Assembly (NCBI GenBank): GCA_030220185.1
Contig: JASPKZ010004202.1
Span: forward strand, 2,898,001-2,962,000
Direction: 5' to 3'
Length of the DNA stretch: 64,000 bases
Source: Diploptera punctata
Taxonomy: Eukaryota; Arthropoda; Insecta; Blattodea; Blaberidae
Below are positions 1 through 64,000 of the stretch, piece by piece (positions within the stretch are counted from its first letter, which is position 1; each line of letters starts with the position of its first letter). The translations under genes and the position numbers were made by a program. The notes beneath the pieces were generated by a model that had not been told where the DNA came from, did no database searches, and saw only the letters and a list, made by a program, of their open reading frames with translations.

Positions 1-415
1 TAATATTACAATTACATAATAATACAATAGGATTATACATTAATTCAGTTATGTATAATTATTTAGAATTAATGGTTTTGCATTTTGATAACATATATTT
101 ATTCATGAATGAGTGTTGTTCTTATTTTTCGCGTTTTGTCCAGAAATTTACCCAAGTTTATCCAATTTTCTGGATTTACCAATAACTCGTAGCAGCCAAT
201 CTTTCCCAATTCGAATTTAGAAATCTTTCCGGTAATAACTGACGTCTCCAATATTCTAAATCATCACATTTTCCTAATATATGTATCTCATCTTCAAAGT
301 TCCCGCACATTGGACATATTCGCATATCGTGATCGTCGCTAATTTTTAGAAATGTCCATGCCCCTAGCCTAAACCAAGCAAGCCCTGATCTCTCCTCAAA
401 TCCTAGGTTTATTTA
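1..415 (-). mobile_element. Non-LTR retrotransposon (LINE-G), 3' end
   Basis: On the minus strand an open frame from about 410 to a stop at 176-178 ends with LAWFRLGAWTF, then RICPMCG and HILGKC. The C-x2-C...H...C arrangement is the cysteine-histidine motif found at the C-terminus of many LINE ORF2 proteins. Bases 1-50 resemble the AT-rich minisatellite seen in two other 3' UTR copies (17863-18200 and 34350-34735). The copy is truncated and runs off the window start. Clade is not determinable from this piece. Confidence 0.6.
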
Positions 416-479
416 ATAACAAACTAACTTATACACCTCACTGATAATATTCTTTTAACAATTAATACATTTAATTATT

Positions 480-855
480 TGCCTCTGGTCCCGAGGGTCG
501 CGGGTTCAAACCCGGCCGGGGTCGATGGATTTTTAGGACGGAAAATCCAAGGGGCAAGTCCTCCGGGAGGGTCTTTAAGCTGTGGGTCCCGAGTCTGAAG
601 ATTTTCAGGCTCGTAAAAAATCCTTAAGCCTGAAGGAAAGGCCTCTAAGCAAAATTACCGAATTTTCCCGTCCTAGTACTACCTTGGTTTCCTAGATGTC
701 AGTATGAGGCGGAACGCTGAGCACGGTCCACTCAAAAATGACATCTATACGAAAACAAGTGTAACTAAATTAGTATGGTTCAATTTCTTCCCTGTAGGGG
801 GAGAGCGCCCAAATTTCTGTAAAGGGAAAACATGGGCTTACAAAAAAATGAAAAT
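480..855 (+). mobile_element. tRNA-derived SINE (S1), copy 1
   Basis: A Pol III B-box-like GGTTCAAACCC lies at about 510, inside a tRNA-like half whose A-box side is missing. A body follows and ends in a module at 773-843 (GTATGGTTC ... GGGCTTACAA). A near-identical copy lies on the other strand at 47797-48145, so this is a dispersed repeat. The 773-843 module is also about 71 bp of every unit of the satellite at 52679-64000. SINE status is inferred from the B-box and dispersal. Confidence 0.7.
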
Positions 856-1196
856 AATATTAAGAATAACAAATATTTTCATTTGTTTTGTTTTAAATAT
901 TGTATAATCGTAAAATTAGTTTTCTATATCTCATTATTTTCCTTTGTTTTCTTATCTACATTAGACAGGGACATTTTATTATTAGTTTTAGTCTTAATTT
1001 TAACTAACATTAACTGGTTGTATTATAGATCGTAATATATTAGATATTATCTTTTTGATCAAATTTTTACTTAGTATTTAATATTAGAGTTTATATTCTG
1101 ATGTAATATATGTTTGTCCTGGTGAGTGGAAGAGAAAGCCACATGGTCTTAACTCCACCAGGCTAAATAAGTCTAAATCTAAATCTAAAATCTATA
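856..1196 (+). mobile_element. LINE 3' UTR with terminal stem-loop and TCTAAA-type tail
   Basis: The stretch is AT-rich and non-coding. It ends at 1117-1162 in a stem-loop bounded by CTGG and CCAGG with an inner segment AGCCACATGGTC, followed by TAAGTCTAAATCTAAATCTAAA. The same closing structure precedes short tandem tails at 15373-15417 and 30180-30224, and in reverse at 36280-36325. It is therefore the 3' end of a CR1/L2-like LINE. Short reading frames at 704-1035 look accidental. Confidence 0.5.
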
Positions 1197-1868
1197 AGAT
1201 TCTTTTCCCCAAACGTGTTTTAGGTCTATTTAATAGAAGAAACGGAATGTTCTTACTATATTGGCTGAATTGAAGTTATAATTACATATTCTTCAGTTGC
1301 TCATGAAAAAGAATTCAAGGAAGGGAAGAAAGAAGTGAAATAATGGAAACTGAAGTTACTGCAAAGGTCTTTGTTTCAAATTGCCTGAGGTTATAAGAAC
1401 AGAGTCTCAAGGAATTGCTACTCATATTATGTTACTTATTTTAAAACTAGTGCCTGCAGGTTCCAAGTATTTAAATGCAAGGAGAACCTGTCTCACAGAA
1501 AGAACAATTAAATTCAACTTAACTTCACAGAGAAAATGCTTCCTCTTTGCTTACAAGACATGAAAGTGTCTTAATTAAGCCAACTACTGGAGAATCCACT
1601 TTCCTTGATGCTGTTTCGCATTACCACAACTTTATAAACAATTCAACTTACGTAAAAGAGCCACAAATTCCATTAAATAGGCCTTTAGCTGCCATAAGCA
1701 TTTCGCTTTTGTAAGTAATGTTATAAAAAAAACTGTATACAGATAGAAATTAAATTAATAATGTATGCATATTAGTGGACCCGACAGACGTTGTTCTGCC
1801 CGAATTATTCTGAGAAGGCCAATTATTCATAAATTCCTCAGAAGAGTTTAACGGCCAATTATTCATTT
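1197..1868. other. Unassigned AT-rich spacer
   Basis: I see no convincing gene, RNA or repeat boundary. A 60-codon frame at 1381-1563 has no recognisable motif and looks accidental. Confidence 0.4.
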
Positions 1869-1933
1869 TTCATTAATTAAATAAAAATAAAACGTAGTTT
1901 TATTTGATTTTCATATTTATTATATAATTCAGT

Positions 1934-1966
1934 GACAGCTGTTTCGGTACACTGTACCTTCTTCAG
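1934..1966 (-). ncRNA. Hammerhead-ribozyme-like core in PLE left arm
   Basis: On the minus strand CTGAAGA is followed by a hairpin GGTAC-AGT-GTACC, then GAAAC, AGCT and GTC. This matches the conserved hammerhead core (CUGANGA, stem II, GAAA, minimal stem III, NUH cleavage triplet). Minimal hammerheads are known in Penelope-like elements. Weak points are an unpaired A before stem II and a stem I of only about two base pairs, so activity is doubtful. Confidence 0.4.
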
Positions 1967-2248
1967 ACATGTTAACAAATTATGAATTGTGTTCCAACTG
2001 ACTTAAGCAAAATACAACAATATTTATTTAAATTTTTTAATTTAACAAAGGGGATTCATTCGAATCAAGTTGAGAATTTAACAGTTTTTTACTACTTTTA
2101 AATTTATTAATTTCCACAGCCTCCAAAAGATCTAACTTCTTACCCTTATCACAAATATGTAAAATTTCAAAATTTGTGATAAGGGTAAGAAGTTAGGTCT
2201 TTGGAGGCTGTAGAAATTAATAAATTTAAAAGTAGTAAAAAATCTGTT

Positions 2249-2609
2249 AGGACCAAAGAGAGATGAACAGACAGGTGAATGAAGAAGACTACATAACAAT
2301 GAACTACATGGTCTTTATAGGAAGCCAGATATAATAAGAACAATTAAGTCTCGTAGACTGCGATGGGCAGGACATGTTGCACTTATGGGGAATGAAAGAC
2401 GTGCATGGAAACTTCTTGTAGGAAAGCCAGAAGGAAAACGCCCAGTTGGTAGACCAAGAATGAGGTGGGAGAACAACATTAATTATGATTTGAGGGAAGT
2501 AGGTTATACAGGGAATGATTGGAAAGCATTAGCTCAGGATAGGGATGTATGGAGAGCTTATGTCCGCGCGGCTATGAACCTACGGGTTCGATAGTGCCAG
2601 TGAGTAAGT
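2249..2609 (+). mobile_element. LINE-A fragment 1, nested in the PLE
   Basis: The frame encodes the ORF2 C-terminus of the main LINE of this window: RDEQTG, SRRLRWAGHV, GKPEGKRPVGRPRMRWENN, DRDVWRAYVRAAMNLRVR. It ends GTGCCAGTGAGTAAGTA. It is flanked by AAAAAATCTGTT (2237-2248) and AAAAAACTGTT (2610-2620), an approximate target-site duplication. It interrupts the right arm of the PLE, so it is the younger insertion. An early stop splits the frame. Confidence 0.85.
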
Positions 2610-2734
2610 AAAAAACTGTTAAATTCTCAACTTGATTTGAATGAATCCCCTTTCTTAAATTAAAAAATTTAAATAAATATTGTTGTATTGTTGCTTAGGT
2701 CAGTTGGAACACAATTCATAATTTGTTAACATGT

Positions 2735-2767
2735 CTGAAGAAGGTACAGTTTACCGAAACAGCTGTC
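2735..2767 (+). ncRNA. Hammerhead-ribozyme-like core in PLE right arm
   Basis: This is the inverted partner of 1934-1966: CTGAAGA, stem II GGTA...TACC, GAAAC, AGCT, GTC. One change in the stem II loop side shortens the helix compared with the left arm. The same caveats apply: weak stem I and an unpaired base before stem II. Confidence 0.35.
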
Positions 2768-2899
2768 ACTGAATTATATAATAAATATGAAAATCAAATA
2801 AAACTACGTTCTATTTTTATTTAATCAATAAGTATGGATTTTCATCAAGTAAACACCAACTCAATTGATTAATTTTTTTCGTTTTAAAAGTATTGAGGA

Positions 2900-3190
2900 A
2901 TGGTGGGGGGTGAAATTTTGGGGTTATATGTTCTAATATGCGAAAAATCTTAAAAATAAAAACATAGAAATCGTAGTTTCCTATAACTCGATCACAGCGC
3001 CACCTACCAGGTCCAATTGTGAATCTAAACCATTCAGGGACCCACTAAAAAAAACCTATATCCCGATCGGAGCCCCACCTACCGAGCCCAATTGTGAATT
3101 TAAAACATCCAGGGACTCACTCAAACACACAAAAATATTTAATCAAAATCGGTCCAGTCTTTAAGGGAGATTTAATATGTAAGGGGGGTG
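2900..3190. repeat. Diverged direct duplication and LINE-like tail
   Basis: Two diverged copies of a roughly 66-bp unit occur at 2981-3045 and 3055-3121, each with CACCTACC, CCAATTGTGAAT and a final CAGGGAC-CACT-like end. They are followed by AATCAAAATCGGTCCAGTCT, a phrase type common near the 3' ends of insect non-LTR elements. No terminal repeats or coding sequence are visible, so the class is uncertain. Confidence 0.4.
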
Positions 3191-3324
3191 CGATGTGAGC
3201 TAATGAGTTCAGGGGACAATCACGATCAACTTGAAGGGAACTGCAATATTAATAACTTGGACAATACAAATATACTTACTTGTAGAATTTTATTTTATAA
3301 TATTTGTTTAATTAATTGGAACAC

Positions 3325-4209
3325 TCATCATCATCATCATCTGCATTCATGGATTAGGTCTGTTGACCCGTTCCGACTTCAGCCCATCTCTTTCTAGGTC
3401 TGCCCACATCTCGGGTGCCTTTAGGTTTGTATTTTGTTATTTGTTTTGGATATCTATCTTCATTCATTCTGTCTATGTGTTGCTTCCATTTTTGTCTATA
3501 TGTATCTATTTTATCAGTTATTGCAAATATTTCAAGTTCCTGTCTTATTTCTGGTGTTCTTGATTCTGTCTTCCTTAGTGCACCCTTTAACAGATCTCAA
3601 AAATTTCATTTCTGCCGCCGTTATCCTACTTAGATCTTGTTTTTTATGTATCCAGGCTTCTGAACCATAGAGCAGTACCGGTACTGCCAACATTTTATCA
3701 AATTTCAATTGGGTCTGTCTTGTTGTTTTGTTATTTAGTGTTCGTTTTATCGTACCACATATTCCCTGGAATTTTGCTATTTTATTAGTTATATCATTAT
3801 CATATTCAAGACCATCTTCGCTAGGTTTACCGTACAGGCCACATGGCCTAAAACGAATTTGTTCATGATGATGATGATGATGATCATTATCATAATTAAA
3901 TGAAATGTCACATCCTAGATAATTGAGATGGTTCACCTGTTCTATGATTTTGTTTCCTATTACTATTTTCGATCTGATTTGATTTTTCCCTTGGAATGCC
4001 ATTACCTTAGTTTTTTCTATGGATATTTTGAGATTATATTGTTCACATATATTATGTAGTTTAAAAATATTCCTTTGAAGTTCGTCTTCTGTATTTGTTA
4101 TTATTACCTGGTCATCAGCGTGTAATAATGTTTTCAAGTAGTGTGTTTTATCTAATTTTATTCCTTTATTGGAACACTTGTAGAATATATTTACATTAAA
4201 ATATTTCAA
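3325..4209 (-). mobile_element. LINE-D fragment 1, reverse transcriptase C-terminal half
   Basis: The minus-strand frame carries LLHADDQVII (the catalytic YADD box, Y changed to H), KISIEKTKVMAFQG, LNYLGCDISF, LLYGSEAW and AEMKFLRSVKGCTKEDRI. The GRPRKRW segment lies in a shifted frame near 3390. The 3' tail is repeated GAT at about 3325-3345. A 79-nt foreign piece (3805-3883) inserts in frame. Related fragments lie at 42765-43205 and 48180-48760. Confidence 0.8.
3805..3883 (+). mobile_element. 79-nt LINE 3'-end insertion inside LINE-D
   Basis: The piece ends GGCCTAAAACGAATTTGTTC and then repeated ATG. This resembles the 3' terminus of the LINE at 7850-8603 (GACCTAAATTCGTGAATG, then ATG repeats). 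It is flanked by an 11-bp duplication, TCATTATCATA, at 3794-3804 and 3884-3894. Insert plus duplication is 90 nt, so the host frame stays open and gains a run of histidines. It is an extremely 5'-truncated LINE insertion. Confidence 0.65.
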
Positions 4210-4446
4210 TTCACTTTAAATTATCGCCCTTGAGACTCTCGAAACGATAGGTATTCTGGAGCGATCTTTCAATGTTCATGATCCCTAGAACTTAGACAGT
4301 GTAAGTTGCACAAACTTTATTTCCAACAGGAACTGACTATATTCTACCTTAATTTGTTTACAATGACTAAGCGACCTGTATTATTCTTGCTATCATATGT
4401 CGTTTAGATCAATGAAGGCAAATATGATATGAAAAGAAAAATGAAT
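4210..4446. other. Short unassigned spacer
   Basis: AT-rich sequence without a recognisable gene or repeat boundary. A related context (GAAGGC ... AAAAGAAAAAT) recurs before the tRNA-like segment near 18355, so this may belong to the same repeat as the tRNA-like sequence at 4447. Confidence 0.3.
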
Positions 4447-4520
4447 GCTTGAGTCGGGATTTGAACCCGAGTCTCTAAACTCTGTACGTTTAGCGCTCTA
4501 ACCAACTGAGCTACCCAAAT
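4447..4520 (-). pseudogene. tRNA-like sequence, probably tRNA pseudogene or SINE head
   Basis: The minus strand has a perfect A box (TAGCTCAGTTGG), a perfect B box (GGTTCAAATCC), a good T arm and six of seven acceptor pairs. The anticodon arm is abnormal: either a nine-base loop or a six-pair stem with loop GTACAGA, and no normal anticodon fits. A diverged relative with the same flanks lies at 18395-18480, so it is likely a repeat and not a functional tRNA gene. Confidence 0.5.
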
Positions 4521-4555
4521 ATTCCAACACAAACATACATTTTTCTTATAACATA

Positions 4556-5238
4556 TATAACGGGCTTCCAATATAAACCCGGACCGGCCTCACGGGGTTT
4601 CATCCGTCAGGCAGCGCTCTCTCCTCGTCCGCATTTCACTCTGCCAGCCGCTCGTCCTTGAACTAGTCAGTTTACTATCGTTCGACAAGATGAGGCGTCA
4701 GCTGACATTAGAGCAGCGCATTTATGTGTAAATGTTGTTATAAATACGAATCAGCTCGTCGCGTTCGCGAGGAATTTATTCGGAACTTCCCTGGACAATT
4801 ACCTCCTTCCAGATCGACAATCCACGATCTTGTGACTAAATTTGAGACCACTGGTTCAGTACAAAATAAGAAACACACGCGAAGGCGTACGGTTTTCACC
4901 GAAGAAAAATTAGACGAAATTGGCGAAAATTTAGAGCGTTCACAACAAAAATCATTACCGAAATTAGCACAAGAAGTTGGGATTTCAGTATCTTCTGCAC
5001 ATACAGCAACAAAATTGTTAAAACTCAAACCTTACAAGTGTACACGTGTTCATTGTCTAAACAAAGGTGATCCCATAGCACGTGTGCGAGAGGACAACAT
5101 TTCCAGCATTTTGTATAAGGTAAGAAACAGTTCAAGGACGGGTGGCAGGCAGGGTGAATTGCGGGAGGAAGAGACAGCACTGCGTGCCGGGTGAAACTCC
5201 GTGAGGCCGGTCCGGTTTTATATTGGAAGCCCGTTATA
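4556..5238 (+). mobile_element. Mariner-type transposon, internally deleted
   Basis: Terminal inverted repeats of about 110 bp start TATAACGGGCTTCCAATATA at 4556 and are mirrored at about 5110-5238. Between them only the N-terminal part of a transposase remains; the DDE catalytic domain is missing and the frame runs straight into the right repeat. This is a classic internal-deletion derivative, movable only by a transposase supplied in trans, if at all. Confidence 0.8.
4690..5090 (+). pseudogene. Transposase N-terminal helix-turn-helix region, broken
   Basis: It begins MRRQLTLEQRI at 4690, shifts frame near 4725, then continues RREEF-like RVREEFIRNFPG, PSRSTIHDLVTKF, FTEEKLDEIG and PKLAQEVGISVSSAH. 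This layout (helix-turn-helix region, linker, second helix-turn-helix) matches DUF4817-type N-termini of insect mariner-like transposases that bind the terminal repeats. Sequence past KPYKCTRVHCL is lost in the deletion. Confidence 0.7.
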
Positions 5239-5244
5239 TGTTCA

Positions 5245-5515
5245 GTAGCAGATGTGACAATTTTGGACAGAAAAATAAATGAATATATTAGAAAATACTT
5301 AAATATTTTTAATTTAACAAATAGAATTGACAACATGAGAAACAACTTGTATGAACATGTTAAAAGAATGCCTACAGATAGAATTCCAATAGGACATAGA
5401 AGTGTTGGACGCCCATTTACTAGATGGGAAGATTCATTAAATCTCACTTGATGTGAAAACGGGTCAAAAGGCCTGAGTTCATGGAGTAGAAAAAGAAGAA
5501 AAAGAAGATATATAT
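5245..5515 (+). mobile_element. LINE-I fragment 1, ORF C-terminus
   Basis: The frame reads LNIFNLTNRIDNMR, HVKRMPTDRIP, GRPFTRWEDSLNL and stops, followed by an A/G-rich tail (AAAAGAAGAAAAAGAAG). The layout R-M-x-IP-GRP-x2-RW-D is the usual C-terminal signature of RTE-like ORFs here. A sister copy at 42000-42235 has LNIFNL, HVLRM and GRPLKRWKDQL. It abuts the right repeat of the preceding DNA transposon. Confidence 0.65.
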
Positions 5516-5625
5516 TATTCACACATTTTTAGTATGCAAATTAAGAATCCAAACACGATATGAATAAGGTATTAAAGCGTCTATAAATAAGAAATAAAGT
5601 TTGTTCTCCCTATTAATATTTCAAG

Positions 5626-6216
5626 GAGATGCACAAAAAAATTAAACATAGGCTCAATTCTGGAAATGCATGCTATTATGCATTGCAGAGACTTTTGATG
5701 TCCCAACTCCTTTCAAAAAACGTTAAACTGAAAATATATAAAACTATTATTCTACCAGTTATATTATATGGGTGCGAGACATGGACTCTTACTTTACGGG
5801 AGGAAAGGAGATTACGAGTATTTGAGAATAAAGTTCTTAGGAAAATTTTTGGACCAAAGAGAGATGAACAGACAGGTGAATGGAGAAGACTTCATAACAG
5901 TGAACTACATGGTCTTTACAGGAAGCTAGATATAATAAGAACAATTAAGTCTCGTAGACTGCGATGGGCAGGACATGTTGCGCGTATGGGGAATGAAAGA
6001 CGTGCATGGAAACTTCTTGTAGGAAAGCCAGAAGGGAAACGCCCAGTTGGTAGACCAAGAATGGGGTGGGAGAACAACATTAACTATGATTTGAGGGAAG
6101 TAGATTATACAGGGAATGATTGGAAAGCATTAGCTCAGGATAGGGATGTATGGAGAGCTTATGTCCGCGCGGCCATGAAGGGGGTTCGATAGTGCCAGTG
6201 AGTAAGTAAGAGTAAG
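5626..6216 (+). mobile_element. LINE-A fragment 2 with 15-bp target duplication
   Basis: An open frame of about 187 codons covers the end of the reverse transcriptase and the C-terminal domain: KIYKTIILPVILYGCETW, ENKVLRKIFGPKRDEQTGEW, RRLRWAGHVARMGNERRAWK, YVRAAMKGVR. It ends in AGTGCCAGTGAGTAAGTAAG. The duplication TATTAATATTTCAAG flanks it at 5611-5625 and 6217-6231. The intact frame and clean duplication suggest a fairly young 5'-truncated insertion. Confidence 0.9.
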
Positions 6217-6231
6217 TATTAATATTTCAAG

Positions 6232-6879
6232 ATGTAATGCAACTAGAATATGCCTAATTGCGACGAACTAGTTTTCTTATTTTCTACTCAGTTTCATCTG
6301 TATAGATTTGACTGGAGATCCGAACACATTGTACACAAGGAAACATTGAGGCGTGGTTTAATGTTTCCATTATTTTCTTACGTATTGTAGACCGCATAAA
6401 GTCTAAAATCTCGTTTCCGTTACACAAGACGGGAAGGTAGGAAGGGCTTAACCTCTATCTTCTATTTATATAGAAATCTCTAGACCATTACCTTAATGCT
6501 GAAGCGTTATTGCCCATTTATTTGAAATGCATCCAGGTGGAAAATTAATTGCACGTCAATTCGAATCTATCGTCACCACTTTTTCTCTATCCGGCTTCAA
6601 GCCGTGGGTGGATACGCCCTTCCGTGCCCATCTAATCTCATTGTTAGAAGCGCCGCATGCATTCAATAAGAATCGGATTGATCGCACGCGATTTTACCAA
6701 CTTAAATTATTCATCAATCAAAAACACCATTCATTTTAGTGCATCTGATTTTCCAATTGCAAATAAATAAAGGTTTTAAATTATAAAATTGGTACCTTAT
6801 TCCCAGTTCTCCTCAATTATTAGCAGCATCATTTATACAAGAGGCCTTTCGAAATATACACGATCGAGGGAAAATTTAA
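6232..6879. other. Unassigned sequence
   Basis: No recognised family. A 70-codon frame at 6527-6739 has locally higher GC but no motif I know, and no homologous copy in this window. A short piece near 6820-6865 (AGGCCTTTCGA) recurs near 46240, so part may be repetitive. Confidence 0.35.
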
Positions 6880-7165
<286 letters not shown>

Positions 7166-7582
7166 TTATTAATCATATCCTCCCTTCTGTAAAAACTACT
7201 TCTTAACCTCACATCGTAATGTACTATTGTTTTTCTCGTCATCAGCATCACTATCGCCATTTGTCTTTAATATTTATTGATTTTAATTTTATTACATCAG
7301 TATCAACATGATATATGTGTTTGATTAGATTTTTAGTCCGTGGTGTAGATAAAGCTAGCTTCTTCGTTTTCACCGCAACTAAAAAAAAAACACGAATGTT
7401 AATGCAGGCGCTCTATTTCCACGAACACGCCAACCTGCGGAGGATCATGTAATTTAATATTTGTGTGCCGATGTTCATCTCGTGATATGTGAAGAGTCCG
7501 TCACGCAGAAACTGACACAATTCCCCAGCAAGTCCAAGTTATGATCTGATTTTATTGGTTTAAGGAATGCTTACTTCTCCTG
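7166..7582. other. Mostly unassigned; short repeat-O fragment at its start
   Basis: About 7178-7235 matches in reverse the segment of repeat O near 26790-26850 (TCTGTAAAAA-CTACTTC, then CCTCACATCG). The remainder shows no gene or repeat that I can support. Confidence 0.35.
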
Positions 7583-7810
7583 TTAACCCTTAAATTGGCA
7601 AAACACACATTTCTTCTGTTAGATATTTAAATGTGGCGAACCGCAGAGAAAACGGAATCTTGTATAACTGTTATTATTATGTATATTGTATAATTAGACA
7701 CATATTTAAGTGGTTTATTTTTGTTCGTTTTCTTCTGATTTATTTTAAATATTAAATTAACTGAACCAACAGATGTATCTAAAAGGATACATTACGAACT
7801 TAGGGGTTAA
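7583..7810. mobile_element. piggyBac-type MITE, copy 1
   Basis: It is bounded by TTAA at 7583-7586 and 7807-7810, with ends CCCTTAAATT and, in reverse, CCCCTAAGTT. A subterminal palindrome ATGTATCTAAAAGGATACAT lies at about 7771-7792. A 230-bp relative at 48805-49034 has the same TTAA boundaries, CCCTTAAATT ends and the same subterminal palindrome. TTAA targets and CCC-starting ends are diagnostic of piggyBac-family elements. No coding capacity. Confidence 0.7.
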
Positions 7811-7849
7811 ATTAATTGAAGAAACTCTGCCTTGCTTACTTTATGTGAC

Positions 7850-8603
7850 GGTAACAATGCGCCGTACAGTGTTGCCGATCCTGAGATCCGTTCATCTCTT
7901 GACAGCTAATGATAATCTACAGAAAGGTCTGTATGAACTTAACAAAATTACAGAAGAATTTGGATTAAAGATATCTACAGAAAAAACAAAAATTATGGCA
8001 TTTCAAGGTGTAGATCCTGTCAGAAGTAAAATTGTACTGGACAATACAATTTTGGAGCAGGTGAATAATTTTACATATCTAAGATGCAATATCTCATATG
8101 AAGAAGAAAAGGATGTAAATGCAAAAATATCTAAATTTTTAAGAATTTTAGGGTTAATAAATTCTATCTTCAAGCCACAGTTAGTCCAAAAGCATTCAAG
8201 ACTGAAAGTGTATAAAACACTGGCTCTTCCAACTCTTTTGTATGGTAGCGAAGTATGGATGTTGAAACAGAAGGATATACAGAGACTTAGATCTGCTGAA
8301 ATGAGATATCTTCGGAGGACTGCAGGATACACACTACTAGATCACAAAAAAAATGAAGACATCTTAGAAGAATTCCACATGGAATCTTTAGAAAACAAAA
8401 TTTCTAATTATAAGTCAAGATGGATGCAACATGTTCATCGAATGGAAGATCACAGGATACCCAAACAAATGTTAAGATATCAACCTGCAGGAAGAAGAAG
8501 ACCAGGACGTCCACTCAAAAGACTTCTGGATGGTGTTTCACTTGAGGCCGAAACAGGTCAACAAATGACCTAAATTCGTGAATGTGGTATGATGATGATG
8601 ATA
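7850..8603 (+). mobile_element. LINE-J-like fragment, reverse transcriptase C-terminal half
   Basis: An open frame runs to the stop at 8571-8573 with KISTEKTKIMAFQG, FTYLRCNISYEEEKD, KVYKTLALPTLLYGSEVW, SAEMRYLRRTAGYTLLDHKK, RWMQHVHRMEDHRIPKQM and RRRPGRPLKRL. The catalytic ADD box is degenerate (TAND). The tail is repeated ATG at 8589-8603. A reverse copy of its last part lies at 29720-29912. The 5' end is truncated within the polymerase domain. Confidence 0.8.
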
Positions 8604-8693
8604 ATTACTTTTAATGCTTGCTGTATTGGGTTTTTTTAATATTTTTTTCCTACCTAAATGGCGTTGTTGGAAAATGATGGTGTTTTATTGTGA

Positions 8694-9545
8694 TTTGAAT
8701 GAATGAATGGAATTTATTGCCTTTTTTTCAAAAGAAAGCAGATTTTATATACAGAATTTTAATGTTTACACATCTTTCTGTGCCTAAACTTTTATTTTTC
8801 TTCTCCACTCGTCTCTCTCCATCCAATCCATGTCCTCCAGTCCACTTGCTCTCATTCCAGTTCTTATTTCATGCATCCACGAGTTTCGAGGTCTTCCTCT
8901 CCTCCTTCTTCCAGGTGGACACCATTCCAATGTTTTCCTGGGTAATCTTTCTTCTTGCATTCGTCGTACGTGCCCATACCAATTTAATTGCTTATACCGT
9001 ATATAATCTACTATTGAATAATCAGTATTCATTTATTCTCTTATGACAATATTTCTTATTTTGTCTAATTTTGAACATCTTGCTGCTCTCCGCAAGAAAT
9101 CCATTTCCATCGACATAAGTTTTTGTTGAATTTCCAAACTTCAGCTCCATATGTGACAGTACTTCTCACCATTGAATTATATATTTGTAACTTATTTTTC
9201 CTGGTTATATGTCTGTTCCATAAGACTCCATTCATCATTGCTGTTATTGCTCTACCTTTATTTATTCTGTTCTTGATATCACTTTCTTGTTTATCCTCTT
9301 TATCTAATTTTACTCCCAGATGCTCAAATTCTTCACATCCTCTAATATACCCCTTTTCATCTTCTAATATCAAATCTTCGGTTTCGGCTCCACATCCCAC
9401 ATAAAATGTTTTTTCTAAATTTATTTTCAAACCCCAGTTATCTTATTCGTCCAATAATTTTCTGAACATAAACTCCATGTCTTCATATGCTGGTCATCCG
9501 CAAATAACAGTGTATATATTATATCTGTTGATCCATCTCGAATGA
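8694..9545 (-). mobile_element. LINE-E fragment with frameshifts
   Basis: On the minus strand: LLFADDQ near 9500 (catalytic box), KINLEKTFYVGCGAE, EEFEHLGVKLDKED, YNSMVRSTVTYGAEVW, then in another frame YIRYKQLNWYGHVRRMQEERLPRKTLEW and RRRRGRPRNSWM. At least two frameshifts break the ORF. The 3' end has a CATTCATTCATTC-type tail at 8694-8712. Confidence 0.8.
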
Positions 9546-9760
9546 GATACATATATATTTACATTGCGCACGGGCCTGCTTGGCCGTACGTGCATTATTT
9601 TTCTATGAATAAAAAAAAAAAAGAAAGCAAAACAAAAATAATCATAATATAAACAAATCCCTACATGGCTACACACGTGTATCAAAACAATGAATACATA
9701 TCAGTAAAATCTATATCTACAACTACATACACATTAATGCATATCTACACTCATCCATGA
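9546..9760 (-). mobile_element. LINE-G-type 3' end fragment with hairpin
   Basis: The minus strand has GCACGTACGGCC-AAGCA-GGCCCGTGCGC at about 9567-9597, a strong hairpin. The same hairpin, with another loop, precedes the tail in the LINE-G 3' UTR copies at 17863 and 34350. The rest is A-rich non-coding sequence. Confidence 0.45.
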
Positions 9761-9767
9761 AAAGACC

Positions 9768-9934
9768 CTCTGATTTTCCTACAAGAAGCTTCCATGCATG
9801 TCCTTCATTCCCCATTCGTGCCATATGTCCTGCCCTTCGCAGTCTACGATATTTAACAATTCTTATTATATATGGCTTCCTATACGGACCACGTAACTCA
9901 CTATTATGTAGTTTTCTGCATTAACCTGTCTGTA
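9768..9934 (-). mobile_element. LINE-A fragment 3
   Basis: The minus strand matches the C-terminal coding part of LINE-A (HNSELRGPYRKP-like, RRLRRAGHMARMGNEGHAWKLL) but lacks the 3' terminus. On the coding strand it directly follows repeat F (9935-10146), the same order as at 23811-24422. Confidence 0.7.
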
Positions 9935-10146
9935 CTCCGGAGAATTTTACCCAGTGGAACCCATGTCCGCGTTTCTTGACGGTTATATTTTTACGGTGAA
10001 TGATCGTCTCTCTTTCAGCTAAGGCATTTTTTTCGTCTGACTTACCACCTTCGACTTGTCTGGCATGGGAAACCCTTTCGGCAGCAATGCCACCGCCGGC
10101 ATAGCTCTCGGGATCATTTAAGCACACAAGCCACTCCACCACGATA
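9935..10146 (-). repeat. Repeat F, copy 1, fused to LINE-A
   Basis: The minus strand starts ATCGTGGTGGAGTGGCTTG, has CCGAGAGCTATGCCGGCG, and ends at CTCCGGAG, where LINE-A begins. A diverged copy lies at 23811-24124, also just upstream of LINE-A. TGGTGGAGTGG fits the Pol III A-box consensus but no good B box follows. It may be a SINE head or part of another element; a 73-codon frame here has no motif that I recognise. Confidence 0.5.
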
Positions 10147-10733
10147 AGGTAAATATACCATGGAAGGTAAAAGGTTCAATCAACTGCCTTCCGCCCTGTA
10201 AGTTAGTCTTAATACATTTATAAGGTAAAAATAATGGATAGGACCAAATCTATATTTTGCAAATTGCACAAATTAAATAAATTGTACTTATTACAGTTTT
10301 GCACTGGAGAAGAGGAAGAGAGGACCAAAGTTAATTTTAATTCCCCCTGCCTGTTGTCGTGACTGCCTCCAGTTAATCGTGGCTCGATAGTGTACAGACA
10401 GACACACAGCATGTTGTGTTGTTATTTCAAAGTTAAACCAATTATTTCCTTCCAACTTTACTTTATAGACGCATTGTCCACTCTGGCCCACACAATAACT
10501 TCTATTTCATGTTAAATACCTACTGCCAATACTCGGTTCCTTTTTTCTGCTCTTGGGTCTAGCGAATGTAATGACTGCCATATCGGCCTTTAATTCCTAG
10601 CTCGCGGATTCACTCCCTATACTAATTCCGAGCTAAGTTCCAGGGGGCCGTGGAAGCTACCATTATATCAAATTACCCACTTAAACTCCCCTTAAATGCA
10701 ATTAATAATAATAAAATTATATATTAAAAACAT
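10147..10733. other. Unassigned sequence
   Basis: No gene or repeat recognised. Two overlapping short minus-strand frames (10218-10491) have no motif and look accidental. Confidence 0.35.
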
Positions 10734-10735
10734 TA

Positions 10736-10844
10736 AGGGTCGGTTTCACCAACAGAGGTAATTGTATTACGCCAGTTTAAGCTATGTATTATATATGGGG
10801 AAAACTGGCGTAATACAGTTACCTCTGTTGGTGAAACTGACCCT
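10736..10844. mobile_element. 109-bp MITE with TA duplication
   Basis: Inverted repeats of about 43 bp begin AGGGTC(G/A)GTTTCACCAACA at each end and enclose a short AT-rich centre. TA flanks both sides (10734-10735, 10845-10846). A TA target and A/C-rich ends fit a Tc1/mariner-type non-autonomous element. No coding sequence. Confidence 0.8.
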
Positions 10845-10969
10845 TAGCCACGGAATTTAATTATCTTTAACATTTTACTCGTAAATATAGAAAAAAAGTG
10901 GGACTATTTCCTGTCATGACCACTCTGGTTACAACAGTTATTCTACGAACCAGCGATAACCACGTTAAT

Positions 10970-11285
10970 AACCTGCGATAACCTCACTAAAAAGACTGGT
11001 CAACATGATTTTTGTTTCATGAGTACCAATAGTTGCACTTAATGCAGTTTTTTATCATGTTTTCAAATATGTAATCGGAATTTCTCCATCACCCACAGTT
11101 TTTTTATTTCAATTTCAATTAATGGATTTGAATAATTTTTTTAATAAATGTTTTTTCGTCCATTTATTATCTTGCCGCAGTGAGCGATGAGCACGGGGAA
11201 CACTTTCATCAGGAGATTTCAGCTATGGAAAAGGTTTCTGAGAGACAGAAATTTATAATATCAAACACTTTAATATTTTCTACAT
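10970..11285. repeat. Dispersed repeat K, copy 1
   Basis: Segments such as TCATGAGTACCAATAGTTGC, AATTTCTCCATCACCCACAG and TTTATAATATCAAACACTTT recur at 45300-45790 in partly inverted order. No coding sequence or termini are visible. It is an unclassified repeat shared by two places in the window. Confidence 0.5.
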
Positions 11286-11406
11286 TAATTTATTGATTGG
11301 GAGATCAACATTTCCCCTTCCTTGTGGTTTATAATTTAGCAATAATTTTGGAAATCTTTCTTCTGGCATTCTATCAACATGTTCTTCCCAGGCGTTCCTA
11401 TATTTA

Positions 11407-12751
11407 CAGGGTGATTACAAATGATTGGAGCGATTTCATGATTTTATGGTAGCTGTAGTATTCGACATATTTTCACGAACTTTTACAGATACATAGAGCA
11501 ACTTCCCAGGTTTTTTTTGAGATGTTACAGGTGCTCCATATGCTCCCCCTTGGTGATTCTGCAGATATCAAGTCTGTAATCAAGTTCGTCCCATACTCGA
11601 CGTAACATGTCCCTATTAATTTGTTCAAAGGCATTGATTATGCGAGCTCGCAGTTCTGGTAAGTCTACTGGTAAAGGAGGCACAAACACTGAATCTTTCA
11701 CATACCCCCAAACAAAAAAAATCGCACGGCGTCAAATCGGGGGAGCGTGGAGGCCATGACAACAATTTCTGATCATTCTCTCCACTGCGACCGATCCATC
11801 GGTTTGGCAATCTCATGTTTAAAAATTCACGAACATCGTGATGGAAGTGTGGTGGAGCACCATCCTGCTGGTAGATGAAGGTCTCACTGTCGGTCGTCAG
11901 CTGCGGCATGAGCCAATTTTCCAGCATGTCCAGGTACACGTGTCCTGTAACGTTCTGCTCGCAGAAGAAAAAAAGGGCCATAAACTTTGAACTGAAGAGA
12001 AACCGCACAGAACACACTAACTTTTGGGGAGTCGCGAATGTGCTGCACAATAACGCGGGGATTTTCTGTGCCCCAGATTCGCACATTGTGTTTGTTCACT
12101 TTGCCATTCACAAAGAATGTTGCTTCGTCACTGAAGACAAGTTTCTCACAAAAACCATCCTCATCCATAAACTGCTGCATGTGTACAAAATTCAAACCGA
12201 CTCACTTTGTCAATGGGCGTAAGGGCTTGTAGAAATTGCAAGTGGTAAGGTTTATGCTTCAATCTTTTCCGCAAGATCTTCCAAACGGTCGGTTGTGGAA
12301 TGTTCAGCTCTCTGCTCGCTTTTCGTGTTGATTTCTGTGGGCTACGTGTGAAACTCATCCGCACACTCTCAACCTTTTCTTCACTCACTGAAGGACGACC
12401 CGTTGATTTCCTTTTACAGAGGCATCCTGTAGCCTTAAATTGCGCATACCATCGCCGAATGGAGTTGCCACTCGGTGCATCTTTCTCGAACTTCGTTCTG
12501 AAGTGTCGTTGCACAGTTATCACAGATTGAGTTGAATGAAATTCAAGCACAGCATATGCTTTCTCCTCGCCTGTCGCCATCTTTGATAACTGCTGCGCTC
12601 TCTCGGTTTAAAGCTGAAACACGGCTGCGAGAGAAAACAAAAAAAAACCTTATGAGTTTTTATACATAACTTTAAAGTTCTGTGAAGATATGTCAAATAA
12701 GATCGCTACAATAAAATCATGAAATCGCTCCAATCATTTGTAATCACCGTG
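11407..12751 (-). mobile_element. Mariner-type transposon with complete termini
   Basis: Inverted repeats start CAGGGTGATTACAAATGATT (left) and, in reverse, CACGGTGATTACAAATGATT (right), are nearly identical for about 41 bp and recognisable for about 80 bp. TA flanks at 11405-11406 and 12752-12753. The length (1345 bp) and single transposase gene are typical of Tc1/mariner elements. The transposase frame is broken, so the copy is non-autonomous. Confidence 0.92.
11625..12580 (-). pseudogene. Mariner-type transposase with frameshifts
   Basis: The start is at 12580, MATGEEKAYAVLEF; the N-terminus has VQRHFRTKFEKDAPSG and SIRRWYAQF (DUF4817-like helix-turn-helix), then a second one around RKASRELNIPQPTVWKIL. 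The catalytic triad is visible as FSDEATF (first D), YQQDGAPPHF (second D) and SPDLTPCDFF (third D), with about 46 residues between the second and third. The protein is spread over three frames between about 12160 and 11640, so it is inactive. A few extra residues (SGENDQKLL) widen the D-D spacing relative to mariners with 34-41. Confidence 0.88.
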
Positions 12752-12928
12752 TAATTATTAATTATTTAAGTTTGGGAATATTTAGTTCCTTTCTTATGTC
12801 TCCATTTATTTTCTTAATTTTCAATTATTTAATAAAATTATAGGCTTGGACGCCTACACAAAAGATGGTCTGAACAATTTTAAGAATTCTAGCTTTTTTT
12901 TTTTATTCTGTAAGTATTTGCATTACAT
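12752..12928. other. Short spacer
   Basis: AT-rich with a T-tract near 12895; nothing recognised. Confidence 0.3.
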
Positions 12929-13362
12929 GTTACTTACTTACTTACTTACTTACTTACTCACTGGCACTATCGAACCCGTAGGTTCATGGCCGCGCGGGCA
13001 TAAGCTCTCCATACGCCCCTATCCTGAGCTAATGTTTTCCAATCTACTTCCCTCAAATCATAGTTAGTGTTATTCTCCCACCTCATTCTTGGTCTACCAA
13101 CTGGGCGTTTTCTCTCTGATCTTCGTACAAGAAGCTTCCATGCAAGTCTTTCATTCCCCATTCGTGCCACATGTCCTGCCCATCGCAGTCTACGAGACTT
13201 AACTGTTCTTATTACATCAGGCTTCCTATAAAAACCATGTAGTTCACTGTTATGTAGTTTTCTCCATTCACATGTCTGTTCATCTCTCTTTGGTCCAAAA
13301 TTTTTCAAAAGAACTTTATTCTCAAATACTCATAACCCCGTTTCCTCCCTTAAAATAAGAGT
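12929..13362 (-). mobile_element. LINE-A fragment 4
   Basis: The 3' tail of repeated TTAC (12929-12957) is followed in reverse by the standard terminus and a frame of about 113 codons (KNFGPKRDEQTCEW, RRLRWAGHVARMGNERLAWK, YARAAMNLRVR). The 5' end is truncated near the GCETWTL region, directly against repeat B. Confidence 0.85.
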
Positions 13363-13671
13363 TCATTATTTAAATATAGTTATTTAAAAATATTTATATA
13401 TTTTATGTAAACGGCGATGTTTGAAAACAAATGAGAAATGTTTGGTTATGCTTCTTTTGTTCATCCACTGCAACTAGATCATATTATTTATTGCCAAATA
13501 GGATCGCAATATTGTAAGAATGCACCCTAGTGGAGAAAAAATGAAACACATCAAACTGTATATTATAACCAACTTTATAGGTTATTATTTTTAGGAAACA
13601 AGTCAGTAAAATCATTATTTTAAAACACAATTATTGAACACACAGCTATCAAATGTGTAGTTCGAAGGAAA

Positions 13672-15427
13672 CAGCATTTTAATGCTAAATAAAAATCATG
13701 GACATTATACTACCCACAGTGACTCATATTTTTAATGCTTCCCTTATAACTTCTATCTTCCCTACTGTATGGAAACAGTCTAGAGTTCGGCCTATACCAA
13801 AAATAAGTACACCTGCTAACTGTAATGACTACCGACCGATTAGCATCCTTCCGACATTATCTAAAGCCCTGGAACATATTGTACATAAGCAAATGACTGA
13901 ATATCTCCAAGAAAATCACCTCCTTGATCCTTATCAATCCGGCTTTAGATATGGTCATAGCACAACCACAGTTTTGCTAAAAATTACTGAAGATATTCGT
14001 GAAGCCGTGGACAGACGTCAATTGACTCCTTTAACCTTACTTGACTTCAGCAAAGCTTTTGACACAGTAGACCACGACTTACTTATGATAAAGCTCAAGC
14101 ACCTACACTTGTCTGACAGCGCTGTATCCTGGTTCGACTCATACCTGCACGGTCGTCAACAATACGTTTCATTAAACTCTAGATCTTCGTCTTGGCGCAA
14201 CGTGCCGGCTGGAGTCCCCCAGGGCAGTGTTCTCGGACCCCTTCTTTTCTCAATCTACATAAATGACTTGCCAACTGTACTAAAGCACTGCCGTTATCAC
14301 CTCTACGCTGATGATCTCCAAATTTACCTACATTCACCTCCTCATTCTCTCTATAACAGCTTGACAAAAATGAATGACGATCTCATATCCATCTTTAACT
14401 GGTCTTCAAGTATCGGTCTAAATCTAAATCCTAACAAGTCACAAGTAATTCTAATGGGACAACAAAGACTGCTTACAACCTTTGACATATCTACACTACC
14501 AAACATTACTATAAATAATATAATCATCCCTTATTCTTCTTCAGTAATAGATCTTGGACTACATCTAGACGCAAATTAAACCTGGCAAACACAAGTGAAA
14601 CACATATGTAAAAAGACTTTCTCCATCTTACATTATCTTAGACGTTTAAAGAATTTTCTCCCAGTTTCGTTAAAACAAATCCTTGTGCAGAATCTTGTGT
14701 TACCACACTTCGATTATTGTGACATTATATATAATGATCTAAACTATGACTTGTCGCAGAGACTGCAGCGTGTTCATAATGCTTGCGTTCGATTCATTTT
14801 CAATATCCGCCGTTATGACCATATTTCCGAACACTTTAATAACCTCTCTTGGCTCCGTCTTACTGACAGACGTAAATTGCACTCTCTTTCACTACTTTTC
14901 AAGCTTCTGAATTCCTACATCCCTACTTACCTGGCGTCTAGATTTGAGAAGTTATCCTCTTACCACAATATTGACACTAGATCACAAGATAGCAGTCTGC
15001 TAACAATTCCTCTTCATAGCACTTCCTCCTATTCTACTTCCTTCACAGTAGCCTCTGTCCGCTCCTGGAATCTCCTTCCTCAAGATATCAGGGGTTGCCG
15101 CACACTTGGTACCTTTAAGTCACGCTTATATACAGTTACCTGTTGTCTAATAATTAATTTTTCTCTATTTATTTAATTTTATACTATGTCATTAATCTTT
15201 TCCTGTTTTTTATATATATTGTACATATTATATATTTAATTCGTTAAATTTAGAGTAAATCAAAATACATTATAAATATTAATTGTATTGTATTCATAAC
15301 TTGTAATCGTTTATATATATATATATTGTAATTTAAATTTAAGACTATTTTTTGTTTGTATTTTTTTAAACCTGGTTGAGTGGTAGACAAGGCCTTAAGG
15401 CCTTAACTCTGCCAGGTAAAATAAAGC

Positions 15428-15463
<36 letters not shown>

Positions 15464-15468
15464 TTGCT
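13672..15468 (+). mobile_element. CR1/L2-like LINE, 5'-truncated
   Basis: It holds most of a reverse transcriptase, a C-terminal domain, a 3' UTR, a terminal stem-loop (CTGGTTGAGTGG ... CTGCCAGG, about 15373-15417) and an ATT tail to about 15462. It lies inside repeat B. There is no RNase H and no endonuclease, because the 5' part is missing. The stem-loop before a short tandem tail fits CR1/L2-type 3' ends recognised by the reverse transcriptase. Confidence 0.85.
13698..15176 (+). pseudogene. LINE reverse transcriptase, one in-frame stop
   Basis: One frame runs 13698-15176 with a single stop, TAA at 14577-14579. Order of motifs: RPISILPTLSKALEHIV, LLDFSKAFDTVDH (catalytic D), GVPQGSVLGPLLF, LYADDLQIY (catalytic DD), then NPNKSQVILMG. 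After the stop: VSLKQILVQNLVLPHFDYCD, LQRVHNACVRFIF, and a C-terminal WNLLPQDIRGC ... TFKSRL typical of CR1/L2-type ORFs. Without that stop and the 5' truncation this would be the best-preserved coding sequence in the window. Confidence 0.9.
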
Positions 15469-15744
15469 ATATTCAACGTATTTGTTCGAGAGTCATTCAC
15501 TGCAAAATAATGCTCTGACTTGTCCAGAATATTAAAAAAGAGGAGTTTTCTTTAACATGATAAACTTAAGTAGATAAATATCGATGTGAAACAGACTGTG
15601 ATGGTTGTAAAATAAAATTCATTGAAACGTGATTGGTCATTAAAAGTCCCATTTGGGGCATGAGTTATGGTCATTATATGTATATTTTCTCTTGTCTCTA
15701 TTTAAGAGTAAATAACTGATACACACTAAGAAATTTCCTTTCAG

Positions 15745-16905
15745 GATATTAATAAGTTGTTAGTTTATGCTGATGATGTACTACTGGCCGATAGCGAGGA
15801 GATACTAAAGGCCAACACGCACACACTATTGAGTAACACTAAGAAATTGGGACTGGAAGTAAATATCAGTAAAACTAAATATATGGTCACACATAGAAAT
15901 TCAGTATATAATGGAAATGGACAGCTAATGACAAATGAGGGAAATTTTGAGGAAGTGGCTGAATTCAAATACCTAGGAACAATGATCACAAATAGGAATG
16001 AGATGCACAAAGAAATTAAACATAGGCTCAATTCTGGAAATGCATGTTATTATGCATTGCAGAGACTTTTGATGTCCCAACTCCTTTCAAAAAAACGTTA
16101 AGCTGAAAATATATAAAACTATTATTCTACCGGGGGCACACCGTAGCGTAGTGGTTAAGGCACTGAGCTACAAGCCGGAGGGTCGAGGGTTCAAGTCCCG
16201 TTGGGGTCAGGATTTTTAAACTGACCCAAACCCTCTGGCGGCACCATGGCCCGGGGGTCGACTCAGCCTCTAACTGAAATGAGTACCAGACGCTTGTTCT
16301 GGAGTAAAGGCGGCCGTCACGCAGTGCTGACAACCCGGCTGACATAAAGTGCCGATTGTCTAGAAAAAGTAGGGAGCCTTAACCTCCTACTACCCCAAGG
16401 GCCTCCGGGCCTATTGTGGGATCACTTTACTTTACTTATTATTCTACCAGTTATATTATATGGATGCGAAACATGGACTCTTACTTTAAGGGAGGAAAGG
16501 AGATGACGAGTATTTGAGAATAAAGTTCTTAGGAAAATTTTTGGACCAAAGAGAGATGAACAGACAGGTGAATGGAGAAGACTACATAACAATGAACTAC
16601 ATGGTCTTTATAGGAAGCCAGATATAATAACAGTTAAGTCTCGTAGACTGCGATGGGCAGGACATGTTGCACGTAAGGGGAATTAAAGACGTGCATGGAA
16701 GCTTCTTGCAGGAAAGCCAGAGGGAAAACGCCCAGTTGGTAGACCAAGAATGAGGTGGGAGAACAACATTAACTATGATTTGAGGGAAGTAGATTATACA
16801 GGGAATGATTGGAAAGCATTAGCTTAGGATAGGGATGTATGGAGAGCTTATGTCCGCGCGGCCATGAACTTACGGGTTCGATAGTGCCAGTGAGTAAGTA
16901 AGTTC
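15745..16905 (+). mobile_element. LINE-A fragment 5, interrupted by a SINE
   Basis: The first part (to 16131) encodes LLVYADDVLLADSEEI (catalytic box), NISKTKYMVTHRNS and FKYLGTMITNRNE. A frameshift occurs at an A-run near 16090. The second part (from 16437) has PVILYGCETW, RRLRWAGHVARKGN and the standard GTGCCAGTGAGTAAGTAAG end. Extra stops are present. Removing the SINE and one duplication restores collinearity with 39166-38672. Confidence 0.9.
16132..16436 (+). mobile_element. tRNA-derived SINE (S2) with 12-bp target duplication
   Basis: The A box TAGCGTAGTGG and B box GGTTCAAGTCC both match the Pol III consensus and are correctly spaced. A GC-rich body follows, then a short tail TTTACTTTACT. 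TATTATTCTACC occurs at 16120-16131 and 16437-16448 and only once in empty LINE-A copies, so it is the target-site duplication. At 305 bp it looks full length. Confidence 0.93.
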
Positions 16906-17342
16906 CAAAATAACTGTTATGAAAATATCAGTTTTTTTTAAACGTATACTGGATTGAACCACTCAACCTAATACTTTGTTTAAAAGCCCCAGATTAAAAC
17001 CTTCACTCTGTACTCTTGTTAATGAAACTGGCTTCCTCAAGAGGCCACTTTTTTGAGGTTTTTGCAAGCAATTTGAGCGATTAGAAGAAGAGGACGCCAG
17101 GGAGTAGAATTTACACCTTATATTCAAATTGTCTCTCGTTCTCTGGAAGCTTGAGGCTGCGGCGTGCAGATGTCTCTAGTGCACATTACACCGCAAGGGC
17201 TGAGGGAAAATCCCTTGTGGCATTCTCAATTTAAGATATCTCTAGTCACAGTTGCCATTAAGCCTACTTAGCAAGTGAAAATGCTCAAATATTGTTACTT
17301 GAAATTAGTCTCTCCTTGGACTCATTCTGATACTTCATTTCC
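16906..17342. other. Unassigned sequence
   Basis: No gene, RNA or repeat recognised. Confidence 0.35.
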
Positions 17343-17349
17343 TTCCAAA

Positions 17350-17402
17350 ACAGGGCTACTTACTTTCCAGGGCTACTTACCTTCCAGGGCTACTTACCTT
17401 CC
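17350..17402. repeat. 17-bp minisatellite, three copies
   Basis: Three copies of CAGGGCTACTTACCTTC with one substitution in the first. Confidence 0.85.
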
Positions 17403-17442
17403 TAGTAAAAATACGGATCTTATGCATGGACGCATATATATA

Positions 17443-17862
17443 CTTACTCACTGGCACTATCGAACCCGTAGGTTCATGGCCGCGCGGACATAAGCTCTCC
17501 ATACATCCCTATACTGAGCTAATGCTTTCCAATCATTCCCTGTATAATCTACTTCCCTCAAATCATAGTTAATGTTGTTCTCCCACCTCATTCTTGGTCT
17601 ACCAACTGGGCGTTTTCCTTCTGGCTTTCCTACAAGAAGTTTCCAGGCACGTCTTTCATTCCCCATACGTGCAACATGTCCTGCCCATCGCAGTCTACGA
17701 GACTTAACTGTTCTTATTATATCTGGCTTCCTATAAAGACCATGTAGTTCATTGTTATGTAAGTCTTCTCCGTTCACCTGTCCGTTCATCTCTCTTTGGT
17801 CCAAAAATTTTCCTAAGTACTTTATTCTCAAATACTTGTAATCTCCTTTCCTCCCTTAAAGT
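17443..17862 (-). mobile_element. LINE-A fragment 6
   Basis: The minus-strand frame has NNELHGLYRKPDIIRT, SRRLRWAGHVARMGNERRAW and YVRAAMNLRVR and ends with the normal 3' terminus and one TTAC unit. The 5' truncation lies near the REERRLQ region and abuts the TAG-repeat tail of the next element. Confidence 0.88.
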
Positions 17863-18200
17863 AGTAGTAGTAGTAGTAGGACTTTATTAGACAAAAAGTA
17901 AGACATTTACAATATTATTTACAAATATGGGTCGCACGGGCAGTAAGCCGTACGTGCTCTTGACAGTCCGTTACAATACAGAAATAATTGCTACTAGTGT
18001 GAAGAAAAATAAACAAAAAAAACAATAACATTACAATTACATAAAGAAAACGCAATAATATTACAATTAAATAATAACACAATAGCATTATACACTAAAA
18101 AAGCAATAACATTACAATTACATAAAGAAAACACAGTAATATTACAATTAAATAATAACACAATAGCACTATACACTAAAAAAAACCATAACATTGCAAT
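17863..18200 (-). mobile_element. LINE-G 3' UTR with hairpin and internal minisatellite, copy 1
   Basis: Read on the minus strand: roughly 74-bp tandem units of ATTACAATT / ATAACACAATAGCATTATAC, then GCACGTACGGCTTACTGCCC (hairpin closed by GTGCG), AATAAAGTCC and a CTA tail. The copy at 34350-34735 is collinear. Hairpin, AATAAAG and short tandem tail mark a LINE 3' end. Which ORF belongs to it is inferred from 1-415. Confidence 0.6.
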
Positions 18201-18299
18201 TAGGTCCGATGTTTCAGGTGCTTGTTGTCATTCCGCTAGAGCGTTGACTTCTCCCCTCTAACTGCCCATGGACTATCCCTTAAAGTAAGAGTCCAAGGA

Positions 18300-18330
<31 letters not shown>

Positions 18331-18354
18331 CCATGCTATAATTAAATGTTTGAC
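18201..18354. other. Spacer with (TA)n
   Basis: It contains an uninterrupted TA run at about 18303-18331; otherwise nothing recognised. Confidence 0.4.
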
Positions 18355-18500
18355 ATTTAGTAATGAAGGCCATATATTGCATAAAAAGAAAAATACATTC
18401 CTGAGCCGGTATTTGAACCTGATACCTCTAACTCTGTACGTTAGTGCATTCCCAAATGTGCCAATCGAACATTCCAGCACAAACAATTATTTTTCTTCCT
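18355..18500 (-). pseudogene. Diverged tRNA-like repeat
   Basis: The minus strand resembles the tRNA-like segment at 4447-4520 and its flanks, with GTTCAAATACC at the B-box position and a damaged A-box side. Two dispersed, decayed copies with shared flanks suggest a tRNA-derived repeat rather than a tRNA gene. Confidence 0.45.
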
Positions 18501-18614
18501 TATATACGTTATGATTCTCTATCACGAGAGGCAACGGGACATTTATCGAACTGGCATCTAGTGTCTACTATAACAAGTAAGCTTGTAAAGAGAATATTTA
18601 CTCATATACTGTTA

Positions 18615-18797
18615 GATGTGTTTCTTTTTTTCTCCACTAGGGTGCATTCTTACAATATTGTGATCCTATATGGCAATAAATAATATGATCAAATTGCAGT
18701 AGACGAACAAATCAAACAAACCAACATTTCTCATTTGTTTTCAAACATCGCCGTTTTACATTAAATATATAAATAATTTAAATATACTATATTTAAA
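18615..18797 (-). mobile_element. Repeat B fragment
   Basis: It matches the middle of repeat B (TTTCTCCACTAGGGTGCATT, TTGTTTTCAAACATCGCCG). It stops at the start of a SINE; another B copy starts just after that SINE. Strand is given in the inferred PLE sense. Confidence 0.6.
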
Positions 18798-19235
18798 TAG
18801 TCCACCGCTGTGGTCTCGAGGTAGCGTGTTGCCTTGTCACGCAGCGGGCCCGTGTTCGATTCCCGGTCGGGCCAGGCTCCTGAGAGGTTTTTTCCGGGGT
18901 TTTTCCCCTCAACTGTAAGACATATGTCAGGAAGCGTAGGGCCCAACGGTCTCCGAAAATCATCCGGCTATCACTGTCATTATCATCATCATCCTTCACC
19001 GGTGTGGAAAGCAACAGGAAGCTACCACACCTACAATTCCCTAGTAAAGCTGCAAGCATAGTATGAAAATGGAATGCAGGCTTTCACGGCCGGTAATCAT
19101 GGTAGTAAAAGATTCCGGGCTATGTGGCCGTGGTTATAGACCACGGCCACATAGCTCGGAATCTTTTACTACCATAGTATGAAAATGCTATGATTGCAGT
19201 GAAAGACCTGCCCTAGGGCAGAACATTATAGATAG
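18798..19235 (+). mobile_element. tRNA-derived SINE (SC), copy 1, with PLE insertion
   Basis: The head has a B box, GTTCGATTCC, and an A-box-like TGGTCTCGAGG. GTCAC in the anticodon-loop position and the general shape recall tRNA-Asp. The body has CACCGGTGTGGAAAGCAAC and CTACCACACCTACAATTCCC. A 101-bp palindromic insertion sits at 19072-19172. Family members lie at 33186, 41409, 43703, 44641 and 49565. Confidence 0.8.
19072..19172. mobile_element. Penelope-like inverted dimer, 101 bp, copy 2
   Basis: 33-bp arms (19102-19134, 19140-19172) with one mismatch and a 5-nt spacer follow 30 unpaired nt that contain AGGCTTTCACGGCCGG. The 15-bp duplication CATAGTATGAAAATG flanks it at 19057-19071 and 19173-19187. 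TCCGGGCTATGTGGCCGTGG together with GGCTTTCACGGCCGG is, to my knowledge, typical of animal Penelope-like 3' ends. Confidence 0.75.
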
Positions 19236-19242
19236 ATTATTA

Positions 19243-19895
19243 GAAATGGCTATTTAACTCAAGCCCCAAATGGGATTCAACGGCCAATCACGTTTCAATG
19301 AATTTTGTTTTACAACCAATGGCAGTCGTTTTTTCACCTCCCTATTTATGGAAATTGTTTACCAAAATAAAGAAAACTCCTCCTTTTTAATATTCTGAAC
19401 AGGCCAGAGCATTATTTTGCAATGACTGACTCTGTAACAAATACATTGTACGTAACAAATAATGAACATATTCCTTCGAACCACACATTTAATAATTGCG
19501 TGTTCAATAATTGTGTTTTTAAATAATGATTTTACTGAGTTGTTTTCTAAAAAAATAATTAATAACCTGTAATGTTGGTTATAATATACAGTTTTATGTG
19601 TTTAATTTTTTCTCCACTAGAGTGCATTCTTATTATATTGCTATCCTATTTGACAATAAATAATATGATCAAGTTGCAGTAGATGAGCAAATGAAACATA
19701 ACCAAAAAATTCTCATTTGTTTTCAAACATCGCCGTTTACATTAAATAATATAAATAATTTAAATATACTATATTTAAATAATGATTTTTGAGTAAACAG
19801 CTTAATTTTATTCGTTAAAAAGTCCTAACAAATGATTTCCAAAACCTCTAGATAAATTGGAAATCACTCGTGGCATTACTTATGATAATTAGGGG
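19243..19895 (-). mobile_element. Repeat B, near-complete copy
   Basis: It starts GCTATTTAACTCAAGCCCCA and ends ATCACTCGTGGCATTACTTA, with all internal landmarks of the family. No ORF remains. In the inferred Penelope-like sense it lies on the minus strand. Confidence 0.65.
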
Positions 19896-20321
19896 AGAAT
19901 AGCTCGTATCTATAAATTAAAATATTTGTTGAGTTGCGAGATTTGAACTCGGGATTGCGAAACTGGTTCGGATCTCTACTTAGACCGTTTTCGAATCACA
20001 TTGTAGATATAGACAGAGAGGTCAATTTGTGAGAAATAACCAGAGCAGAGATTGTCTATAAGAAACACGCAAAGAGTGTTCACTGCGGAGTTTTTGTAAT
20101 CGGTAATCGCTAGATAATCGTGGCTTCACTTAATCTGATCAAACACGAAAGATTACGGATGTAATTTCCTTCCTCGTTCACTCTATGTATGAGGAAATAA
20201 GAAATCTTCTTCCAAGTAATTTACTTAAACTCACGATAAAAAATTTACTTTCTTTTGATCCAATTTAAACGATAATCACTCTAACACGCTTTATTTATAA
20301 AAATGTAGTCCAACACCCGAA
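19896..20321. other. Unassigned, with a B-box-like site
   Basis: On the minus strand, GAGTTCAAATCTC near 19945 resembles a Pol III B box, but no A box or cloverleaf accompanies it. Nothing else recognised. Confidence 0.3.
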
Positions 20322-20828
20322 TTTACTTACTTACTTACTCACTGGCACTATCGAACCCGTAGGTTCATGGCCGCGCGGACATAAGCTCTCCATACATCCC
20401 TATCTTGAGCTAATGCTTTCCAATCATTCCCTGTATAATATACTTCCCTCAAATCATAGTTAATGTTGTTCTCCCACCTCATTCTTTGTCTACCTACTGG
20501 GCGTTTTCCCTCTGGCTTTCCTACAAGAAGTTTTCATGCAAGTCTTTCATTCCCCATACGTGCAACATGTCCTGCCCATCGCAGTCTACGAGACTTAACT
20601 GTTCTTATTATATCTGACATCCTATAAAGACCATGTAGTTCATTATTATGTAGTCTTCTCCATTTACCTGTCTGTTCATCTCTCTTTGGTCCAAAAAATT
20701 TCCTAAGAACTTTATTCTCAAATACTTGTAATCTCATGTATAACTGTAGGCTTTCACGGCCGGCGTCTTGATCCCTATTAGGTTCGTCTTCCGGGCATAT
20801 AGGCCGTGGTCCAGTCGTTCTTCTACTC

Positions 20829-20863
20829 GACGTTTCGTCTACTGCTGCGGTAGACATCTTCAG
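20829..20863 (-). ncRNA. Hammerhead-ribozyme-like core, left arm
   Basis: The minus strand has CTGAAGA, a stem-loop GTCTAC-CGCAGCA-GTAGAC and GAAACGTC. Conserved core bases are present and stem III is minimal, as described for Penelope-like hammerheads, which may act as dimers. Stem I is only about three pairs. Confidence 0.4.
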
Positions 20864-20947
20864 GAGATACTGTGTGCTCTCTGTGAACTCCTCAACAGTC
20901 GGCTGCAGCCGACTGTTGAGGAGTTCACAGAGAGCACACAGTATCTC

Positions 20948-20982
20948 CTGAAGATGTCTACCGCAGCAGTAGACGAAACGTC
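20948..20982 (+). ncRNA. Hammerhead-ribozyme-like core, right arm
   Basis: The mirror image of 20829-20863 in the other arm of the palindrome; identical sequence on the plus strand. An RNA across the whole insert would fold on itself as one long duplex, which would compete with the ribozyme fold. Confidence 0.4.
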
Positions 20983-21639
20983 GAGTAGAAGAACGACTGG
21001 ACCACGGCCTATATGCCCGGAAGACGAACCTAATAGGGACTTGTAATCTCCTTTCCTCCCTTAAAGTAAGAGTCCATGTTTCGCACCCATATAATATAAC
21101 TGGTAGAATAATAGTTTTATATATTTTCAGCTTAACGTTTTTTGAAAGGAGTTGGGACATCAAGAGTCTCTGCAATGCATAATAGCATGCATTTCCAGAA
21201 TTGAGCCTATGTTTAATTTCTTTGTGCATCTCATTCCTGTTTGTGATTATTGTTCCTAGGTATTTAAATTCAGCCACTTCCTCAAAATTTCCCTCATTTG
21301 TCATTAGCTGTCCATTTCCATTATATAATGTATTTCTACGGGTGACCATATATTTAGTTTTACTGATATTTATCCTCTCAATAATACATATTATGTGAGA
21401 AAATATTTATTTTTCTTATACATAGTGATACACAATAAGTACGAGTATTACAGACTTCTAGGGGTTGTAGAGGGGTCTTAGTAGATAAAGTTTTGATAAG
21501 GAACCCATGTCCGGAAACGTGCCATTTTTATATAAAATAAGTTTCAAGATCGAAACACAATGGGCTGATATCATGTGTCTTGTTTTTATATAAATGGATT
21601 GCGCACAAATGTGCAAAGGTGATATCACACAATCACTGA

Positions 21640-22084
21640 CACTTTAGCTTTGTCTTGCGTAATCACAAATTGTTTTTGTTCTTTGTGTACATGTTTCGAT
21701 GCGATATCTTTCGCATTTCTGTTCACACACTTCGCATATGCATGACATCTTCGGGTCATGGAATGTTTTATCTCTACACATTAGGTGGTGGAATCCATGC
21801 ACGCTTAATCTTGTGATGACGTGTCGTATCTGGAAATTTGCTTCTGTCCAGTTCCTGTCTATCATCGCTCCGGTGCTGAAGAATTCCGGCCATACTTCCT
21901 CTCTTTTTCTGCGTAGTCTTTGTAGCGCATGTTCATAGGGTTCCGTGGTTGGTAGTAGGTATGATGTTTTCAAGTCCTCGATAAGGAAAGTCTCCCTTGC
22001 CAGTAGATACACTAGACGGCTTCTTGTCGTTTTTGATACTCCTATTGCTCTTTTTATGTATGTAGCTTTCACTTTTTGTGTCTA
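21640..22084 (-). mobile_element. LINE ORF C-terminal fragment, minus orientation
   Basis: The minus-strand frame has RAIGVSKTTRSRLVYLLARE, TFLIEDLKTSYLLPTTEPY, TGAMIDRNWTEANFQ and a cysteine cluster CICEVCEQKCERY. The head-to-head partner at 22085-22660 has the same layout at roughly half identity (my estimate by eye). It is the tail domain of an unidentified LINE. Confidence 0.6.
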
Positions 22085-22660
22085 ATTTTTCAGAATAAAG
22101 CCATGAAATTATTCGCATCAGTGATCACCCCGATCGTCACCTACGGGATAGAACTGATATGGGAGGAACTATCGACCAGTGATTTGGAGAGGTTAGAAGA
22201 AGTAAAACCAAGATTCATCAAAAAGGCATTAGGTGCAAGCAAAATAGACACCAAATAGAATGGCCTATATGCTAGCCAGAGAAACCTTCTTCCTAGAGGA
22301 CCTGAGGCAAAGGATACTACTGCCAGCAACGGAGCCATATAAGAAAGTCATCGAAAAAAAAGAACAGAGAGAAAAAGAGATCGACGAAGATTTCTACGCC
22401 TCAGATGCCATGGTAAACAGAGAGTGGACTGGAAGTAACCAACCACAAAGGCACAGAATCATAGGCATAGCAACACACGGATATCATCACAAAATGTGCA
22501 AAAATACAAAATTCCACCAACCGAGTGATTCGTGTGAATGCAAGATATGCGACCAAAAGTGTGAGCGATACCATTACAAACAATGCAGAATATGGACAGG
22601 ATCACTGAACCAACTCATAAAAGACAAATCATAAACTTATAACTTAATGCTCTTTCGAGT
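22085..22660 (+). mobile_element. LINE ORF C-terminal fragment, plus orientation
   Basis: FQNKAMKLFASVITPIVTYG, then after one stop GLYMLARETFFLEDL, LLPATEPYKKVIE, SDAMVNREWTGSNQ and CECKICDQKCERYHYKQC. A single stop near 22257 breaks it. The conserved ITPIVTYG is the usual 'P-x-YG' segment after the polymerase domain. Clade not determined. Confidence 0.65.
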
Positions 22661-22683
22661 GCCTCTTACCAACTTATTATTTT

Positions 22684-22911
22684 CAGAATAAGTAATACAG
22701 ACTTCTAGGGGTTGTACTACAAGTGTGGTTCCACGTATTGTTCGTTGCACAAAGTGTACCTGCGACGCATGTTTTCATACACACGTCCCACAAGACCTCG
22801 TGTGTGCTCAATAATGTCTGCTGCTGCGCCAGAATTCGTGCAAGAAGATCTTCCTCCGACTCGACAGGTGTAGTACAAAACCCCTAGAAGTCTGTAATAC
22901 TTATTCTGAAA
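22684..22911 (-). mobile_element. 228-bp mariner-derived MITE
   Basis: The ends CAGAATAAGTAATACAGACT and, in reverse, CAGAATAAGTATTACAGACT are inverted repeats of about 40 bp related to the outer M repeats. Between them a minus-strand remnant ends RVYENMRRRYTLCNEQY, the usual C-terminal tail of DUF4817-type mariner transposases. It is an internal-deletion derivative. Confidence 0.65.
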
Positions 22912-23217
22912 CACAAGAGACACGAATATCAGCCCATTGTGTTTCGATCTTCAAACTTATATTACATCAAGATGGTACGTTTCAGGACATAGGTTCCTTA
23001 CCAAAATTTTTTCTACTAAGTCCCTTCTACAACCCCTAGAAGACTGTAATACTTATTGTGAATCACCCTGTATTATATGGATTGTTTGAGATGTTTATTT
23101 TTCTTATATGGAATGTATGTATCTGGCACTTATTTTGATTCTTTGGACATCCAGGGGTACGTTTTAATTCTACTTGGATTTGGAGAATGTAGCATGAAAG
23201 AAAGGCATGGAATATTG

Positions 23218-23357
23218 TAGGTAACCATAGGGAAATGCCCAGTTGGTAGACCAAGAATGAGATGGGGAGAATACATGAACCATGATTTGAGTAAAGTAGA
23301 TTATACAGGGGTTCATTGGAAAACATTAGCCATGGATAGGGATGTATGGAGAGCTCT
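23218..23357 (+). mobile_element. LINE-A fragment 8
   Basis: About 140 bp match the C-terminal coding part (CCCAGTTGGTAGACCAAGAA through GGATAGGGATGTATGGAGAG), diverged and lacking the 3' end. Confidence 0.7.
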
Positions 23358-23384
23358 TTTTTCTCGCCAACATCTCAGAAATGT

Positions 23385-23515
23385 CTGTTATTCTCAAATG
23401 TAGACACACACCCAGATCCAAGGCGGAGATTCAAATCCCCTACCCCGCCGGGAATCGAACCCGGGTCGCCGGAGTGGAAGGTAGGGACTCTATCGATCTA
23501 TTGCCACGGCGACGG
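23385..23515 (-). mobile_element. tRNA-derived SINE (S3), copy 1
   Basis: The minus strand has B box GGTTCGATTCC and a damaged A-box side. The body reads GGGGTAGGGGATTTGAATCT. A collinear copy at 33725-33850 has a consensus A box (TGGCGTAGTCG). Confidence 0.65.
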
Positions 23516-23810
23516 AACACGATTTTTTTAAAAATGAAGAGAAAGAATATCTGTTGACAACTTTTGGAGCGGGTGAAATTTTTCCATTCTTAATTAAATT
23601 CAAAGGTATAGTAAATGTGAGAATATATACTAGGGCAATTCGGTAGGTAAAGGCAAACCATGTTGTGCATCAGTGCTCCTATTGGTGCGCCATTTTGGAA
23701 TCTTGCAGTATGTAGTTGAGCTGTCTTTGTTGTATAAATCTGTAACATTGAAATGAAAGTCTCGAAATCGCAATATTGTGTGAATAACATTCACTGTTTC
23801 TCACATTTTG
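23516..23810. other. Unassigned spacer
   Basis: Nothing recognised. Confidence 0.3.
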
Positions 23811-24124
23811 TCGTGGTGGAGTGGCTTGCGTTCTTAAATGATCCTGAGAGCCTATGCCGGCAGTTAGCATTGCTGCCGATAGGGTTACCATTGCCGGACT
23901 GGTCGAAGCGACTGTCGAAGGTGATCAGCCAGACGAAAAACGGAACTTGGTCAAAAGAGGTGACGAACTTTCACCGTTAAAAAATACAACCGTCAAAAAA
24001 AGAAAATGCGGATATGGGGTTCCACTGGGGAGTTTTGTAAAATTTTTTCCGGAGGTCAAATGGTCCCCCATTCAGTTTTCCGGGCGGGGACTACTTCAGG
24101 GAACCATGCCAAAGGCTAAACATA
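23811..24124 (+). repeat. Repeat F, copy 2, upstream of LINE-A
   Basis: It starts TCGTGGTGGAGTGGCTTGCG and follows copy 1 up to TTTTTTCCGGAG, then has about 75 bp not seen in copy 1 before LINE-A begins. Order and orientation relative to LINE-A are the same in both copies, but the junction points in LINE-A differ. Confidence 0.5.
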
Positions 24125-24125
24125 G

Positions 24126-24422
24126 GTCTTTATAGGAAGCCAGATATAATAAGAACAGTTAAGTTTCGTAGACTGCGATGGGCAGGACATGTGGCACGAA
24201 TGTGGAATGAAAGATTTGCATGGAAGCTTCTTGTAGGAAAACCAGAGGGAAAACGTCCAGTTGGTAGATCAAGAATGAGATTGGAGAATAACATTAACTA
24301 TGATTTGAGGGAAGTAGATTATACAGGGAATGATTGGAAAACATTAGCTCAGGATAGGGATGTGAGTGGAGAGCTCATGTCCGCGCGGCCATGAACCTAC
24401 GGGTTCGATAGTGCCAGTTAGT
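24126..24422 (+). mobile_element. LINE-A fragment 9
   Basis: From GGTCTTTATAGGAAGCC to AGTGCCAGTTAGTTAGTTAC. The frame encodes RRLRWAGHVARMWNERFAWK and GRSRMRLENN, with a frameshift near 24365. The tail motif has changed from GTAA to GTTA. Confidence 0.8.
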
Positions 24423-24459
24423 TAGTTACTCACATTTATTAAGTAATACCCCAAAAAAA

Positions 24460-24740
24460 TGTTCAGTAGAATTTGTTTAGAAGAGGGAATTGGGAAGTAC
24501 TAGAACATCCACCAGATTCACCAGACATGAGCTCTCGAGTCTATAACGTATTCTCAAAGATCACAGAACCTCTACGAGTCATTAGATTACAATCAAGAGT
24601 TGATATCCACAAAGCTTTAGATTGATCAGATGAGATATCCAGAAATGGTGCTGCAGATGGAGTGCGTCGTCATCGAAGGATTTGGCGATATATAGTTGCC
24701 TTTATAGGAGACTATAAATGAAGTTCGTTATGTCAAAAAT
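24460..24740 (+). pseudogene. Mariner transposase C-terminal remnant
   Basis: The plus-strand translation around 24490-24722 reads NWEVLEHPPDSPDMSSRVYN, VFSKITEPLR, then after a stop GAADGVRRHRRIW and GDYK. This matches the end of DD34D mariner transposases (VLEHPPYSPDLSPCD-type catalytic region). The third catalytic aspartate position is mutated (SSRVY). No terminal repeats were identified. Confidence 0.65.
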
Positions 24741-25239
24741 AACCTAAATATTTTTTTGTGATGTTATGTAATTTAGTTGTTACTTACGCCATGTCCTAGT
24801 AAATAAATAAACAAATAGAATTTAAAAATCAAAGAAAATATGCGCCCATTAAACTAAATAAGCTACTCCTGGAACACTATCAACGCTAACTTTTTCCTTA
24901 CTCAATTTTCGATCTGGTCACAGGTCAAAACAAACCTGGATCGCTTTACATCCTTTCAGCATTGAATCATGTTTTTACTCAGATGTTTATGTTTGCATTA
25001 TTTATTTAGTTTCAATCGCTTTAATGGAACAGTTATTTTTAACAGGGTTTCAAATCGATGTTTATTTTTTCCAAGAAATCATGATATAATCATTTTTAAT
25101 CAACAAATTTAAAATTACGCCTTATTTATCCATGAAAACGAAAATCAATGTTTGAGTTTTATTGACTCATGTAAAATAATTATTACCTTCTGATATATAC
25201 TTTTTTCAATTAAAAATTATGATTAATTCTTGATCGAAA
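24741..25239. other. Unassigned AT-rich sequence
   Basis: Nothing recognised on either strand. Confidence 0.35.
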
Positions 25240-25250
25240 AGAAATTTAGT

Positions 25251-25605
25251 CCGATTCCGATTGAGGGTATTTCCACTTTTCACGGGTTGCCCTTTTACCA
25301 GCCGGCTGCTGGCCCTTCACATCCACATGTGTCAATCACAGAGGTAGATGATCAACAGCCAGTGTAGGGGTGACATGTGGTTAGCATGTCGAGTCCCCCA
25401 GCCGTTATAGCTGGTTCCTCAACCTGGAGCCGCTACTTATTGTAGCTACCCAATTGCCTCACGATGCTGGGTGAGCACCGGTCCCATACTGGCCGAAATA
25501 CCATGAGAAAATTTCTTCCCCCATGGAGACTCGAACCAGCGCAAGTCCCGTAGCTCTGCGCCAAGGCTTCCTACCTTAACAGCTCGGCTACGGCGCGGGA
25601 TTTGA
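25251..25605 (-). mobile_element. tRNA-derived SINE (S4) with 11-bp target duplication
   Basis: The minus strand has A box TAGCCGAGCTG and B box GGTTCGAGTCT, followed by a GC-rich body with GGTAGCTACAATAAGTAGCG. AGAAATTTAGT flanks it at 25240-25250 and 25606-25616. At 355 bp it appears full length. It is a single copy in this window. Confidence 0.9.
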
Positions 25606-25669
25606 AGAAATTTAGTGAAAAATAAAAAAAGCAAACTATATGAAAATATTTTGTTTGTGAATTAGTGTA

Positions 25670-26855
25670 TTTTGTCGTATTTACAGCAATGGCGACCATG
25701 ATTGAAAGTTCAACTTCCTACATTTCGGGGTTGCCAACCTAAATAACTATACTGTAATATTACATATTACAAACACGCCTGTGAGAAGTGAAACCACTTC
25801 CCTCTATGTATACTACATATAATGTATATACAAAAATATCCAAAAGGTAGTGTTAATATACATTCGAAATAATCACTCACTACACTTTTAATGAACTTAC
25901 CTTTAGTGTGAAAACATTATAAAACAATAAATACGTACGTGCGGTCATGTTATCAATAATTGTTCTCAAGGCCTCCTGTTGTTTTCAAAACTAATGAAAA
26001 TTGGCCCACACTGTTGACATTAGTCAATTGTTATATAATGAACGCAAATGTTTCCAACAAAATGTTATTTTTTTTTTCCTATTATTTATTATTTTGAAAA
26101 CACACCATCGCGCAACAAATACTAATGTAGAAAGGCTCGGTTGTGAAGTGTTTTTTTATAGACTATTTAACTCATGGTCGCAAATGGTAGTCCATGACCA
26201 ATCACGTTTCAATCATCATCAATGAAGTCGTTTTACAAAACAACACCACACTGACAGTCGTGTTTCACCTTGTTCTTTTTTATCGATTTCTCTTTATCAG
26301 CTCCTGCTTTTGTGATAAAAAGAACTCCTTTTTTAATATTCTGAACAGGTTAGACCATTATTTTTCTCCAACAAATACATTGAATATAGCAAATAATGAA
26401 CAGATTCACTGATTTTACTAAGTTGTTTATTCAAAATATAAATGATTAACCTATAATGTTGATTATAATAGTTTGATGTGTTTCATTATTTCTCCACTAG
26501 ATTGCATTCTTACAATATTGCGATCCTATTTGGCAATAAATAATATGATCGAATTGCAGCGAATATACATAACCTCACATTTCTAATTTGTTTTTAAACA
26601 TCGCCCTTTACATTAAAAATATACATATTTTAAAATGACTATAGTTAAATAATGATTTGTGAGTAAACAGCTTAATTTTATTCGTTAAATAGTCCTAACA
26701 AATGCCACTCTTGATTTCCAAATTATCGATAAATTGACGACTCACGAACTTTACTTACGAATCTCGGAAATTAAAAATCGAGCAATTTCCTCGATTCTGT
26801 AAAAACCACTTCCCAACCTCGCATCGCAATGCACTATTTTCTCACGTTGTTTACA
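25670..26855 (-). mobile_element. Repeat O, minus copy, with nested repeat B
   Basis: 25670-26155 and 26760-26855 match, in reverse, the O copies at 27165-27780 and 37345-38505 (TTTCAATTATGGTTGCCATT, AACAGGAGGCCTTGAGAACA, CGATGGTG-TTTTCAAAATAA). Repeat B at 26158-26755 lies between. With the next copy it forms an inverted pair about 300 bp apart. No coding sequence. Confidence 0.6.
26158..26755 (-). mobile_element. Repeat B inside repeat O
   Basis: GACTATTTAACTCATGG at the left, TTCTAATTTGTTTTTAAACA and AATGCCACTCTTGATTTCC toward the right. The shorter centre reflects small deletions compared with 34783-35458. Confidence 0.65.
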
Positions 26856-27160
26856 TAAATGGTTATTCTGGTGTATTAAATAGCATTACGTTTATACTGT
26901 TTTACTCGTTTCTCCCTCCCTCTTACTAGATCTTAGAATGGTTAGGGCAGCTAAGTTAGCAAAGATTTTTTTTTTCCGAGCAGTGCTAAAAGAACCCTCA
27001 TTTATGCAAACAGTTTATTCCTGATTGCCAGTGTATTCACATCATTTATAAACTACAAATTGAATATAAAGTGGGGCGAAATAAATACTGGTGCATCAGT
27101 GAAGCCTTCCATATAAATTCTGAAGAAAAACAAAGAGGTAAGGACAAAAATTGTAATAGT
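26856..27160. other. Unassigned spacer between inverted O copies
   Basis: AT-rich; nothing recognised. Confidence 0.3.
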
Positions 27161-27164
27161 ATAT

Positions 27165-27780
27165 TAAGATGCAAGGTTGGGAAGTGCTTTTTACAGAATC
27201 GACGAAAATATTTAAAAACCGAGCGATAGCTCGGTTTTTAATTTCCGACATTCTATAAAACACTTCACAAACGTGCGTTGTACATTCTTTTTTGCGCGAT
27301 GGTGTTTTCAAAATAATAAATAATAGTAAAATAATAACATTTGTTGGAAATATTTGCGTTCATTATAAACAATTGACTAACGTTAACAGTGTGGGCAATG
27401 TTTATTAGTTGAAACAACAGGAGGCCTTGAGAACAATTATTGATAACATGGCCGCAAGTACGTATTTATTGTTTTATATTGTTTCAAATAAAGTTCAGTT
27501 CATTTAAAATGCAGTGATTTGTTTCGTATAATGTATATTAACACTACCTTTTGGATATTTTTTGTATATACATTGTCTGTAGTATACATAGAGGGCAGTG
27601 GTTTTACTTCCCACATGCGTGTTTATAATATGTAGTATTACAGTATGGTTATTTTATTACAGTATAGTTATTTAGGTTGGCAACCCTGATATGTGCGATG
27701 TTATACTTTCAATTATGGTTGCCATTGCTGTAAGTACGACAAAACACACTATCGCGCAAAAAACAATTGTTATTGGCGTG
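27165..27780 (+). mobile_element. Repeat O, plus copy
   Basis: It has a hairpin at 27214-27240 (AAAACCGAGC-GATA-GCTCGGTTTT) within a larger imperfect palindrome (GAAGTGCTTTTTACAG to CTATAAAACACTTC). Collinear with 37345-38505. It lacks coding sequence; class unknown. Confidence 0.6.
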
Positions 27781-28461
27781 AATGTGTATAACATTAAACG
27801 CCAATATTTAATATTATAAATGTTATTCCCGGAGAGTAGTTCATAATAAAAGCAACAAAAAATAATTAAGGCAGTCAAATAAGTTAAAGCATTGAATAAA
27901 CAAATATATTTTGTGAATGGTGTGAAACATATGATTTCTTGTTAAAATATTGGCTCAACTGCACTTCTACTAGCGCTTGATTTTTCAGTTATATTGTTGT
28001 AAACTATAGCTCTTCTTCTGTATTTACTAACATTATTTAATATTTTAAACTTTTTCAAGCGATTTTTATAACATTATTAGACAATTTTGAAGTATTTATT
28101 TAAATGTGCAAATCACAATATTGTGACACTGTTAGACAATATTGTGATGCTAACTGCTATTTTCTCCACAGATAATATTACTTAGTCTATGATTTTTATA
28201 TAGCTGTTTTGGGTTATCGCTGGTTGGATCAGCGTTAGGCAGTGATAAGTAAGTGTACACCCATTTTTAATAAACGTTTGGTAATTTTAATATTATTAAT
28301 ATTTTTTTAACATAGATTTGGGGATTTATTGGAAATATTGGTCATTTAAATTTCATAGCGACGGATAGTAATCGATGATGATAATCGATATGTGGTTCGA
28401 TTGTGGGTTATCGCTGGCTCTATAAACTCTGGCCCATGCGCACTGTTGTTCTATAGGACTT
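27781..28461. other. Unassigned AT-rich sequence
   Basis: No gene recognised. GGGTTATCGCTGG occurs twice (about 28210 and 28405), but no larger repeat structure could be traced. Confidence 0.35.
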
Positions 28462-29070
28462 TGAAAATATTTCACGCTAGTTTAAGTGCAGTTTTTCCAT
28501 GAAAATATTTCACGCTAGTTTAAGTGCAGTTTTTCCATGAAAATATTTCACGCTAGTTTAAGTGCAATTTTTCCATGAAATATTTCACGCTAGTTTAAGT
28601 GCAGTTTTTCCATGAAAATATTTCACGCTAGTTTAAGTGCAGTTTTTCCATGAAAATATTTCACGCTAGTTTAAGTGCAGTTTTTCCATGAAAATATTTC
28701 ACGCTAGTTTAAGTGCAGTTTTTCCATGAAAATATTTCACGCTAGTTTAAGTGCAGTTTTTCCATGAAAATATTTCACGCTAGTTTAAGTGCAGTTTTTC
28801 CATGAAAATATTTCACGCTAGTTTAAGTGCAGTTTTTCCATGAAATATATTTCACGCTAGTTTAAGTGCAGTTTTTTCCATGAAAATATTTCACGCTAGT
28901 TTAAGTGCAGTTTTTCCATGAAAATATTTCACGCTAGTTTAAGTGCAGTTTTTCTATGAAAATATTTCACGCTAGTTTAAGTGCAGTTTTTCCATGAAAA
29001 TATTTCACGCTAGTTTAAGTGCAGTTTTTCCATGAAAATATTTCACGCTAGTTTAAGTGCAGTTTTTCCA
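28462..29070. repeat. 38-bp minisatellite, 16 copies
   Basis: The unit starts TGAAAATATTTCACGCTAG and ends GTGCAGTTTTTCCA. 609 bp equals 16 units, with only three single-base indels and a couple of substitutions. No unique spacers between copies. Confidence 0.98.
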
Positions 29071-29719
29071 AAAATTCAGATTTGTTTTACCTCATCTGAT
29101 TTCCAGACTTGAATTAGTAGCTTAAAACTAGCCGATCTGAATCTACATTTAATTAAATGTTTTTTTTAGGATTAACGCCTAATGATTTTTTAAACTCTTT
29201 AAATTTCAAAAGTAATGGCGTATTGTTAAAAACGTTAACAGAGTCCTTATTCCTTATCAAGGTCTGCATTGGTGGGAGAATTTTTTAGATGTTTCCGGAC
29301 ACGAGAATCTTCAAAATAATGCTACGCCATAAACCGGAGTCTCAGTTGAGAAAACGGGCGTCATAATGGCCCTCCGTAACGCAGCGAACCGGGATGAAAG
29401 CAACTGATAATCTCAATATTCACCCTCTTCAACCCCCTCTCTCAATCCACGTGATGGGGGAGAAGAGCTATTCACAGATTTTTCATTGTATGTCTTTTCT
29501 CAGACTCCGGACTTAGGGCCTTTCTAAGTCTCCATACTTTCCATTTTCAGTGAACAACTCATCATAATTTGATTAGTTATTTATAGTCGCTTTAACTACA
29601 TTTGTCATATCCTCACATTCTTGTACACTATGACTTATGACTATTGTTCCGTCCGGTCTGTTAAGTTTCTGTGTCATATTTTATTCTGATGATACTATGA
29701 AGTGTCTTTAATAATATCA
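29071..29719. other. Unassigned sequence
   Basis: Nothing recognised. Confidence 0.35.
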
Positions 29720-29912
29720 TCATCATAGTACATTCACGAATTTAGGCCATTTGTTGACCTGTTTCGGCCTCAAGAGAAACACCATCCTAAAGTCTTTTGA
29801 GTGGACGTCCTGGTCTTCTTCTTCCCGCATGTTGATATCTTAACATTTGTTTGGGTATTCTGTGATCTTCCATTCGATGAACATGTTGTATCCATCTTGA
29901 CTTATAATCTTT
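29720..29912 (-). mobile_element. LINE-J-like 3' end, minus copy
   Basis: It is the reverse of the last 190 bp of the LINE at 7850-8603: ATC-repeat tail, ACGAATTTAGGCCATTTG, GTGGACGTCCTGGTCTTC, and an MDTTCSSNG-like RMEDHRIP coding part. 5'-truncated. It abuts a TAA microsatellite. Confidence 0.75.
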
Positions 29913-29949
29913 AATAATAATAACAATAATAATAATAATAATAATAATT

Positions 29950-29981
29950 ATTATTATTTCCCGTATAATGTATCATATTTA

Positions 29982-30044
<63 letters not shown>

Positions 30045-30266
30045 CGTATCATTATTGTTATTACCCTATAAAATGTTGTTTGTACATGACATTTACATTG
30101 CTACATTTATTGTATCTTTAACTGTTTATAATTAGTATAGTGTATATCTATATTTGTCGAATATTTATTTGTATTTGTGCTGGTTGAGTGGAAGAGAGGG
30201 CCTTATGGACTTAACTCTGCCAGAATAAATAAAGTATTATTATTATTATTACTATTATTATTACTA

Positions 30267-30297
<31 letters not shown>

Positions 30298-30320
30298 TAT
30301 TATTATTATTATTATTATTA
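29950..30320 (+). mobile_element. CR1/L2-like LINE 3' UTR
   Basis: CCCGTATAATGTATCATATT, an ATT run, TTACCCTATAAAATGTTG, then the terminal stem-loop (30180-30224) CTGGTTGAGTGGAAGAGAGG and AATAAAGT plus an ATT tail. It is collinear in reverse with 36200-36545, where the coding region follows. Only the 3' UTR remains. Confidence 0.7.
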
Positions 30321-30329
30321 TTTAACTAA

Positions 30330-30815
30330 CTCGGATACCAAGTTACATACGAAGAGGAAAAAGATTTTAGTCAAAAAATTATAAAATTTAACAGAGTAAC
30401 AGAAATTATAAATAATATGTTCAAGCCAAACACAGTACAGCAACACACACGAACTAGAATTTATAAAACACTGGCCAGACCCATATGATGTTACGGCAGT
30501 GAGGCCTGGACAACTCGCAGTGCAGATGAACAAAGACTAACAGCGGCAGAAATTAAATTTATGAGACGTAATGCAGGGTACTCAAGAACAGACTATAAAA
30601 GGAATTCTGAGATTCTCAGAGAATTACAAGCGGAATCAGTCATGGAATACGTACAAAAATACAAAAGTCTCACGTAACAAGAATGAGCAGAACAAGAATA
30701 CCACGTCAAATCTTTAAGTACAAGCCACCAGGCAGGATAACTTTGGGCAGACCCTTCAAACGTTGGATTGAGAACGTATCACATGAAAGGAAGAAGAAGA
30801 AGAAGAAGAAGACAT
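30330..30815 (+). mobile_element. LINE-J fragment, plus copy
   Basis: A broken frame encodes HTRTRIYKTLARP, CYGSEAWTTRSADEQRLTAA, EIKFMRRNAGYSRTDYKRN, SRTRIPRQIFKYKPPGR and LGRPFKRWIENVSHE, followed by an AAG tail at 30790-30812. A stop replaces a residue before CYGSEAW. The same family lies in reverse at 42262-42670. Confidence 0.75.
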
Positions 30816-30904
30816 CTGTAAAACTATATATCGAAAGTATAGTGAAAAAATAATGCAAAATTATGAGAAAAATGTTAGGTTCTGAAGTCATAGGTGAAGC
30901 ATAT

Positions 30905-31925
30905 AGACACAAAAGTAATAAATAATAGTTTTAAAAAACTAAAAGAATACGCTTTATTAGAAAACTAAAAAATGAAAAATAATTTTAATTTCCAACACGC
31001 TTGGGATAAAATAAAGTGGTCAACAAAAAAATCATCTCCAACACATATAGAATAAAATTAGAGTTATCAACAAAAAGAAAATAATTTTACCATCAAAAGC
31101 GTGGGGTGCTCTATATCAATTAATATATTTGATAATAAACAGATATTGGTAAAAGTAAGCTCTTTAAGAGGAAAATGTAAAAAACATAAAAGGCACCCCA
31201 CGCTTTTGATGGTAAAATTATTTTCTTTTTGTTGATAACTCTGATTTTATTATATATGTGTTGGAGATGATTTTTTTGTTGACCACTTTATTTTATCCCA
31301 AGTGTATTGGAAATTAAAATTATTTTTCATTTTTTAGTTTTAATATTTTACAGAATAAGATAAAAATGTAAATATCTTTAAATTCGATACTATTGTAGTA
31401 TGAGCAAAAAGTAATACTCTTCTATAAAAAAAACCCTCCCAGCCGGATTTAAACCAGCGACGTATGGATTACTGAAATCATATACCACTAAGAGTTCACT
31501 GCTCTACCAACTGAGCTCTTACAACGATTGACTAAAAAATCGACAAGTCCGCAACCTATTATACCAGTTTTCATTTTTTTGATTTTCGGATGATTCTGGC
31601 CAGGATTTTAGAAACAAAATATGAAATTATTGTATTGTCACGGGTTCTCTATACGCATACAAAGTTTCAAGTCGATCCAATGTTTCTAAGTGGGTGAAAA
31701 TCGCGTTGAAAGATTCCGTTACATTGATACAAAAACACTTTTTTTGATTTTCTGATGATTATGGCCAGGATTTTAGAAAATAAATATGAAATTATTGTAT
31801 TGTCACGGGTTCTACAAGTATACAAAGTTTCAAGTCGATCCAATGATTTTAAGTGGGTGAAAATCGCGTTGAAAGATTCCGTTACATAGATAGATAGATA
31901 CAGGTCAAGCTAATATAAAGCGTGT
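30905..31925. mobile_element. Foldback element (N), copy 2, left arm truncated
   Basis: A large palindrome (30918-31112 against 31192-31345; centre AGCGTGGGGTGCT/AGGCACCCCACGCT) is followed by a tRNA-Tyr-like segment, two direct 165-bp subrepeats starting at 31581 and 31746, a TAGA run and the terminus AAGCTAATATAAAGCGTGTA. The right arm is complete; the left arm lacks its outer half. Confidence 0.7.
31437..31530 (-). pseudogene. tRNA-Tyr-like segment with intron-like insertion
   Basis: The minus strand has GAGCTCAGTTGGTAGAGC (A box region), then GGTATATGATTTCAGTA inserted before ATCCATACG, then GGTTTAAATCC (decayed B box). The insertion sits where nuclear tRNA-Tyr genes carry their intron. 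It is part of the foldback arm, so not an independent tRNA gene. Confidence 0.6.
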
Positions 31926-32160
31926 AAAAAGGAAATAAAATTATATACAGATGTTCATAGTGATATTAGAAAACGAAGGTTAAAATTTTATGGACACATT
32001 AAACGAATGGACTACAATAGACTTTCAAAACAAACATTACAATTCAACGAACAAGTAAGTAAACTACAAGTGTGTACTATAAAATGGATTGGTGAAGTGA
32101 AAATGTACTTATAATTGGCAGAAATTACAGAATATCATAAACAGAGGTATCTTTAAAATT
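31926..32160 (+). mobile_element. LINE C-terminal fragment between foldback copies
   Basis: The plus frame around 31970 reads RRLKFYGHIKRMDYNRLSKQ, the usual RLK-x-GH-x-RM signature, then IKWIGEVKMYL where GRP-x-RW is expected. Short, diverged and lacking a recognisable tail. Confidence 0.5.
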
Positions 32161-32204
32161 AAAATACACGACACAAGTGGGAAGTTGACCAAGAGGAAGA
32201 AAAA

Positions 32205-33060
32205 TAAATAATAGTTTTAAAATACTAAAACAGCACGCCTTATTACAAAACCGAACTCAAAAATGAAAAATATTTATTATTTTATTTTTTAGTTTTAATA
32301 TTTTACAGAATAAGATAAGAATGTAAATATCTTTAAATTCCATAGGCCTACTATTGTAGTATGAGCTCAAAGTATTACTCTTCTAAAAAAACTCCTCCCA
32401 GCCGGATTCGAACCAGCGACCTATGTATTACTGAAATTATATACCACTAGTTCAGCGCTCTACCAACTGAGCTCTTACAACGATTGACTAAAAAGTCGAC
32501 AAGTCCGTAGCCTATTATACCAGTTTTATTTTTTTTTTTTGATTTTCTGATGATTCTGGCCAGGAATTTAGAAATAAAATATGAAATTATTGTAGTGTCA
32601 CGGGTCCTTTACAAGTATACAAAGTTTCAAGTCGATCCAATGTCTCTAAGTGGGTGAAAATCGTGTTCAAAGATTCCGTTACATAAATACAAAGACACTT
32701 TTTTTGATTTCTTATGATTCTGGCCAGGATTTTAGAAAATGAATATGAAATTATTGTATTGGCACGATTCCTTTACAAGTATACAAAGTTTCAAGTCTAT
32801 CCTATGTTTCTAAGTGGGTGAAAATCGTGTTCAAAGATTCCGTTACAAAAATACAAAGACACTTTTTTTGATTTTCTGATGATTCTGGCCAGGATTTTAG
32901 AAAATAAATATGAAATTATTGTATTGTCACGGGTCCTTTACAAGTATACAACATTTCAAGTCGATCCAATTATTTTAAGTGGGTGAAAAACGCGTTGAAA
33001 GATTCCGTTACATAGATAGATATATAGATAGATAGATACAGGTCAAGCTAATATAAAGCA
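32205..33060. mobile_element. Foldback element (N), copy 3, arm only
   Basis: It starts inside the arm (AATAAATAATAGTTTTAAAA), has a tRNA-Tyr-like segment at 32393-32490, three direct subrepeats beginning at about 32541, 32706 and 32870, a TAGA run and the same terminus CAAGCTAATATAAAGC. The palindrome centre is deleted. Subrepeat number differs from copies 1 and 2. Confidence 0.7.
32393..32490 (-). pseudogene. tRNA-Tyr-like segment, best-preserved B box
   Basis: The minus strand has GAGCTCAGTTGGTAGAGCGC, GGTATATAATTTCAGTA as the intron-like part, and GGTTCGAATCCGGC as a perfect T arm. The anticodon region has decayed to CTA. Part of the foldback arm. Confidence 0.6.
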
Positions 33061-33185
33061 TGTAAAAAACAGGAACATCATGGACAGAAGAGAGAAAGAA
33101 GGCCGATAGTAAAAAAAAAAAAAAAAAAGATGGACATGTGGAGTACACTGGAAACACATCTAAGTACTTTGAGTAGTCCTACATC
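33061..33185. other. Short spacer with A-run
   Basis: Contains a 19-nt A-run near 33110; nothing else recognised. Confidence 0.3.
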
Positions 33186-33560
33186 GGCTGCGGTCTCGAG
33201 GTAGCGTGCTGCCTTGTCACGCAGCGGGCCCGGGTTCGATTCTCGGTCGGGACAGTTTTTCGGGGTGAGTTTTTATCGGGGTTTTTCCTCACCTGTAAGA
33301 CAAATGTCAGGAAAAATTTAAGGCCCAAATGATCTCCGAAATCATATGACCATCGCAATCATCATCATTCATATTCATCTTAGATTAAGCTTAGGATTAG
33401 GGACTCTCCTGGCGCACCACTATCATCCATCATATCTTCGGGGAATCGTAACCCTGCCTTCTTATCGCCCCAACCTCAGAAGTGGGTTACAATTACGCCA
33501 ATGTCAGGAGAGAACACCTGAATTTGTGGACAAAAACTAGGGGCATTAAAAAATAAATAA
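33186..33560 (+). mobile_element. tRNA-derived SINE (SC), variant with different 3' half
   Basis: The head and central part (GGTTCGATTCTCGG, TTTTTCCTCACCTGTAAGAC) match the other SC copies up to about 33365. The rest (TCTTAGATTAAGCTTAGG, TTACAATTACGCCAATGTCA, AAATAAATAAATAA tail) is unrelated to the CACCGGTGTGGAAAG body and ATT tail of the others. It is a composite subfamily. Confidence 0.75.
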
Positions 33561-33724
33561 ATAATTAAAATATCTGTAAAGATTGTTTATGAATTGTGAT
33601 ACGAGATCACCAAATATTGATTTTTTTCTTTTTTTAATTTCTTTCTTTCTCGTTTTTCTTTCGTTTACACTGTTATTCCTTGTTTGTTTTTACCTTCGTT
33701 AACCTTTTTATCTTATTCACACAT
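33561..33724. other. T-rich spacer
   Basis: T-rich sequence; nothing recognised. Confidence 0.3.
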
Positions 33725-33850
33725 ACAAACACAAGACAGGACACACACCCAGACCGAAGGTGGAGATTTAAAATCCCCTACCCCGCCGGGAATCGAACCC
33801 GGGTCGCCGGAGTGGAAGGTAGGGACTCTACCGACTACGCCACGGCAAAC
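33725..33850 (-). mobile_element. tRNA-derived SINE (S3), copy 2
   Basis: The minus strand has A box TGGCGTAGTCG and B box GGTTCGATTCC, both at consensus, then GGCGGGGTAGGGGATTTTAA. Matches 23385-23515. Confidence 0.75.
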
Positions 33851-34349
33851 TTTTGAAGCTGCCGTACTTGGCCGATGTGGATAAAGTTGAAAAGATAAAA
33901 CAGAAGACTTACTACGACGTGAAATACATTGTGAATGGAGGTTAAACCCGTCTTAGTCTGAGAATTCTGGGAAATAAGTAAGATTCATCACATTAACAAC
34001 TCGTCTGAGAAGTTGTCATCCACAAACATAAATTTTATATTTTTGTTGCTTTACATTTCATAACCCGAGACGAATGTGACCTAAATTCCAAAGTTCGTTT
34101 AACATAATGTTACAGAGAAGCGATGACATGCTTATGTCTAATGTATGCATTTATTTACTTGTTTACTTCCAAATGAATAAATATATGCCCATCAAGAGTA
34201 AAATGGCAATGTATAAAACTTATTTCAAATCAGTTCCAACATATCGCTCATTTGCTGCAACAACGTCATAACTCAAAAATTGTCGATTTTGAGTTATTGG
34301 TACTACATGAAAGACAAAACTCAGTTCTATTTTCAGGAAGAACGACATA
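33851..34349. other. Unassigned sequence
   Basis: Nothing recognised. Confidence 0.35.
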
Positions 34350-34354
34350 AGCTA

Positions 34355-34393
<39 letters not shown>

Positions 34394-34735
34394 GACTTTA
34401 TTAGACAAAAATTAAGATATTTACAATATTATTTACAAATATGGGTCGCACGGGCAGTAAGCCGTACGTGCTGTTGACAGTCCGTTACAATAAAGTAATA
34501 ATTGGTAATAGTGTGAAGAAAAGTAAACAACAAACACAGCAATAACATTACAATTACATAAAGAAAACACAATAATAATATTACAATTAAATAATAACAC
34601 AATAGCATTATACACTAAAAACATTAACATTACAATTACATAAAGAAAACACAATAATATTACAATTAAGTAATAACACAATAGCATTATACACTAAAGA
34701 AACATTAACATTAAAATTACATAAAGAAAACACAT
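34350..34735 (-). mobile_element. LINE-G 3' UTR with hairpin and minisatellite, copy 2
   Basis: Collinear with 17863-18200: CTA tail (plus-strand TAG run 34355-34392), AATAAAGTCC, GCACGTACGG hairpin and about 70-bp AT-rich tandem units. No coding part remains. Confidence 0.65.
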
Positions 34736-34782
34736 TAATAAGCTATTGTATACAATGAGCTGGTATAGTAATTTGATATTTA

Positions 34783-35458
34783 TGACTATTTAACTTATGC
34801 CCCAAATGGGAGTCAATGACCAATCACGTTTCAATGATTTCTGTTTTACAACCAAATCAGAGTCGTGTTTCACGAACTATTTATCAGTGTTATAATTACC
34901 ATATTAAACAAAGCTCCTCCTTTTTAATATTCTGAACAGTCTGACCATTATTTTGCAGTGACTGAGCCTATAAGAAATACGGCTACCAGATTGTATATTA
35001 TAGTGCATACATGTCAACATTTGTAGCAATTGATTATACCACCAAAAAAAGAAACCACTGTTTGCACGTTCTTAAATGTATTTTTTCCCAGGTAATAATC
35101 CAGAAAAATATAATTGTCATATTTACAACATGAATTGAATTATATACAGTTTGATGTGTTTCATTTTTTCTCCCACTAGAGAGCATTCTTACAATATTGC
35201 GTTCCTTTGGCAATAAATAGTATGATCTGGTTGCAGTGATAAACAAAAGAAGCAGATGAAGCGAACCTATCGTTTCTCATTTGTTTTCAAACATCGCCGT
35301 TTACATTAAATATATAAATATTTTAAAATAACTATGGTTAAATAATGGTTTGTGAGTAAACAGCTTAATTTTATTCGTTAAATAGTCCTAACAAATGCCA
35401 CTCTTGATTTCCAAATTCTCTAGATTTGGAAATCACTCGTGGCATTACTTATGACAAA
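34783..35458 (-). mobile_element. Repeat B, near-complete copy
   Basis: GACTATTTAACTTATGCCCC to ACTCGTGGCATTACTTATGA with all landmarks; the second half of the terminal palindrome is shortened. In the inferred Penelope-like sense it is on the minus strand. Confidence 0.65.
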
Positions 35459-35534
35459 TACAGGCAAAGGTATATGGATTCCAAACCTTTAAATGCTTCT
35501 CCTGAGAAACTATGTTTTTTGAGTTATGACGTTG

Positions 35535-35975
35535 TTGCAGCAAATGAGCGATATGCAGCTGAGACTTGGGCATTTACAAAGAAGGACTTGAGCAGAATCC
35601 AAGCTACAGAAATTAAATGTTTATGTGGAATGACACTTAAAACAAGGAGAGATAGAATAAGGAATGAGAAAATCAGGGAGACGTTAAGTGTGCAAAAATT
35701 AACAACAGCCATAGAAAAAAGTAGACTAAAATGGTTTGGACATTTAAAAAGAATGGAAAAGGAAAGACTATCACAAATACTGTTAAAATCTCAAGATATA
35801 AGGAAAGCTACCATGAGGTAGACCACGAGAAAGATGGATTACCAAGTGAAGAAATGTCTACAAGAGAGAGGATACGACTAGGAAGAACTAAAAAGAAGCA
35901 AAGCATGGGAAGATACAGATGGTTGGAGGGATATTTCGAACCGATCTTCCGATAAGATGATGATGACTTCCAAAT
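35535..35975 (+). mobile_element. LINE-L fragment, ORF C-terminus
   Basis: YAAETWAFTKKDLSRIQATE, IKCLCGMTLKTRRDRIRNEK, then SRLKWFGHLKRMEKERLSQI. A stop at 35819 interrupts; a shifted frame continues. It ends with GATGATGATG. The RLKWFGHLKRME segment is the closest relative in this window of the coding-like part of the 252-bp satellite. Confidence 0.75.
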
Positions 35976-36198
35976 GATGAATGGCATATCCACAGATATA
36001 AAGAGATAGACCTTCTATAACTCTTCCGAGCTAAGCTAGGATGTACGACTGTATTTTCATTCGATGAATAACATTTATACCTTTAAGCGTGTAGGAAAAT
36101 GTATTTGGCTCTCTCCAACACTCGATATTATATAAATAAAAAAATATAAAAAAATAGACACGGGACTCGTTTCTTGGATTTTTCCATCCTAAAAGACC

Positions 36199-36199
<1 letters not shown>
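35976..36199. other. Short unassigned spacer
   Basis: Nothing recognised. Confidence 0.3.
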
Positions 36200-36273
<74 letters not shown>

Positions 36274-37165
36274 TATTTATTCTGGCAGAGTTAAGGCCAT
36301 ACGGCCCTCTCTTCCACTCAACCAGCACAAATACAAATAAATATTTGACAAATATAGATATACACTATACTAATTATAAACAGCTAAAGATACAATAAAT
36401 GTAGCAATGTAAATGTCAAGTACAAACAACATTTTATAGGGTAATAACAATAATGATACGATAATAATAATAATAATAATAATAGTAGTAATAATAATAT
36501 AATAATAATAATAATATAAATATGATACATTATACGGGAAACACCAATTAATATATACATATCTTACACTGGATAATAATGAAGTCGAGTTTAGAGCAAA
36601 TATAAATTTTAGATTTCTTTTAAAAGATGCCCAATGTCCGGCAGCCCCTTATTTCTTGTGGTAGGGAATTCCAGTGTGCGAGAAGTGGAGATGGTATATG
36701 ACATGGAGTGATGTGATGTCCTATGTTGCGGTATATTAAGTAAGAGAACTATGTTGTGATCTTGTGTTTAAGTTATGGTTTGAGGATAGATACTTGAAAC
36801 GGGATGACAAATAATTGGGAATCGAGGTATGTAGGATCTTAAATAGGAGAATTAGACAGAGCGATTTTCTTCTCTCTTTTAAGATGTAGCCATGACAATT
36901 CGTGGAATAATGGAGAAATGTGATCGTATTTTCGAACATTAAATATGAATCTGATACACATATTATGGACACGCTGCAGTTTATCCGACAATCCGTCACT
37001 TATGTCAGTTAGTAGAACGTCACAGTAGTCAAAATGCGGCATCACTAAAGTTTGGATTAAAATTCTTTTAAGAGCTGTAGGAAGAACATGTTTAAGTCGC
37101 TTTAGGGAATGCATTATGGCCGAGTTTGAACCTGCGACTCTCGAGACATAAGCACTAGACAATAT
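36200..37165 (-). mobile_element. CR1/L2-like LINE, 3' part
   Basis: AAT tail (36200-36270), terminal stem-loop, 3' UTR with internal AAT tracts, then on the minus strand a coding part: LIQTLVMPHFDYCDVLL, LQRVHNMCIRFIFNVRKYDH, FKYLSSNHNLNTRSQ. It is split over two frames. The layout equals the C-terminal half of the ORF at 13698-15176, so it is a related subfamily, truncated upstream of that. Confidence 0.85.
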
Positions 37166-37344
37166 CGACCAACATATCTATATATTAATACGCCAAGAAA
37201 AAAATGTGTACCACTTTTTAAGCACATTGCATGCACGGATGACTGTTATATTTGGCATAATTAAACTTCATGCAGAGGAGTGCAGAAAAATAAAATTTAT
37301 GTATAATATGTGTTATAAATAAATTAAATTCAACAAAATAATAT
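37166..37344. other. Short spacer
   Basis: Nothing recognised. Confidence 0.3.
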
Positions 37345-37565
37345 TCCGATGCGAGGTTGGGAAGTGGTTTTTACAGAAGCGAGGAAATTATTAAAAACTG
37401 AGCGATAGCGAGGTATTTAATTTCCGAGATTCTGTAAACCACTTCACAAACGTGCGTTGTACATTATTTTTAACACGATGGTGTTTTCAAAATAATAAAT
37501 AATATTAATTAAATAAAAATAAAACGTAGTTTTATTTGATTTTCATATTTATTATATAATTCAGT

Positions 37566-37598
37566 GACAGCTGTTTCGGTACACTGTACCTTCTTCAG
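37566..37598 (-). ncRNA. Hammerhead-ribozyme-like core
   Basis: Same minus-strand sequence as 1934-1966: CTGAAGA, GGTAC-AGT-GTACC, GAAAC, AGCT, GTC. In the short plus-oriented half (about 37915-37947) the first core box is lost at the junction. Confidence 0.4.
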
Positions 37599-37712
37599 AC
37601 ATGTTTAACAAATTATGAATTGTGTTCCAACTGATCTAAGCAACAATACAACAATATTTATTTAATTTTTTTAAATTTAACAAACGGGATTCATTCAAAT
37701 CAAGTTGAGAAT

Positions 37713-37930
37713 TTAACAGTTTTTTACTACTTTTAAACTTATTAATTTCTCTACAGCCTCCAAAAGATCTAACTTCTTACCCTTATCGCAAATATGTAAA
37801 ATTTCAAAATTTGGATCGAAACAATGATTAAATTGAAATAGGTGGTTGGCAGAGTTTGAATTTTCTAAATTTCTGTTATATGCTCTCATGTGTTCCTTTA
37901 TCCGAGATATAAAGAAGAAGGTACAATGTA
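37713..37930 (-). pseudogene. Penelope-type GIY-YIG endonuclease fragment
   Basis: The minus-strand frame reads ISRIKEHMRAYNRNL, SNSANHLFQFNHCFD, EILHICDKGKKLDLLEAVEK and stops near 37713. R-x2-EH, A-x-HL...H and a late E are conserved positions of the GIY-YIG nuclease in Penelope-like retroelements; the GIY and YIG strands lie upstream and are missing. The first residues before ISRIKEHM come from the neighbouring inverted half. Confidence 0.8.
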
Positions 37931-38505
37931 CCGAAACAGCTGTCACTGAATTATAATATAATATGAAAATCAAATAAAACTACGTTTTATTTTTATTTAA
38001 TTAATAAATATGGATTTTCATCAAGTAAACACCGACTCAATTGATTATTTTAATAAATAATAGTAAAATAATACCACCTTTCTTGGAAATATTTGCGTTC
38101 ATTATAAACAACTGACTAATGTTTACAGTCTGGCACAATGTTTATACGGAAAATGCCGAAAATTATTTAGTTGAGACTAGAGCAGGCCGTGATAGCAATG
38201 AGGGAAAAATGGCGGGAAGTACGAATTTGTTTTATATTGTTTCAAATAAAGTTCAGTTCATTTAAAATGCAGTGATTTGTTTCGTATAATGTGTATTAAC
38301 ACAACCTTTTGGATATATTTTTGTATAATACATTGTAGTAGTATACAAAAACGGCAGTGGTTTTACTTCCCGCGCGAGGTAGGTAATATGTAATATTACA
38401 GTTTAGTTATTTAGTTATTTATAGGTTTGGCAACCCCCAACATTTAGGAACTTTCAATCATGGTCGCCATTCCTGTAAGTACGACAAAACTATCCTGCAA
38501 AAATG

Positions 38506-38657
38506 TATTTTGTCTTTAGCAAGAAACCTTTCTTAATCGTGTGTGTATGTATGTGTGTGTCCATTAACGCTCCAGCGGTTACAATTTTTATTTTACAGAA
38601 ACAAAACTCGTTTAATTAAATATGTGGCTTACCTTTAATTTGCACTATAAGAAGTAA
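38506..38657. other. Short spacer
   Basis: Contains a GT-rich run near 38535; nothing else recognised. Confidence 0.3.
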
Positions 38658-38671
38658 CTTGTAGAGGAATA

Positions 38672-39838
38672 CTTACTTCTTACTTACTTACTCACTGGCA
38701 CTATCGAACCCGTACGTTCATGGCCGCGCGGACATAAGCTCTCCATACATCCCTATCATGAGCTAATGCTTTCCAATGTGTACCTCCCTCAAATCATAGT
38801 TAATGTTGTTCTCCCCACCTCATTCTTGGTCTACCAACTGGGCGTTTTCCCTCTGGCTTTCCTACAAGAAGCTTCCATGCACGTCTGTCATTCCCCATAC
38901 GTGGAACATGTCCTGCCCATCGCAGTCTACGAGACTTAACTGTTCTTATTATATCTGGCTTCCTATAAAGACCATGTAGTTCATTGTTATGTAGTCTTCT
39001 CCATTCACCTGTCTGTTCATCTCTCTTTGGTGCAAACATTTTCCTAAGAACTTTATTCTCAAATACTTGTAATCTCCTTTCCTCCCTTAAAGTAAGAATC
39101 CATGTTTCGCACCCATATAATATAACTGGTAGAATAATAGTTTTATATATTTTCAGCGTAACGTTTTACGAAAGGAGTTGGGCCATCAAAAGTCTCTGCA
39201 ATGCATAATAGCATGCATTTCCAGAATTGAGCCTATGTTTAATTTCTTTGTGCATCTCATTCCTATTTGTGATTATTGTTCCTAGGTATTTGAATTCAGC
39301 CACTTCCTCAAAATTTCCTTCATTTGTCATTAGCTGTCCATTTCCATTATATACTGAATTTCTACGTGTGACCATATATTTAGTTTTACTGATATTTACT
39401 TCCAGTCCCAATTTCTTAGTGTTACTCAATAGTGTGTGCGTGTTGGCCATTAGTATCTCCTCGCTATCGGCCAGTAGTACTACATCATCAGCATAAACTA
39501 ACAGCTTATTAATACCATTGAATTGTAAGCCTTCCTCATTCTCTAAAGATTTAATGGCATGCTCTAGTACAAAATTAAATAGTAGAGGAGATAGTGCATC
39601 TCCTTGCTTCAACCCATTCTGGATTTCAAAAGTGTCTGAAAACTGTTTGCCTACACGCACCCTACTCTTTGAGCCATTTAGACACATTCGTATAAGTCTA
39701 ACTAACTTTTTAGGAATTCCGAACTCCAGCGGGATACTATATAACTTCTCCCTCTTAATTGAATCATATGCTTTTTTGAAGTCTACATATAGTTGATGTA
39801 CAGCACCATTATATTCCCATTTCTTTTCTAAAATCTGT
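38672..39838 (-). mobile_element. LINE-A fragment 10, longest copy
   Basis: On the minus strand, from 5': QLYVDFKKAYDSIKRE (catalytic D box), QGDALSPLLFNFVLEHAI, LLVYADDVVLLADSEEI (catalytic DD), SKTKYMVTRRNS, FKYLGTIITNRNEMHKEI, PVILYGCETW, MFAPKRDEQTGEW, RRLRWAGHVPRMGND and GRPRMRWG, where a frameshift occurs. A 14-bp duplication CTTGTAGAGGAATA flanks it at 38658-38671 and 39839-39852. It shows that the family is an RTE-like LINE with a short tandem tail. Endonuclease part is missing. Confidence 0.93.
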
Positions 39839-39852
39839 CTTGTAGAGGAATA

Positions 39853-40310
39853 GAAGAAAGTAATACTTTGATGGAAATATTGGATATCTCGCTGGAAGGT
39901 AGCTCAGAAAAATCAGGCATTTGTTTAGAATGTTGATGAAGCGATACAAAACATAGGAATGGAAGTAATGAAGAAAAACAAATTAATGACGAGGAAGGGT
40001 ATTGTAAACCCGGGAAATAATAACCTGAGCAGAGGAACATTATACTCGACCTGCAGACATAATTGAAATCGTATAGAAGATGTCGAGTTGTAAAAAAAAT
40101 CACATTGTAAGGACATTTTCCATCTCTTTCTTTATTTTCTTTACATCTTCTGATAGACAAAGATGCAGCTTTCATTTTATCTGCAGCAGTTTTGTCTCCG
40201 CAGTTGGTTCCGTCATTAAAATTATTTGCCTTTCCCAGGTAACGATTTTGAGGTCAGATTAAATATAAATATTCCGGTTAATAAGGATTATAACTATCTT
40301 TAGATTTAAC
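39853..40310. other. Unassigned sequence
   Basis: Nothing recognised; minus-strand short frames have no motif. Confidence 0.35.
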
Positions 40311-40348
40311 AATAATAATAATAATAATAATAAATATAATAATAATAA

Positions 40349-40391
<43 letters not shown>
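40311..40391. repeat. (AAT)n microsatellite
   Basis: Nearly uninterrupted AAT repeat with two short AAAT breaks, forming the tail side of the next LINE fragment. Confidence 0.95.
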
Positions 40392-40803
40392 CTAACTATA
40401 TTCGGGTTTTTACAGCTGCTGCCGTCTTCCCGTGCCAAACCTCCAAAGCCTACGATCTTGGGCATCTTCAATGCTTAGCCCTCTTGCTTGCATTAATGTC
40501 TTCATGTTTTCCTTCCATGTTAACCTTGGTCTTCCTCTTTTCTTCTTTCTGTTTGGGTGCCATTCATATAGTTGCTTCGGCCATCGCTCTTCTTCGATTC
40601 TTAGAACATGTCCTAACCACTTGAATTCCTTCTCCTCAATTCTTTCAATTATGCTTTCTTCTGCTTCCATTATGTTCCTAATTTCCTTATTTGTGACATG
40701 TTCTAATTTAGACTTTCTGGCACTTCTTCGTAAATAATCCATTTCTAGAGCTATTAGTCTATTCTTGTAGTACTTATTGATTGTCCATACCTCACTTCCG
40801 TAC

Positions 40804-40806
<3 letters not shown>
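40392..40806 (-). mobile_element. LINE-H fragment, ORF C-terminus
   Basis: One open minus-strand frame: MYGSEVWTINKYYKNRLIAL, EMDYLRRSARKSKLEHVTN, EKEFKWLGHVLRIEEERWP, KKKRGRPRLTWKENM, DAQDRRLWRFGTGRRQQL. No stop inside about 131 codons. AAT repeats lie on both sides. RTE-like by its C-terminal layout. Confidence 0.8.

Positions 40807-40864
<58 letters not shown>
40807..40864. repeat. (AAT)n microsatellite
   Basis: Perfect AAT repeat linking LINE-H to LINE-A. Confidence 0.95.
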
Positions 40865-41258
40865 TACTTACTTACTCACTGGCACTATCGAACCCGTAGG
40901 TTCATGGCCGCACGGACATAAGCTCTCCATACATCTCTATCCTGAGCTAATGCTTTCCAATCATCCCCTGTATAATCCACCTCCCCCAAATCATAGTTAA
41001 TGTTATTCTCCCACCTCATTCTTGGTCTACCAACTGGGTGTTTTCCCTCTGGCTTTCCTACAAGAAGCTTCCATGCAAGTCTCCCATTCCCCATACGTGC
41101 AACATGTCCTGCCCATCGCAGTCTACGAGACTTAACTGTTCTTATTATATCTGGCTTCCTATAAAGACCATGTAGTTCATTGTTATGTAGTCTTCTCCAT
41201 TCACCTGTCTGTTCGTCTCTCTCTTGGTCCAAAAATTTTCCTAAGTACTTTATTCTCA

Positions 41259-41260
<2 letters not shown>
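40865..41260 (-). mobile_element. LINE-A fragment 11
   Basis: TTAC tail, normal terminus and minus-strand frame EWRRLHNNELHGLYRKP, RRLRWAGHVARMGNGRLAWK, RAAMNLRVR. The 5' truncation (at LRIKYLGKFLDQE) lies exactly at the start of an AAT tract. Confidence 0.88.
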
Positions 41261-41346
<86 letters not shown>

Positions 41347-41357
41347 TAATAATAATA

Positions 41358-41408
<51 letters not shown>
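41261..41408. repeat. (AAT)n microsatellite
   Basis: AAT repeat with a few AAAT interruptions; the tail of the SINE that follows. The reading frames across it are only homopolymers of Y, I, L or N. Confidence 0.95.
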
Positions 41409-41736
41409 CCAGCCCATTGTAATTCTGCCCGAAGGCAGGTCCTTCACTGCAAATCATAGCATTTTTCATGCTATGCTTTGAGCTTTACTAGGGAATTGTG
41501 TAGGTGTGGTAGCTTCCCGTTGCTTTCCACACCGGTGAAGGATGATAATGATAAGGATGATGGCCATATGATTTCGGGGACCGTTTGGGCCTTAAAGTTT
41601 TCCTGACATTTGTCTTACAGGTGAGGAAAAAACCCCGATAAAAACCTCGCCAAGAAAAAACTGCCCCGACCGGGGATTGAATCCGGGCCCGCTGCGTGAC
41701 AAGGCAGCACGCTACCTCGAGACCACAGCGGTGGAC
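41409..41736 (-). mobile_element. tRNA-derived SINE (SC), full-length copy
   Basis: From the tail (CCAGCCCATTGTAATTCTGC, plus strand) to the tRNA-like head (CCGGGCCCGCTGCGTGACAA ... GAGACCACAGCGGTGGAC). AAT repeat lies on both sides. It defines the common SC structure: head, central domain, CACCGGTGTGGAAAG body, ATT tail, about 330 bp. Confidence 0.85.
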
Positions 41737-41999
<263 letters not shown>

Positions 42000-42235
42000 C
42001 AGAACTTAATATATTTAATCTCTGTGAAAGAATAAAATATTATCAAAATGCTTATCTTCAGCACGTATTACGAATGAATGAACAGCACATACCAAGAAGA
42101 ATGTATAATTATAAACCAAAAGGGAGAAGAATGTTGGGAAGACCATTGAAGAGATGGAAGGACCAATTGGACCTATAATGAGATCGGAACAGGCCATTTG
42201 GCTTAATCCTTGTTGTTGTTGATGATGATGATAAT
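42000..42235 (+). mobile_element. LINE-I fragment 2, ORF C-terminus
   Basis: The frame reads LNIFNLCERIKYYQNAYLQ, HVLRMNEQHIPRRMYNYKPK and MLGRPLKRWKDQLDL, stop at 42176, then a TGATGATGATAATAAT tail. Same family as 5245-5515. It starts directly at AAT repeat. Confidence 0.7.
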
Positions 42236-42261
42236 AATAATCATAATCATAACAACAATAT

Positions 42262-42670
42262 CTTCTTTTTCTTCTTCCTTTCATGTGATAGGCCTAGTGG
42301 TCTGTTACGGTCTCAATCCAACGTTTTGAAGGGTCTGCCCAAAGATCTCTTGCCTGGTGGCTGGTAATTTAAGATTTGACGTGGTATTCTTGTTCTGCTC
42401 ATTCTTCTTACGTGAGATTTCCAGTTGTTTCTGTATTTTTGTACATATTCCATGACTGATTCTGTTTATAATTCTCTGAGAATCTCAGAATTCCTTTTAT
42501 GGTCTGTTCTTGAGTAACCTGCAGTACGTCTCATAAATTTCATTTCTGCCGCAGTTAGTCTTTGTTCATCTACACTGCGAATTGTCCAGGCCTCACTGCC
42601 GTAACATCATATGGGTCTGGCCAGTGTTTTGTAAATTATAGTTCGTGTGTGTTGCTGTACTGTGTAAATA
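42262..42670 (-). mobile_element. LINE-J fragment, minus copy
   Basis: In reverse it follows 30330-30815: CTT-type tail, CAACGTTTTGAAGGGTCTGC (GRPFKRW region), TGTTCTGCTCATTC, GTCTCATAAATTTCATTTC and CATATGGGTCTGGCCAGTG. Frames are broken. Confidence 0.75.
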
Positions 42671-42698
42671 GTAAATAGTCTCAAAGAAGATGTAATAA

Positions 42699-42699
42699 C

Positions 42700-42764
<65 letters not shown>
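42699..42764. repeat. (AAT)n microsatellite
   Basis: Perfect AAT repeat between LINE-J and LINE-D. Confidence 0.95.
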
Positions 42765-42767
<3 letters not shown>

Positions 42768-43205
42768 GGTGTGTGGAACAATACAGAGAACATTCAAAAA
42801 TAAAATTAGAAAAGAAACCAAGATAAAAATGTATAATGTTATGGCGGTTCCCACAATATTGTATGGATGTGAAACTTGGGCTCCAGTGAAAAGACAGAAG
42901 GATAGAATACAGACAGCGGAGATGAGGTTCCTAAGACAAGTAAAAGGATGTACAAGACTTGATAGAATAAGAAATGAGGATATAAGAGAAGAATTGAAAG
43001 TACAGCCTTTATTGGATAAAGTCACGAATTACAGACAGAAATGGATTGATCACATGGATGGAATGAGTAAGGAGAGATGTCCATTGTTAGCAAGAAATTA
43101 TCAAGCAAGAGGAACGCGTGATGTTGGAAGACCTAGAAGACGTTGGGCTGATGCATTATGAAGTCGGAACGGGCAATTGCCTAATCCCTGGAGTGATGAT
43201 GATCA
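42765..43205 (+). mobile_element. LINE-D fragment 2
   Basis: One open frame: MCGTIQRTFKNKIRKETKI, MAVPTILYGCETWAPVKRQ, AEMRFLRQVKGCTRLDRIRN, RQKWIDHMDGMSKERCP, GTRDVGRPRRRWADAL, stop at 43159. A GATGATGATCATGATAAT tail follows and leads into AAT repeat. Confidence 0.85.
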
Positions 43206-43207
43206 TG

Positions 43208-43263
<56 letters not shown>
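43206..43263. repeat. (AAT)n microsatellite
   Basis: Perfect AAT repeat forming the last link of the chain 40311-43263. Confidence 0.95.
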
Positions 43264-43264
<1 letters not shown>

Positions 43265-43702
43265 TTGTAGCCTTACTCTGATGGTTGTGCACCAGCTCGC
43301 TTCGTTTCCCCGCAGCTGTTAGATCTAATTAAATAATGCCGACTACCGCCATTGTAATAATTCCATATGTTAATCATTGCCAAGCATTGTGACACGGTAC
43401 CCGCTTTTATACAGGGTGTTAATGAATAACACCAACAAACTTTCAGATATTTTAGAGGAGAGTTAAACGAAAAATTTGAAATTAGGAGCTTGGGGCGTGT
43501 GAAGCCAAATTTTGAAGTTATAAGACTTTTTTTTTATATAGCAGTATTTTCAAAATTTTGAGCCATGAAGTTATGGACAAGAGCCAGTGCGCCACTGAAA
43601 GTCTGTATTTCGTGCTCTGTCATGCAATCGTATGTATTAGATGTCTGGTAGTTCAAACGTCGTTCGCAATAATAACTCATGATGATGATAAGATGAATAT
43701 GA
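43264..43702. other. Unassigned, with possible mariner-type terminus at 43409
   Basis: TACAGGGTGTTAATGAATAA at 43402-43421 resembles the CAGGGTG ends of the mariner-type elements in this window. No opposite terminus was found, so at most a broken end is present. Confidence 0.35.
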
Positions 43703-43895
43703 ATGATGATGATTGCGATGGCCATATCGTTTCGGGGACCGTTTGGGCCTTAAAGTTTTCTTGACATTTGTCTTACAGGTGAAGAAAAACCCCGATAAAA
43801 ACCTCACCCAGAAAAACTGTCCCGAGCGGGGATCGAACCCGGGACCGCTGCGTGACAAGGCAGCACGCTACCTCGAGACCACATCAGTGGACAAC
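43703..43895 (-). mobile_element. tRNA-derived SINE (SC), head and central part
   Basis: In reverse: head with GGTTCGATCCCC and CTGCGTGACAAGGCAGCACG, central AGGTGAAGAAAAACCCCG. The body after CATCATCATTCATATTCATC is missing. Confidence 0.75.
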
Positions 43896-43896
43896 A

Positions 43897-44130
43897 GTCT
43901 ATTAATACCATTGAAATGTAGGTCTTCTTCATTCTCCAATGTTTTGATGGCATGCTGTAGTACAAAATTGAATAGTAGAGGAGATAGTGCATCTCCTTGC
44001 TTGAACCCATTGTGAATTTCAAAAGTATCCGAAAACGTTTTGCCTACACGCACGCCTATGTTTAATTTCTTTGAGCACCTCATTCCTGTTTGTAGTTATT
44101 GTTCCTGGGTATTTGAATTCAGCCACTTCA
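43897..44130 (-). mobile_element. LINE-A fragment 12, rearranged
   Basis: On the minus strand EVAEFKYPGTITTNRNEVL (normally downstream) comes first and then VRVGKTFSDTFEIHNGFKQ, GDALSPLLFNFVLQHAIKT (normally upstream). The order of two LINE-A blocks is thus swapped. Both ends are truncated. Confidence 0.75.
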
Positions 44131-44467
44131 AGCATTCTGTGTGTAAATTTGAATGAGTATTTCCAAAGAATAATTCGCACGTTAATTTAGTGTTTGTTAT
44201 GCTGGAGTTGTATTTGTCATTAGGAAAGGAAAGAGTAAACAGCTCTTTGACATTCGCGTCATTTTCTTATCCCGTCCCAACTCGGTTGTCTAAATTAACT
44301 GAGATGAGAAAGGGAAGCTCCAAGGTACAGTATTGATTACTTAATTTTCTTCATTTAGCTGTCTCTCTCTCTCTGTCTCTCTTACTTATGTTCCTGTTGT
44401 ACAAAGCAGGACCACGTTCTAGGTAGCCATGTCAACCTTTATCAAGATTATAATATTATTAACTAAC
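44131..44467. other. Unassigned sequence
   Basis: Contains a CT-rich microsatellite-like stretch near 44362-44385; nothing else recognised. Confidence 0.35.
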
Positions 44468-44640
44468 ACATGGCGCCGTAGCGGCAGTTAGACGCTCGCC
44501 TCTCACCGGTGGGGTCCGAGATCGAGTTTTGGTCATTCCATGTGGGTTTAGCGATGGACGAAACAGAACTTCGGCAGATTTTTCTCGGGGTAATCCAGTT
44601 TTCCCCTGCCACAAAATGGCATTCTACTATTTCTCCATGG
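44468..44640 (+). mobile_element. Possible tRNA-derived SINE (S5)
   Basis: TGGCGCCGTAGCGGCAGTTA has a decayed A box, and GAGATCGAGTTTTGG lies at the B-box position with mismatches. It precedes an SC SINE directly. One copy only; status uncertain. Confidence 0.4.
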
Positions 44641-44935
44641 CCCACCGCTGTGGTCTCGAGGTAATGTGCTGCCTTGTTCGATCTCCGGTCGGGACAGTTT
44701 TTCTGGGTGAGGTTTTTATCTGGGTTTTTCCTCACCTGTAAGACAAATGTCAGGAAAACTGTAAGGCCCAAACGGTCCCCGAAATCATATGGCCATCATC
44801 ATCATCCTTCACCGGTGTGGAAAGCAACGGGAAGCTACCACACCTACAATTCCGTAGTAAATCTGCAAGCATAGCATGGAAATGCTATGATTGCAGTGAA
44901 GTACCTGTCTTCGGGCAGAATTACTATGGATGGAT
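44641..44935 (+). mobile_element. tRNA-derived SINE (SC), copy with damaged head
   Basis: CCACCGCTGTGGTCTCGAGG, then a deletion removing part of the head including half of the B box (TTCGATCTCCGG), then the central part, CACCGGTGTGGAAAGCAACG body and TTCGGGCAGAATTACTATGG end. Confidence 0.75.
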
Positions 44936-45111
44936 GGATTTTTCCATGCTCATCTCATCCATTTCGTTAATCGGCCCCTGTGATGGCGCGTCAGGAATGG
45001 TCGGCCGGCACCCTTGTCGTTCACAGACCTCTATAAATATAGGGGCTTCATCTCATCTCATTCCTCGACTCGACCCTGAGTTCGACACGGGTTGATGATA
45101 ATTTTATTCAA
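44936..45111. other. Unassigned, SINE-tail-like
   Basis: GGCCCCTGTGATGGCGCGTC and CTCATCTCATTCCTCGACTC look like SINE body sequence but no second copy or promoter box is present. Confidence 0.3.
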
Positions 45112-45228
45112 CTAACTCACGGGCACTACCGAACCCGTAGGTTCTTAAGCTAATGTCAGTCATCCCCTGTATAATATACTTCCCTGAAATAGTGGTTAAT
45201 ATTATTCTCCCACCTCATTACACTGAGC
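45112..45228 (-). mobile_element. LINE-A fragment 13, internally deleted
   Basis: The 3' terminus (ACTCACGGGCACTACCGAAC, plus strand) is joined to the ENNI region, with part of the VWRAYV segment missing. About 115 bp. Confidence 0.7.
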
Positions 45229-45299
45229 AACAAAAATAAACTTTTTTTTGTCTCAGAAAGAAAAATATGTGATTCTGATAGTATTTTTTCTCCTGAATT

Positions 45300-45790
45300 C
45301 AAATATGATATCGGTTTTTCTCCATCACGCAAGGTTTCCGAGAGATAGGAATTTATAATTTCAAACATTTTAATATTTTCTACATTCGTAACTACACAAT
45401 ATTCGAACATTCGGACTCACCTAGAAAGTAAGAAATGACGATTTTCTGCTATATTTCGTCTGGGGAGCATCCCTCTTGATGGTCCAACAATAATCGGCCA
45501 GCATATTAGGAGATTCCATTTGCCTTGATATCTCTTTTCCATAGGTGAAATCTGAGTTAGCTCATTTGGTTTTATTTTACAATGGGCAAATGGATGAAGA
45601 AACGTTTATTAAAAAATAATTATTTAAATCCATTAATTGAAATTGAAATAAAAAAAAACTGTGGGTGATGGAGAAATTCCGAATACATATTTGAAAACAC
45701 GATAAAAACTGCATTAAGTACAACTATTGGTACTCATGAGACAAGAATAATGTTGACCAGTGTTATTTTTCTTAGCTATTTCATTTCAAA
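45300..45790. repeat. Dispersed repeat K, copy 2
   Basis: Shares TTTCTCCATCACGCA, CCGAGAGATAGGAATTTATA, AAACTGTGGGTGATGGAG and ACTATTGGTACTCATGAGAC with 10970-11285, partly in reverse. Unclassified. Confidence 0.5.
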
Positions 45791-46365
45791 TAAATAAATA
45801 AATAATAAATAAATAAATAAATATAGCTTAGGGTTTTAGTGTACGTTACTTGATATCACCAGTTGAGAGACGCACAAAGCAGACACGTTAAGATAATACA
45901 GTGAACGCCGGGAGCAGTAAAGGTCTTTCAAAGTTTGCGTTGCTACAAGTTTCTATGCTAATGAGAAATGTCGTATGTAACTCAATGAAAATATTCAACC
46001 ACGACCAATAGAAATCGATATGCCACGGGCTAAACACATACAAAACATGAAGCCAAGTTCTCTATGCAGAGTTGTTACATTCTTTATATAATTCGGTCCA
46101 TAAAATACAGAGTGGGAGAATTATACAGAGTGAATATGTAATCAAGAAACTCTGTTACTATGTTAAAGTTGTAAGAAATGTAAAACAGTACCTGAGAACT
46201 CAGTCACCCTCAATAATCAGCAGTGTAGTTTTGTAGGAGGCCTTTCGATAACCCTAGTTTCATCTTCTGATTTCAGTTTGATACTGACTGTTGCTGGTAA
46301 TTATTTTGTACAGGGGGTTTACATAACATGGTACGTTCTCATTTAACAGGTGTTTGTGGTTTGCT
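45791..46365. other. Unassigned sequence
   Basis: Starts with a TAAA microsatellite (about 45793-45822). A short piece near 46205-46250 (AATAATCAGCAG, GAGGCCTTTCGATA) resembles 6815-6865. No gene recognised. Confidence 0.35.
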
Positions 46366-47310
46366 TGACTATTTAACTCATGCCCCAAATGGGAGTCAAT
46401 GACCAATCACATTTCAATGATTTTATATTTACAACAAATCACAGTCGTGTTTCGCCTAAAATTTACCAACTAAAGTTTATCATAATAAAGAAAGCACCTC
46501 CTTTTTAACATTCTGATTGTCATAGCATTATTTAGCAGTGACTGAGCCTGTAATAAATACGGCTACCAGATTGTATATATAGTGCATGAATGTCAACATG
46601 TATCGCATACGAGAGATAATATAAAAACATTTGCAACAATTGATTATACCACAGAAAAAAACACTGTTTGCACTTTCTTAAACGAATTATTTTCCAGGAA
46701 ATGATGCAGTAAAATATAATTGACATATTTACATCATAGGACATCAGAAATTAATTAATACCTATAACGTTGGTTATAAATTTCTCCACTAGGGTGCATT
46801 CTTAGAACATTGCAATATTTTGGCAATAAATAATATTATGATCCGGTTGCAATGATCGAACAGAATATGCAAATGCAGCGTACCAATCGTTTCTCATTAG
46901 TTTTCAAACATCGCCGTTTACATTAAATATTTTAAAATAACTATAGTTACATAATGATTTGTCTGTAAACAGCTTAATTTTATTCGTTAAATAGTCCTAA
47001 CAAATGCCACTCTTGATTTCCAAATTCTCTTGATAAATTCACTCCTCACTTCGTGAGTCATGAATTTATGGATAATTTGGAAATCACTCGTGGCATTACT
47101 TATGATAATTTCTAACTCTTCGAGAACGTTGATTTTCGATGTATCGCTTTCTCTATGCAGGATCGATAATTCATTGTCTATTGTGTTAAATTGATGTCCT
47201 GCTTCTACTATGTGCTTTGAAAAACTGGATTTACCCTCATTCTTGAAGAAATCTCCGAAATGTTCATTAAATTTTGTCGTGAAGTTTCTAGTAGTTCTTT
47301 CTATCTAAAA
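46366..47310 (-). mobile_element. Repeat B joined to a GIY-YIG endonuclease frame
   Basis: 46366-47110 is a full repeat B copy. Upstream on the minus strand (47310 to 47111) lies a frame RTTRNFTTKFNEHFGDF, SSFSKHIVEAGHQFN, NELSILHRESD, VLEELEII, which resembles the Penelope-type GIY-YIG endonuclease (F-x2-EH, SKH...GH, late LEE). The frame reads on into repeat B without a break (SNATSDFQIIHKF). This is the basis for calling repeat B the 3' region of a Penelope-like element. Confidence 0.65.
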
Positions 47311-47406
47311 TTTTGTCACCGTTATTGTAATTCAATTTATAAAAACACCTTTATTTTTATATATGTTCGTTTCCTCTATATTATTTCAAATTATATTTTT
47401 TAGTTT

Positions 47407-47607
47407 GTTATTGAAACTTCTTGTAGGAAAGCCAGAGGGAAAACGCCCAGTTGGTAGACCAAGAATGAGGTGGGAGAACAACATTAACTCTGATTTGAGG
47501 GAAGTAGATTATACAGGGAATGATTGGAAAGCATTAGCTCAGGATAGGAATGTATGGAGAGCTTATGTCCGTGCGGCCATGAACCTACGGGTTCGATAGT
47601 GCCAGTG

Positions 47608-47642
<35 letters not shown>
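47407..47642 (+). mobile_element. LINE-A fragment 14
   Basis: GRPRMRWENNINSDLREVDY, DRNVWRAYVRAAMNLRVR, then GTGCCAGTGAGTAAG followed by about seven GTAA units (47605-47642). Truncated at the KLLVGKPEG segment. Confidence 0.9.
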
Positions 47643-47643
<1 letters not shown>

Positions 47644-47796
47644 TTTGTTCTGTAGGCAATTTTTATGTTTTTATCATGTTTTTTGAGGATTTTTGTTACC
47701 TTTTGTGTTTCTGTGCCTGTGTATGTTAATGATACCCACAATTTCCCTATTTAATTGTGTTATATTTGTTAGTTCTTCTTTTTCTTTTGTTTCATG

Positions 47797-48145
47797 TTGT
47801 AAGCCCATGTTTTCCCTTTACAGAGATTTAGGCGCTCTCCCCCTACAGGGAAGAATTTGAACCATACTAATTTAGTTACACTTGTTTTCATATAGATGCC
47901 ATTTTTGAGTGGTCCGTGGTCAGCGTTCCACCTCATACTGACATCTAGGAAACCAAGGTAGTACTAGGACGAGAAAATTCGGTAAATTTTGCTTAGAGGC
48001 CTTTTCATTCAGGCTTAAGTATTTTTTACTCGGGATCCACGGCTTAAAGTCCCTCCCGGAGGACTTGCTCCTTGGATTTTTCCATCCTAAAAAAATCCAT
48101 CGACCCCGGCCGGGTTTGAACCCGCGACCCTCGGGACCAGAGACA
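47797..48145 (-). mobile_element. tRNA-derived SINE (S1), copy 2
   Basis: In reverse it runs from CTGGTCCCGAGGGTCGCGGG and B box GGTTCAAACCC to the module GTATGGTTCAAATTCTTCCC ... GGGCTTACAA (47797-47867). This module is closer to the satellite unit than copy 1 is (AAATTCTTCCC and GCGCCTAAAT shared with the satellite). Confidence 0.8.
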
Positions 48146-48179
48146 AAGAGCTTAACTTAATTTATTAATAATTCCTCCA

Positions 48180-48760
48180 TATTCTTCTTCTACTACAAGG
48201 TTTAGGCTATGCAGCCTGTTCCGGCGAAGTTAAAAGTGGAGTCCATCTTCTGCGTGGTCGGCCAACATCTCTTGTTCCTCTGGGATTATACAGGAAGGTT
48301 CTTTTTGGTATTCTTTCGTTGTTCATTCTCATTAAGTGTTCTGTCCATTTCTTATTATTTTCGCTGATTTTATCTTCAATTTTATATATATTTAATTCTT
48401 CTCGTATAGTTTCATTCCTTATTCTATCCGCTCTTGTGCATCCTTTCACATTACGTAACAACAGCATTTCCGCAGTCTGTATCCTGCTTTTATCCCTTGA
48501 TTTCATTATCCAATTTTCACTTCCATACAACAACAAAGGAACAGCCATTGTTTTATATAATTTAAGTTTCGTATCTTTCCTTGTTTTCCGACCTAAGGTT
48601 CTTTTTATGGTTCCACAAATAGCCTGAAATTTATTTACTTTATTTTCTATATCTTTATTTTCTCTATAAGTTATATCACATCCTAAATATTGGAAATGTG
48701 ATACTAATTCCTTCATTATACCCATTTTTATAAACCACACGTTTTATAATTTAATTACTT
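48180..48760 (-). mobile_element. LINE-D fragment 3
   Basis: The minus frame has HFQYLGCDITYRENKDIENK, CGTIKRTLGRKTRKDTKL, MAVPLLLYGSENWIMKSRD, AEMLLLRNVKGCTRADRIRN, NNKKWTEHLMRMNNERIPKR and GTRDVGRPRRRW; the end is altered to TPLLTSPEQAA by a frameshift. Tail weak (GAAGAAGAATATG). Confidence 0.85.
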
Positions 48761-48804
48761 GTTATAATTTTCTTGGGTAACTGGTAATTTCATCATTCTG
48801 TTGA

Positions 48805-49034
48805 TTAACCCTTAAATTAAAAATGTATCTTTTTGGATACATTGATTTCATTTATTTGATATTGTTTTTAGATCAATAGAAAAACAAATGATTAAAAATA
48901 ATTAAAATTTATGTCAAATTACGCAATAATGTACAATAATAACATACAGTTTTACATTAATTTATTTTCCTTGCGGTCCGGAACATTTAAATAACTGGCA
49001 CGAGGAAATATTGTATTGACAATTTAAGGGTTAA
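48805..49034. mobile_element. piggyBac-type MITE, copy 2
   Basis: TTAA at 48805-48808 and 49031-49034, ends CCCTTAAATT and AATTTAAGGG, and subterminal palindrome ATGTATCTTTTTGGATACAT. Inverted relative to copy 1 at 7583-7810. 230 bp, non-coding. Confidence 0.8.
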
Positions 49035-49249
49035 GCTGATAAAATTGCTAAAGTTTTGTTATAGAGGATGTCTGGATGTTTTATTGGATAGCGATTGTGT
49101 TGCTTGTTGGTTTCCTACATGTGCCCATGTCCAAACTATTGCTATTTAAATTTTTTGTTAGGGTAAGATCGAACAATTCTGTAAATAGGGAATCTAGGGC
49201 CCGAGAAGCCAGCTTAAGGAGATATGAAAGTAAATCTGCCTTTCACATA
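49035..49249. other. Short unassigned spacer
   Basis: Nothing recognised. Confidence 0.3.
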
Positions 49250-49545
49250 ACCAACCAACTCATTGGCACTATAGTACACGTAGGTTCATGGCCGCGGGGA
49301 CATAAGCTCTCCATACATACCTATACTGAGCTAATGTTTTCCAATGATCCCCTGTATAATCTACTTCCCTCAAATCCTACCTCATTCTTGGTCTGCCAAC
49401 TGGGCGTTTTCCCTCTGGTGTTCCTACAAGAAGCTTCAATGCCACTCTTTCATTCCCCATTCGTGCCACATGTCCTGCCCATCGCAATCTATGAGATTTA
49501 ACTGTTTTTATTATATCTGCTTTCCTATAAATAACATATTTGCTA
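49250..49545 (-). mobile_element. LINE-A fragment 15
   Basis: In reverse: 3' terminus with decayed tail (AACCAACCAACTCATTGGCA, plus strand), then the RAYV, GRPRMR and RRLRWAGHVARMGNE coding segments with a small deletion. Older than most other copies by divergence. Confidence 0.8.
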
Positions 49546-49564
49546 TCACACATACATTCATATT

Positions 49565-49715
49565 AATGTGATAATGATGGGCAGATGATGTTCGGAGATA
49601 ATTTGGGCCTTAAAAGGTTCCTGACATTTGTCTTACAGGTGACGAAAAACTGCGAAAAAAAATAAAACCTTTCCCGGGAATCTTGTCCCTACCGGGGATC
49701 GAACCTGTGCACGTT
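49565..49715 (-). mobile_element. tRNA-derived SINE (SC), partial copy
   Basis: In reverse: GGTTCGATCCCCGGTAGGGA then the central part with CACCTGTAAGACAAATGTCA. The head is cut beyond the B box. Confidence 0.65.
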
Positions 49716-50269
49716 ACGGATCCTTAGTATAATTTATAGTTTTACTAACCATATCAAGGGATTATTTAATACATGCAAAAAGGTCAACCCTCAAAACTTA
49801 AGGGTAAAATGCTAATTATTTATCTAAGTGGCAGCGACACTAAGAAAATATAAAACAAATTTTCTATTCTCAGAATTACAAATATAAATTATGTATTGCA
49901 CATGTCAAATTTACCTACTTAGTTACATAGTTTTTGAAGCTAGAATTTATACTGTGACAGCAGAGTTCTCTTTAGAACGGACAGTAATTTCTGTGCACTG
50001 TGGGAATCCGGGTAACCGACATTCCCACATGAGCTTCTGGCTATTGAACTAACATTGTGCCAGCACTGAGACTGGCTAACCAACCTCCCAGGAGATGTGT
50101 TAGACCACAAGTGTCCTGTCTTATCTGCTGTAACGGTTATAAAGAGCTTAGAAAATATCTTTATCTGCTATTATAACAATCAAAGACGTTTTATTTCGTA
50201 GTTACAAGGCAACAAAATCTATACTTTATATTCTAATAAAACGAAAAACACGCTGCCAAAATATTTTTA
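49716..50269. other. Unassigned sequence
   Basis: Nothing recognised on either strand. Confidence 0.35.
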
Positions 50270-50562
50270 TTACACGCTTTATATTAGCTTGACTTGTATA
50301 TAATTTCATTTTTTACACGCCTTATTTTCTAAAATCCTGGGCAGAATCATCAGAAAATGAAAAAAAGTGTCTTTGTATCTATGTAATGGAGTCTTTCAAC
50401 ACGATTTTCACCCACTTAAAAGCATTAGATTGACTTGAAACTTTCTATACTTGTAAAGGACCAATGACAATACAATAATTTCATAAATAATATATAATAT
50501 ATAATAGGTTGCGGACTTATCGACTCTTTAGTCCATCATTGTAAGAAATTAATGTAGTATTC

Positions 50563-50640
50563 TCTGGTAGCTCAGTTGGTAGAGTGGTGGACTGTAGTGG
50601 TATATAATTTCAGTAATCCATAGGCCGGAGAATTTTTTTA
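50563..50640 (+). pseudogene. tRNA-Tyr-like segment with GTA anticodon and intron-like insertion
   Basis: GGTAGCTCAGTTGGTAGAG (D arm, A box) is followed by GTGGACTGTAG, with anticodon GTA at 50594-50596, then about 17 nt (TGGTATATAATTTCAGTA region), then ATCCATAGG closing the anticodon stem. Nuclear tRNA-Tyr genes carry an intron at just this place, after position 37. The T arm is deleted here but present in the other arm copies. Confidence 0.7.
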
Positions 50641-51199
50641 GAAGACACTATAATAATGTTAGATAATAATAATTAAAAATATATATAATTGTATTCGTGC
50701 CTAGACACTAAAAATATCGTAAGCAATTAATTTTTCATGGGATTCTGGTTTATGACAATCAATTAAACTAAAAATTAAATAAATAAATAATAGTTTAAAA
50801 AACTAAAACAACACGCTTTATTAGAAAACCTAACTAAAAAATAAAAAAATAATTTTAATTTCCAATACGCTTGGGATAAAATTAAAGTGGTCAACAAAAA
50901 ATCATCTCCAACACATCTAGAATAAAACTAGAGTTATCTACAAAAAAAATAATTTTACCATCAAAAGCGTGGGGTGCTTTTTATGGTTTTTGCGTTTTCT
51001 TCTTAGAGACTTTACTTTTACCAATATATGTTTATTATCAAATATATTAATTGATAAAGAGTACCCCACGCTTTTGATGGTAAAATTCTTTTTTTAGATA
51101 ACTCTAGTTTTATTCTAGATGTGTTGGAGATGATTTTTTTGTTGACCACTTTAATTTTATCCCAAGCGTGTTGGAAATTAAAATTATTTTTCATTTTTT

Positions 51200-51513
51200 A
51201 GTTCGGTTTTCTAATAAAGCGTGTTGTTTTAGTTTTTTAAACTATTATTTATTTTTTATTTTTTATTTCGGTTTTCTAATAAAGCGTGTTGTTTTAGTTT
51301 TTTAAACTATTATTTATTTTTTATTTTTTATTTCGGTTTTCTAATAAAGCGTGTTGTTTTAGTTTTTTAAACTATTATTTATTTTTTATTTTTTATTTCG
51401 GTTTTCTAATAAAGCGTGTTGTTTTAGTTTTTTAAACTATTATTTATTTTTTATTTTTTATTTCGGTTTTCTAATAAAGCGTGTTGTTTTAGTTTTTTAA
51501 ACTATTATGTATT
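51200..51513. repeat. 65-bp tandem repeat inside the foldback right arm, five copies
   Basis: TTCGGTTTTCTAATAAAGCG recurs with an exact 65-bp step (C of CGG at 51204, 51269, 51334, 51399, 51464). The left arm has one such unit, so the right arm expanded after the element formed. Confidence 0.95.
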
Positions 51514-51589
51514 ATTTTAATTATTAGCTTAATTGATTGTCATAAACCGGAATCCCATGAAAATTTGATTGCATAATCCTCTTCTAAAA

Positions 51590-51690
51590 AACCCTCCGGG
51601 CCGTATTTGAACCGGCGATCTATGGATTACTGAAATTGTATACCACCACATTCCACCGCTCTTCCAATTTAGCTCTTACAACGATTGACT
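51590..51690 (-). pseudogene. tRNA-Tyr-like segment in the right arm
   Basis: The minus strand has GAGCTAAATTGGAAGAGCGG, GGTATACAATTTCAGTA, ATCCATAG and a T arm with GGTTCAAATACGGC. It is the inverted partner of 50563-50640 with the T arm retained and the anticodon changed. Confidence 0.6.
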
Positions 51691-51917
51691 AAAAGTCGAT
51701 AAGTCAGCGACCTATTATACCGGTTTTTACTTTTTTGATTTTCTGATGATTCTGGGCAGGAAATTAAAAAAAAATTATAACATAATTGAATTGTCATTGG
51801 TATTTTACAAGTATTACAAAGTTTCAAGCAGATCCAATGTTTTTAAGTGGGTGAAAATCGTGTTCAAAGATTCCGTTACATATATAGATACAGGGCAAGC
51901 TAATATAAAGGGTGTAA

Positions 51918-52405
51918 AAAAGTTTAAATTACATAATTTGTATATTTTCATGTAAGGCATAAACCTTTTATTGAAAAGGAATTATTAGGTAAGTGTGGAC
52001 AAGTCATACATATGGATTTCTCTTGTTTTGTAAATTTGAAGATACCGTTATATACACAGTGCGATAGAACTATTTGATTGCAATACCCTGGATATAAGCT
52101 CTTTTGTAAATTATCAGTGAGCCACATGAATGAATACGGCTGAATGGTCCGGGAATCGATTCCAGACAGCAGCTGTGTTCGCGTATTTTAATCCATACCA
52201 ATATGGGCTCATGCAATCTGCCAGTCAGTATCAGCGCTCTTCTTATTGAAGCCATACAATGGATCAAATTGTATTATAATGCACTCACATTGCTCTTTGC
52301 TTGTCAAATAATTAGTCAAATGGAGTCAAAGTATTCTTTTGGTGAAAGCGTCTTTTTATTATGTTGGTAACGTTAACAACATTGGTCTGAAATCTGGACG
52401 TAAGT
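51918..52405. other. Unassigned sequence
   Basis: Nothing recognised. CCGGGAATCGATTCC near 52150 is palindromic and B-box-like, but without a partner box. Confidence 0.35.
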
Positions 52406-52652
52406 AACAAGCTGTCAGCAGTAGAACAAGCTGTCAGCAGTAGAACAAGCTGTCAGCAGTAGAACAAGCTGTCAGCAGTAGAACAAGCTGTCAGCAGTAG
52501 AACAAGCTGTCAGCAGTAGAACAAGCTGTCAGCAGTAGAACAAGCTGTCAGCAGTAGAACAAGCTGTCAGCAGTAGAACAAGCTGTCAGCAGTAGAACAA
52601 GCTGTCAGCAGTAGAACAAGCTGTCAGCAGTAGAACAAGCTGTCAGCAGTAG
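52406..52652. repeat. 19-bp minisatellite, 13 perfect copies
   Basis: The unit is AACAAGCTGTCAGCAGTAG. 247 bp equals exactly 13 units and I see no variant. It ends 26 bp before the 252-bp satellite starts. Confidence 0.98.
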
Positions 52653-52678
52653 AAATGGATTTTTGGAGGCGATCGACA

Positions 52679-55600
52679 TGAATTTAAAGAATGGATAAAG
52701 TCAGAAACAGCACAATAAAATAAATTCTGCAAGTTGAAAAAGGAAGCTTGTAAAAAAAATAGTTGTATGGTTCAAATTCTTCCCTGTAGGGGGAGAGCGC
52801 CTAAATATCTGTTAAGGTAAACCATGGGCTTACAAGAAGAATAAAAACAAAATAGAAGATAGAACGTTTGAAATGGTATGGATACCTCATAAGAATGGAA
52901 GAAGATAGAATACCAAAGAAGATCCTTGATTGAATTTAAAGAATGGATAAAGTCAGAAACAGCACAATAAAATAAATTCTGCAAGTTGAAAAAGGAAGCT
53001 TGTAAAAAAAATAGTTGTATGGTTCAAATTCTTCCCTGTAGGGGGAGAGCGCCTAAATATCTGTTAAGGTAAACCATGGGCTTACAAGAAGAATAAAAAC
53101 AAAATAGAAGATAGAACGTTTGAAATGGTATGGATACCTCATAAGAATGGAAGAAGATAGAATACCAAAGAAGATCCTTGATTGAATTTAAAGAATGGAT
53201 AAAGTCAGAAACAGCACAATAAAATAAATTCTGCAAGTTGAAAAAAGGAAGCTTGTAAAAAAAAAGTTGTATGGTTCAAATTCTTCCCTGTAGGGGGAGA
53301 GCGCCTAAATATCTGTTAAGGTAAACCATGGGCTTACAAGAAGAATAGAAACAAAATAGAAGATAGAACGTTTGAAATGGTATGGATACCTCATAAGAAT
53401 GGAAGAAGATAGAATACCAAAGAAGATCCTTGATTGAATTTAAAGAATGGATAAAGTCAGAAACAGCACAATAAAATAAATTCTGCAAGTTGAAAAAGGA
53501 AGCTTGTAAAAAAAATAGTTGTATGGTTCAAATTCTTCCCTGTAGGGGAGAGCGCCTAAATATCTGTTAAGGTAAACCATGGGCTTACAAGAAGAATAGA
53601 AACAAAATAGAAGATAGAACGTTTGAAATGGTATGGATACCTCATAAGAATGGAAGAAGATAGAATACCAAAAGAAGATCCTTGATTGAATTTAAAGAAT
53701 GGATAAAGTCAGAAACAGCACAATAAAATAAATTCTGCAAGTTGAAAAAGGAAGCTTGTAAAAAAAATAGTTGTATGGTTCAAATTCTTCCCTGTAGGGG
53801 GAGAGCGCCTAAATATCTGTTAAGGTAAACCATGGGCTTACAAGAAGAATACAAACAAAATAGAAGATAGAACGTTTGAAATGGTATGGATACCTCATAA
53901 GAATGGAAGAAGATAGAATACCAAAGAAGATCCTTGATTGAATTTAAAGAATGGATAAAGTCAGAAACAGCACAATAAAATAAATTCTGCAAGTTGAAAA
54001 AGGAAGCTTGTAAAAAAAATAGTTGTATGGTTCAAATTCTTCCCTGTAGGGGGAGAGCGCCTAAATATCTGTTAAGGTAAACCATGGGCTTACAAGAAGA
54101 ATAGAAACAAAATAGAAGATAGAACGTTTGAAATGGTATGGATACCTCATAAGAATGGAAGAAGATAGAATACCCAAAGAAGATCCTTGATTGAATTTAA
54201 AGAATGGATAAAGTCAGAAACAGCACAATAAAATAAATTCTGCAAGTGAAAAGGAAGCTTGTAAAAAAAAATAGTTGTATGGTTCAAATTCTTCCCTGTA
54301 GGGGGAGAGCGCCTAAATATCTGTTAAGGTAAACCATGGGCTTACAAGAAGAATAGAAACAAAATAGAAGATAGAACGTTTGAAATGGTATGGATACCTC
54401 ATAAGAATGGAAGAAGATAGAATACCAAAGAAGATCCTTGATTGAATTTAAAGAATGGATAAAGTCAGAAACAGCACAATAAAATAAATTCTGCAAGTTG
54501 AAAAAGGAGCTTGTAAAAAAAATAGTTGTATGGTTCAAATTCTTCCCTGTAGGGGGAGAGCGCCTAAATATCTGTTAAGGTAAACCATGGGCTTACAAGA
54601 AGAATAGAAACAAAATAGAAGATAGAACGTTTGAAATGGTATGGATACCTCATAAGAATGGAAGAAGATAGAATACCAAAGAAGATCCTTGATTGAATTT
54701 AAAGAATGGATAAAGTCAGAAACAGCACAATAAAATAAATTCTGCAAGTTGAAAAAGGAAGCTTGTAAAAAAAATAGTTGTATGGTTCAAATTCTTCCCT
54801 GTAGGGGGAGAGGCGCCTAAATATCTGTTAAGGTAAACCATGGGCTTACAAGAAGAATAGAAACAAAATAGAAGATAGAACGTTTGAAATGGTATGGATA
54901 CCTCATAAGAATGGAAGAAGATAGAATACCAAAGAAGATCCTTGATTGAATTTAAAGAATGGATAAAGTCAGAAACCAGCACAATAAAAATAAATTCTGC
55001 AAGTTGAAAAAGGAAGCTTGTAAAAAAAATAGTTGTATGGTTTCAAATTCTTCCTGTAGGGGGAGAGCGCCTAAATATCTGTTAAGGTAAACCATGGGCT
55101 TACAAGAAGAATAGAAACAAAAATAGAAGATAGAACGTTTGAAATGGTATGGATACCTCATAAGAATGGAAGAAGATAGAATACCAAAGAAGATCCTTGA
55201 TTGAATTTAAAGAATGGATAAAGTCAGAAACAGCACAATAAAATAAATTCTGCAAGTTGAAAAAGGAAGCTTGTAAAAAAAAATAGTTTGTATGGTTCAA
55301 ATTCTTCCCTGTAGGGGGGAGAGCGCCTAAATATCTGTTAAGGTAAACCATGGGCTTACAAGAAGAATAGAAACAAAATAGAAGATAGAACGTTTGAAAT
55401 GGTATGGATACCTCATAAGAATGGAAGAAGATAGAATACCAAAGAAGATCCTTGATTGAATTTAAAGAATGGATAAAGTCAGAAACAGCACAATAAAATA
55501 AATTCTGCAATTTGAAAAAAGGAAGCTTGTAAAAAAAATAGTTGTGCTGGTTCCCAATTCTCCCTGTCGGGGGGGAGCGCGCCTCCTCCATATCTGTTAA

Positions 55601-58600
55601 GGTAAACCCTGGGCTTACAAGAAGAATACAAAACAAAATAGAAGATAGAACGTTTGAAATGGTATGGACACCTCATAGAAGAATAAGATAGAGATAGAAT
55701 ACCAAAGAAGATCCTTGATTGAATTTAAAGAATGGATAAAAGTCAGAAACAGCACAATAAAATAAATTCTGCAAGTTGAAAAAGGAAGCTTTTAAAAAAA
55801 AATAGTTGTATGGTTCAAATTCTTCCCTGTAGGGGGGAGAGCGCCTAAAATATCTGTTAAGGTAAACCATGGGCTTACAAGAGAGAATAGAAACAAAATA
55901 GAAGATAGAACGTTTAAATGGTATGGATACCTCATAAGAATGGAAGAAGATAGAATACCACAGAAGATCCTTGATTGAATTTAAAGAATGGATAAAAGTC
56001 AGAAACAGCACCATAAAATAATTCTGAAAGTTGAAAAAGGAAGCTTGTAAAAAAAATAGTTGTATGGTTCAAATTCTTCCCTGTAGGGGAGGAGCGCCTC
56101 AAATATCTGTTAAGGTAAACCATGGGCTTACAAGAAGAATAAAAACAAAATAGAAGATAGAACGTTTGAAATGGTATGGATACCTCATAAGAATGGAAGA
56201 AGATAGAATACCAAAGAAGATCCTTGATTGAATTTAAAGAAGGTTGATAAAGTCAGAAACAGCACAATAAAATAAATTCTGCAAGTTGAAAAAAGGAAGC
56301 TTGTAAAAAAATAGTTGTATGGTTCCAATTCTTCCCTGTAGGGGGAGAGCGACTAAATATCGTTAAAGGTAAACCATGGGCTTACAAGAAGAATAGAAAC
56401 AAAATAGAAGATAGAACGTTTGAAATGGTATGGATACCTCATAAGAATGGAAGGAAGATAGAATACCAAAGATGATCCTTGATTGAATTTAAAGAATGGA
56501 TAAAGAGTCAGAAACAGCACAATAAAATAAATTCTGAAAGTTGAAAAAGGAAGCTTGTAAAAAAAATAGTTGTATGGTTCAAATTCTTCCCTGTAGGGGG
56601 AGAGCGCCTAAATATCTGGTTAAGGTAAACCATGGGCTTACAAGAAGAATAGAAACAATAGAAGATAGAACGTTTGAAATTGGTATGGACACCTCATAAG
56701 AAGGAAGGAAGATAGAATACCAAAGAAGATCCTTGATTGAATTTAAAGAATGGATAAATCAGAACAGCACAATTAAAATAAATTCTGCAAGTTGAAAAGG
56801 AAGCTTGTAAAAAAAATAGTTGTATGGTTCAATTTTCCCTGTAGGGGGGAGGCGCCTAAATATCTGTTAGGTAAACCATGGGCTTACAAGAAGAATAGAA
56901 ACACAATAGAAGATAGAACGTTTGAAATGTATGGATACCTCAGTAAGAATGGAAGAAGATAGAATACCAAAGAAGATCCTTGATTGACTTTAAAGAATGG
57001 ATAAAGTCAGAAACAGCACAATAAAATAATTATGAAAGTTGAAAAAAGAGCTTGTAAAAAAAATAGTGGTATGGTTCAAATTCTTCCTGTAGGGGGAGAG
57101 CGCAAAATATATGTTAAGGTAAACATGGCTTACAAGAAGAATAGAAACCAAATAGAAGATAGAACGTTTGAAATGGTATGGATCCTCATAAGAGTGGAAG
57201 AGATAGTACTATCAAAGAAGATCTTGATTGAATTTAAGGACTGGATTTAAGTCAGAAACAGCACAAGTTAAAATAAATTCTGAAAGTTGAAAAAGGAAGC
57301 TTGTCAAAAAAAAATAGTTGTATGGTTCAAATTCTCCTTGTATGGGGAGAGCGCCTAAATCTCTGTTAAGGTAACCATGGGCTTACAAGAGAATTGAAAC
57401 AAAATAGAAGATAGAACGTTTTGAAATGGTATGGGAACCTCATAAGAATGGAAGAAGATAGAATACCAAGAAGATCTTGATTGAATTTAAGAATGGTAAA
57501 GTCAGAAAACAGCACAATAAATAAATTCTGCAGTTTGAAAAGGAAGCTTGTAAAAAAAATAGTGTAGGTTCAATTCTCCGTAGGGGAGAGCGCCTAATAT
57601 CTGTTAGGTAAACATGGGCTTACAAGAAGAATAGAATACAAATGAAGATAGAACGTTGAATGGTATGGATCCTTCAAGAATGGAAGAAGATAGAATACCA
57701 AGAAGGTCCTTATTGAATTTAAAGAATGGTACGTCAGAAACACACTAAAATAAATTCTTAAAGTTTAAAAAGAAGCTTGTAAAAAAAATAGTTGATGTTC
57801 AAATCTTCCCTGTAGGGGGAGAGCCCTAAATATCTGTAAGGTAACCTTGGTTACAAGAGATAGAAACAAAATAGCAGATAGAACGTTTGAAATGGTAGAT
57901 ACCTCTAAGAATGGAAGAGATAGCATACCAAAGAAGATCCTTGATGATTTAAAGAAGGACGTCAGAAACAGCCAATAAATAATTCTGCAAGTTGAAAAGG
58001 AAGCTTTAAAAAAATAGTTGTATGGTTAAATCTTCCCTGTAGGGGGATAGCGCCTAAATTCTGTTAGGTAAACCATGGGCTTACAAGAGAATAGACACAA
58101 ATAGAAGATAGACGTTTGAAATGGTATGGATACCTCATAGATGGAAGAAGATAGAGCAAAGAAATCTTGATTGCATTTAAAGAAGGAATAATCAGAAACG
58201 CACATAAAATAAATTCTGGCAAGTTGAAAAGGAAGCTTGCTTAAAAAAAAATGTTGTATGCGTTCAAATCTTCCCTTGTAGGGGGAGAGCGCCTAATATC
58301 TGTTAAGGTAAACCATGGGCTTACAAGAAGAAAGAAACAAAATAGAAGATAGAACGTTGGAAATGGTATGGACACCTACTTAAGAATGGAAGAAGATAGA
58401 TACCAAAGAAGATCCTGTTGAATTTAAAGAATGGCTAAAGTCAGAAACAGCACCAATAAAAGAAATTCTGCAAGTTGAAAAAGGAAGTGTAAAAAAAATA
58501 GTGTTGGTTCAAATTCTTCCCTGTAGGGGGAGCGCCCTAAATATCTGTTAAGGTAAAACATGGGCTTCAAAGAAGAAATAGAAAAAAATGAGATAGAACG

Positions 58601-61600
58601 TTTGAAATGGTATGGATACCTCATAACGAATGGAAGAAGATAGAATACAAAGAAGATCCTTGATGAATTGAAAGAATGGAAAAGTCAGAAAACAGGCACA
58701 ATAAAATAAATTCTGCAAGTGAAAAAGGAAGCTTGTAAAAAAATAGTGATGGTTTCAAATTCTTCCTGTAGGGGGAGAGCGCCTAAATATCTGTAAGGTA
58801 AACCATGGGCTTACCAGAGAATCGAAACAAAATAGAAGATAGAACGTGAAATGGTGATACCTCATAAGAATGGAAGAAGATAGAATACCAAGAGGATCCT
58901 TGATTGAATTTAAAAGAATGGATAAAGTCAGAACAGCACAATAAAATAAATTTGAAGTTGAAAAAGGAAGCTTGTAAAAAAAAAGTTGTATGGTTCCCAT
59001 TCTTTCCCTGTAGGGGGAGAGCGCCTAAATATCTGTTAAGGTAAACCATGGGCTTACAAGAGAATAGAAAACAAAATAGAAGATGAACGTTTGAATGGTA
59101 TGGATACCTCATAAGAATGGAAGAAGATAGAATACCAAAGAAGATCCTGATTGAATTAAAGAATGGATAAAGTCAGAAACAGCACAATAAATAAATTCTG
59201 CAAGTGAAAAAGGAAGTTGTAAAAAAAATAGTTGTATGGTTCAAATTTTTCCTGTAGGGGGAGAGCGCCCCTAAATCTCTGTACGGGTAAACCAGGCTTA
59301 CAAACAGAATAGAAACAAATAGAAGATAGAGATCGTTGAATGGAAATGGTATGGATACCTCTAAGAAGAAGAAGATAGGTACCAAGAAGATCTGCTTGAT
59401 TAGTTAAGAATGGTAAAAGCAGAAAACAGCACATAAAATAATTCTGCAAGTTGAAAAGGAGCTTGTAAAAAAAATAGTTGTATGGTTCAATTCTTCCTGT
59501 AGGGGAGAGCGCTAAATTATTGGTAGTAAACCATGGGTTTAAGAAGAATAGAAAAAAATAGAAGATAGACGTTGAACTGGTATGGAACCTCATAAGAAGG
59601 AGAAAGATAGATACCAAAGAGATCTTGTTGAATTTAAAGAATGGAAAAGTCAGAAAGCACATAAATTAAATTTGCAAGTGAAAAGGAAGCTTGACAAAAA
59701 AAATAGTGTATGTTCAAATTCTTCCTGTGAGTGGTGAGCGCCTAAATATCTGTTAAGGTAATCCATGGGTCTTACAAGAAGAATAGAAACAAAATAGCGA
59801 GTAGAACGTTTGAAATGGTATGGATACCCTCATAAGAATGGAAGAAGATAGAATACCAAAGAAGATCCTTGATTGATTTAAAGAATGTATAAAGTCAGAA
59901 ACGCACAAATAAAATCACTTCTGCAAGTTTGAAAAAGGAAGCTTGTAAAAAAAATAGTTGTATGGTTCAAATTCTTCCCTGTAGGGGGAGAGCGCCTAAA
60001 TATCTGTTAAGGTAAACCATGGGCTTACAAGAAGAATAGAAACAAAATAGAAGATAGAACGTGTTGAAATGGTATGGACACCCTCATAAGAATGGAAGAA
60101 GATAGAATACCAAAGGAAGCTCCTTGATTGAATTTAAAGAATGGATAAGTCAGAAACAGCACAATAAAAAATAAATTCTGCCAAGTTGAAAAAGGAAGCT
60201 TGTAAAAAAAATAGTTGTATGGTCAAATTCTTCCCTGTAGGGGGGAGAGAGCCTAAATATCTGTTAAGGTAAACCATGGGCTTACAAGAAGAAATAAAAA
60301 CAAAATAGAGATAGAACGTTTGAAATGGTATGGAACCTCATAAGAATGGAAGAAGATAGAATACCAAAGAAGATCCTTGATTGAATTTAAAGAATGGATA
60401 AAGTCAGAAACAGCACAATAAAATAAATTCTGCAAGTTGAAAAAGGAAGCTTGTAAAAAAATAGTTGTATGGTTCAATTCTTCCCTGTAGGGGGAGAGCG
60501 CCCTAAATATCTGTTAAGGTAAACCATGGGCTTACAAGAAGAATAAAACAAAATAGAAGATAGAACGTTTGAAATGGTATGGATACCTCATAAGAATGGA
60601 AGAAGATAGAATACCAAAGCAGATCCTTGATTGAATTTAAAGAATGGATAAAGTCAGAAACAGCACAATAAAATAAATTCTGCAAGTTGAAAAAGGAAGC
60701 TTGTAAAAATAGGTTGTATGGTTCAAATTCTTCCCTGTAGGGGAGAGAGCGCCTAAATATCTGTTAAGGTAAACCATGGGCTTACAAGAAGAATAAAAAC
60801 AAAATAGAAGATAGAACGTTTGAAATGGTATGGATACCTCAATAAGAATGGAAAGAGATAGAATACCAAAGAAGATCCTTGATTGAATTTAAAGAATGGA
60901 TAAAGTCAGAAACAGCACAATAAAATAAATTCTGCAAGTTGAAAAAGGAAGCTTGTAAAAAAAATAGTTGTATGGTTCAAATTCTTCCCTGTAGGGGGAG
61001 GAGCGCCTAAATATCTGTTAAGGTAAACCATGGGCTTACAAGAAGAATACAAACAAAATAGAAGATAGAACGTTTGAAATGGTATGGATACCTCATAAGA
61101 ATGGAAGAGATAGAATACCAAAGAAGATCCTTGATTGAATTTAAAGAATGGATAAAGTCAGAAAACAGCACAATAAAATAAATTCTGCAAGTTGAAAAAG
61201 GAAGCTTGTAAAAAAAATAGTTGTATGGTTCAAATTTCTTCCCTGTAGGGGGAGAGCGCCTAAATATCTGTTAAGGTAAACCATGGGCTTACAAGAAGAA
61301 TACAAACAAAATAGAAGATAGAACGTTTGAAATGGTATGGATACCTCATAAGATGGAAGAAGATAGAATACCAAAGAAGATCCTTGATTGAATTTAAAGA
61401 ATGGATAAAGTCAGAAACAGCACAATAAAATAAATTCTGCAAGTTGAAAAAGGAAGCTTGTAAAAAAAATAGTTTGTATGGTTCAAATTCTTCCCTGTAG
61501 GGGAGAGCGCCTAAATATCTGTTAAGGTAAACCATGGGCTTACAAGAAGAATACAAACAAAATAGAAGATAGAACGTTTGAAATGGTATGGACACCTCAT

Positions 61601-64000
61601 AAGAATGGAAGAAGATAGAATACCAAAGAAGATCCTTGATTGAATTTAAAGAATGGATAAAGTCAGAAACAGCACAATAAAATAAATTCTGCAAGTTGAA
61701 AAAGGAAGCTTGTAAAAAAAATAGTTGTATGGTTCAAATTCTTCCCTGTAGGGGGGAGCGCCTAAATATCTGTTAAGGTAAACCATGGGCTTACAAGAAG
61801 AATAGAAACAAAATAGAAGATAGAACGTTTGAAATGGTATGGATACCTCATAAGAATGGAAGAAGATAGAATACCAAGAAGATCCTTGATTGAATTTAAA
61901 GAATGGATAAAGTCAGAAACATCACAATAAAAATAAATTCTCTGTCAAGTTGAAAAAGGAAGCTTGTAAAAAAAATAGTTTTATGTGTCAAATTCTTCCC
62001 TGTAGGGGGAGAGCGCCTAAATATCTGTTAGGGTAAACCATGGGCTTACAAGAAGAATATAAACATACATAGAAAGATAGAACGACTGTTTTCACTGGTA
62101 TGGATACCTCGAAAGAAGGGAAGAAGATAGAATACCAAAGAAGCTCCTTGATTGAATTTAAAGAATGGATAAAGTCATAAACAGCACAATAAAATAAATT
62201 CTGCAAGTTGAACAAGGAAGCTTGTAAAAAAAAATAGTGGAATGGTTCAAATTCTCTTCCCTGTATTGGGTAGATCTCCTAAATATCTGTTTTAATCTTA
62301 ACCATGGGCTTACAAGAAGAATAGAAACAAAATAGAAGATAGAACGTTTGAAATGGTATGGATACCTCATAAGAATGGAAGAAGATAGAATACCAAAGAA
62401 GATCCTTGATTGAATTTAAAGAATGGATAAAGTCAGAAACAGCACAATAAAATAAATCTGCAAGTTGAAAAAGGAAGCTTGTGAAAAAAAATAGTTGTAT
62501 GGTTCAAATTCTTCCCTGTAGGGGGAGAGCGCCTAAATATCTGTTAAGGTAAACCATGGGCTTACAAGAAGAATAGAAACAAAATAGAAGATAGAACGTT
62601 TGAAATGGTATGGATACCTCATAAGAATGGAAGAAGATAGAATACCAAAGAAGATCCTTGATTGAATTTAAAGAATGGATAAAGTCAGAAACAGCACAAT
62701 AAAATAAATTCTGAAAGTTGAAAAAGGAAGCTTGTAAAAAAAATAGTTGTATGGTTCAAATTCTTCCCTGTAGGGGGAGAGCGCCTAAATATCTGTTAAG
62801 GTAAACCATGGGCTTACAAGAAGAATACAAACAAAATAGAAGATAAACGTTTGAAATGGTATGGATACCTCATAAGAATGGAAGAAGATAGAATACCAAA
62901 GAAGATCCTTGATTGAATTTAAAGAATGGATAAAGTCAGAAACAGCACAATAAAATAAATTCTGCAAGTGGAAAAAGGAAGCTTGTTAAAAAAAATAGTT
63001 GTATGGTTCAAATTCTTCCCTGTAGGGGGAGAGCGCCTAAATATCTGTTAAGGTAAACCATGGGCTTACAAGAAGAATAGAAACAAAATAGAAGATAGAA
63101 CGTTTGAAATGGTATGGATACCTCATAAGAATGGAAGAAGATAGAATACCAAAGAAGATCCTTGATTGAATTTAAAGAATGGATAAAGTCAGAAACAGCA
63201 CAATAAAATAAATTCTGCAAGTTGAAAAAGGAAGCTTGTAAAAAAAATAGTTGTATGGTTCAAATTCTTCCCTGTAGGGGGGAGAGCGCCTAAATATCTG
63301 TTAAGGTAAACCATGGGCTTACAAGAAGAATAGAAACAAAATAGAAGATAGAACGTTTGAAATGGTATGGATACCTCATAAGAATGGAAGAAGATAGAAT
63401 ACCAAAGAAGATCCTTGATTGAATTTAAAGAATGGATAAAGTCAGAAACAGCACAATAAAATAAATTCTGAAAGTTGAAAAAGGAAGCTTGTAAAAAAAA
63501 TAGTTGTATGGTTCAAATTCTTCCCTGTAGGGGGAGAGCGCCTAAATATCTGTTAAGGTAAACCATGGGCTTACAAGAAGAATAGAAACAAAATAGAAGA
63601 TAGAACGTTTGAAATGGTATGGATACCTCATAAGAATGGAAGAAGATAGAATACCAAAGAAGATCCTTGATTGAATTTAAAGAATGGATAAAGTCAGAAA
63701 CAGCACAATAAAATAAATTCTGCAAGTTGAAAAAGGAAGCTTGTAAAAAAAATAGTTGTATGGTTCAAATTCTTCCCTGTAGGGGGAGAGCGCCTAAATA
63801 TCTGTTAAGGTAAACCATGGGCTTACAAGAAGAATAGAAACAAAATAGAAGATAGAACGTTTGAAATGGTATGGATACCTCATAAGAATGGAAGAAGATA
63901 GAATACCAAAGAAGATCCTTGATTGAATTTAAAGAATGGATAAAGTCAGAAACAGCACAATAAAATAAATTCTGCAAGTTGAGAAAGGAAGCTTGTAAAA
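52679..64000. repeat. 252-bp satellite array, about 45 copies, continuing past the window
   Basis: The first unit is partial (from 52679). Markers GTAGGGGGAGAGCGCC recur about every 252 bp, 45 times. In unit 1, 52765-52835 matches the 3' module of SINE S1, and 52856-52930 reads RLKWYGYLIRMEEDRIPKKI on the plus strand, the C-terminal signature of LINE ORFs, before a stop. The remaining 100 bp contain ATTTAAAGAATGGATAAAGT and AAAAAGGAAGCTTGT. Copies at 52.7-55.5 and 59.9-64 kb are almost identical; those between are full of single-base indels. A 70-codon minus-strand frame in each unit is a by-product. Confidence 0.97.

Follow-up and report, generated by a model that had tools for sequence, protein, structure and literature searches.

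A tandem array of LINE-SINE-LINE units that very probably grew in place within its parent LINE copy in Diploptera punctata

Results

The window, i.e. the whole 64,000-nucleotide stretch of Diploptera punctata DNA analysed here (contig C4112, positions 2898001-2962000, within a 3.12-Gb assembly), ends in a tandem array of 252-bp units. This array is very probably of recent birth and composite, having grown where it stands, within its parent LINE, with insertion of the LINE followed by insertion of the SINE S1, duplication and amplification. The alignments presented below show the order of LINE first, S1 next and array last, all at one place.

Using Tandem Repeats Finder, we found a period-252 tandem array that runs from 52679 to the window end (in-window part 52679-64000, + strand), as a sequence-only reading of this DNA had reported. 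After the next bases of the 4.1-Mb contig were fetched (locus L020, 1001-2435), the array could be followed past 64000 to 65435 in window numbering, which gives 51 units in total for 52679-65435. The first 11 and the last 12 units match a 25-unit consensus at 98-100%, and when the first 11 and last 9 were pooled, 6 substitutions and 19 indel positions relative to the consensus were counted. For the intervening units the match goes down to 86.6%. Indel-rich units were located in mid-array (~55457-60381 and 61891-62410), and many of these indels are private to one unit, which is most simply accounted for by poor polishing. Since clean edges and a poor middle fit an unpolished long-read assembly, the mid-array differences were not taken as a sign of age. 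For the same reason the long, head-to-tail and homogeneous array of 51 units has an uncertain middle, its true copy number and homogeneity are uncertain, and 51 is to be read as an approximate value. The size of the array in the assembly may thus be wrong. That the array was invented or badly mis-sized during assembly would agree with an error-rich middle between clean edges, but this highly unlikely reading leaves unexplained the clean edge units on both sides, the unit variants (e.g. G, A or C at position 166) and the LINE flanks on both sides.

The junction between unit end and unit start was searched for in the 3.12-Gb assembly with a tolerance of at most two mismatches, which more diverged junctions would escape. 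All 38 matches lie in this array. We therefore consider it a single-locus array and not a genome-wide satellite: the many arrays or loci of a satellite DNA were not seen with this junction search, and as far as the search can tell the unit is found without spread beyond its locus. The term satellite, which the earlier reading had used, is too strong in this respect.

The order within the unit is, judged by its alignments, LINE-SINE-LINE. About 172 bp are one LINE ORF stretch that brackets the SINE piece, and the latter is a 5'-truncated S1 of ~78 bp with a GAA tail, on the same strand as the LINE. Aligned to dispersed copies, unit positions 1-84 and ~165-252 form one unbroken piece of the LINE ORF. 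In unit 1, LINE part a (unit 1-84) occupies 52679-52762 (+), with unit 1-63 giving 49/58 to 56/63 identities to five LINE copies; the nested S1 3' module with its GAA tail (unit 87 to ~164) occupies 52765-52842 (+); and LINE part b (unit ~165-252), which reads RLKWYGYLIRMEEDRIPKKILD, occupies 52843-52930 (+), with unit 170-252 giving 77-79/82 identities to five LINE copies. All three parts were found in 51 of 51 units, each with more than half of the perfect local score. Owing to the S1 module and its duplication, the unit exceeds the LINE copies at the same place by 93-107 bases, and the LINE pieces of the unit carry stop codons. Pieces of at least two transposable elements are thus joined in one monomer, which is how a composite monomer is described in the cited part of PMC12628747. 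The sequence-only reading was therefore right about the array and about the tandem amplification of a SINE-LINE chimera, and it erred on the anatomy, as the ~172 bp of LINE lie on both sides of the SINE.

A 71-bp match to S1 had been noted earlier, and it held up well against controls. Unit 87-175/181 is 87.6% identical to 773-860 (+; 108 bits) and 89.5% identical to 47867-47774 (minus strand; 123 bits), while the top score in 200 dinucleotide shuffles of the unit did not exceed 33.7 bits. Both matches are 3' ends of one dispersed element of ~380-420 bp, S1. The window holds two of its copies, S1a within 441-870 (+; the matches of most other copies start at ~479) and S1b within 47761-48180 (-), both of them without the GAA tail. 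In a genome search with the unit, 39 of 2575 candidates were scored, ranked by their likeness to the unit; the candidate list did not contain the array itself and very common words were skipped. The compared S1 and LINE copies are only those among these 39. Matches to the S1 module made up 29 of them, and all 29 match S1 past the module, 22 of them starting near the S1 5' end and the remaining 7 only further in. GAAGA continues after the module at 29 of 29 places and is followed by unlike flanks, apart from L060 and L064, which have flanks in common and leave 28 independent places. LINE parts of the unit were found at none of these 29 places, the best values being 27 of 126 and 31 of 164. Since every scored module place is a LINE-free S1 copy, we conclude that S1 is built like a SINE and dispersed in the genome, and that the copy in the unit is strongly truncated at its 5' end. 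The same places (29 of the 39 scored among 2575 candidates) with their unlike flanks bear out that S1 is the ancestor and not a descendant of the unit. The SINE build is seen in dispersed copies, common ends, 5' truncation and a simple tail, at 29 places ranked by likeness to the unit. Neither Rfam (gathering threshold) nor ARAGORN called a tRNA in S1. By eye, GGTTCAAACCC looks Box-B-like, and a tRNA-derived head is at most putative. A 23-base S1 core gave 0 matches in IMG/VR. The only scored match (39 of 2575) that spans unit 78-195, L003, was considered as a dispersed chimera and rejected, as it consists of S1 from ~position 263 on and a GAA tail, with no LINE.

The other 10 of the 39 scored candidates match unit 155-252 or most of the unit, and 5 of these 10 also match unit 2 to 63-84, directly before. 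These LINE-side loci, chosen by similarity ranking and not at random, are copies of one LINE (11 copies) and lie on contigs other than that of the array. In a composite reading of several copies the LINE ORF terminus is ...KLLAVEMDFWRRSTRISRRDKVRNSTIREIMQVEKK..EKIEEKRLKWYGYLIRMEEDRIPKKILDWKANGRSGRGRPRERW...LWRQITLG-stop, and a FAEDQVV stretch was seen by eye upstream in copy L015. One C-terminal ORF piece of the family (from L013) had no hit in Pfam. The SINE is absent from 8 of 8 dispersed LINE copies that span the site (L009a, L009b and L010-L015); L016, L017 and L018 show no clear extension left of the SINE site. With the SINE in 51 of 51 units and in 0 of 8 spanning LINE copies, the insertion came before tandemisation, which is the sequence of events set out in the cited part of PMC12628747. 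The S1 piece is bordered by TTGTAAAAAAAATAG and TAGAAACAAAATAG, compared to TTAGAAAAAATAG in copy L012. The two borders form an imperfect short duplication at an A-rich site, consistent with target-primed insertion; this case is weakened by the duplication being imperfect and located in A-rich sequence, so that it could be partly due to chance. The earlier suggestion of a SINE that inserted beside a LINE end, or was mobilised with it, has to be replaced by a truncated S1 that inserted into the LINE ORF, after which a stretch of this one LINE copy was multiplied in place.

These data also bear on the possibility that the LINE-SINE chimera was itself mobile and spread as a retroposon, one copy of which was later amplified. 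In its favour, the two parts have one orientation in the unit, and S1b in the window adjoins a LINE fragment of another family. Against it stand the eight sampled LINE copies with an empty site, the 29 sampled S1 places with their low LINE scores, and a unit junction (at most two mismatches) that is confined to one locus, all of which make a mobile chimera very improbable.

As the LINE parent, the earlier reading had named an element at 35535-35975. Its resemblance to the unit stands at the protein level (30.0 bits versus at most 23.1 in 300 shuffles) but not at the DNA level, where the match of the unit to 35729-35773 (32.8 bits) is inside the shuffle range (up to 33.7 bits). We rejected it as the parent, as its DNA match is no better than shuffles; copies of the parent family are found on other contigs. 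The shared motif also occurs in other LINE fragments of the window, and one of these (8787-9032, minus strand) scores higher, with 33.9 bits. The element at 35535-35975 is therefore a distant relative and not the parent, and both it and 8787-9032 belong to different LINE families that have a C-terminal motif in common. Of the two ancestors that were said to be dispersed in the window, S1 is indeed present (S1a and S1b), while the LINE is represented by this distant relative only.

We then considered the flanks of the array. On the left, the array is directly adjoined by LINE ORF sequence (52655-52678, +) that also precedes unit position 1 where the LINE is dispersed, and the last 45 bases of the flank are 41/45 identical to L011. 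Before it lies a 19-bp minisatellite (52406-52654, +; 13.1 copies, 100% matches), which grew from a 19-bp stretch that is present only once in the dispersed LINE copies extending this far; it is part of the same LINE copy, at 24 bp from the 252-bp array. Just 5' of the minisatellite a left remnant of the parent LINE copy was recognised by alignment to dispersed copies (52383-52405, +), in which GGTCTGAAATCTGGAC-GTAAGT aligns to L011, L013, L014 and L015. When whole-region left alignments were compared to 50 shuffles each, L014 was clearly above these, L011 and L015 barely so, and L013 not. LINE homology left of 52383 is not claimed, as only one of the four alignments clearly beats its shuffles. 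On the right, LINE sequence is taken up again at 65436, with the base that follows unit position 252, and continues to the ORF end and the 3' end. Over 170 bp this flank has 144, 144, 142 and 139 identities to L011, L012, L014 and L015, respectively, and 121/167 to L013; the same region gives 127/168 to 150/171 among the dispersed copies. One and the same LINE ORF is split between the two flanks, half on each side. Since the LINE continues at both edges and resumes right after unit 252, the array lies within one LINE copy, and with both flanks from the same LINE it most likely grew in place.

The right flank also speaks to a reading in which there was no nested insertion, and the unit is one LINE 3' end with a tail shared by its partner SINE. 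SINE 3' regions typically derive from a partner LINE, as stated in the cited part of PMC10702118. However, the right flank contains the ORF end and the 3' end that belong to the LINE itself, and these differ in sequence; moreover, the module is inside the ORF, ~229 bp before its end (88 bp of unit plus 141 bp of flank). We rejected a 3' tail common to LINE and SINE on this ground, and it retains a negligible probability. An origin of the array at another place, or as extrachromosomal circles, with later entry into the LINE by homology, would have a precedent in the circle formation and reinsertion described for Bari1 in the cited part of PMC9659126. Yet no other locus with the unit junction was found in the assembly at up to two mismatches, and the array edges are at LINE breakpoints without extra LINE duplication, so that we regard such an entry as most unlikely.

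The age relations are consistent with growth in place. For unit 170-252, the 77-79/82 identities to LINE copies compare to 75-79/82 among the copies, and for unit 1-63 values of 52/63 to 56/63 and 49/58 compare to 51/62 to 54/58 among the copies. As the unit differs from the copies about as much as these differ from each other, and carries stops, array growth took place in an already old LINE. Because this LINE divergence is shared by the units and the edge units are nearly identical, growth was far younger than insertion. Formation of the array during retrotransposition, by a slipping or jumping reverse transcriptase and not by later DNA exchange, would suit the presence of two tandem arrays in the same LINE copy. 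We consider it very unlikely, since the units share old LINE decay (stops; ~4 to 17% difference from other copies) and edge units hardly differ from each other, which places growth long after insertion.

Under the favoured explanation of growth within the parent LINE, a LINE copy inserted and decayed. The last ~78 bp of S1 then entered an A-rich stretch of its ORF on the same strand, leaving the imperfect short duplication; these two steps and the growth in place are read from the alignments. Subsequently, a 252-bp LINE piece including the SINE would have been duplicated between breakpoints that share no more than 2 bp, and its 252-bp homology would have allowed unequal exchange or replication slippage to produce ~51 near-identical units. 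For the last two steps we infer a first duplication by microhomology or slippage, followed by unequal exchange. The 19-bp array, 24 bp away, would stem from a separate event. The breakpoints of the 252-bp array share at most two bases (TG); this 2-bp microhomology is weak and counts against the favoured explanation.

Discussion

Tandem arrays from LINE or SINE parts are already known (PMC9659126, Table 1). The cited part of PMC10702118 describes squamate SINE-derived satellites (sSats), in which most arrays have a longer terminal unit that reaches the SINE end, and one lizard with a distinct single sSat locus of over 1200 units. The present array is similar in being a tandem repeat of part of a retroposon, and like these it has the remainder of its element at the flanks. 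As far as that description goes, sSats differ in that the element is a SINE, the unit is from one family and thousands of loci are found in most snakes, whereas here the host is a LINE, a SINE is nested in the unit, LINE sequence is found on both flanks and there is one locus for this unit. Among LINE-derived satellites, the cited table of PMC9659126 lists PROsat and Pvc20 (both L1 ORF2) and chicken HinfI (CR1 3'UTR and ORF2), which also have LINE ORF sequence as a tandem unit; compared by table entry alone, they have no SINE insert.

In the cited part of a 2025 review (PMC12628747), the origin of composite monomers is treated as an open question, and nested insertion followed by tandemisation is proposed. 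The composite satDNA monomers of the "TE graveyards" in that text resemble our unit in having stretches of more than one element per monomer. They are presented there as a hypothesis for monomers of debated origin, built from shuffled remnants in heterochromatin, in contrast to the present locus, where the insertion, the empty sites and both flanks are legible and spread beyond one locus was not seen. A SINE-in-LINE monomer that is still within its parent copy was not described in the portions of the literature surveyed, including those of PMC6947457 and PMC9191728. The locus is a clear and well-preserved case of nested insertion and tandemisation at a single place: parent LINE, nested SINE, breakpoints and array are all at one locus, and the path that led from a transposon to a tandem repeat is readable. 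It is a starting point to measure the growth rate of a new array. With all stages at one locus and a second in-place array elsewhere, the order of events can be tested across individuals and sister species.

This second array is located at C5:264900-267700, at one of the LINE-side loci chosen by similarity ranking, and consists of ~14 units of 200 bp that contain no S1 and derive from a part of this LINE ORF overlapping the stretch used in the window. It is likewise flanked by the rest of its element, by a short LINE piece on one side and the LINE 3' end opposite, and lends support to growth in place of the 252-bp array as well. That a single LINE family has given rise to two arrays in place suggests, without proving, a habit. 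It is conceivable, if somewhat doubtful, that this family is a recurrent satellite nursery, whose 3' ORF is repeatedly tandemised in place and gives composite units where SINEs are nested in it. If that were true, the locus in the window would preserve the earliest stage in the birth of a satellite, its parent, empty sites and breakpoints being readable. The breakpoints of the C5 array share TGAA, or TTGAA under the commoner LINE reading.

Tandem repeats beside the 252-bp array and at other loci

The LINE copy that hosts the 252-bp array contains a separate, second tandem growth, a 19-bp minisatellite at 52406-52654 (13 copies, 100% matches), and the stretch from which this minisatellite is built is single in dispersed LINE copies. 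On contig C5 (G000:C5, roughly 264900-267700, covering L018 1-2501 plus the last part of L023), a 200-bp array of ~14 units was found to be flanked on both sides by LINE sequence, and its units hold the same LINE ORF as the 252-bp unit, without the SINE. Within the 252-bp array, units at 55457-60381 and 61891-62410 had many private indels while the edge units around them were clean; the indel-rich units look like the result of poor polishing in a long-read assembly.

Another dispersed repeat contains 5.3 copies of a 65-bp unit (51184-51526). Since the matching stretches in L012, a locus that also holds a copy of the parent LINE family, appear single, the 65-bp array perhaps represents further tandem growth in place. 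A 164/165-bp unit occurs in ~3 repeats each at 32534-33018 and L021 6701-7186, which are copies of one dispersed repeat that L012 also matches. The ~3 repeats may therefore be carried by the dispersed element itself. For the 38-bp array at 28462-29070 (16 copies, 98% matches), none of the loci compared matched at E 1e-8.

Directly 5' of S1b, a copy of the dispersed SINE S1, lies a LINE fragment of another family on the same strand (48743-47774, minus strand). About 21 kb past the 252-bp array, AACCC/CTAACC-like repeat blocks alternate with AAGGACCTT-like repeats (L022 3433-10000; G000:C4112 about 2984433-2991000).
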